Shown here: one piece after another, positions 1 through 34,601 of the stretch
Layout: every line of letters begins with the position of its first letter
Numbering within the stretch: position 1 is the first letter of the stretch
Virus record (IMG/VR): IMGVR_UViG_3300006802_000269
Location: 1 to 34,601 of that record
Length of the DNA stretch: 34,601 bases
Strand: one strand, 5' to 3'
Source: a virus
The notes under the pieces: model-generated
Seen by the model: the letters and a program-made list of their open reading frames with translations, nothing else
What the model was told of the DNA's origin: nothing
Databases searched by the model: none
Position numbers and translations under genes: made by a program

Positions 1-843
1 CCGTACATCAGCGGCGACGGCGAAGCATCCACAACCGAATGGTCTACGCCATCATGGCTACCCAACGTGGAGCGCGACGGCCCAGAGGGCTGCTTGCTTA
101 TGGATGAGCTAATGCTTGGCACTCAATCAGCGCAATTCGCGTCTTACCAGCTACTAAACGATGGTCGGCTTGGCGACTACATCCTGCCCAAGGGCTGGTT
201 TGTTATCGCTGCATCTAATCGACCCAATGACGGTGCTGGTGTGTCTGGCCGCATCGACGCTGCCGTAAGTACAAGATTCAAGTATCACTTGGATGTTGTG
301 CCGTCCGCTGCTGAGACCAGCGACTACCTTGCAGACACTGGCGCTAACCCGCTTGTGGTTGCGTTCCTGAAGTTTCGCGGTGAGGCATCAGGTGATCAGG
401 CCGGACTCATTCACGAGTTCCCCGATGGCGGCACACCTAAAGACAGGGTGGCTATCGCTACACCTCGCGGCTGGCAATCAGTGTCTGACATTCTCAGTGA
501 CGATTTACCTGCTGATCTTGAGCAGATCGCCATTGAGGGTGCCGTAGGATTCGGCGCTGCCGCTGAGTTTATGGCGTTTGTCCGCACCATGCGTAACCTG
601 CCAGACATCAACTTGTTTCTGTCAGATCCGCACAACGTGCCGCTGCCGAATGAGATCACTACTCAGTATGCAGTGACCGCTGCGCTGGCTGCACGGGTGA
701 CCACTGACAACCTTGGCAATGCAGTGGTTGTTCTCAAGCGCATCAACGAAGAACTGGTCGAGGTGTTCTGGGCGCTGGCAACGCGCCGCGATGCAGACCT
801 GCTATCAACCCCTGAGTATGTGGCCCACAAGGCCACTCGCTAA
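1..843 (+). CDS. MoxR/CobS-like AAA+ ATPase, 5' truncated by window edge
   Basis: The frame is open from base 1, so the N-terminal part with Walker A lies outside the window; 280 residues remain. A GTG at 67 is inside the ATPase core and is not a credible start. Visible motifs are Walker B (CLLMDEL, about residues 31-37), sensor 1 (AASNRPND) and the conserved arginine region after VSGRID, followed by a lid-like segment (ATPRGWQSVSDIL). Members of this family remodel protein complexes together with VWA-domain partners. The next two genes are such a partner set, so a MoxR-VWA chaperone-like role is inferred. Marine phages often carry relatives annotated 'cobS', but nothing here supports cobalamin synthesis. 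A UUCG hairpin follows the stop. Confidence 0.85.
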   Translation, partial: PYISGDGEASTTEWSTPSWLPNVERDGPEGCLLMDELMLGTQSAQFASYQLLNDGRLGDYILPKGWFVIAASNRPNDGAGVSGRIDAAVSTRFKYHLDVVPSAAETSDYLADTGANPLVVAFLKFRGEASGDQAGLIHEFPDGGTPKDRVAIATPRGWQSVSDILSDDLPADLEQIAIEGAVGFGAAAEFMAFVRTMRNLPDINLFLSDPHNVPLPNEITTQYAVTAALAARVTTDNLGNAVVVLKRINEELVEVFWALATRRDADLLSTPEYVAHKATR

Positions 844-851
844 ACCCCAAC

Positions 852-868
852 GGGGCTTCGGCCCCTTT
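852..868 (+). terminator. UUCG-capped intercistronic hairpin, copy 1
   Basis: A perfect 5-bp stem, GGGGC-TTCG-GCCCC, is followed by TTT, eight bases after the ATPase stop codon. The UUCG tetraloop is exceptionally stable in RNA. The short T tract suggests a weak terminator or a 3'-end stabiliser that lowers expression of downstream genes relative to the ATPase. An identical hairpin follows the VWA gene (3110-3123). Confidence 0.5.
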
Positions 869-889
869 ACTATTTCGGAGTCAATGACT

Positions 890-1765
890 ATGGATAAGAT
901 CCAAAACAACGCAATGCTGGTTACAGCAACAATCACCAAGTTCGCTAACAAAACAAGAGACGCAGAACTGTCTGCTGATGTGGCCGCTCGCCAACAGGGC
1001 AACCCGAAAAGCTTCACCGTTACACGACGGCTTTTAGAGGCCGCGCCAATCAAAGCTTTGAGTAGGATTGTTGGGCAACTACGCAATACAGTCCTCAACC
1101 CGCTGAGCGTACCTTGGGAAGATGGGGTCAGGCTTATGCCTGTCGAGAACATCGAAACCTTTGAGGCTGAGTGGATCAAGAAAGTTGACTATGCAGAAGA
1201 GCTAAAGCGCGAGGTTGTGCGCGAGTGGCCTAAAATTCTTAAAGATGCTGCAATCAACTCCGGCTTGTCTTTCGACATTAACGACTACCCCTCGCCTGAG
1301 TACATCATTAGCAAGTACCAGTTCAGCTATGAGCTTCGCGCTATGCCTGATTCTGGCGATATCAGAGTCAACCTACCCGCAGAAAAGATTGCCAAGATAA
1401 AGGCCGACACCGAGGCCCGTATCACTCAGCGCGTCGAGGCTGCTGCTGAGTCTGTGCATGAGCGTGTAGTCGATACCTTACAGGCTCTGATCGACGGCTT
1501 AGAGCGTCACGGCATCAAGGCTGACGGTGCCAAGCGTGCGAGCAAGTTCACCGACAACACTGTCGAAAAGATTGAGGAACTGGCTGCTGTGCTGCCCAGC
1601 CTTAACATCACGGGTGACCCCAAGCTGACCCAAGCTGGCAACGCCCTGCTGACCAAGCTTGCAGACCTAGACCCAGCCAAGCTGCGCGAGTCCAAGACTG
1701 AGCGCAAGGCTGTTGCTGACACTGCCAAGTCCATTGTGGATAACCTCACTGGCCTATGGGATTAA
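890..1765 (+). CDS. DUF3150-like protein, partner in MoxR-VWA cluster
   Basis: This 291-aa protein is soluble and mostly helical, with no signal peptide or membrane segment. ATG 890 is preferred because GGAG at 877-880 sits nine bases upstream, the same spacing used by neighbours; an in-frame ATG at 884 lies too close to that site. Long helical stretches rich in Ala, Glu and Lys fill the second half (from about residue 165). From memory it resembles the DUF3150 proteins that occur between a MoxR/CobS-like ATPase and a VWA protein in phages, plasmids and ICEs; gene order here matches exactly. The molecular role is unknown; an adaptor or regulatory subunit is an inference from position. It is 13 bp upstream of the VWA gene. 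Confidence 0.7.
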   Translation: MDKIQNNAMLVTATITKFANKTRDAELSADVAARQQGNPKSFTVTRRLLEAAPIKALSRIVGQLRNTVLNPLSVPWEDGVRLMPVENIETFEAEWIKKVDYAEELKREVVREWPKILKDAAINSGLSFDINDYPSPEYIISKYQFSYELRAMPDSGDIRVNLPAEKIAKIKADTEARITQRVEAAAESVHERVVDTLQALIDGLERHGIKADGAKRASKFTDNTVEKIEELAAVLPSLNITGDPKLTQAGNALLTKLADLDPAKLRESKTERKAVADTAKSIVDNLTGLWD

Positions 1766-1778
1766 CGGAGTAATAGTT

Positions 1779-3110
1779 ATGGATGCTATGCAGATCATTC
1801 TAGAGGCGCGCAAGCGCCTTCTGAAAACCTTCCCCTACTTTGCCTTCCGCGCATATCAACTGGAGCTGATCCCCAGCACCAAGACTGCGACGATGGCAAC
1901 CGATGGCAAGGCTATCCACTTCAATGAGCAGTGGGTTGTCGGGCAGGAAAAGGAACACGGTGTGCGGTTCATCATGACCGTGATTGCCCACGAGGTGATG
2001 CACGTTGATGGGTTCCATCACCTACGCAAGGGTAACCGTGACCACAAGCTGTGGAACGAAGCTGCCGACTACGCAATCAACTACGCGCTAGTGCGTGACG
2101 GGTTCGATGTTTTCGGTGGCCTCTACAGCACCGACTACATTGGTATGTCTGCTGAGCAGATCTACACAATTATCAGCAAGCCACAGCCTCAGTCTGAGGG
2201 TGACCAGCCCAGCAACGATGAAGGCGAGGGCGAGCAGTGCGACGATGGCGAAGGTCAGGCACAGGCTGGCGACAACGGCACCCAAGACGGCGACCAGCCT
2301 AGCTCTGGCGGCGCTGAGGGCGACGGTGAGGGCGACAGTGGCTCCGCTGCTGGTGATGGCCCTGCTGATCCTGACGCGCCTTGGGGCGAGGTATGGGAGG
2401 CTGCTGGTGACGATGGGCAGGGTATGTCTGAGGCCGCTAAGGCTGAAGCTGAGCGCGAGATCGCTTCGCAAGTGTTTGAGGCTGCTAAGGCCCATGAGAA
2501 GATCCGCGACAGTGGCTCTGGTCGAGGCGCGAGTGTTGACCAGATCATCAGCGGATTCTCTGGTGATCCGGTGCCTTGGCACCAGCACCTCAAGTCTGCG
2601 TTTGATCAGTTCGTTTTGTCTGAGCATACCTATGCTCGACCCAATCGTCGGCTGCTATCGCAAGGCTTGATACTGCCCACGCAAAACCGCGAGCCTAACG
2701 GTGAGTTGGTTGTGGTGCAGGATGTCAGCTACTCCATGACTCAGGAAGAGTTGGATATGAATGCTGGGCATGTGCAGGACATCATTGACGAGGTGCAGCC
2801 TATCAAGACTGTGGTCATTTACTGCCACGATGTAGTGTGCGGTGTCGAGGAGTTCGACAGGCATGAAGAGCTAACGCTCAAGATTCCTGAGTTCGGCGGT
2901 ACTGAGTTCAATCCACCGTTCAACTATGTTGAGCGCAACGATATCGAACCATGCGCGATGATCTACTTCACCGATGGCTGGGGCGAGGTTGGGCCTAATG
3001 CACGGCACGACTTCACCATGCCTGACTATCCGGTGTTCTGGGCAACCACTGACCGCGACCCTATGTGGCGAGGCTGTGAGCCTTTTGGTGAAATCATCAA
3101 AGTAACCTAG
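1779..3110 (+). CDS. DUF2201-type metallopeptidase-like and VWA-domain protein
   Basis: This 443-aa protein starts at ATG 1779 with GGAG eight bases upstream. Domain 1 (about residues 1-130) has an HExxH motif (AHEVMH, near residue 71) followed by further His and a NEAADYAIN segment, as in the putative metallopeptidase domain of DUF2201 proteins. Residues about 135-205 are an acidic Gly/Asp/Glu-rich linker. Domain 2 is VWA-like, with a MIDAS-type DVSYS near residue 315, GGTEF near 373 and FTDGWGE near 398. In this family the VWA domain is thought to dock on a MoxR-type ATPase, consistent with the gene at 1-843. Protease activity is not shown by sequence. A UUCG hairpin begins at its last stop base. 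Confidence 0.8.
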   Translation: MDAMQIILEARKRLLKTFPYFAFRAYQLELIPSTKTATMATDGKAIHFNEQWVVGQEKEHGVRFIMTVIAHEVMHVDGFHHLRKGNRDHKLWNEAADYAINYALVRDGFDVFGGLYSTDYIGMSAEQIYTIISKPQPQSEGDQPSNDEGEGEQCDDGEGQAQAGDNGTQDGDQPSSGGAEGDGEGDSGSAAGDGPADPDAPWGEVWEAAGDDGQGMSEAAKAEAEREIASQVFEAAKAHEKIRDSGSGRGASVDQIISGFSGDPVPWHQHLKSAFDQFVLSEHTYARPNRRLLSQGLILPTQNREPNGELVVVQDVSYSMTQEELDMNAGHVQDIIDEVQPIKTVVIYCHDVVCGVEEFDRHEELTLKIPEFGGTEFNPPFNYVERNDIEPCAMIYFTDGWGEVGPNARHDFTMPDYPVFWATTDRDPMWRGCEPFGEIIKVT

Positions 3111-3125
3111 GGGCTTCGGCCCCTT
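3110..3125 (+). terminator. UUCG-capped intercistronic hairpin, copy 2
   Basis: The same 14-base GGGGC-TTCG-GCCCC hairpin as at 852-865 begins on the last base of the VWA stop codon and is followed by TT. Its exact repetition after two genes of one operon suggests a shared role in transcript stability or partial termination. The following gene still has its own GGAG ribosome site. Confidence 0.5.
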
Positions 3126-3152
3126 AACATCAAAATGACGGAGAGCGTAGAT

Positions 3153-3383
3153 ATGAACGTGAAAATAAATGCTGATGGCACTAGGGGTGAACTGCCCTTG
3201 AGCCGTGGACGCGGTAGGCCACCCAAGAACGCCGATGAAACAGGCCACAGCCTGTTAGTGAAAGATGAATGTGCAGCGGCGTTTCGCGAGGCAAAAGCTG
3301 AGTACGAAAAAGATCTGCCATACAAACTCACTAACGGCCAGTTCATGATGGTGCTGGTACATAACTTCCAACAGCGGCAGTAG
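3153..3383 (+). CDS. Small AT-hook protein, unknown function
   Basis: A 76-aa protein starts at ATG 3153; GGAG at 3140-3143 lies nine bases upstream, whereas an in-frame ATG at 3135 lies before that site. Residues about 18-26 read SRGRGRPPK, a good match to the AT-hook core (GRP flanked by basic residues), which binds the minor groove of AT-rich DNA. The remainder is a short helical region with acidic and basic residues. It is the first gene after the MoxR-VWA group and hairpin copy 2, and may be co-transcribed. A DNA-binding accessory or regulatory role is inferred from the motif alone. Confidence 0.7.
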   Translation: MNVKINADGTRGELPLSRGRGRPPKNADETGHSLLVKDECAAAFREAKAEYEKDLPYKLTNGQFMMVLVHNFQQRQ

Positions 3384-3677
3384 CCGCGAACCATCCTGAG
3401 TACGATGCAAAACTGCTCTCTGATTTCAGCGCAGTGTCTGCCTTGGTAGGCACTCCGATGCAATCCGCATCATTACGGGAGATAGAACATTGAAGTAATG
3501 CAAACCCACCGCCGCGAGTCACCTTGCACGATGCGCGGGTATGGGTACGGGTATGGTGCAGGGCACGCACAGGGAAGACCAACCTGTGGTGAGCGACAGA
3601 GATGCGACCTCATGGGCCAAACCAATAAGTCCCAGTAAAGCCTTGGCATTCATTTAATTATTTGTTGGAGAATAGAC
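3384..3677 (+). other. Structured 294-base gap with possible 46-aa ORF
   Basis: No convincing long gene is present. Several tight inverted repeats lie in series: TGCCT/AGGCA at 3439-3452, GATGC/GCATC at 3457-3471, CATTAC/GTAATG at 3471-3500 and ACAGG/CCTGT near 3567-3585. An ORF at 3498-3638 (46 aa, containing a Gly-Tyr run GYGYGYG) has its ATG in the 3' arm of the third hairpin and a GGGAG in that hairpin's loop, but 16 bases of spacing makes initiation doubtful. The gap could be a structured leader for the gene at 3678 or a small RNA. No promoter is obvious. Confidence 0.35.
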
Positions 3678-4076
3678 ATGCACCCATATATCACGGTGTC
3701 GGTTTCGTTGTCTTGCGCTGCGCTCTCTGGAGCTATGGCGTTTCTAGGGTTTGAGTACATGCGCGAAGGCGTTGGGCTATACCCTGCAATATCTTTCCCG
3801 ATGGCAACGATGCTGTTGTTCGTTCCGTTTTGGTTTGTTTCAGGCACTGATGAGGCTGAAGAGGATAGCGTCTTGCAAGTGCCTGTATGTAAAAAGTGCG
3901 GGGTGCGGATTCCATCTGATTACGCCAACCCTAAGCACACCTTACAAGGCCGCTGCCTTGATTGCTGGAACGCAGATGATTCCATACCTTCTGTTTTCGA
4001 CCTCTATACAGAAGAGGAAATGGGATACCGCCCCGCAACAAAAGAAGAGCTAAGCAAAATCAACACAGGGAGATAA
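3678..4076 (+). CDS. Two-TM membrane protein with C-terminal zinc ribbon
   Basis: A 132-aa protein starts at ATG 3678 with GGAG seven bases upstream. Residues about 4-26 and 33-54 are hydrophobic and predicted to span the inner membrane. An acidic linker (about 57-63) leads to a soluble zinc-ribbon-like module with CKKCG near residue 71 and CLDCW near residue 93. The architecture suggests a cytoplasmic metal-binding domain tethered to the inner membrane. No family is recognised. It ends one base before the next start, so the two are probably translated together. It may modify the host membrane or a host complex early in infection; this is only inference from position. Confidence 0.65.
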   Translation: MHPYITVSVSLSCAALSGAMAFLGFEYMREGVGLYPAISFPMATMLLFVPFWFVSGTDEAEEDSVLQVPVCKKCGVRIPSDYANPKHTLQGRCLDCWNADDSIPSVFDLYTEEEMGYRPATKEELSKINTGR

Positions 4077-4077
4077 T

Positions 4078-4311
4078 ATGAACTCACAAGAAGAGTTTGA
4101 AAAAGTGAAGCAATCAATCATGTCGGCACTGCCTAGCGAGATAGAAGGCCCGTGGCAGATGTCTGTGATCATGGGCATCATCATGGCGGCTTATGGCGTA
4201 GACAGTCCGCAAGAGGCATCGCTGGTTTGTGTACAGGCAGCGTCTGATTATTGCGACTTTCTGGTAAAGCAGGATGAGGAATGCACCTGCCCAGACGGGG
4301 AGCTTCACTGA
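4078..4311 (+). CDS. Conserved-looking hypothetical protein
   Basis: A 77-aa acidic, helical protein starts at ATG 4078, one base after the upstream stop, with GGGAG just upstream. The sequence has two amphipathic helices and a Cys-containing C-terminus (CVQAASDYC, ECTC), but no metal-binding arrangement is clear. Its stop overlaps the next start as TGATG. No family is recognised; the tight packing and good ribosome site support it as a real gene of the plus-strand block. Confidence 0.65.
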   Translation: MNSQEEFEKVKQSIMSALPSEIEGPWQMSVIMGIIMAAYGVDSPQEASLVCVQAASDYCDFLVKQDEECTCPDGELH

Positions 4312-4448
4312 TGATTGAGCGCCCCGATAGTTCTTTCCATAACCCTTACGAGTTCGACGCCGACATCTGCGATGACTGCGGTGCTGAGATGCACGAAGAG
4401 CAGGACGATGATGGCCGTATGTACTTGTTATGTCCCGAATGTCCGTAG
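4311..4448 (+). CDS. 45-aa zinc-ribbon protein
   Basis: A small gene overlaps the preceding stop (TGATG) and has a strong GGGGAG ribosome site at 4297-4302. The 45 residues contain CDDCG near residues 20-24 and CPEC near 41-44, forming a two-knuckle zinc ribbon with an acidic loop between. Such mini zinc ribbons are common in phages as DNA-, RNA- or protein-binding adaptors. It is the last gene of the left plus-strand block. Length is below usual gene-calling cutoffs, but overlap, ribosome site and cysteine spacing all support it. Confidence 0.7.
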   Translation: MIERPDSSFHNPYEFDADICDDCGAEMHEEQDDDGRMYLLCPECP

Positions 4449-4499
4449 TTGACCGCTAAAGCATTTTACGTTCTACTTATCGGACTCCTGCGTTTTCAT

Positions 4500-4534
4500 A
4501 ACCCCAGCCAAGCGCCCCCGCTTGGTTAGGGGTT
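4500..4534 (+). terminator. Large GC-rich hairpin, possible terminator of left block
   Basis: AACCCC (4500-4505) pairs with GGGGTT (4529-4534), and CCAAGCG (4508-4514) pairs with CGCTTGG (4519-4525), closing a CCCC loop. It lies 51 bases after the last plus-strand gene. The following bases are C-rich then TTTTATT, so it is not a textbook intrinsic terminator; it may act as one or protect the 3' end. Confidence 0.45.
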
Positions 4535-4627
4535 CCCCCCTTCCCTTTTATTGACCAGTCAATAGATAAGGCTTGCGTCCTGCAATCCTACATCCCTACC
4601 CAATCAGTAAACCCTTTTACCCAACCA

Positions 4628-4653
4628 TAAAAAATTTACGCATTTTTGCGTAA
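4628..4653 (-). terminator. Intrinsic terminator of the primase-helicase block
   Basis: Read on the minus strand, a perfect 7-bp stem (TTACGCA/TGCGTAA, loop AAAA) is followed by A and six Ts. It lies about 110 bases beyond the 148-aa gene that ends the minus-strand block. Stem plus T run in this orientation supports rho-independent termination of minus-strand transcripts. Confidence 0.7.
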
Positions 4654-4765
4654 TCGTAACCCCAATAAACATAAGGCTTTCAGAGGATTTTTCGAGGGGT
4701 CGGCTGCCCAGACAAAACATGCCAACAACGCGACTGTGGGTACTCAAGACAACAGGTTGGTTTTC

Positions 4766-5212
4766 TTATACAAACTCTAGGACTGATATAAGCGTGTCGA
4801 TATCTGACTGCGAGTCGGTGGGCTGGTCTTCTACTATCATCAGGTAGGTGAGGGTGGCGGCTGGCTCCCCAAATTCTTTTGTAATTTTTCGGAAGGTTCT
4901 GCTGAGCATGAGCAGCCTGTCGTTACGGTTGCTGTGACCGCTGCCGCCAAACGTGGAGGTCATGTCTGGCGATTTCAGATAAACACCCGCCTGAACAGCT
5001 TGCGAAAGTATTCGCTCTGCCGCTTGGTGGTGCCGAATTGTGATTGCTTTTTTAAGTAATAACTTGTCAATAAACATCTGGTCATTGATGCGAGCGCGGC
5101 CAACACCACTGTCGGCTTGCTCCAAGCTGATGACATGACGGCGGTGTAGTGCCGCCGTTCCTATGTCGTTGACCTGCTTAGGTTTCAATGTCCCAGTCAT
5201 CGTCTGTCTCAT
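4766..5212 (-). CDS. Hypothetical protein downstream of primase-helicase
   Basis: A 148-aa basic, mostly helical protein overlaps the end of the primase-helicase gene by 35 bases, so translation is likely coupled; ATG 5212 has no strong ribosome site of its own, and an in-frame ATG at 5200 is an alternative. The central segment (about residues 38-75, with RINDQMFIDKLL and HHQAAERI) resembles a short helical module seen in some phage regulatory proteins, but the match is too weak to name. No signal peptide or membrane segment. Position at the end of the replication block suggests a replication- or transcription-linked role, as inference only. Confidence 0.6.
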   Translation of the reverse strand: MRQTMTGTLKPKQVNDIGTAALHRRHVISLEQADSGVGRARINDQMFIDKLLLKKAITIRHHQAAERILSQAVQAGVYLKSPDMTSTFGGSGHSNRNDRLLMLSRTFRKITKEFGEPAATLTYLMIVEDQPTDSQSDIDTLISVLEFV

Positions 5213-6935
5213 GCCAGTCTGGAACCCTAGCGGTAAATGGATCAGGCATGTCCTCTAGCTTCAATTCGCTATAGCGCCCAGTCGGTATGTCATAATCTAA
5301 GACGGTGCCGCCCGTTGCTCCAATCCACTTGAACCTAACCTTCCAGACATGTATTTCGCTGGCCTTCTCAGGACTGAGGTGTACCGTGATCCCCAAGTCA
5401 GCCTTAGCAAAGAATGCTGCGCTGCCTGAGATGTTCATTCCTTTTGGCACTGCTGTTGTGCCGTCAGGATTGGTTGGCATTTTGGCTGGGTGAGCAATAA
5501 ACCAAATGTGTATCTGATTGGCTCTGGCAAAAGCAACAAGCCGAGTGAGCATTTCGTTGATGCCCTGATGCTCGTTATCCACCGACTTGCTTTGTGAGAT
5601 GTAATTGTACGGGTCAATGACTAAGCCTCTGATGCCTAGTCTCATAACAGCTTGCCTAGCTCGGTCTAAGATACTGTCGATGGTCGCAGCCTCGCCGCCG
5701 CGCTGCTCTAAGAACAGGAAGTGATCGTTGACCCATTTCATCGCAGACACCGACTCAACCCTGCTCATTCTGTCAGGCATCCCTTCAAAGAACGGCTTGC
5801 CCACATACTTCTCGCTGAGCTTGGCAATGTGCAGCGGAGGCGGATTCTCAAAGCTGGCAACAGCAAACCGCCACCCCTCAGACTGCGCCAGATTAACCAT
5901 TATCTGGTCAATAAACTCTGACTTGCCAGATCCCGGCAAACCAGTGACCACAGACAATTGCCCCGGCACCACAGTAAACAGCTTATCCACAGACGCCAGC
6001 CCAGTAGACAGACCGCCCACCAGTCCCTTGTCGTAGAGGTTGGCAATGTCTAGCGCATAGTCATCCGCAGAATAAACGCCCTCCAACGGCATAGCCGCTG
6101 CCTGATCTATCGCAGAAGCGAGCGCCTCTGGCCCAAGCTTTTGCAGAACATCGTTTGCATCTTTGCATTCATCAGGCCAGTCAACAGCCCAGCACTTAGC
6201 CCTTCCGATTCTTCTCGCCAGTTCTTCAGCAAGAGCAACGCCAGCGTCATCGCCATCAACAGCAATGACCACTCTATCTACCCGCTCAATCAAATCCTTT
6301 GCCGCCCAGACATAAGAAAACTTATTGTCCTCCTCTGGGCTTGGCTTCTTATCTGAGACTTTGATCGGTGCGCCGTTGGGAACGCTAACGCAGTAGTCGA
6401 TCCCTGCTGTGGCACACGCCAGTAAATCCATTTCGCCCTCGACAATCACAAGGACTGTCGCATCGTCCGAGATATGCTCAACACCCCACAGGGTTCTCGC
6501 CGCCCCGTCTTGAGTGAACGCTTTGGATTCTATGCTTCGCCACTTCACGGCTTCTTTGTTGCCGTAGACAAAACCGATGGCGCTTTGTTCGCCGTGGCCG
6601 TGGAAGAATTTTTTACCATTCACCACTGAATACTTGTCTGCCAGTGTTGGGTTGATACCCCGCCCCGAAAGATATTCGCTGATCAATTCTTTGTTGGTTG
6701 TCTTGGGAACAGATATTGCCCTGATCTTAGGCGCTGGCTCTCGGTAGTCAGGATGCTTGGTCTTGCCTGTTATCCCGCAATGGTGGCAGTAGTACAGCGT
6801 GGTGTTACCGTCCATCGTTAGGCTGAGAGTTTTCTGTCCTTTTTTCTTTCTGCTGCTGCCGCATGATGGGCAGACAATTCTTGTGTCCTCGGTGTACTGG
6901 ACTAGGATTGAATCCAAGTCTTCTCGATTTAGCAT
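5178..6935 (-). CDS. T7 gp4-like primase-helicase
   Basis: This 585-aa protein combines primase and replicative helicase. An N-terminal zinc-binding domain has Cys22, Cys25, Cys50 and Cys53 (CPSCG...CHHCG). A TOPRIM domain follows with VIVEGEMD near residue 165 and VDGDDAG near residue 228. The C-terminal RecA-like DnaB-family domain has Walker A (GLPGSGKS, near 333) and Walker B-like LVIDP near 440. It should unwind the phage fork and lay down primers, as gp4 of T7 does. ATG 6935 is chosen over an upstream start at 6968 because it is preceded by GCAGGAG five bases away. The leader contains competing inverted repeats (6981-7069). No DNA polymerase is seen nearby. Confidence 0.92.
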   Translation of the reverse strand: MLNREDLDSILVQYTEDTRIVCPSCGSSRKKKGQKTLSLTMDGNTTLYYCHHCGITGKTKHPDYREPAPKIRAISVPKTTNKELISEYLSGRGINPTLADKYSVVNGKKFFHGHGEQSAIGFVYGNKEAVKWRSIESKAFTQDGAARTLWGVEHISDDATVLVIVEGEMDLLACATAGIDYCVSVPNGAPIKVSDKKPSPEEDNKFSYVWAAKDLIERVDRVVIAVDGDDAGVALAEELARRIGRAKCWAVDWPDECKDANDVLQKLGPEALASAIDQAAAMPLEGVYSADDYALDIANLYDKGLVGGLSTGLASVDKLFTVVPGQLSVVTGLPGSGKSEFIDQIMVNLAQSEGWRFAVASFENPPPLHIAKLSEKYVGKPFFEGMPDRMSRVESVSAMKWVNDHFLFLEQRGGEAATIDSILDRARQAVMRLGIRGLVIDPYNYISQSKSVDNEHQGINEMLTRLVAFARANQIHIWFIAHPAKMPTNPDGTTAVPKGMNISGSAAFFAKADLGITVHLSPEKASEIHVWKVRFKWIGATGGTVLDYDIPTGRYSELKLEDMPDPFTARVPDWHETDDDWDIET

Positions 6936-6980
6936 TTGCACTCCTGCTTTTGCTGTGGTTAAAATCAACCGTCAGGTTGT

Positions 6981-7069
6981 CTTAGGAATATGCCAAGCCA
7001 AGCAAATGCTTAGCTTAGAAATTACCTTAAAAATAATTAGGAAGATGCCTAAGTAGGCATATTCCTAAG
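6981..7069 (-). promoter_or_regulatory. Three-arm repeat region upstream of primase-helicase
   Basis: Three copies of the 13-base pattern TTAGGAAnATGCC occur: direct at 6982-6994 and 7037-7049, inverted at 7056-7068. The outer pair matches perfectly over 14 bases (CTTAGGAATATGCC, 6981-6994 against 7056-7069). On the minus-strand transcript the first arm can pair either with the adjacent second arm, forming a terminator with one mismatch, or with the distant third arm perfectly. This could be an attenuator, or a set of operator sites for a dimeric repressor or initiator. Confidence 0.6.
7029..7069 (-). terminator. Terminator overlapping end of the 90-aa gene
   Basis: On the minus strand, TTAGGAATATGCC (7068-7056) pairs with GGCATCTTCCTAA (7049-7037), with one mismatch and a six-base loop carrying the TAG stop of the 90-aa gene. 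TTATTTTT follows immediately. A ribosome finishing the 90-aa gene would cover the first arm, so translation could influence termination. Confidence 0.65.
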
Positions 7070-7321
7070 GAATTCCTCCTCTATCTCTTCTACTAAGTCA
7101 TTGACGGCTCTTGTTCTCTGCACCCCATCAAGCCTCGCCGCATCAAGAGCCTTGCGTCTCAACTCAAGCGGGTGTTCTACCCGTATCCCTGCTGCTTGCT
7201 TTTCATCGTAAAAGAATTTGATGGCGTCAATACGCTCACGGGCGCTGCTGCCGTCTAAGTCCTTAACTGTCTGCAAGATCATTTTTCTCTGTAACCGTAA
7301 TTTCTGCTCTTGGGTTATCAC
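7049..7321 (-). CDS. Hypothetical 90-aa helical protein
   Basis: A basic, highly charged and helical protein that overlaps the end of the RusA-like gene by 59 bases. The GTG at 7321 is preferred because GGGGA lies seven bases upstream; an internal ATG at 7282 has only a weak ribosome site and would shorten the overlap to 20 bases. No conserved motif is recognised. Its 3' end lies inside a terminator hairpin, so its translation may control read-through into primase-helicase. Placement between resolvase and primase suggests a replication or recombination accessory role, not proven. Confidence 0.6.
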   Translation of the reverse strand: MITQEQKLRLQRKMILQTVKDLDGSSARERIDAIKFFYDEKQAAGIRVEHPLELRRKALDAARLDGVQRTRAVNDLVEEIEEEFLRNMPT

Positions 7322-7652
7322 GATCTAGTCCCCAGAAAATATGCTTCTCTTTGACCTGCCTATCGTTTTTGTAAATCTTATCTTGCATACAATCTAAGAT
7401 TACACTTTCATCTAGGTCAGGTCTTCTTGTTGCGTAAAAAATAGTTATTGTTACCGACAAATCCCCTTCCAACAATTCCTGTAAGACGGGGCACTGCTTG
7501 TCAAACATAGCTACATAGTCTCTAGCTTTCTTGCTTTTGATAAACGCTGGTCTACCGCGTATTGTCACAAGCTTTCTGCTGTTCGCTTTCGACGCGGGTT
7601 CACCATATATTTTCAAGTCTACTGTTGTCAACGTATTGCGTTCCTGATACAT
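7263..7652 (-). CDS. rusA: RusA-like Holliday junction resolvase
   Basis: This 129-aa protein has the length and motif order of RusA-family endonucleases, which cut Holliday junctions and branched phage DNA before packaging. The acidic cluster Asp79, Asp81, Asp87 and Asp97 lies in the family pattern (RPDLDESVILD followed by YKNDRQV); in RusA three aspartates bind catalytic Mg. The N-terminal strand (VDLKIYGEPASK) and the following basic segment also fit. It is the first gene of the minus-strand block, starting only 34 bases from the divergent plus-strand start at 7687. ATG 7652 lacks a strong ribosome site, so the transcript may be nearly leaderless or the start may lie slightly downstream. 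Confidence 0.85.
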   Translation of the reverse strand: MYQERNTLTTVDLKIYGEPASKANSRKLVTIRGRPAFIKSKKARDYVAMFDKQCPVLQELLEGDLSVTITIFYATRRPDLDESVILDCMQDKIYKNDRQVKEKHIFWGLDRDNPRAEITVTEKNDLADS

Positions 7653-7686
7653 TCGGCTTTCACTTTAACACACACTTGTTGGACTC

Positions 7687-7869
7687 ATGGCTAAATTAAA
7701 AAATTTCTTACAAGAACTAGAGGAAACTGGAGTCATAACTTATGACAATTCAAAACGACAGTTTGTTGGTATTGGAGGACAATGTCCCCTTACCAAAAGA
7801 CAACCGGATGGGTACGGGCGAAAGTCTTCCCAGCAACTTCAAAGAAATCATCAGCCAGATGAGGGTTAA
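7687..7869 (+). CDS. Possible 60-aa leader ORF, doubtful
   Basis: The first 28 residues look protein-like (amphipathic helix, MAKLKNFLQELEETG), but the rest overlaps the next gene by 128 bases in another frame and reads like a shadow. Its ATG has only GGA three bases upstream. It may be a short leader whose translation feeds the GGAG site of the next gene, or not a gene at all. Confidence 0.3.
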   Translation: MAKLKNFLQELEETGVITYDNSKRQFVGIGGQCPLTKRQPDGYGRKSSQQLQRNHQPDEG

Positions 7870-8059
7870 CCAATCATTCTTTATTGCGACTGATAACGAA
7901 AATCACCGCAAGGCAAAGACCAACGCAATCAGATCAGCAATACGCAGACTGCAACAGGATGAAAGCTCTCATGTTTCGATGGATACGAAATTTTCTGTCA
8001 GGAAATACGAAGACCCCCACTCAGGGCGAAGTGGACTCAGGGTGTACCGAGTCGCCTAA
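7742..8059 (+). CDS. Small phage protein, paralogue of next gene (DUF7303-like)
   Basis: A 105-aa protein starts at ATG 7742 with GGAG nine bases upstream. After a short N-terminal strand (LLVLEDNVPLP) it has a helix (FKEIISQMRVNQSFFI), a basic segment (KAKTNAIRSAIRRL) and a C-terminal FSVRK...LRVYRV strand. This order is typical of a small phage family often labelled DUF7303 (from memory, unverified) and is shared by the protein at 8082-8363. Its function is unknown; position at the head of the recombination module suggests a DNA-linked role. Confidence 0.7.
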   Translation: MTIQNDSLLVLEDNVPLPKDNRMGTGESLPSNFKEIISQMRVNQSFFIATDNENHRKAKTNAIRSAIRRLQQDESSHVSMDTKFSVRKYEDPHSGRSGLRVYRVA

Positions 8060-8081
8060 TGAACAAACGCAGGAGTGCAAT

Positions 8082-8363
8082 ATGTTCAAAATTGAAGAAG
8101 CGCCTAAACCGCTATCGAAGGAGTACATGCTTCGGGTTGAGTTTATGGAAACAATTAAGCAACTAAAACATGGTCAGCATTTTGATGTGCCTTACGACTA
8201 CGAAGGTCTGGGCAAGGCAAGTGTAGTGCGCTGTGTTCACAATTATGCGGTTCAGTTTCGCAAAACCGTGCCAAAGGAAGCTTCCATCTCTTACAAGGTG
8301 AAAAACTGTAAGGAAGAGAAGGGCGGCTACTCCAGAATCAGCATGTGCGAATACGCTGAGTAG
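8082..8363 (+). CDS. Small phage protein, tandem paralogue
   Basis: A 93-aa protein starts at ATG 8082 behind a strong GCAGGAG site; an ORF extending upstream to 7884 is the shadow of the preceding gene. It shares the layout of its neighbour: FMETIKQLKHGQHFDV aligns with FKEIISQMRVNQSFFI, then a basic central segment and a C-terminal strand pair (ISYKVKN, GYSRIS). The two are therefore probably tandem duplicates that have diverged widely. The 16 bases around its start are identical to those at the annealing-protein start (9710-9725). Confidence 0.7.
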   Translation: MFKIEEAPKPLSKEYMLRVEFMETIKQLKHGQHFDVPYDYEGLGKASVVRCVHNYAVQFRKTVPKEASISYKVKNCKEEKGGYSRISMCEYAE

Positions 8364-8366
8364 CCA

Positions 8367-9245
8367 GTGAAGATAACCAATCATTTCAACCTTCCGCAGA
8401 TCGTTGTAAACGCTTTAACGCAGGATGATTACACAAAAGGCAAGTCCAACAGGTCAGTGACTCAGTTGATCGACAGCCCAAGGGTAGCCATTTTGCAGCG
8501 CGAGCATGAAGACGAGATGTCTCAGGATGTGGTCGATTTTCTCTGGTCACGCTTCGGCACTAGTGTTCACGGCATGTTTGAGAAGGCTGTCGAGGACACC
8601 ACTGCTGTGGGCGTTGTATCAGAGGAGCGGCTGTATGCTGAGGTGGAGGGTTGGACGATCAGTGGCGCGATTGACTTGCAGGAACTGCACGACGATGGCG
8701 TACTGGTAAGTGACTACAAGGTGACTTCTGTCTGGTCTGTCATTCACGACAAAACCGAATGGCACAATCAACTTAACGCATATGCTTGGCTTGTGAGGTC
8801 TGCTAAGGATTTACCAGTCAAAGGGTTAAGGATTATAGCGATACTGCGTGATTGGCAGCGGCGTAAAGCTCAGATGGAGCCAGACTATCCAGACTCGCCA
8901 ATCCATATGGTAGAGATACCGATGTGGAGCGTCGAGGAGACAGACCAGTACATGCTGGATCGGGTGCTGCTGCATCAACAAGCTGAGTTTGACCACATGA
9001 CTGGAGGCGTGTTACCGCCCTGCACAGGAGCCGAGCGTTGGGAGAAGCCAACCACCTATGCTGTGAATAAAAAAGGCCGTAAACGGGCTGTGCGCGTCCT
9101 AACGTCAAGGGATGAGGCCGAAGCCTACATCAAATCACTTGGCAAAGACCACTTGATCGAAGAGCGGGTAGGCGAGTCTACTCGGTGCGCTCAAGATTGG
9201 TGTCGTGTTGCGAGGTGGTGTGATCAAAATCAACTGGAGACTTGA
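8367..9245 (+). CDS. RecB/Cas4-like PD-(D/E)XK exonuclease
   Basis: This 292-aa protein has the motif series of RecB-type nucleases: GTSVHGMFE with His68, GAIDL with Asp103, SDYKVTS with Asp116 and Lys118, and HNQLNAYAWL with Gln135 and Tyr139. A C-terminal cysteine set (Cys274, Cys279, Cys285, plus a Cys near 219) recalls the Fe-S-stabilised Cas4/AddB type. It likely resects DNA ends to give single strands for the annealing protein encoded at 9723, the usual exonuclease-annealase pair of phage recombination. The start is GTG 8367, four bases after the upstream stop, with GAG six bases before. Confidence 0.85.
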   Translation: MKITNHFNLPQIVVNALTQDDYTKGKSNRSVTQLIDSPRVAILQREHEDEMSQDVVDFLWSRFGTSVHGMFEKAVEDTTAVGVVSEERLYAEVEGWTISGAIDLQELHDDGVLVSDYKVTSVWSVIHDKTEWHNQLNAYAWLVRSAKDLPVKGLRIIAILRDWQRRKAQMEPDYPDSPIHMVEIPMWSVEETDQYMLDRVLLHQQAEFDHMTGGVLPPCTGAERWEKPTTYAVNKKGRKRAVRVLTSRDEAEAYIKSLGKDHLIEERVGESTRCAQDWCRVARWCDQNQLET

Positions 9246-9246
9246 T

Positions 9247-9435
9247 GTGGAAACGGATAAAGGCGAGCTGCACATGCACTTCAGCTATGACTCAGAAACC
9301 GGAACTCTTTCAACTGTGATTGAGCCGATTGAGCCAGAGCTAGTGACTGAAGCTGTGTATGAAATCATGCATTGGTGCGAGACGTTTTTGCACAAAAAGC
9401 CCAGATTAGTGGAGGAAGATGATGATCGGGACTGA
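9247..9435 (+). CDS. Hypothetical 62-aa acidic protein
   Basis: GTG 9247 is chosen because GGAG (9236-9239) is seven bases upstream; a nearby ATG at 9245 is out of frame and soon stops. The protein has a short beta-rich start (ELHMHFSYDSETG, STVIEPIEP), a helix (VTEAVYEIMHWCETFL) and a very acidic tail (EEDDDRD). It sits one base after the nuclease gene and overlaps the next by 14 bases. No family recognised; a co-translated accessory of the recombination module is plausible. Confidence 0.55.
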   Translation: METDKGELHMHFSYDSETGTLSTVIEPIEPELVTEAVYEIMHWCETFLHKKPRLVEEDDDRD

Positions 9436-9703
9436 CAAAGAAACCTATGAAAAGATGGTCGCTGTGTTCCAGATAACGCAGATACCAGCACTGAAGATGT
9501 CCACCAACAACGGGCAAGCCTCGTTCACTTGGGCCAAGGGCTTCATAACAGGCTTTCCGATGGCGCAGTTTTACGCGCTGGAGCCGATTGAAATAGCAAT
9601 GCTGATTGAGGCCGCTCTAGAAGAGTTCTATAGCGTCCCAAAGAAGTATTACCGAAACAAATTTACGGGGTTCAAAAAAGACCCATTCAGTTCTCAAAAC
9701 TAA
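9422..9703 (+). CDS. Hypothetical 93-aa protein
   Basis: Two consecutive ATG codons occur at 9419 and 9422; GGAGG at 9411-9415 gives better spacing to 9422. The soluble protein has mixed strand and helix character with an aromatic C-terminal segment (FYSVPKKYYRNKFTGF). No known motif is visible. It overlaps the preceding small gene and is followed 19 bases later by the annealing-protein gene, within the recombination module. Confidence 0.6.
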   Translation: MIGTDKETYEKMVAVFQITQIPALKMSTNNGQASFTWAKGFITGFPMAQFYALEPIEIAMLIEAALEEFYSVPKKYYRNKFTGFKKDPFSSQN

Positions 9704-9722
9704 CCCATAGCAGGAGTGCAAT

Positions 9723-10451
9723 ATGGAAACTAACGTATCGCTACGCGATATCTGGGATACCCTTTACCCAGTTAAATGTGGTGAGTCCGCCAAGCAAAAG
9801 AACGGACTAACGTACCTACCTTGGAATGAGGCATGGCGGTTGTTGATGATGCATTACCCCACGGCCCACTACGAGTTTGGCGAGATTGAGATCCACGGTG
9901 ACGGATCGCAAACTATTCACTGCACAGTAGCTATCGAAGGCCACGCCCGTCATATGTGGTTGCCTGTGATGAACTACAAAAACCAAGCCATCCCTAACCC
10001 TAGCGCCCGTGATATCAGCGACACCAAAATGCGCTGTCTAGTTAAGACGATTGCTATGTTCGGACTTGGCTTTCACATCTTCCAAGGTCAGGTGCAGCCG
10101 GAAGATACATGGGATGACACTGAGGCTGAACAACCTGTGGCTGAACAAAAGCCTAAGGCCAAGCAGCCGCCCAAAAAGAAACCAGAACCAAAGGCAGACG
10201 CTGGTGATGCAGAAGAAGAAGAGTTTTATCTTGCCTTCAATGCTGAGCAAGCGGATGGCTGGGTAGACATGATGATCTCAACAGTTGAGGGCATGGTCGA
10301 AACTAAGAAGGGGCTGCGTAGCATGTGGGAGGCAAACAAAAAAGCCGTTGACCACATTCAATCCAAGTTCCCTAAATCCTACGACAGACTTGCGGCTGCT
10401 ATGAAGGCGAAGCAGGACGAACTTAACAGCAAGGAAAAAGCTAATGGCTAG
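9723..10451 (+). CDS. DUF1071/Sak3-type single-strand annealing protein
   Basis: This 242-aa protein matches the phage annealing family DUF1071 (Sak3): residues about 8-50 read DIWDTLYPV...NGLTYLPWNEAWRLL, and about 83-118 carry MWLPVMNYKNQAIPNP, ARDISDTKMRCLVKT and the Gly-rich FGLG. These proteins bind single-stranded DNA and anneal complementary strands in recombination. A charged Lys/Pro/Glu linker (about 130-165) leads to a helical C-terminal region. Neighbours fit: a RecB-like nuclease upstream and a protein with an SSB-type tail overlapping downstream by eight bases. The start is set by the GCAGGAG site. Confidence 0.88.
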   Translation: METNVSLRDIWDTLYPVKCGESAKQKNGLTYLPWNEAWRLLMMHYPTAHYEFGEIEIHGDGSQTIHCTVAIEGHARHMWLPVMNYKNQAIPNPSARDISDTKMRCLVKTIAMFGLGFHIFQGQVQPEDTWDDTEAEQPVAEQKPKAKQPPKKKPEPKADAGDAEEEEFYLAFNAEQADGWVDMMISTVEGMVETKKGLRSMWEANKKAVDHIQSKFPKSYDRLAAAMKAKQDELNSKEKANG

Positions 10452-10758
10452 TTATCCAAAAGGCGAAGGCGGTTTGTGGCCTCACAACAAAAAGAACGAA
10501 AAGCACCCAGACTTTCGGGGGCACATCTACATCACCCCAGAGCAGTTAAAGCTTCTCTTGGAAATGTACAAGGAGAATCAGGCGAGTCCAGATCCTGATT
10601 TTAAGATGAAGATTGATGTGGGCATGTGGAACCGAGTGGCGAAGCAGACTGGCTCCGAGTACAAGTGGCTCGGTACTGAGGTCTACAAAGCGCCCAAGGA
10701 AGAGGCTCCGCAGCAACAGGCTGATCCGATTGATTTTGACGAAGACATACCGTTTTAA
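10444..10758 (+). CDS. Small protein with SSB-type acidic C-terminal tip
   Basis: A 104-aa protein overlaps the annealing-protein stop by eight bases, with AAGGA eight bases before its ATG. Its last residues, DFDEDIPF, are the hallmark of the bacterial SSB tail, which recruits replication and repair enzymes. The body is shorter than a normal OB-fold SSB, but an N-terminal beta-like region (HIYITPEQLKLLL) followed by a Pro/Gln linker before the tip recalls the SSB layout. It may be a compact SSB-like protein or a protein that mimics the host SSB tail. Coupling to the annealing protein supports a role at single-stranded DNA. Confidence 0.75.
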   Translation: MASYPKGEGGLWPHNKKNEKHPDFRGHIYITPEQLKLLLEMYKENQASPDPDFKMKIDVGMWNRVAKQTGSEYKWLGTEVYKAPKEEAPQQQADPIDFDEDIPF

Positions 10759-10768
10759 GGAGTAAACG

Positions 10769-11056
10769 ATGCCAATAGTGGTAAAGATTGATGAAGAAAC
10801 TAGGATCATTTCTGATCCTTTGAACTGGATAGTGCAGTCGTTCATGGGCGGCAAGTGGAGGTCTAAAACCTACCATCCCAATTATAGGGCGGCACTATTG
10901 CACCTTGGTGAGACTCTGGTTCGTGAAAGTAACGCCGAGGATCTAGCTGAGGCCTTAGATCGTGTTGAGGAGGTAATAGATAAGCTTGTGGAAGCGCACA
11001 AGGATGTTATAGCGCCTGTAGTTGACGATGAAGGGTTCTTGGTCGATGCGTCTTGA
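10769..11056 (+). CDS. Hypothetical 95-aa phage protein
   Basis: The gene starts at ATG 10769 with a near-perfect AAGGAG six bases upstream. Sequence RIISDPLNWIVQ...GKWRSKTYHPNYRAALLHL is typical of small phage proteins with a beta hairpin then a helix; the C-terminal half is helical and acidic. Function unknown. It overlaps the NinB-like gene by 11 bases and lies in the recombination module. Confidence 0.65.
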   Translation: MPIVVKIDEETRIISDPLNWIVQSFMGGKWRSKTYHPNYRAALLHLGETLVRESNAEDLAEALDRVEEVIDKLVEAHKDVIAPVVDDEGFLVDAS

Positions 11057-11450
11057 TATTAAAGGCGCTGGTGTTGGGGAGATACTGGGGCCGATATGCG
11101 CCCTAGTTCCCAACCGCAGCACTGAGATCATGGAGTTGTTCTTGAAGTGCAAGAAGGGCTTGGTGATTGAGCTTAAGCCTGTGCAAAAGAGCAGGAGCAG
11201 GAATCAAGAAAGCTATTACCGCAAATGGTGTAACAGCTTTGCAGATCACTGCGGCATGACACCCGATGAGATGCATGAGGAGATGCTGTGCATAACATTC
11301 GGCAGTGAAGAGGTGCAGACTCGGTTTGGGCCTAGACGCAGGGCTGTGAAGCGTAGTGGTGAAACCAGCGTAACAACATATGCACGGTTAATAGATAACC
11401 TGATCAATACCGCAGCGGAGATGGGGTTTAAGATCCCAACGCCAAGATGA
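11046..11450 (+). CDS. NinB (lambda Orf)-like recombination mediator candidate
   Basis: A 134-aa protein from ATG 11046 (GAAGGG about ten bases upstream); earlier in-frame starts lie deep in the previous gene. The layout resembles NinB-type proteins: a strand ending in ELKPVQKSRSRNQ, a helix (YYRKWCNSFADHCGM), then a C-terminal helix (YARLIDNLINTAAEMGFKIP). Lambda NinB binds DNA and helps load recombinase in place of RecFOR. Sequence similarity here is only to the general pattern. It overlaps the next gene as ATGA. Other small phage recombination proteins are possible. Confidence 0.55.
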   Translation: MRLDIKGAGVGEILGPICALVPNRSTEIMELFLKCKKGLVIELKPVQKSRSRNQESYYRKWCNSFADHCGMTPDEMHEEMLCITFGSEEVQTRFGPRRRAVKRSGETSVTTYARLIDNLINTAAEMGFKIPTPR

Positions 11451-11863
11451 GGCCTACATACGAAACCGATGAGGATATCGAATACGAGTCTCACGTTGCT
11501 GGCTTGTTTGCGAGCAAGCACAACATGCAATGGGTAAGGAATCCGCCAAAGTACCCAATAGACATTAGCTTCAGGCGAGGGCCAGATATTGTTTTGTTCG
11601 CTGAGATCAAGTGCCGAAAGGTACGGAAGGATGTCTACGAAACCTACATGATATCGGTATCAAAGGTCATGGCGGCTAAGGCTTTGACCGATGCAACTGG
11701 GGTTCCTTGCATATTGATTGTGAAATGGAAGGATCAGGCTGGGTGGATCAACTTCAAGGAAAAACCAAACGGCGTCGGTTTTGGTGGGCGCGTTGACCGC
11801 AGTGACAACCAAGACATGGAGCCAGTGGTGTACTACGATATTGAAAGGTTTAAGGATTTATAA
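11447..11863 (+). CDS. PD-(D/E)XK nuclease or resolvase-like protein
   Basis: A 138-aa protein beginning in an ATGA overlap with the NinB-like gene. The catalytic signature is Glu14 in an N-terminal helix, YPIDI with Asp39, then FAEIKCRK with Glu53 and Lys55, the D...ExK core of PD-(D/E)XK enzymes such as archaeal Hjc and VRR-type nucleases. A following helix (VSKVMAAKAL) and strand (VPCILIVKWK) complete the usual fold. It is probably a structure-specific endonuclease of the recombination module, additional to the RusA-like enzyme. Confidence 0.72.
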   Translation: MRPTYETDEDIEYESHVAGLFASKHNMQWVRNPPKYPIDISFRRGPDIVLFAEIKCRKVRKDVYETYMISVSKVMAAKALTDATGVPCILIVKWKDQAGWINFKEKPNGVGFGGRVDRSDNQDMEPVVYYDIERFKDL

Positions 11864-12049
11864 CTGCGAGAAAAGGGCAGGTGAGTGGCAGCATCAGTCT
11901 CTCCAACATGGGATTTTGATCTCCCGCAATACAAAGAGGCCCGATGAAGTGTGGATCGCAGCGGCGGTTGACTAGCCGAGTCACCACCAATCGGGTCATC
12001 TGCCACAACTGAATTTGAATTGGCTCAGGGTATTCATCACACCCTCCAT

Positions 12050-12081
12050 CACCGTTCCCGTCCGGTGGAGCCGAAGGCGGG
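12050..12081 (+). promoter_or_regulatory. Pseudoknot RNA element 1
   Basis: Stem 1 is CACCG (12050-12054) with CGGTG (12063-12067). The loop's CCCGTC (12057-12062) is complementary to GGCGGG (12076-12081), one pair being G-U, forming stem 2. Loop lengths of 2, 0 and 8 fit a classical H-type pseudoknot. An alternative pairing of CTCCA with TGGAG competes with stem 1. The known precedent is the pseudoknot in T4 gene 32 leader RNA; no known class is matched here. Confidence 0.65.
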
Positions 12082-12137
12082 GCTAATAAGATCGGCAGCT
12101 ACGCTTGTGTAATTCCTTCAAGTAAGGCTGCTTGGTA

Positions 12138-12168
12138 ACCCTTCCCCGTCAGGGTGATCGAAGGCGGG
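12138..12168 (+). promoter_or_regulatory. Pseudoknot RNA element 2
   Basis: Stem 1 is ACCCT (12138-12142) with AGGGT (12151-12155); loop CCCGTC (12145-12150) pairs with GGCGGG (12163-12168). Loop lengths are 2, 0 and 7. Against element 1, three of five stem-1 pairs are changed on both sides while loop and stem 2 are the same, which supports selection on structure. It ends nine bases before the GAGG site and 18 before the ATG of the HTH gene, a suitable place for translational control. Confidence 0.7.
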
Positions 12169-12185
12169 ACTTTAACGAGGTAACA

Positions 12186-12455
12186 ATGAATAAATTCGTA
12201 CAAGCAATAAGATCGCAAGAGGCTTACATGAAGAAGCCTAAGCCTAAAAAGAACAATTTACCCGAAGACAGGCGTCCACCAGTAAAGGAGTCCCAGATCA
12301 TGCGGATACTTCTGTTGCAAAAAAACGGCGTTCAGCCAAGGCACATAGCTGGTGAGGTCGGGGTGCCAGTGCAGACTATCTATAACGTGCGTCAGCGTTA
12401 CTGCCTGATTGATGTTGAGGGTGAAGGCAAGTGGTACAAGTACTTGGGGGTTTAG
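12186..12455 (+). CDS. Small helix-turn-helix DNA-binding protein
   Basis: An 89-aa protein starts at ATG 12186 with GAGG five bases upstream; the longer open frame from 12132 runs through the RNA elements and is rejected. A basic N-terminal region (KKPKPKKNN) precedes a homeodomain-like HTH (about residues 38-70; GVQPRHIAGEVGVPVQTIYNV), then a short C-terminal wing-like tail (GKWYKYLGV). It likely binds DNA as a phage regulator. The structured leader directly upstream suggests post-transcriptional control, possibly autogenous. It abuts the next gene without a gap. Confidence 0.75.
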   Translation: MNKFVQAIRSQEAYMKKPKPKKNNLPEDRRPPVKESQIMRILLLQKNGVQPRHIAGEVGVPVQTIYNVRQRYCLIDVEGEGKWYKYLGV

Positions 12456-12644
12456 ATGGACGATAAAGAAACCGTAGAAGAATTCCTAGCCCGTGGCGGC
12501 AAGATTGAAAAGGTGCCGTTTGGAAAGATCACAGATGAAAATAATAGTCTTAGCAAAACCTTCACTGTGCGAGCAAATGTCCGAGCAGGTCAGAAGCTGC
12601 ACACCAAAACAGACAAGCTGAACAAGCTACAGAAGCGACGATAG
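12456..12644 (+). CDS. Hypothetical 62-aa basic protein
   Basis: The ATG lies directly after the HTH stop, behind a GGGGG stretch. The N-terminus (VEEFLARGGKIEKVPFG) matches a pattern common in small phage and bacterial proteins of unknown function. The C-terminus is strongly basic (KLNKLQKRR). Its last 18 bases overlap the 3' end of the 3011-aa gene on the other strand, leaving no space for a conventional terminator between the blocks. Confidence 0.65.
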   Translation: MDDKETVEEFLARGGKIEKVPFGKITDENNSLSKTFTVRANVRAGQKLHTKTDKLNKLQKRR

Positions 12645-15600
12645 CCTGTCTGCGACTTTTTCAGCGATGGTGGGTAGCTGAATGTATCTTTCAAGCTGAG
12701 GAACAATCTGTAAGTAGTAACGCTCTTGTTCGTTTATCAGCTTTATGGCCTCTTGCTTTTGCGCCGCTGTTAGATCCGCTTTTAATATCGTCCTTCTTTG
12801 ATTCCGCAGGTCGGATAGCGCCGTTGCAGTAGGCTGCAATTGAGACTTCAGCCCCAAGAACTGTCTGTTATTAACGAGATAACTCTCAAGCTCATCAGTC
12901 CTGCCGTCTTCATAAAGCTTTTTAGTTGTTTGCTCTACGCGCTTAATGTAGTCCCACATCTCGTAGAAGTCTTCTTTTGCACCACCGCCGAACTCTGAGC
13001 CAAAGAACCGTCTGATAATTGGGTACTGAGAAACATCTTTACCCGCAAGAACAGCCCTGTTGTCACCTTGCACATAGCTGTCTCTTAGCACGTAATCAAG
13101 GCCGCCTAAGAAGTACATACCTATTGTTCCGCCGTATCCGTTCATTAGGTGATCTATTTTTATCGGACTAATACCAACGACCTTCGACATGTTCTTGGCG
13201 ATCTCACTGGTGGATGCAAGCTCTTGGAATTGTGGATCTAAGTTGCCCTCTATGAACACTGGAGTAACAGGTCGGCCAGTGTACAGGTCGTAGTTCATGT
13301 AAGCTTCTATGAGTGGCGTGATCGCTTGCGGTGGCTGAATGCCAAGTGTTCCAAATACGGCTCGCTGAACAGATTGCTGGGCTTCTCTGGGTGTAGTGCC
13401 TTCGTTGTATGAGTCTATGATGCGCTCTGGCAAAGTCTTAAACAACAACCCAACTTCAAACGGGATCGGCACTCGTACTGGTACACCAGACGCTGTAGGT
13501 ATAATCCAGTAATTATCTTTTACTTCTTCTGTCTGTTCTTTGTACTGCTCATCATCGCTAAACATTGCGTAGTAAATAGCTGTACTGGCGGCTATCAGCG
13601 AGCCTCTTGCGAACGCACTCCTAGCTGCTTGACCCCTAGAAAGCTCTCTGTTTGCACTGCTCTTCCCTGATAGGCCTCGGTATAGAACGTCCAATCCTTG
13701 AAGCCTTGCGTTTAGGAATGGGATTGTGGCTGTAAGTATACGCATTCCAACATTGCTGCCTCGACGCCCGAAGTTAAGAACCTCCATTGCTTGAAAGCTT
13801 GCCTCAGCTTCGTTGCCAGTGCGAGCGAGGACATCTTTATAGACCGCGTTTCTCGTTGCGGCGTCAGACCTTGTGGTCGCTTGGCCCATCACATCCCAAG
13901 CACCAATGAAGAGTTTAGAGATAGGATCTCTCTGTTTTACGTTCTTGTTTCTTTTTTGCAGGATCTTCCCTGCGTACTCGCCAATGTTTTCTGGGTCATT
14001 CTTGTAGTCATAACCGCCTACAACGCCAGTCCGCTCAAGCTTTTCCATGCCTTCTGCGTAGCCAAAAATAGTGTCAATGACGGGCGTAAACTTAGATCCT
14101 GAAGTTACAAATGCAGACAATGAGTCTCTGAGCATGTTGGCTATAACAAACCCCGGCTCGCGGGTGACCATCTCTCTAAGGAATCGTGCAGGGACTCCAG
14201 CAGTCTTAGATATAAACTGCTCAAACCCACCAGCGGGTTCAACAGTTAACGACTCATATATTAACGGGTCATCAATGATGAAGTTGCGTCGGTTGCCGTC
14301 TACCTTGAACGTAACAACAGCCTCGCCAGTGGTTCTTTGCCCCGGCTTAACCTCTCTTGCAAGACCAAGATTTCTCATGTCCCTGACAATGCGTTGCTGG
14401 GCGACATTCTTCATGCCCATGCTTATGGCCGCATTAAGGTTCATTGATATGGCTTCCAACATGGGCACGTTGATCTCTTTCTTGCTGCCCTTGATGGCTT
14501 TTAGGTCTGCGCTGCCAGTTAATCCTCCGAATATATTCGGCGCATTTGGCGTTTCAGCGCCTTCTACTTGGCGATAAAACGGTATGTAGTCAGACTGATC
14601 CCGCCACATCTCAGCAGTCTCTGGGTCAACAACACCTGTGTCTTGCAAGAACTGAACGGTGTAACCGTTGTAGTCCTGCCAAGCGTCGTACCAGTCCTTA
14701 ATAATTGAGTTGCCGTTCTCATCCAAGAATGACTCGGCTGTAGCTATGTTTGCTGCGTGGTCTGCCGGGGTTCCGGGTACATCAATACCCTTCGCTTTTA
14801 GCCTCTCAGCCCTTTTAGCTATTGAGTAAGCCTGAGCTAACTGCTCCAAAGATCCATGCTCTTTTGTGTACAGCATAGACATGAGGTCAATAAGACCGCC
14901 AATCTTTTGGGTTTCGCCTCGACTGTTGGTGTGTTCAAAGTCAACAATCTTAGTCATGCCGCCTGTGTAGACCGGAACACCGTACTGCAATGCCGCAGCA
15001 GTGATGGCGTTTGATCTGTCAGCCATGAGCGCGGCAGCTATTGACGAGGAATCAGCTAATAAATTACCAAGCGCGCCCTGATAATTTTCAAGTTGTGCGT
15101 ACCTGTTGATTGCTTTTTGTTTGAGTCGAGTCAGGCTGAGTGCTATTGGGCCTTGATCCAAGACGTTTAAGTAGGTCTGCCCCGGCGTGTTTGTAGGTAG
15201 CTCTGCGACCACATTGTCTACAGCAGCTTGATCTAGTGGATTAATTATTGGGGCGTTTGCTCTAGAAAAGGCTGGCATTTCGCTCGCTGGAACTTCCTGA
15301 CCTTTGTCGGGGTTAGCTGCAACAGCTTGAGCGTATGGGTCTGCGCCGGGGTTGAAGCGAGGAACTGTGCTTACTGGCCTGTTTTCGGCTACCTGTAAGT
15401 TATCCTCTACTACACGGTCAACTTCACTTTGACCGATTACTTCTTTAGCTAGGTTTTCTGGCCTTCTGCTGAACGCTGGGCTTTCTTCCGCATCGAATCC
15501 TGAATCATCTTGACGAACAGATCCATCTTGCCCTCTGGCACCTGACCGACTATCGACGGCTCGCTGTCTGTCTGCGTCCCTGAGTGCTTTTTCAACTTGT

Positions 15601-18600
15601 CCACGGGGTACTCCCTCTTTTTCGGCCAGTATTTCAGCAGCGTCTAAGTAGTCGTTGTCTGATCCCCGTCCGGGTTGAACGCCTAACGCTCTGAATAATT
15701 GCTTTTCAGGATACCACATCAACGCTTGGAAGTCGGCGGTGGTTATGTCATACCCAGCTTCAGACAGGCGCTCTCTAGCAGCAGCCGTAACCTCGCGCAT
15801 GTATTGACGCTCTGATCCGCTTTTAGGCGTGGCTTGTAGTTGCTTTTTCAGGTTCTTAACAAACGTGCCTGTCTTCTTGAATATCTCAGGCTTTACATGG
15901 TTAACCCCATGCTCCTTCTTATAGTCCTTGAAGTAACGCTGATACCTGCGCTCTACAGACTGTATGAACTCATCAAACAGGTACGGGTCTTTAACGATCT
16001 CGCTGTAGGGCTGGTCAGAACCCTCTAGGGCGTCCTTTATAATTGTCCTCGGAAGACCGCCAACCTTGTCGATCATTGGGATCAATTCACCGCGAGCCTT
16101 AGCTAAGTCTGGTGGAGCAGCGAATGGGCGTCCCACAGCGCGGTTCCACATACGCATCCACCAAATATCCATAGTAAGCGGATCATAGTTACCGCGAATG
16201 TTCTGGTAAAAACCCTGACCTATCTTTGGCCCAAGGATGTAGCTTCCTTTGACTTGAACATCAACGCCCTCAGCGCCCGGAACCTTAATGGCCTCAAATC
16301 CAACCTCGTTGTTGAACGCCTTAGCCATATCCCTTAGCTCGTTAACTGTAAAGTCAGCGTCTAAGAAGTCGGCAACACGCATGTTCTGACCGCTTGCTTC
16401 GTAAGCGTTGTGGAAGTTGAACGCCTCAAGCATTGCGTTGTTACGCTCACCACCCTTGTTAAATTCTTTTTTGTTTTTTGGAAGCCTGCCTTTATCCATG
16501 TAGAAACGGAACATGTCCGTAGCCATTTCAAAGTTGTCCACCACGGCCTGCCCGTTTGATGTAACAGCCAGAACAAAGTCAAATACGGCCTCCGTCTCAG
16601 GCGACTGCATTATTCTAGGCTCGACAACCTTCATCACTTCTTTTGCGGCCTTAATCTTTCGGTCATACCAGCCAATAGCATTGCCGTCTTTTTCTAGGGC
16701 AACCATTGCCTCTGTGGCAAGCATGTCAGACAAGATGCCAATGTTTTCTTCTGTGTACTCAAAAGGCTCCGTTCTACCCGTAGCAGCCTCCCACCTGTCC
16801 TGTAGGAACTGTGCCGCTTCAGCAAGTGTCCTTTTCTTTTCAGGCTTGTAGGTGTTGTTCTTCATCTGCTCCAACTCTTCACTAGTTGGTAACAGATCGG
16901 TATTTGTCATACCAAGGCGTTCCGCCTCGCCCATAGGGCTTAGCGGTCTTCTAGAAAAAACTGGGCCATCATAATCTTTGTCAGCAAGCAGTGGCTTTGT
17001 CTTGAAGACAGGAGTGCCGTCCTCTGCAAATCCTTCAAGGTCAAAAGGTATTGTTTTTGGAAACTCCAACTGAAATGGTTCTAAGGCGCGGAGCTTTTCA
17101 TCAGGGTCGCGTACTCTAGATTCGCTTGTCAGGCCTACTAAACGCCTGTCATCTTCTTTGTACAAAACTCTTGGTCTTGCATCTTTTTCACCGAACCGTA
17201 ACTCGCCAGCTTCGCCACCGATGGACGTTAGGGTGACAGGCATTAACGTATCGCCATATCCCTGATCCCTGTAAAGCCTAGACCTGTGCCTTCCCTCATG
17301 GCCTGCAATGGTCGCAGCGCCTCGCCTGTTAGCCTTGAACTGAAGAAAGTTGGGCTGGAATCTTTCTCCAGCATCAAACATCTCCTGAACTCGCTCAGTT
17401 TTAGAAAACTCAGTTCCCGTCATCGCCAAGTTTAAGAACTCATTAGGAGTCATCATTACAACGGTAGATCTTGATGCTGGGTCTACAGCGTCACGGAATT
17501 GCTGATCTACTTCTTTTGGATCTAGAAACTGCTGAGTGATTGGAGAAGAATCAATGTAAGCTCTGACCTGTTCGTTTGTTAAGCCCTCCTCCCTAGAAAA
17601 CACGGGGGATTCTGCAAAATCAGGATCTGTTGCAGGAGCGGCTTCACCGCCAAGTTGTGAGATATTTCTAGCAACGATGCCCTTAGTCGCTGACGCATCA
17701 ATAGGTTGTGCTAACTGCTCAGGATCAATCATTTCGTAAAGAAACTTTGACTGCCCCGGCTTGATATCAAACTTGCTGCCTTCAGGCACGAGATGTTGAT
17801 CTCTTGAATCGGCAAATTCTGCTTCGCCTACCTCAATAGGCTCCCCCACAGTAGCGTAACCAACAAGTTTTGCAGGGCCAGAGCCTGTCTCCACTATGCC
17901 AATACGCTTACCCACATAGGGGCGCAGCGAGTCTTTGTCGCGTGTCTCGTATTTTTTCTGACCGCTGACAATCAACTCGGCATAATTAGTATCTCCATCA
18001 GTTCTGACGTTGATACCCATCTCAGCCTCTATTGGCACCCTAGAAGAGGCTGGGGCTTCGTCAAAGTCAGCAATGGTTTGCCCCGTTGCTGTGGGCACGG
18101 GGCGCTCTGCGTCCTCGCCTGTGGTGACAACAGCGCCTTTATCTTGCAGGGTCTTTAACCTTCTGGATGCTCTCTTCTGTGTCTGAGCAAGCGTGCGTAT
18201 CTGGCCGCGCTCTCTAGCGCCAATCGCTCCAGACTCTATGCCACCTATGACCTCGCTGAACGTGTTGAACTCCTCGCCCTTGAGGCTGGATACCATGTTC
18301 CTGAAGAATCTAGCTATACGCTCAACTAAGGATCGGGGCTTGCCCTGAAGCAACTTGGGATCTTTTCTTGCAGCCCTTACTAACTCGGCAACAGACTCCT
18401 CTACTTGATCAACGGGCGATAAGTCTGAGTAATTGTCTTGTGCCCATTTCAGGAACGTCTTGCCGTCTGGCATCTTTTTGTTTGCAGCAGCCCTAGAAAG
18501 CAAGCTCCACTCTTTGTTCGTGAACAAATCAAGCTTACGCATGGCGTGAATCATTTCGTGATCTAGTATCTCAAGCAGCGCAGCCTCTACTTGAGCCTCG

Positions 18601-21600
18601 GTCATAGAGGGATCAGCCATGACTTTGTCTATTGACAAGAAAATAGTGTTTATAGTCGGGTCGTAATACGCCTCAGCCCTGCCCTCTGGATCAATCTCAT
18701 CAGACCTCACAAGTTGAGTTTTTTCACGACTGGGGTCTAGAGTTACTGACTCGCCACCAACAACCATGCTGTCTATATCACCGCCTTGACGGGGCCGTAT
18801 GCCGTAGACTAGGTTCCCATTAGCGTCTTTGACCGCCGTTCTTAGGGCGTAATCAAGGCTTAGCCCCACATCCTTCAGACCAAAGCCTTTCATTGTTTTA
18901 GTAATAGCTTTGCGTAATCGGTCAACATTTACCGCTGGCGCAGGCAGCGCCAATACCTCGGCTTCTTGCTCCACAACAGGCTCCGCTTCAACGGCTGGAG
19001 CAGCCTGTACACCTTGCTTGGCTAGGTCTGCCTTTAGATCGCTTAGAGCGGCAGCACCTTGCTGTGTTGTTGGGTTGATACCAGTGGCATTAGCAAGAAC
19101 AACCTCGCCTGCATTGGGGTTTTCTTGCAGCGTCTTTGATGCCGCGCGGAACTGAGCGCCTGTGTACTTGGGAAGCTTGAAGGTAGGAAGCTTTGTCGGC
19201 TTGTCAAAACGTGGCAACGATCTGAGCTTTTGATACAACAACCTAGACTCAGCCAATGACAAATCGTTTACCGACTTGATGGTCTTCTTGCCTAGTATTC
19301 TGCCTGCAAGATACTTGATCTCAGGAGAGCCTACTTTTGATGTAATGTTCTTAGCTTTGAGAAGCTGCTCCATCTCTTGGAAGTTGGCGTCAACATTACG
19401 CATGACACCCTTCTCAACAGCGGCTTTGCCTGTGCGATTGTTGAGTTGGTTTGCATAGACCCTAGCGTCGGCTTCTGTCTTGAACTTAACAAGCTTAGGC
19501 GGCTTCTTCTTCGGGTTTGCTTTGATTGCAGCGTCTTTTTCTAGGGTGGTCAGAGGCCTGCCTTGCAGAATCTCACCAGCACTGCTCTTCACTATCGGGT
19601 TGTTGTTCTTACTTAGGCCAGCCCTGTACGTTTCAGTCTCAGGTAAGCCATTCACCCGTGTATCGCTAAGATTGTATAGCTGGTCTTCTTTGAGGACGCT
19701 TCTTACTTCTTGAATAGTAAACGTGTTTGTTACTGGCAGCCCTTGACGCAGACGCTTAGCGTTTATGCGCTGAGATGCTGTCATCTTAGTAGGGCCAACC
19801 CTGTCCTGCATTAACACCTTAACGTCGGCTGTTTCATCAAAGCCACGGTCTTGCGTTGTCTCAGCTGCGCTGTCTACGGCAACAGAACTATATGTATTTG
19901 AGTCAGGATGGTTTGCAGCAAAGTTGTAGGCCTGCAACGAGGATTCTTGATCGGCGTCGTATGATTCTGGTGATGATGTGATCACCGCGTCTCCACCAGA
20001 GAACACGTTGTCATTGATCATTTCATCGTTAAGGAACCCAGCAAGAGCAAATGCATCTTCAGAGTTCTGTAAAGGCACACCGTATTGCTGACCGTTGCTG
20101 TCTTGCACTGTAAATACAGGGACGCCTTGAGCGTCAAGCTGTGTGGTACTAGCGCCTACACCACCAAAATCTTCTGGCAACTTAACAGTGAACGTGTTGT
20201 CGGCTGATGGGAAGTTGTCGCCCATTGTTTGGCGAATTGATTGTGCGTATGCAAGCATTGGTTGCTTGGGATATCGACGCTGTATGCCCTCAGTAGGCTG
20301 TGCAACTGTGGTGATTTGGAATCCAGATTGTTGCGGTACACCATTGACTGAGGTTATTACTTCACCGCCGCCGGGAGCTTCTATGTAAGTCGTGACGGAT
20401 TCTGTGGGCTTTCCCTTGTTCCTTACTCTGGTCTTTTCTTCTGCTTGAAATGACTCGCCATTAGGCGCGGTTACAGAAACAATCCTTGATGGGGTCTTTA
20501 ACTTAGATGTAAGCGCCCTGCCTGTAGGAGGCGCTATTTGGGATGGGTCTATCGGTGCCTCACCAGCGGCCCTGCGAGCTTCATTTGCAGCTTGGCGGTC
20601 AAGTGCTGCTTCAGCGTCTATTCTTTCTTGTATAGCTAAGTCACCAGAGAGAAGACGCTGCCTTGCGTCCTGAGCGTCTTGCAAATCCTCTCTAAGCTTG
20701 CCCTCAGCCTCTTCTGCGGCTTGGAAGGCTCCCTTGTTGCGTCTACCAGCCACAGCATTAATAACAAGATCTGCACCCGCACCAACAGCGCCGCCGATGG
20801 TGAAATCATCCATCAAGCTGCCGCCATTTATTTCCAAAGCTTCGTTGTATACACCTCGCTCAATACCGTCTTGAGCAATACTTGCAGCAACTTCCTGTAT
20901 ACCCTCCACGCTGCCCGTTCTAAGAGCAGAAGAAAGTCTTTCTTTTATGCCTGAAGGCAGTTTGTTACCAGCCTCAAGACCTCTAAGCCTGTTTAATAAT
21001 CTTTGAGGAACAATAAGCTCAGATAAACCAACGCCACCACCAAGCAAAACAGACAAGTCTTCTTCGTCTTCCGACACTTCTAGACCTGAATCACGGGCCG
21101 CTTGTATTCTTTGAGCTTGATCACCAGCACCTGTGCCTACGGCCAAAGCCCCGGTAGCGCCAATCTCAGCAACCTTTGCTGCTTTTGCTGCGGATATGCC
21201 CTTGCCTGCCATGCCTGCAAGCTTTATTGCTCCGGCAGGGGTAAAGAACGAGGCAAACGAACCCACGCCTTCGCCAAACTTAGTGAGCCACTGATCCCTG
21301 TACGCGAGATCAGCGCCCATCGCTTCATCAACTGCGGCACGGCCTTCCCTAGCAGCGCGTACTAGATCATTCTCATCGCCACTATCTATTAACTCCTCAA
21401 GGCCTATCGCGTTGGTGCCAGCATCAGCAAGCTCAGCTAGACCTTCACCAGCAGACAAGAACGCATTGGCAAAGCCACGGCCTATCCCTTTAGCAGTCTC
21501 AAAAGCTTGGCCTGATGCAGTCCTTTCATCCTCAAACGGATCAAAGCCTAGCTCATCAGCGGTTGCTATGTTGTTTCTTATAAGCTTTTCGGCAAGATCT

Positions 21601-21662
21601 TTTTTGCTTGTTCCTTCAGGAACGCCGTATACAACAAGCCCATTTGGAAGAGTTACATCCAT
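12627..21662 (-). CDS. 3011-aa polyvalent protein, probably ejected with DNA
   Basis: A giant late-operon protein. Residues 1-330 contain Gly/Ala-rich hydrophobic helices suggestive of membrane insertion. Near 1036 a DHEMIHAMRKLDLF segment (HExxH) with VEESVAELVR near 1090 suggests a zincin-like peptidase. About 1215-1310 is ASCH/PUA-like (YAELIVSGQKKYETR). Around 1455 lies GHEGRHRSR in a conserved-looking module. About 1590-2040 is a helical domain with GWYDRKI and LAVTSNGQAV. About 2140-2990 resembles large polyvalent protein-associated domain LPD38, with one hydrophobic segment. A P-x-F-S-R motif recurs at domain boundaries near 1356, 1570, 2064 and 2132, with a variant near 1207. Such proteins are thought to enter the host with phage DNA and blunt defences. 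Enzyme activities are inferred. Confidence 0.85.
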   Translation of the reverse strand: MDVTLPNGLVVYGVPEGTSKKDLAEKLIRNNIATADELGFDPFEDERTASGQAFETAKGIGRGFANAFLSAGEGLAELADAGTNAIGLEELIDSGDENDLVRAAREGRAAVDEAMGADLAYRDQWLTKFGEGVGSFASFFTPAGAIKLAGMAGKGISAAKAAKVAEIGATGALAVGTGAGDQAQRIQAARDSGLEVSEDEEDLSVLLGGGVGLSELIVPQRLLNRLRGLEAGNKLPSGIKERLSSALRTGSVEGIQEVAASIAQDGIERGVYNEALEINGGSLMDDFTIGGAVGAGADLVINAVAGRRNKGAFQAAEEAEGKLREDLQDAQDARQRLLSGDLAIQERIDAEAALDRQAANEARRAAGEAPIDPSQIAPPTGRALTSKLKTPSRIVSVTAPNGESFQAEEKTRVRNKGKPTESVTTYIEAPGGGEVITSVNGVPQQSGFQITTVAQPTEGIQRRYPKQPMLAYAQSIRQTMGDNFPSADNTFTVKLPEDFGGVGASTTQLDAQGVPVFTVQDSNGQQYGVPLQNSEDAFALAGFLNDEMINDNVFSGGDAVITSSPESYDADQESSLQAYNFAANHPDSNTYSSVAVDSAAETTQDRGFDETADVKVLMQDRVGPTKMTASQRINAKRLRQGLPVTNTFTIQEVRSVLKEDQLYNLSDTRVNGLPETETYRAGLSKNNNPIVKSSAGEILQGRPLTTLEKDAAIKANPKKKPPKLVKFKTEADARVYANQLNNRTGKAAVEKGVMRNVDANFQEMEQLLKAKNITSKVGSPEIKYLAGRILGKKTIKSVNDLSLAESRLLYQKLRSLPRFDKPTKLPTFKLPKYTGAQFRAASKTLQENPNAGEVVLANATGINPTTQQGAAALSDLKADLAKQGVQAAPAVEAEPVVEQEAEVLALPAPAVNVDRLRKAITKTMKGFGLKDVGLSLDYALRTAVKDANGNLVYGIRPRQGGDIDSMVVGGESVTLDPSREKTQLVRSDEIDPEGRAEAYYDPTINTIFLSIDKVMADPSMTEAQVEAALLEILDHEMIHAMRKLDLFTNKEWSLLSRAAANKKMPDGKTFLKWAQDNYSDLSPVDQVEESVAELVRAARKDPKLLQGKPRSLVERIARFFRNMVSSLKGEEFNTFSEVIGGIESGAIGARERGQIRTLAQTQKRASRRLKTLQDKGAVVTTGEDAERPVPTATGQTIADFDEAPASSRVPIEAEMGINVRTDGDTNYAELIVSGQKKYETRDKDSLRPYVGKRIGIVETGSGPAKLVGYATVGEPIEVGEAEFADSRDQHLVPEGSKFDIKPGQSKFLYEMIDPEQLAQPIDASATKGIVARNISQLGGEAAPATDPDFAESPVFSREEGLTNEQVRAYIDSSPITQQFLDPKEVDQQFRDAVDPASRSTVVMMTPNEFLNLAMTGTEFSKTERVQEMFDAGERFQPNFLQFKANRRGAATIAGHEGRHRSRLYRDQGYGDTLMPVTLTSIGGEAGELRFGEKDARPRVLYKEDDRRLVGLTSESRVRDPDEKLRALEPFQLEFPKTIPFDLEGFAEDGTPVFKTKPLLADKDYDGPVFSRRPLSPMGEAERLGMTNTDLLPTSEELEQMKNNTYKPEKKRTLAEAAQFLQDRWEAATGRTEPFEYTEENIGILSDMLATEAMVALEKDGNAIGWYDRKIKAAKEVMKVVEPRIMQSPETEAVFDFVLAVTSNGQAVVDNFEMATDMFRFYMDKGRLPKNKKEFNKGGERNNAMLEAFNFHNAYEASGQNMRVADFLDADFTVNELRDMAKAFNNEVGFEAIKVPGAEGVDVQVKGSYILGPKIGQGFYQNIRGNYDPLTMDIWWMRMWNRAVGRPFAAPPDLAKARGELIPMIDKVGGLPRTIIKDALEGSDQPYSEIVKDPYLFDEFIQSVERRYQRYFKDYKKEHGVNHVKPEIFKKTGTFVKNLKKQLQATPKSGSERQYMREVTAAARERLSEAGYDITTADFQALMWYPEKQLFRALGVQPGRGSDNDYLDAAEILAEKEGVPRGQVEKALRDADRQRAVDSRSGARGQDGSVRQDDSGFDAEESPAFSRRPENLAKEVIGQSEVDRVVEDNLQVAENRPVSTVPRFNPGADPYAQAVAANPDKGQEVPASEMPAFSRANAPIINPLDQAAVDNVVAELPTNTPGQTYLNVLDQGPIALSLTRLKQKAINRYAQLENYQGALGNLLADSSSIAAALMADRSNAITAAALQYGVPVYTGGMTKIVDFEHTNSRGETQKIGGLIDLMSMLYTKEHGSLEQLAQAYSIAKRAERLKAKGIDVPGTPADHAANIATAESFLDENGNSIIKDWYDAWQDYNGYTVQFLQDTGVVDPETAEMWRDQSDYIPFYRQVEGAETPNAPNIFGGLTGSADLKAIKGSKKEINVPMLEAISMNLNAAISMGMKNVAQQRIVRDMRNLGLAREVKPGQRTTGEAVVTFKVDGNRRNFIIDDPLIYESLTVEPAGGFEQFISKTAGVPARFLREMVTREPGFVIANMLRDSLSAFVTSGSKFTPVIDTIFGYAEGMEKLERTGVVGGYDYKNDPENIGEYAGKILQKRNKNVKQRDPISKLFIGAWDVMGQATTRSDAATRNAVYKDVLARTGNEAEASFQAMEVLNFGRRGSNVGMRILTATIPFLNARLQGLDVLYRGLSGKSSANRELSRGQAARSAFARGSLIAASTAIYYAMFSDDEQYKEQTEEVKDNYWIIPTASGVPVRVPIPFEVGLLFKTLPERIIDSYNEGTTPREAQQSVQRAVFGTLGIQPPQAITPLIEAYMNYDLYTGRPVTPVFIEGNLDPQFQELASTSEIAKNMSKVVGISPIKIDHLMNGYGGTIGMYFLGGLDYVLRDSYVQGDNRAVLAGKDVSQYPIIRRFFGSEFGGGAKEDFYEMWDYIKRVEQTTKKLYEDGRTDELESYLVNNRQFLGLKSQLQPTATALSDLRNQRRTILKADLTAAQKQEAIKLINEQERYYLQIVPQLERYIQLPTIAEKVADRLSSLL

Positions 21663-21666
21663 CTCT

Positions 21667-23835
21667 TTACTGCATATCCCCGAAGTTTATGCCACCCGGA
21701 GTGGCACTTTGCGTTGCCGCTTGCACTGGATCAACGAGTGATGGCCCAATATCAGCATCACCTAACTGAAATTGAGGGGCGAGTTCACGCAATAATTGCT
21801 CACGCCTAGCTGCATACTGCAACTGAATGTCTTCAGGCATCATGTTTATGTTTATTTTGCCAAATTCTTTTTCTAGCTCTGTGTTTACGGTTTTTAACAG
21901 CCGCTGATAATTTTGACCTGAAGCGGTAAGACCCGTTGTGGAAGGTTTGGTCTTCAAGTACTCGTAATAATCAGACCTTACAGCCCTGTCACGAGCTTTT
22001 TCACGCACATCCTGTGCAGCAACGCCAGCCTTAGAAAGGCCTTCTGCGAAGTCACCCTTGGCAATACCCGCACCAAGCTGTATCAATGCAGCGCCTAAAG
22101 CTTCTTTCTTGGCTAAATCTTCTTTGGTAATCAGCCCCTCTTGACGGGCTTTTCTAGCGTCTGCTATGTATTGATCAGCCTGTTGTTGTGTTGTTTGCGC
22201 TGTTTGACTGATGTCATCAACTGGTTGCTGATTGACGATCTCTTCTTTTATTTCACCTCTTTCAACATCGGTTTCTGCGGCAGCAGATTGCTCAGCAGCT
22301 TTTTCTTCTACAACAGTGGTGGGGTTATTGCCTCGTTGTCTTAACCTTCTTGCCCGTCTTGTTTCTCTGGGTTTTTCTTCATCAGATGCTGCCTGAGCCT
22401 CAAGCATCCTTTTCGTAGTGGCGTCCCTTTCAGCTTGTATCCTAGCCATCTCCTCTGGAGACTTGCGCTTTCCTGTAATCAACCCGCCAAGAATTGATAT
22501 GTCCCCAGTGTCAGAGGCGGCTTGAGCCGCAGGCACTTGTTGCGGAGTGGTCAACAGCCTCATTCTTTCCGTCACAGCAGTGCTGGGATCTCCAATCGCC
22601 TGTGCAGATTGCTCAAGCAAGGCTAAAGACGCCGATATATCGGTTGCAGCAGGTCTTACCTTATCTTTTGGCTGCGCTTTCAAAGCATCTTCAACGATTG
22701 CCCCTACAGGCTGATTGTCTGTAGTAATAAGGCCCTTCGGATCAACCTTAGTGTCTTCAGCCAGCCGTATAACGTCCCCCGGCTCGCTGCCAGTGGGTTG
22801 TCGCATTGTTTGTGGTAATCCGCCCTCTAGCTCAGGAAGCCTTGATACAGCCCCCTGACGGCTTTGAGGTGCAACATCTGGGGTCTGTCTGTCACCAAAG
22901 GTGGCGGTCATTAGCTCGTCTAGGCTTTGTGGGCCGCTTTGTTGGACTGGAGCATCAAACACCTCTTCGGTGGTCACCCGTGTCTCTCGTTGTTGAGGCA
23001 TAGGTATATTCATTTCTGGCAACTGAACGTCTGGCACAAGAGGCCTTAGTTCTTGCCGAGGCGCATTAGCCATCTCAATCATTTCGGTTATCTGGCCGGG
23101 GCTGTACTCAGACCTAGACTCCATCATAGCCATTGGCGACAAGATTCTTGCTCTCATCTCAGGATCAGAAAGGTCAACCTCTGCGTCAGGGTCTATGCCA
23201 AGCTGACCAGATATGTAGTTAACGTAATTCCTAGTGTCGTTTTCTGATGGCGGAGCAAACCTATTTATTAGACCACGGATGGTGTTGATTCCGCGCTTTG
23301 TGCCGTAGGTGGTAAGCACTCTGTCAGCAGCGCGAACTCCGTACATTGGGTCTTCAAAGCTTACAAAGCCTGAGTCTTCGCCTGATTCACCAAGAAATCC
23401 TTGGTCATACTGCCTGATGTTAAACGGGTTATTTATTCTCTGACCAATAATAGATGACTGTGGCGGAGTTTGATCCATAGGGAATGTAGCTTGCCTACCT
23501 GCCGCCATGCGGACTACGCCACCGCCGGACATCCCTTGTGGAGCCATAGGCTGCTGCATAGGGGGCTGCATGGGCATTCTTGGAGGCATAGGCTGCTGGC
23601 CCGGAGGCACCATAGCGCCTATACCCTGCTGCTGAGGTGCAACTATTTGCTGAGCAACAGTGCCTTGAGGCTGTTGTTGCCTTGCTTCAAAACGCTTACG
23701 CATGTCGCTACGGCGCTGTATCTCGCTCACAACAAGGAACTGGGGAAGTTGCGGGTTAGGTCTTTGAGCTAACTGCTGCAAAGCCTGATCAGGCAAGCCT
23801 TTTACATCATCTTCTAGCTGAATTAAGTTTTGCAT
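21667..23835 (-). CDS. Internal virion protein with lysozyme-like NPFNIR domain
   Basis: A 722-aa protein. The N-terminal helix (QLPQFLVVSEIQRRSDMRKRFEA, residues about 30-52, quoted in part) is typical of phage internal proteins, followed by a Gln/Pro/Met-rich stretch. Residues about 134-250 hold NNPFNIRQ, FVSFEDPMYGVRAADRVL, INRFAPPSENDT and NYISGQLGID, a signature of a phage virion domain related to peptidoglycan-degrading structural proteins. The remainder is a long charged and Gln-rich region ending in coiled-coil-like helices. It probably opens the cell wall locally during DNA injection. It starts at ATG 23835 with AGGA upstream and ends five bases before the giant gene. Confidence 0.75.
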   Translation of the reverse strand: MQNLIQLEDDVKGLPDQALQQLAQRPNPQLPQFLVVSEIQRRSDMRKRFEARQQQPQGTVAQQIVAPQQQGIGAMVPPGQQPMPPRMPMQPPMQQPMAPQGMSGGGVVRMAAGRQATFPMDQTPPQSSIIGQRINNPFNIRQYDQGFLGESGEDSGFVSFEDPMYGVRAADRVLTTYGTKRGINTIRGLINRFAPPSENDTRNYVNYISGQLGIDPDAEVDLSDPEMRARILSPMAMMESRSEYSPGQITEMIEMANAPRQELRPLVPDVQLPEMNIPMPQQRETRVTTEEVFDAPVQQSGPQSLDELMTATFGDRQTPDVAPQSRQGAVSRLPELEGGLPQTMRQPTGSEPGDVIRLAEDTKVDPKGLITTDNQPVGAIVEDALKAQPKDKVRPAATDISASLALLEQSAQAIGDPSTAVTERMRLLTTPQQVPAAQAASDTGDISILGGLITGKRKSPEEMARIQAERDATTKRMLEAQAASDEEKPRETRRARRLRQRGNNPTTVVEEKAAEQSAAAETDVERGEIKEEIVNQQPVDDISQTAQTTQQQADQYIADARKARQEGLITKEDLAKKEALGAALIQLGAGIAKGDFAEGLSKAGVAAQDVREKARDRAVRSDYYEYLKTKPSTTGLTASGQNYQRLLKTVNTELEKEFGKININMMPEDIQLQYAARREQLLRELAPQFQLGDADIGPSLVDPVQAATQSATPGGINFGDMQ

Positions 23836-23844
23836 TGCTATCCT

Positions 23845-25977
23845 CTACCTGCCGCCCAAGGCATTATACAAGCCTACGCCACCGATACCCGCGCCAAGAA
23901 GCTGTTGAGTTGTTGAAGGCTGTACGCCATAGCTCGCCATAGTGCTACCGGGGGTAACAGGTAGCCCTTGAAGCATATTGCTAAAGAATCCAATCTGCTC
24001 TCTTGGGAACGCTTGCTGACGCAAGAAGTCTTGGTAACCCATATCAAGGCTACGCTGATCCAAACCACGCTGTATCTCACCAGCGGCTTGCAAGTTACGC
24101 AACCTGTCGAAAGCCATTGCCTGCTCTTGACCACCAAGCGAGCTAAGAAGTCTTGCAGCATCCAAGGCCTGACCCCTACCAGCCTGATCAGCCTGTAGCC
24201 CAGCCAACCCTAGTTGCGCTCTGTCTTGCGCTGTTCGGACGTTAAACTCTCTAGCCTGCATAGCGGCTTGGTTTTCGGCTTGTCTCATGCGCTCTTGAGT
24301 TTCTGCTGCCGACAACCCTAGCTGTGCTGCCTGTTGCTTGGCTCTTTCTCTAGCCTCAAACACAGCCCTAGCCTCTTGTTGCTGAGCAAGTCTGCCTCTT
24401 TGATTCTCTGCAAACGCATCTGAACGGAACCGCTGAGCAGCCTGATTCGCCGCTTCTTGTTGTTGTTGAGCAGAAAGACCTAGCTGTGCTGCCGTCTGTC
24501 TTGCTTTTTCACCAGCCTCAAATGCTCGCTGAGCGAACTGCTCTTGTTGAGCAGCCCCTTCCATAGTCTGACCAAAAGCGCCCTGCCGTAACTGCTCTTG
24601 TGCTTGGCGAGCAGCAGCATCTTGTTGATCGGCAGAAAGACCAAGCTTAGCAGCCTGTTGTCTTGCCTGTTCTCCAGCTTGAAACGCTTGAACGTCAAGT
24701 TCTTGTTGCGACCTTCGGCCTGCCTCTGTTTGTTGAAACGCGCTTTGCGAGAACTTTTCTTGGGCTTGTCTTGCTGCGTCTTCCTGCTGCTGGGCGGAAA
24801 GACCAAGCTGAGCAGCCTGCTGTCTGGCTTGCTCACCAACCCTGAACGAGTCAATAGCCATTTTTTGCTGGGCTTGTCTTGCCTGCTCAGTGGTGCCAAA
24901 CGCTGATTGCCTTAGCTGTTCTGCCTGTTGTAAGGCTTGCTGCGCTTGTGTCCCTGTTTGCAGTCCAAGCTGAGCCTCTTGTAGTCTTGCTGCTCTGTCA
25001 GCCTCAAACGCCTGCTGTGCTTGAGCAAACGCCGCCTGACCGCCCTTAGCTTGTATATCTGCAAGCTGCTGACCAAGGTTTCTTTCACGCTCAGACTGCA
25101 TGATTGCTTCACGATAGCCGCCCAGACCGCCAGCCTGCGCTGCTTGTTGCGATATGTTTGCAGCCTGTATATCTGAAGCTCTTTGCGCTTCTCTAGCCTC
25201 TATGTCAGTGACAAGCTGCTGATAAGGACTCATATAGCTTTCTAGAGTAGCTGCGTCAGCTACTGTTCCAGCTTGAAAACCGGGGCCAAAATCGCCCTGC
25301 CCTGTGTATTGAGACTGCAAATCTCTTGCTGCGTAGTCTTGACCTAGCTCACGCGCAACGTAGCCCGGATCAAAAGCGCCAGCTTCGTAGCCAACACCTA
25401 ATTCTCTAGCTTGATAGCCTTGCCCAACTGTTCCTGCTTCATAGCCGGACGTTACATCTTCCGCTGTGTAACCGCTTGTAGATGTTTGAGGGGCAAATGC
25501 CGATGTTCTTGCTTGTGGCACATAACCAGACGCTATGGTTCCGGGTGCATAGGTTGGAGCTAATGTGCCAGCCTGAAAACCTTGTGTGAGTGATGCGTCG
25601 GTAGGGGCGGTGTATCCTGATCCAATAGTCCCGGCTTGATACCCTGAAAACTGCTGTTGAGGGTTGAATCCAGCGGCTATGTTTGTGCCCATATTGGTAG
25701 GCTGGAAGCCTATTTGGGTAGCTATGTCGCTTGCAGACCTTATCTGCTGTGGAGCGCCAGCAGCAGCCATCTCAGCCATGCCCGTCATTGCTGTAGTTTC
25801 AAACGGGTTAAAGTCGGCTATTCTAGTGCCCTGATAAGTCTCGTATGGACGAGTGCTTTCGTAGACTGTACGACCAAGCATCTCCTCGTAAAAAGGCTTG
25901 GCATACTCTGGTAAATTAGTTTGAGTTACTACGCTTTCGCTTTGTTGGACACCGCCGCCACCACCGCCTTTACTCAT
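23845..25977 (-). CDS. Repeat-rich internal or tail virion protein
   Basis: A 710-aa protein with a Gly-rich start (MSKGGGGGG). Residues 111-240 are about fourteen 9-residue repeats with an aromatic in GY/GF position and small residues around. Residues about 322-591 are five 54-residue helical repeats rich in Ala, Gln and Glu with a recurring QLGLSAQQQ core, followed by related helical sequence. The C-terminus is non-repetitive (VQPSTTQQLLGAGIGG). Length and placement fit an extended internal-core or tail-tube protein similar in role to T7 internal proteins. The start overlaps the upstream stop as ATGA with AAGGAG further upstream. No enzyme motif seen. Confidence 0.7.
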   Translation of the reverse strand: MSKGGGGGGVQQSESVVTQTNLPEYAKPFYEEMLGRTVYESTRPYETYQGTRIADFNPFETTAMTGMAEMAAAGAPQQIRSASDIATQIGFQPTNMGTNIAAGFNPQQQFSGYQAGTIGSGYTAPTDASLTQGFQAGTLAPTYAPGTIASGYVPQARTSAFAPQTSTSGYTAEDVTSGYEAGTVGQGYQARELGVGYEAGAFDPGYVARELGQDYAARDLQSQYTGQGDFGPGFQAGTVADAATLESYMSPYQQLVTDIEAREAQRASDIQAANISQQAAQAGGLGGYREAIMQSERERNLGQQLADIQAKGGQAAFAQAQQAFEADRAARLQEAQLGLQTGTQAQQALQQAEQLRQSAFGTTEQARQAQQKMAIDSFRVGEQARQQAAQLGLSAQQQEDAARQAQEKFSQSAFQQTEAGRRSQQELDVQAFQAGEQARQQAAKLGLSADQQDAAARQAQEQLRQGAFGQTMEGAAQQEQFAQRAFEAGEKARQTAAQLGLSAQQQQEAANQAAQRFRSDAFAENQRGRLAQQQEARAVFEARERAKQQAAQLGLSAAETQERMRQAENQAAMQAREFNVRTAQDRAQLGLAGLQADQAGRGQALDAARLLSSLGGQEQAMAFDRLRNLQAAGEIQRGLDQRSLDMGYQDFLRQQAFPREQIGFFSNMLQGLPVTPGSTMASYGVQPSTTQQLLGAGIGGVGLYNALGGR
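24205..25014 (-). repeat. Five 162-bp (54-residue) in-gene repeats
   Basis: Five units of exactly 54 codons lie in the 710-aa gene. The repeat marker GLSAQQQ or GLSADQQ recurs every 162 bp; the matching DNA near 24312, 24474, 24636, 24798 and 24960 keeps register. Units are diverged but indel-free, as expected for a helical rod. Confidence 0.8.
25258..25647 (-). repeat. Fourteen ~27-bp (9-residue) in-gene repeats
   Basis: Residues 111-240 of the 710-aa protein repeat with consensus SGYxAGTxG, for example SGYEAGTVG, QGYQARELG, VGYEAGAFD and PGYVARELG. Only two units depart from nine residues (a three-residue insertion and one longer unit). This is not a CRISPR array: there are no identical DNA repeats with unique spacers. 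Confidence 0.75.
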
Positions 25978-26485
25978 CCTTCAAACTCCTTTCGTAAACG
26001 ACATATGACCTTTCAAAGCCGTCTTGCTGAAGCCATTTCCAGAATCCCATCCTAGCAGTAGCTTCTATGCCATCACAGTTATTATCTTTAGCCCAGTCAG
26101 TAAATCTTTCCAGCATGTCCCAAACCCATTCATTGAATTTGTCGCCGCCCAAGAACTGTATTGTGAGCATCTTTTTGCCGGGGTAAGACATAAGCTCTGT
26201 AGTGCCTACTCCGTTTATCTTGTGTTCTGAATCAAACGCTAACCAAAGGTGCTGATTGCCCGAAACAACGGAGTGAAACAACGCTCGTTCCGTCCATCGG
26301 CCCTTAGACCTAGCAATAGCTTTGAGCAACTGATCTCTTATCTCAGGCCACAGAGTTTCCACATAGTTTGGTGGAACCATAGTTATGGCGTGGGTTACTT
26401 CTCTCGGCGCTGACTTGCTGCGAACTTTTGGTTCACGAGAGATGTCCCTAACTCTTGACTCGTCAAAGCTTAATAGTTGATTCAT
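25970..26485 (-). CDS. GNAT-like protein in the virion operon
   Basis: A 171-aa protein with an acyltransferase-like layout: HLWLAFDSEHKINGVGTTEL as beta strands 2-4, MLTIQFLGGDKFNEWVWDML at the acetyl-CoA-binding region and a late helix-strand (GFWKWLQQDGFERSYVVYERSL) like the GNAT C-terminus. The classical pyrophosphate loop is not clear, so catalytic activity is uncertain. T7 gp13, also in a virion operon, is placed in the same fold class (from memory). It may assist assembly of the internal core. It is joined to both neighbours through ATGA overlaps. Confidence 0.6.
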   Translation of the reverse strand: MNQLLSFDESRVRDISREPKVRSKSAPREVTHAITMVPPNYVETLWPEIRDQLLKAIARSKGRWTERALFHSVVSGNQHLWLAFDSEHKINGVGTTELMSYPGKKMLTIQFLGGDKFNEWVWDMLERFTDWAKDNNCDGIEATARMGFWKWLQQDGFERSYVVYERSLKDE

Positions 26486-28440
26486 GCGGGTATTAGTCCT
26501 CCAGCACTAGAAACCAGCGGGTCTGGCTGCTTCGTTGTACCTGTTTTTTGCATTCGTACTTCGTCTAACATCTGATCAAAACGTTTAGCGCCTGCATCTG
26601 TGTCGCCGTCGCCAGCCGCAGATACCACATCAGCAGGGATGATGTACTCGCCGGGAGAGACAGCTACTGGCTGCTGAGCGCCAATAGTTCCGGGGATCAT
26701 GTCATCCATACCTCGGCCTTCACCCTTAATAAGGCCTTCGGTTTGCGAGTTAGGTTGTACGCCTTGCAGCACCTGCTCTCTTAGCATTTGAAATGCCTCA
26801 GACCCGTACTCATCAACGAATCTTTTTATGACAATCTCAGCCTCATCTTCAGATAGCTGCCCAAGAACTGCCATCATTGCCTGCTCTATTAACGGATCTG
26901 CGCTAGGAACCGAGCCACCCTCTTGCATAGCGTATGTTTCAGTGTAATCAAACGCCAACTCATCCATGTTCACTGGTGTTTGAAATACGCCCATGTCTTT
27001 TTGTTTGTCGCCAGTCAGACCAAGATCCTCATACTCTTGAACAGCAGCCTGATACTTCTTGCTTGCCCTGCTCATACCTCGCCTTGGCGTTGTAGCTAAA
27101 GCAACCAAAGCGTCGTACTCAGACTCAGACATCATAGAGCCGATGCCGTCACGCATACCCGGATCAAACGGCACATCTACTGGAGGCGTTGTAGTGTCTG
27201 TGGTTGTTGTGTCCGTAGTGTCAGCTTCTGGAGTTCTTTCCCTAAAATAGCTTATTTCAGGGCCAAATCCGGGCCTATACCCAACCTCGGCAAGCTCTTC
27301 TGCTGTTTTAGCCACTGGGCCTCTAAGGCCAGCTTGACGGGATGCCGCAGATCCAAGGCCAAACCTAACACTCGGAGGCACATAATCTTGGTTAAACCCC
27401 CCTGTAGGGCCGCCCATATCCATGCGGACAGGTGCTTGACCAAGTCTTTGAACCTCACCTAATTGGCGCTGATACTCTTGTGGGTTTACAGATACGATGC
27501 CACCCATGTTGTAGCCGTCATAAGCTGAATACCGTCTGTTAGCACCAGATACATCCATGTTGTAATCCTGACCAACCTGCGAAAGAGAGGTGCCTAGAAG
27601 TTCGTATGCTCTATCCGATTCCGCTTGGCGCTCACGCTCAGCTTCACGAGCCATGCGCTCGTAGCCTTCCTGCATTTCTATGTCGCCCTGCATACCACTG
27701 CCTATTGCCATTGGCAGGATTGCAGAAGGCTTCGTAAGGCCTTTAGCTGTAGCTTTTAGTGCATCTCCACTTGAAAAAGGTTGCGTAAGCCTTTCTCCAA
27801 ACCCAGCACTGGTTCTTTCGGATATAAGCCTGTCGCTTAATGCATCCTGCAAACCTTGATTGCTGGTTGCATCAATTGCGGCTTTTGATGCCGCCTCTAT
27901 CGAAGTAGGGTCTACAGCGGCGGCTTGCAACGCTGTAGCATCAGCAGCCAGCTTAGCGCCCTCAGTAGTGGCTGTATCCAAAGCGGCAGCAGTGGCATCA
28001 GCGCCTGTAGCAACGTCCGCACCCGCACCCAAAGCAGATCCTACCCCGTAGCCCATAAGGCCAGAAGCAATACCCTTCTTGAGGTCGCCAGTCATGGCTG
28101 TTGTGGCAAGGCCTGAGCCTATAGCGCCTGCTAGGGCGCTGTTAGCGCCTATTGCAGCCAAGGTGCTTCCTAGCGCACCTGTGCCTAAAGCGCCAGCAGC
28201 GGCTGTAAACGCGCCGGGAGCGGCCATGCTTGCCAGCATAGGGATAAGGAAGGCAAACGCCTCTGGCTGACCTGTGACAGGGTTTGTAGTTAAACCGCCG
28301 GGGGTGAGTGATGCGATGCCCTGCACCTCTGCTGGATTCATGTGAACCAACATACTGTCGCCGTAGCGACCATACTGGGCCATCTGTTCTGCTTGTGGCT
28401 GTAATGGCGCTTGCTGTAGCTGTCCTCTTACATAGTTCAT
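26482..28440 (-). CDS. Gly/Ala-rich virion structural protein
   Basis: A 652-aa protein. Residues about 62-125 are Gly/Ala-rich and hydrophobic (for example FAFLIPMLASMAAPGAFTAA), suited to membrane interaction. A helix rich in Arg and Glu follows (about 255-275). The C-terminal part (about 577-632) has MIPGTIGAQQPVAVSPGEYI, VVSAAGDGDTDAGAKRF and a MLDEVR ending, a motif found in many phage structural proteins. It is probably an internal virion protein. The ATG shares a base with the upstream stop (TAATG). Confidence 0.7.
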   Translation of the reverse strand: MNYVRGQLQQAPLQPQAEQMAQYGRYGDSMLVHMNPAEVQGIASLTPGGLTTNPVTGQPEAFAFLIPMLASMAAPGAFTAAAGALGTGALGSTLAAIGANSALAGAIGSGLATTAMTGDLKKGIASGLMGYGVGSALGAGADVATGADATAAALDTATTEGAKLAADATALQAAAVDPTSIEAASKAAIDATSNQGLQDALSDRLISERTSAGFGERLTQPFSSGDALKATAKGLTKPSAILPMAIGSGMQGDIEMQEGYERMAREAERERQAESDRAYELLGTSLSQVGQDYNMDVSGANRRYSAYDGYNMGGIVSVNPQEYQRQLGEVQRLGQAPVRMDMGGPTGGFNQDYVPPSVRFGLGSAASRQAGLRGPVAKTAEELAEVGYRPGFGPEISYFRERTPEADTTDTTTTDTTTPPVDVPFDPGMRDGIGSMMSESEYDALVALATTPRRGMSRASKKYQAAVQEYEDLGLTGDKQKDMGVFQTPVNMDELAFDYTETYAMQEGGSVPSADPLIEQAMMAVLGQLSEDEAEIVIKRFVDEYGSEAFQMLREQVLQGVQPNSQTEGLIKGEGRGMDDMIPGTIGAQQPVAVSPGEYIIPADVVSAAGDGDTDAGAKRFDQMLDEVRMQKTGTTKQPDPLVSSAGGLIPA

Positions 28441-28769
28441 TAACTTGTCTCCACCCCGAATAGGTTAAAACTTACATTGGCGGCGCTGGAATAAACCTTG
28501 ACCACATCTGTTTGAGAGAGGCAAATGCCTATTACAACCGTCCTCGTGGTGGTTGCTGCAAGATCCTCGTCGTAAAAAATAAACTGCTTGTCATCGGCTG
28601 TTGCACCGCCAACGTGGACACTGACTCTGAACGTGATGCCAGAACCGCCACGGTTGCATATAACCAATGAGCTAACAGTTGTTTGTGTTAGGTCGGGCGC
28701 TGTGTACAAAGTCGTTGTTGTAGTCGCGCTGACATCAACCTGACCAAGTACCTTGATAACGTCTGTCAC
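28440..28769 (-). CDS. Small beta-rich virion protein
   Basis: A 109-aa Thr/Val-rich beta protein beginning with GTG at 28769 in a GTGA overlap. The pattern VLGQ...TTLYTAPD, SSLVICNRGGSGITFRVSV, FIFYDEDL and SFNLFGVE is widespread in marine podophages, where it is usually called a structural or capsid-associated protein. It is likely a jelly-roll or Ig-like decoration or tail protein. Placement between gp10-like and internal proteins fits. Confidence 0.65.
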   Translation of the reverse strand: MTDVIKVLGQVDVSATTTTTLYTAPDLTQTTVSSLVICNRGGSGITFRVSVHVGGATADDKQFIFYDEDLAATTTRTVVIGICLSQTDVVKVYSSAANVSFNLFGVETS

Positions 28770-28960
28770 GATGCACCCATAAGCAGGAACTGGAACCTAC
28801 GCATAGCTAAAGATCCAGACTTGTCGCCTTGGGTCTTTGCTAGGTTTACATCGTTTTCTATCTGATCCATCGCCTGTTCTATGGTTCTGCGAGTAATCGC
28901 CTCGTTGTTAACATCATACTCTGGCGTTGGAACAGGTAGTGGGTTTTGTCTTGTTGCCAT
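28766..28960 (-). CDS. Small conserved phage protein
   Basis: A 64-aa helical protein whose start shares a base with the gp10-like stop (TAATG). The sequence begins MATRQNPLPVPTPEYDVNNE and has a helix (RRTIEQAMDQIENDVNLA), a form commonly found next to gp10-like genes in marine podophages. Role unknown; likely a virion or assembly accessory. Confidence 0.65.
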   Translation of the reverse strand: MATRQNPLPVPTPEYDVNNEAITRRTIEQAMDQIENDVNLAKTQGDKSGSLAMRRFQFLLMGAS

Positions 28961-30816
28961 TAGCGCCTACCGTCCTGTCGCATATCAAACCTAAGATCAC
29001 CAAGCCTCCAACCAAAACCAGACCCGCTGCTTTCAATGCGAACAATTGCATGTCTTGCTCTTGTGCGTATGTGTGACTGCTGAGTTGACGATGTAACTGT
29101 AGCTGTTGCTTGGGTTGTGGGCGTTTCTAGCGGGAAGTTGCTGCCTTTGATTGTGAAATCAACAGACGCATCTGATGTAGCTCCACGGAAGCTAAAGTCA
29201 GGGATTATCCTGCTAATCATCATAAACCGCTCGCCTTCACCTATCTCCAAATCACCTGACTCAACAAACGCCGTCATTGCCTGACCGTCATCATCAAAAC
29301 CAATTTCATGGTTGTATAGGTAGTTTGCGTCGGTGACCCCAGTGTTTACGCTGGATGCAATAGGGTTGGAGTTCTTGGAATAACCAATCCAAGCGCCACG
29401 ATCCAAAGTGCCTACAGCCCAAAGATTTTCAGCGTAGTTGTACGACACATAGTTGGTAATTTCAGTGTCATCGGTGCCTACAGGATAGAACCAGATCACT
29501 TCAGAAAAATCGTTATTTTCTGCCGCAAAAACCTTGAACGCCTGACCTTTGTTCAGGTTGGTAAACACATGCTCTTTAACGCTACAAGGCAGTGGTTGCA
29601 CTGAGCCGTTGTAAACATAGAACCCACCAGAATCCATGAAGTACACAGAGCCTCTGGCGTTAACCGCCGCGTTTGGTGAGATCATAGAGATGTCTGTGCT
29701 TAGCGTTGAAAACTGGAAGGTAAACGGAGCGCCAGTAAACCGCATTGAGTGCAAACTTACATCTGTAAAAACAAGTATCTCTTGCCTTGTCTGTACGGCA
29801 CCAATGATCTCTGATCCAGAGTTTATCCTTACACCACCAGCGGTATTTGTTGCTGTTGGCGTCCAATCTGCTGCATTCTCCTGATCAGAGAACCTAACTA
29901 ATAACGGGTCAATAGTTGATGAGCCAATCGGGTTAGAGCCAAAAGCAATAACGTGCTGATCTATATCAGAAACTAGAACCTGTAAGGCAATAGTCGGCGT
30001 GTTTGAAGCCCCTGCAAGAGATCCAATCTCTATAGCTCTAGTGCCTGTACCAGAGCTTTCGTCCCAGTAATAAATACCACCGCCTCTAGCATTGAACACC
30101 AAGTCCTCGCCAAAGTTGTCTTGACTAAACAAGCGCAACTGCCCAGCCGCAGATATGCTGCTAGAACTGCCCCAAGCGCCAGAACTCCAAGTGCCTGCGC
30201 CAAATCCGGTGCCTTGAACGAAAGTGTTTAAGCCCGTGTTTATCTGATAAGTCGCAACAGTAGAACTACCGCCGTTACCTGTATCGCTAGAGTTTGCGAC
30301 TACCTCGGTTCCGTTTGTGTCCTTAGCCGTAATCGTAAAGGTGTTGGTCGTTGGCACAGAAGTAATCTGATACTCCTGATTTAAGACTGCGGCTGTGATT
30401 AACCCGCCAAGAGATGCTGCGCTACTAAAAGTAACAAAGTCATTAACAACCGCGCCATGAGCGTTCTCTGTAACTGTGATTGTTGAAGAGCCGTCTGTTG
30501 CTGCAAATGTAGCATCACCCGCGCCAGAGGTAAGCCTTATTGGGGTTACGTCGTTGTACCCAGCGCCTTCAGCCACATAGAACTTTAGATTAGTACCCAC
30601 ACCCAGATAGTTTATGGACTCTAAAGATGACCAGTTGTGTAAAGACCGACAGACACCAAGGAAGCTTTGATCTGTGTACTTCTCCCAACCCCCTATCTTT
30701 TCAACTCTGCCTTGGCGAAAACGTATCTTGTCAGCATCAAACCATCCTGCGTCAGCAGAATACTCTGTGCCTTCTTTGTTTACGCCGGGGGCAAACTTGA
30801 TTTTACTGAGAGCCAT
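28960..30816 (-). CDS. P22 gp10-like packaged-DNA stabilisation (tail) protein
   Basis: This 618-aa protein begins MALSKIKFAPGVNKEGTEYS, with KIRFRQGRVEKIGGW soon after, the characteristic start of P22 gp10-like tail-hub proteins that close the portal after packaging and prolong the tail. The rest is mostly beta, with DVSLHSMRF and FTFQFS like a propeller. Residues about 112-165 carry an FCCH-like beta insert (ITVTENAHGAVVNDFVTF...). This gene is the best marker that the phage is podovirus-like. It begins two bases after the 592-aa gene. Confidence 0.78.
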   Translation of the reverse strand: MALSKIKFAPGVNKEGTEYSADAGWFDADKIRFRQGRVEKIGGWEKYTDQSFLGVCRSLHNWSSLESINYLGVGTNLKFYVAEGAGYNDVTPIRLTSGAGDATFAATDGSSTITVTENAHGAVVNDFVTFSSAASLGGLITAAVLNQEYQITSVPTTNTFTITAKDTNGTEVVANSSDTGNGGSSTVATYQINTGLNTFVQGTGFGAGTWSSGAWGSSSSISAAGQLRLFSQDNFGEDLVFNARGGGIYYWDESSGTGTRAIEIGSLAGASNTPTIALQVLVSDIDQHVIAFGSNPIGSSTIDPLLVRFSDQENAADWTPTATNTAGGVRINSGSEIIGAVQTRQEILVFTDVSLHSMRFTGAPFTFQFSTLSTDISMISPNAAVNARGSVYFMDSGGFYVYNGSVQPLPCSVKEHVFTNLNKGQAFKVFAAENNDFSEVIWFYPVGTDDTEITNYVSYNYAENLWAVGTLDRGAWIGYSKNSNPIASSVNTGVTDANYLYNHEIGFDDDGQAMTAFVESGDLEIGEGERFMMISRIIPDFSFRGATSDASVDFTIKGSNFPLETPTTQATATVTSSTQQSHIRTRARHAIVRIESSGSGFGWRLGDLRFDMRQDGRR

Positions 30817-30818
30817 GT

Positions 30819-32597
30819 TTAACGCGGCCCTCTCTGCTTACGTCTGCGTTTTTTCCTGCTAGATCTCTGATCAGGCTGAGGAACTTTCTTCTTGCCTTTC
30901 TTAGGCTTAATGACCTTTTGAGTTCTCGGCTTTACTGGAAGCAATGCTGACAAATCAGGAGCTACAAAAGGTTTAGGCGTTGCTGCCGCCCTTGCTTCCG
31001 CAGGAGTAGTCACAGGCGGTAGCGGCAATGGTTGCCTCAAAGCTGGCGTAGCAACCACTGGAGGCGGTGGCAACGGTGCTGGCATTGGTGCTGGCATTGG
31101 GATATTTGCTGGCTCCCCTCTTCCGCCACCAAGCAATGCGTCTATACCAACGGGTACGGCTGGCGTTGGTTGAGGCTGGGTCATCAAAGAGCCACTACCT
31201 CTAGCCCCACCCAAAAGCTTGCCAATATCAGAAATCCTTGAGTTTGGATTTAACGGGGGCGCGAGCGGCACTGGCCGTGGTGTGGGCGCTGGTCTTTGTA
31301 CGACACTAGCAAGGCTTCCCCCTGTTGGAGCAGCCGCTGATGCTAAGTCCTCATACCCTACATCACCGGGGGCAACTGCATTAGCAAATATACCGCCCAT
31401 GCCACGCAGCCTGTCGCCAAGTCCAGCCTCAGGTTCAAGAGGAAGAGCAACTGGAGCCGGAGGAGGTGGCGGTGGAGGCGGTAGAGGTGGCCTCATAACG
31501 TCCTGCCTAGATGGCACGACTGATGGCCTCTCAATTAACGGCGGCTCTGGTAAAGGAGCAGGCTCTGGTATTTCTGTCGGTAGCAGAACTCTGTCAAACA
31601 TTCCTGCCATATTCGCTTCTGGGCTAAATGCGCCCATTTGCATTATTGGTGAGTCAATAGCGGGTATGGGAGCTACAGCAGGAGGCATAACATCGGGAAC
31701 AGGCGACATAGCAGGTATTGCTGGTTCTGTCTCAGGCGTTGTTTCTTGGGGAGGATTAAAGAAACCACTCAACTGCTCTTTTGCAGCAGCAGCCTCTGCT
31801 TGAGCTTCAGCAAGAGCTAAAGAAGAAGCCTCCGCCTCGGCTCGCGCCTGCTCTAAAGCTGCATTATTTTGAGCAACAATTTGATCTGTTCTGTTTGAAG
31901 TATCAAACGCATTCAAAAGGTCTTCGTAAAGCTTGGTGCCATAAGATTCTGGCCCTTGGGCTATGACATCAGCCCTTAACTGCTCTAATGCTGGGTCATC
32001 ATAAGGGGTTCTTGCGGCTTCAGCTTCAGCGGCGGCTTGCTCTGCCGCAATACGATCAGCTTCAGCTTGCTCTGCGGCTATTCTATCTGCCTCAGCTTGT
32101 GCTGCGGCAGCTTGTTCAGCCGCTACCCTGTCTGCTTCAGATTGTGCAAAAGCCTGAGCAGCAGCTTGCTCTTCAGCAATCCTTCCTTGCGTAAATATGT
32201 TTGCGGCTTCTGTTGGATCAAATGTTTGAAACGCCTGACCAGTAAAAGGATTTGTTCCCGGCATCGGCGGGGTTGCAGGGCTAGAGCCTCCAAGGCCAAA
32301 CGATGTCCCAAACTGGGACATGGATGTTGGGTCGGCTCTTCCCGGCGTTAACGTCGCCACCGCTTGCTGAGGGGTCAATGTTGCGCTTGGTTGGGGGGCG
32401 CCCATAGGGTTAGCGCCACCCAGTAAAGCTGCTATACCAGAAGGAACCCCATAGTTAGGGTTTCTAGATAGCGTAGGTTGACCTTGCATTTGCCCGTACC
32501 CCACAGGGACAGGGGCTTGAGTAAACGATCCGCTAAGCGTAGGAGAGGGTGCAAACCCAAGTTGAGGCGCTTGAGAAGTGGTATTAAACAATGCCAT
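30819..32597 (-). CDS. Pro/Ala-rich coiled-coil protein with basic tail
   Basis: A 592-aa low-complexity protein. Residues about 140-205 form a coiled coil of tandem EADRIAAEQA-type repeats. A polyproline run (PPLPPPPPPPP) lies near 374. The short motif ALLGG/KLLGG occurs near residues 56, 460 and 486. The C-terminal 35 residues are highly basic (KKGKKKVPQ, RSSRKKRRRKQRGPR), suited to nucleic-acid contact. No family recognised. It lies between lysozyme and gp10-like genes, so a scaffold, tail or DNA-binding core role is possible. Confidence 0.65.
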   Translation of the reverse strand: MALFNTTSQAPQLGFAPSPTLSGSFTQAPVPVGYGQMQGQPTLSRNPNYGVPSGIAALLGGANPMGAPQPSATLTPQQAVATLTPGRADPTSMSQFGTSFGLGGSSPATPPMPGTNPFTGQAFQTFDPTEAANIFTQGRIAEEQAAAQAFAQSEADRVAAEQAAAAQAEADRIAAEQAEADRIAAEQAAAEAEAARTPYDDPALEQLRADVIAQGPESYGTKLYEDLLNAFDTSNRTDQIVAQNNAALEQARAEAEASSLALAEAQAEAAAAKEQLSGFFNPPQETTPETEPAIPAMSPVPDVMPPAVAPIPAIDSPIMQMGAFSPEANMAGMFDRVLLPTEIPEPAPLPEPPLIERPSVVPSRQDVMRPPLPPPPPPPPAPVALPLEPEAGLGDRLRGMGGIFANAVAPGDVGYEDLASAAAPTGGSLASVVQRPAPTPRPVPLAPPLNPNSRISDIGKLLGGARGSGSLMTQPQPTPAVPVGIDALLGGGRGEPANIPMPAPMPAPLPPPPVVATPALRQPLPLPPVTTPAEARAAATPKPFVAPDLSALLPVKPRTQKVIKPKKGKKKVPQPDQRSSRKKRRRKQRGPR

Positions 32598-32599
32598 TA

Positions 32600-33022
32600 C
32601 TAATACTCTCCAGTTCTAATCATTTCAGTAACTTCTACCGCCCTGCTACCAACCTGCTCACTCCACTTAGAATCCATGAACTCATCAGCCGCTATGTCAA
32701 ACTGCTCACGGGACATCGCCTCTAAAGCCTTCACAAAACCACGCAGTCGCGTAAGACCAAGATTAAAGCAAATATCAATCATCGCGTCTTTTCGTGCCTC
32801 GTTAAGAGCAGCAAACCAAAAGTAAGTGTCCTCAAGTTCATCACGCACACGCCTTATGTCATTGGCTAGTAAATACTCAATTTCATCATCAGAAAGTCCA
32901 AGCCCACCGTTTTCGTCTATGTTGCGCCCAACGCCTACAGTGATCATATTTTCTGAACACTTATATGCATGACTACGCACACCTTCATGGCGCTTCAACA
33001 TTCCTATTAACTGGATACCCAT
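32600..33022 (-). CDS. T4-type (GH24) lysozyme, endolysin
   Basis: A 140-aa muramidase cleaving peptidoglycan between MurNAc and GlcNAc. The start is ATG 33022, sharing a base with the holin stop (TAATG); the longer upstream frame is the holin shadow. The T4 lysozyme triad pattern E-8-D-5-T appears as Glu13, Cys22, Thr28 (RHEGVRSHAYKC...), so Cys replaces the Asp. C-terminal segments (ICFNLGL, GFVKALEAM) match family members. No signal peptide or SAR segment, so release by the 3-TM holin encoded directly upstream is expected. Confidence 0.88.
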   Translation of the reverse strand: MGIQLIGMLKRHEGVRSHAYKCSENMITVGVGRNIDENGGLGLSDDEIEYLLANDIRRVRDELEDTYFWFAALNEARKDAMIDICFNLGLTRLRGFVKALEAMSREQFDIAADEFMDSKWSEQVGSRAVEVTEMIRTGEY

Positions 33023-33405
33023 TACCTCTCCCGGCTTACGCCCTGTACCTTTTCGTATGATCTCATCGCGCCTAAGCCCAACATTCCCATCATAACGGGT
33101 ACAAGTAGCGTGGTGTCTATCTCTGGCACCTCTACCCAGATGCCCAGTATGTTTGAAAGGATCGTGTTGTAAAAAAGCCCCAACGCGCACACCCACCCGA
33201 TACAAGGTCGCCACCCAGCCACAAACAAAGACTTGGAGGCAGCCTCTACCTTGTTTACTTCTAGCTGGCCTTTGGCAAGCTCTTGGGCATGACGCTCTGC
33301 AAGGGTACTCAACTCAAAGGCAATACGATTCTTTTCGTCTTTGTCTTCAATTACCTTATCTAGTAGCTGAGTTGCTGGGCCTATGAGTGATCCGAGTATC
33401 CCCAT
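33022..33405 (-). CDS. Three-TM holin (Holin_3TMs-like)
   Basis: A 127-aa protein from ATG 33405 (TAATG overlap). The N-terminus is Gly-rich, followed by a charged helix (DKDEKNRIAFELSTLAERHAQ, about 20-40). Then come AASKSLFVAGWRPCIGWVC, a membrane pair and LVPVMMGMLGLGAMRSYEKV, the signature of phage 3TM holins. It should form inner-membrane holes that release the lysozyme encoded next. Confidence 0.88.
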   Translation of the reverse strand: MGILGSLIGPATQLLDKVIEDKDEKNRIAFELSTLAERHAQELAKGQLEVNKVEAASKSLFVAGWRPCIGWVCALGLFYNTILSNILGIWVEVPEIDTTLLVPVMMGMLGLGAMRSYEKVQGVSRER

Positions 33406-33536
33406 TACGCCCACCCGCTATATCGGGCAAAACACTTGCCGCAAAGTAGTTTTACTTTTAGGTGTACAAAATCCATCACTGCTCCCGGCTTTTTGCAACC
33501 AGCACAGCGCAATGTAACTCGCCTTTCATCGCTCAT
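33405..33536 (-). CDS. 43-aa Com-like zinc-finger protein
   Basis: A small gene overlapping both neighbours (ATGA at its start, TAATG at its end). Its CAGC...CGKC pattern (residues 11-14 and 32-35) with an LRC and FARY context resembles the Mu Com-type zinc fingers that regulate translation. It is probably an RNA- or protein-binding accessory in the lysis group; the family is tentative. Short, but supported by gene packing and cysteine spacing. Confidence 0.7.
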   Translation of the reverse strand: MSDERRVTLRCAGCKKPGAVMDFVHLKVKLLCGKCFARYSGWA

Positions 33537-33856
33537 CGCCCTTTTGCCATGTACGCTGTAGCACCAAAGTATAGCCCCACAATAGATGCCTGACTGAGAA
33601 ACAACATATCGCTCAAAGACGCCAAAGTGGACAAGCGAGACTCAGGTATGAAGGGCAGAAGTGGTAGTAAAGCGAAAACCACCATACTACTAAGACTAAC
33701 CCAAGCCATTCTTCGTTGACTGTCTGCTTTTTCTTCACGCAGTTCAATCTCAACAAGCTCTTGATTTCGTGCCAATTCTTCATCGCTCACGACCCCGTCT
33801 CCATCTAGGTCGTACTGAGCATACCGCGATTTAGGCTCTAATTTCTTCGGACTCAT
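33533..33856 (-). CDS. EF-hand protein with two TM segments
   Basis: A 107-aa protein beginning in a TGATG overlap. Residues about 16-27 form a canonical EF-hand loop (DLDGDGVVSDEE, with Asp at 1, 3, 5 and Glu at 12), then a charged helix, then two hydrophobic segments (about 50-68 and 82-101). It probably sits in the inner membrane with a calcium-binding domain in the cytoplasm. Position beside holin and lysozyme suggests an anti-holin, second holin or membrane sensor. This type recurs in marine phages (from memory) but has no assigned function. Confidence 0.7.
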   Translation of the reverse strand: MSPKKLEPKSRYAQYDLDGDGVVSDEELARNQELVEIELREEKADSQRRMAWVSLSSMVVFALLPLLPFIPESRLSTLASLSDMLFLSQASIVGLYFGATAYMAKGR

Positions 33857-34107
33857 CAACCTTCATCCTTTCTAGCCGGATCACGGAAAAGTATCTTGGT
33901 GCCTGCTTCTGAGGTAGGTATCTCCCGCACACGGCAGTAAGTTTTGAAGTAGCTGTTGTTACTCAGTAACTCGTTAATAGCACCAACAGACTGCGCGTTA
34001 AGCGCCTTGGAATACTCCAAACACGACGTTAATTCTCGGAAGTACAACTCCTCACCCGTGGGTTGCCCACGCTCAAGAACAATCAAAACAAAAATCATCA
34101 TCGTCAT
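33856..34107 (-). CDS. Hypothetical protein with N-terminal hydrophobic segment
   Basis: An 83-aa protein starting in an ATGA overlap, with GGA nine bases upstream. Residues 1-11 (MTMMIFVLIVL) are hydrophobic and may anchor it in the membrane or act as a signal. The rest has two Cys (SCLEY, TYCRV), which could form a disulfide in the periplasm. No lipobox is clear. It might be a spanin-like or accessory lysis protein, but the family is unknown. Confidence 0.6.
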   Translation of the reverse strand: MTMMIFVLIVLERGQPTGEELYFRELTSCLEYSKALNAQSVGAINELLSNNSYFKTYCRVREIPTSEAGTKILFRDPARKDEG

Positions 34108-34331
34108 GCGCGTATGTCCAGTTGAAACTGGTCTTGAACCTTTACAATGGTGGAAAGAACTTGACCGTTTTTATAGTAGTAATACGTCTCGCTGTATTGT
34201 GTTAACGCTTCTACTTTATTAGTGCGAGTACGGCTAATCTGATCTAAACGCAGCAGCCTGTGTATCTTGTCCTTGACCACCACCTCTGATGGTGCGTTGA
34301 CGCTGTTCGGAAATACTGGCGGGACATCCAT
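34104..34331 (-). CDS. Hypothetical 75-aa protein
   Basis: ATG 34331 is chosen because GGAGG lies five bases upstream; GTG 34334 is one codon earlier. The start shares its base with the upstream stop (TGATG). The protein is soluble, basic and aromatic in the second half (ETYYYYKNGQ). No family recognised; it is part of the late block. Confidence 0.6.
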   Translation of the reverse strand: MDVPPVFPNSVNAPSEVVVKDKIHRLLRLDQISRTRTNKVEALTQYSETYYYYKNGQVLSTIVKVQDQFQLDIRA

Positions 34332-34555
34332 CACAGCCTCCGCTTTTTCTGTACAGCCTGAGCACGCACAGCTTTTGGCTTAACAAGTTCCCAAGTAAGA
34401 AGTTCTACATCAAGCTGATGAGCTGTGCCTAAAACACGCGGCATCGTGTTCTGTATATAGATCTGAGCGCCATATCCACACTGGCGGTGGTTGTATCGTA
34501 ACCATGCCAGCGCAAGGCAATGACGGTATGCAGGAGGATCGACTAGCTCTAACAT
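34331..34555 (-). CDS. Hypothetical protein at right window edge
   Basis: A 74-aa ORF from ATG 34555 has GGGAG six bases upstream. The same frame stays open to the window edge (in-frame residues DPANPNLFCDLREWR precede the Met), so the real gene may be longer and truncated here. The visible part is basic with several Tyr and His. No family recognised. Confidence 0.55.
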   Translation of the reverse strand: MLELVDPPAYRHCLALAWLRYNHRQCGYGAQIYIQNTMPRVLGTAHQLDVELLTWELVKPKAVRAQAVQKKRRL

Positions 34556-34601
34556 TCGCCACTCCCGTAAATCGCAAAACAGATTCGGGTTGGCGGGGTC
34601 G

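Follow-up and report, generated by a model that had tools for sequence, protein, structure and literature searches.

An operon on the plus strand of the window, the whole 34,601-nucleotide stretch of viral DNA analysed here, encodes an exonuclease, a Sak annealing protein, an SSB, NinB and a PDDEXK endonuclease; from position 12627 on, the late genes run towards it. The endonuclease gene (11447-11863; PDDEXK_14 phage endonuclease, PF24579, E 2e-33) is followed in the same operon, and on the same strand as every feature of the element described below, by a gene for an 89-aa HTH protein (12186-12455; PF13384 HTH_23, E 1.7e-5; PHROG 664 DNA binding protein, E 4e-4). This next ORF confirms the position upstream of an HTH gene that the first-pass annotation had assigned to an RNA structure in the intervening sequence.

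Further along, a 62-aa ORF (12456-12644) matches the SutA RNA-polymerase-binding domain below threshold (E 5.7e-6; 26 bits, where the cut-off is 29.3), and locus L164 has a similar ORF upstream of its own RNA array. A single ORF of 3011 aa (12627-21662) on the late strand takes up about a quarter of the window. At the left end (67-3110), an ORF precedes a DUF2201 metallopeptidase/VWA-like protein.

Architecture of the tandem element

The sequence between the endonuclease and HTH genes carries two copies of an RNA element, the second beginning one base past the first. Direct reading of their cores, CACCG-tt-CCCGTC-CGGTG-gagccgaa-GGCGGG (12050-12081) and ACCCT-tc-CCCGTC-AGGGT-gatcgaa-GGCGGG (12138-12168), bears out much of what had been noticed initially: both share CCCGTC and GGCGGG, the loop lengths are 2/0/8 and 2/0/7, and three of the five pairs of stem 1 differ on both strands between the copies while pairing is kept. 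The pattern CCCGTC...GAAGGCGGG matches twice in the window and never in 100 dinucleotide-preserving shuffles.

The proposed simple H-type pseudoknot, by contrast, gives way to a three-way junction with a pseudoknot, each core being part of a larger element whose helix P1 had been overlooked. The loop-3 strands GAGCC of copy 1 and GATC of copy 2 are complementary to upstream GGCTC and GATC, and the two sides change together between copies and between genomes, which adds the helix P1 and extends the unit to about 66 nt. Its order is UUUA, P1, A, the P2 hairpin, about 4 nt, P3, UU, CCCGUC, P3', P1', GAA, GGCGGG and RCU, and the pseudoknot comprises the 6 bp formed by CCCGUC in the P3 loop with the GGCGGG strand shortly 3' of P1.

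Copy 1 (12019-12084; 57.9 bits with the covariance model R1) pairs the P1 strand GGCTC (12022-12026) with GAGCC (12068-12072), which lies within the loop 3 of the initial description. Its P2 hairpin, AGGGT-loop-ACCCT, reads directly from the sequence at 12027-12045, and P3 (CACCG/CGGTG, 12050-12067) encloses L1 (UU) and the pseudoknot strand CCCGUC (12057-12062), whose partner GGCGGG is at 12076-12081. Copy 2 (12086-12171; 39.7 bits with the same model) forms P1 between GATC at 12090-12093 and GATC at 12156-12159, as read from the sequence and from the covariation of P1. Its P2 hairpin (12094-12132), which also appears in the computed nested fold, is the hairpin previously taken for a linker; the hairpin exists, but as P2 of copy 2 rather than as a separate joining piece. 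P3 (ACCCT/AGGGT, 12138-12155) holds L1 (UC) and CCCGUC (12145-12150), which pairs with GGCGGG (12163-12168), and the Shine-Dalgarno-like GAGG of the HTH gene (12177-12180) follows 8 nt past this last strand.

Covariation and distribution

The same element occurs in at least about 100 IMG/VR phage contigs, gathered by a search for the HTH protein and a search of viral contigs for the conserved core; a first loose scan of the collection with CCCGTC..GNAGGCGGG had returned mostly chance matches. With a site pattern blind to stem 1, TTCCCGTC(10-16 nt)GGCGGGRCT, all five stem-1 pairs were formed at 95 of 119 viral sites, as against 6 of 120 sites in the bacterial and archaeal genomes of GTDB. The best-pair score of P1 averaged 4.59 in the real elements and 4.06 (sd 0.05) when upstream sequences were exchanged between elements.

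When 43 diverse elements are aligned, standard pairs fill 94.7% of pair cells, compared with 80.4% in shuffles, and the covariation score reaches 0.454 where shuffles give 0.170, neither real value being reached in any of 500 shuffles; sliding the partners by one column reduces pairing to about half. P1 is paired in 98.8% of cells, P2 in 79% and P3 in 97.7%, with changes on both sides in 4/4, 4/4 and 5/5 modelled pairs, respectively. These 43 elements had been picked for pairing, and the honest controls are therefore the stem-1-blind test, the P1 exchange and those further copies that the model brought in afterwards. Likewise, every pair of the pseudoknot is formed in 43/43 aligned elements, a conservation that is partly circular because the search pattern fixed both strands. 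Neighbouring copies found by the model rather than by the pattern nevertheless carry the compensated pseudoknots GCCGUC/GACGGC, CCCAGC/GCUGGG, UCCGUC/GGCGGA and CCUGUC/GGCAGG, and a further one, CUCGUC/GACGAG, was seen by eye at L149:4138.

The covariance model, a search with which the first-pass annotation had proposed, gives at least 168 matches in 100 sources and thus recovered relatives with compensatory changes among viral contigs. Its 120 distinct matches present the same covariation picture, P2 being the weakest helix (paired in 83% of cells), and the nine highest APC-corrected covarying column pairs, out of all column pairs, are all base pairs of the model. The closing pair of P3 is G-U in 67 of these 120 matches and would read A.C on the other strand; such G-U pairs identify the gene strand as the transcribed one. 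One additional pair of columns covaries (101/127 in alignment A2): the second base of L1 changes from U to G when a pseudoknot pair changes from U.G to U-A, plausibly as a base triple. Nested minimum-energy folding, which leaves out pseudoknots, is not significant (z = -0.03 and -1.33 for copies 1 and 2, respectively). With the nested folding energy unexceptional, it is covariation rather than stability that carries the case for the fold.

The first reading could assign the element to no riboswitch class, and no Rfam family matches it. Rfam 15 gives 0 matches in the window at the gathering threshold, only a chance sR39 on the opposite strand for the element in E-value mode (11.6 bits against a gathering value of 50), and none for 11 related loci at E up to 1. 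BLAST of the elements against isolate phages and plasmids returned short chance matches only and no annotated phage record. The window's structural protein has relatives in Roseobacter, Pelagibacter and freshwater phages; applied to six related phages from an annotated collection (of Roseobacter, Pelagibacter, Synechococcus and others), the covariance model found no copy. GTDB samples under stricter filters gave matches in none of 369 genomes of one class, a weak one among 385 of a second and three among 295 of a third, the two strong ones in phage-like contigs. The tandem three-way junction of about 66 nt locked by a pseudoknot is a real and previously uncatalogued RNA family, the structure of which we hold to be close to certain.

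Arrays between phage cistrons

Among at least 99 loci, 44 arrays are single, 45 double, nine triple and one quadruple, and adjacent copies usually lie 0-2 nt apart. Almost all of the 52 virus records scanned whole, including contigs of 60 kb and 48.6 kb, contain one array per genome, the exceptions being weaker second sites such as L150:11637. The arrays typically span the distance from the upstream stop codon to the next ribosome site and keep one orientation with respect to the genes on either side. A stop codon on the same strand lies at most 20 nt upstream in 49 of 81 arrays, and in 64 of 83 distinct arrays a start codon with its ribosome site is found 12-58 nt past the last copy; at random sites, a Shine-Dalgarno sequence and start occur within 35 nt in 11% of cases.

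The genes that follow belong to 19 unrelated protein families, and their annotated products include HTH proteins, exonuclease VIII, SNF2 helicase, ERF, C5 methylase, terminase and unknown proteins. Downstream HTH-family genes at five loci (L154, L177, L203, L156 and L212) seem to begin with AUU or AUC (for example ATT AGT AAC TTA TTT TTA AGA GCT), recalling the start codon of infC and hinting at tuned initiation. No tRNA or tmRNA was found near the arrays.

Other arrays are followed differently. One lineage has the order array, terminator-like hairpin, gene, and at L155 and L164 the array ends the early operon and faces converging late genes. A simple terminator scan told little, being positive for 5 of 76 arrays as against 1.2% of random windows, and imperfect hairpins that the eye could pick out escaped it. 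A conserved terminator-like hairpin with a U-run (GCGUG..CGCGC or CACGC) stands between array and gene at six loci (L145, L184, L186, L214, L226 and L253), and its stem also appears to covary.

Possible functions and their alternatives

The best reading of the array, to which we give an even chance, is that of a cis-acting rigid block between cistrons that controls translation and/or decay. As a rigid obstacle on the polycistronic early mRNA, the folded array would separate the messages of its two flanking cistrons. It would make it harder for ribosomes to reach the next gene or to re-initiate there, or would halt ribonucleases, or both, leaving each cistron to be expressed or to decay on its own. 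Since the following genes span so many unrelated families, the array is better understood as a gene-independent insulator or processing device than as a sensor for a single gene, and we know of no RNA element with a comparable gene-independent intergenic placement. Start codons follow at a short, regular distance whatever the gene family, which favours a leader role, but arrays that precede a terminator-like hairpin, or that face a convergent late operon and so have no gene to serve as leader for, argue against a purely translational leader. The single array per genome could equally fit a trans-acting RNA.

A regulatory leader in the classical sense can be considered in several forms. Compact leader pseudoknots, sometimes in tandem, are known from preQ1, SAM-II and glutamine-II riboswitches; the present element differs in having no Rfam match, no constant metabolic gene and no coevolved Shine-Dalgarno sequestration that could be found. 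An expression platform of riboswitch type that acts on the Shine-Dalgarno sequence is unsupported and was rejected, as native elements pair their own ribosome site no better than a swapped one (-13.9 against -14.3 kcal/mol, with the Shine-Dalgarno sequence unpaired at 0.41 and 0.42). By their general layouts, hammerhead, HDV and pistol ribozymes do not match the helix order of the element, the dedicated comparison being the Rfam search. The autoregulatory pseudoknot of T4 gene 32 is likewise located in a phage mRNA just upstream of the ribosome site, although here the units are tandem three-way junctions and the downstream gene varies. An autogenous operator, by which the HTH protein or another phage protein would bind the tandem pseudoknots and repress its own gene as T4 gp32 does, is doubtful. 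No other single family is found downstream as often as HTH (19 of 64, at a spacing of 14-24 nt), an HTH gene is nearby at 45 of 99 array loci and the rarer AUU and AUC starts suggest tuned initiation; against this, 18 further families occupy the same place, and the HTH family was found in only 18 of 36 array-bearing records, in several of which it lies kilobases from the array. With 19 downstream families in all, and HTH missing or distant in many records, autogenous control by the HTH protein is excluded as a general explanation. The HTH protein was accordingly set aside as a universal partner or always-adjacent operator, and of the tandem leader proposed in the first-pass annotation, the tandem covarying pseudoknots in leader position stand, whereas autogenous HTH control as a general rule does not.

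Three further readings can be weighed. Type III toxin-antitoxin loci are defined by the order array, terminator and gene (PMC5086642), which is that of one lineage here, and phages provide a precedent in pseudo-ToxI (PMC3475682), on which a decoy role could be modelled. This ToxI-like role agrees with the tandem pseudoknots (2-4 copies at 55 of 99 loci), the single array per genome and neighbours that are independent of gene identity, yet we judge it unlikely: no toxin-like or ToxN-like endoribonuclease gene follows any annotated array, the unit of about 66 nt with its three-way junction contrasts with the 34-36 nt H-type unit of ToxI, the stems diverge between copies of one array where toxI repeats are near-identical, and samples of alpha- and gammaproteobacterial genomes hold no clear cellular copies. 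ToxI arrays and pseudo-ToxI thus share with the present family their tandem pseudoknot RNAs but not its diverging units or variable downstream gene. It is very improbable that the array works as an antiterminator of the put kind, binding RNA polymerase to suppress termination downstream. The terminator-like hairpin right after some arrays and the similar length of put, a cis-acting phage RNA of about 70 nt, speak for it, but put of HK022 is described as a pair of stem-loops close to early promoters and lacks any reported three-way junction or pseudoknot (PMC9378689), while the arrays stand in the middle of operons or close them, commonly within 20 nt of an upstream stop codon. Possession of a three-way junction with a pseudoknot, in place of two stem-loops near an early promoter, led to the rejection of membership in the put family. 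A recombination or replication site acting at the DNA level, with hairpins formed by single-stranded DNA, would account for tandem copies between variable genes, but it hardly comes into question given the pseudoknot fold, the abundance of strand-asymmetric G-U pairs, as at the closing pair of P3, and the constant orientation with respect to flanking genes.

The intercistronic block also has a more specific and, in our judgement, fairly unlikely form, in which the element would halt a 5'-to-3' ribonuclease such as RNase J, and the downstream message or a stable RNA would survive. The exoribonuclease-resistant RNAs (xrRNAs) of flaviviruses combine a three-way junction with a long-range pseudoknot between loop L3 and downstream sequence, are often tandem, also need the 5' end to form a two-nucleotide pairing with the junction, and in one viral case block bacterial RNase J1 as well (PMC5760640). 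The three-way junction and the L3-S4 pseudoknot are both found in the present element, with covariation in all four helices, and its connectivity is that of the mosquito-borne flavivirus fold, the P3 loop pairing with the strand just 3' of P1. Arrays are moreover found at 5' leaders and operon 3' ends alike, as expected of a position-neutral block. On the other side, the small pairing between 5' end and junction has no support among the top covarying pairs, where the 5' flank and J23 do not covary, although an invariant contact of two bases would be invisible to covariation; connectivity by itself does not yield the ring; and these phage early mRNAs, as opposed to the 3' UTR of an animal virus, offer no sequence or Rfam match. 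The shared connectivity may best be taken as a lead on mechanism and not as evidence of membership. Phages might, though we would not expect it, have independently evolved a counterpart of xrRNA in which tandem knots stop the 5'-to-3' exonucleases of the host. If so, xrRNA-like arrays would carve the early polycistronic mRNA into segments with separate lifetimes or leave stable phage RNA.

Whichever function applies, the analysis adds a new RNA family with exceptionally strong covariation, carried by at least about 100 contigs of uncultured phages and absent from the catalogues searched. The novelty lies in the RNA family and its architecture, and the functional kind is not part of that claim. 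As a short and testable RNA, the element may help to understand how phages insulate cistrons, resist mRNA decay or counter host defences in uncultured bacteria.
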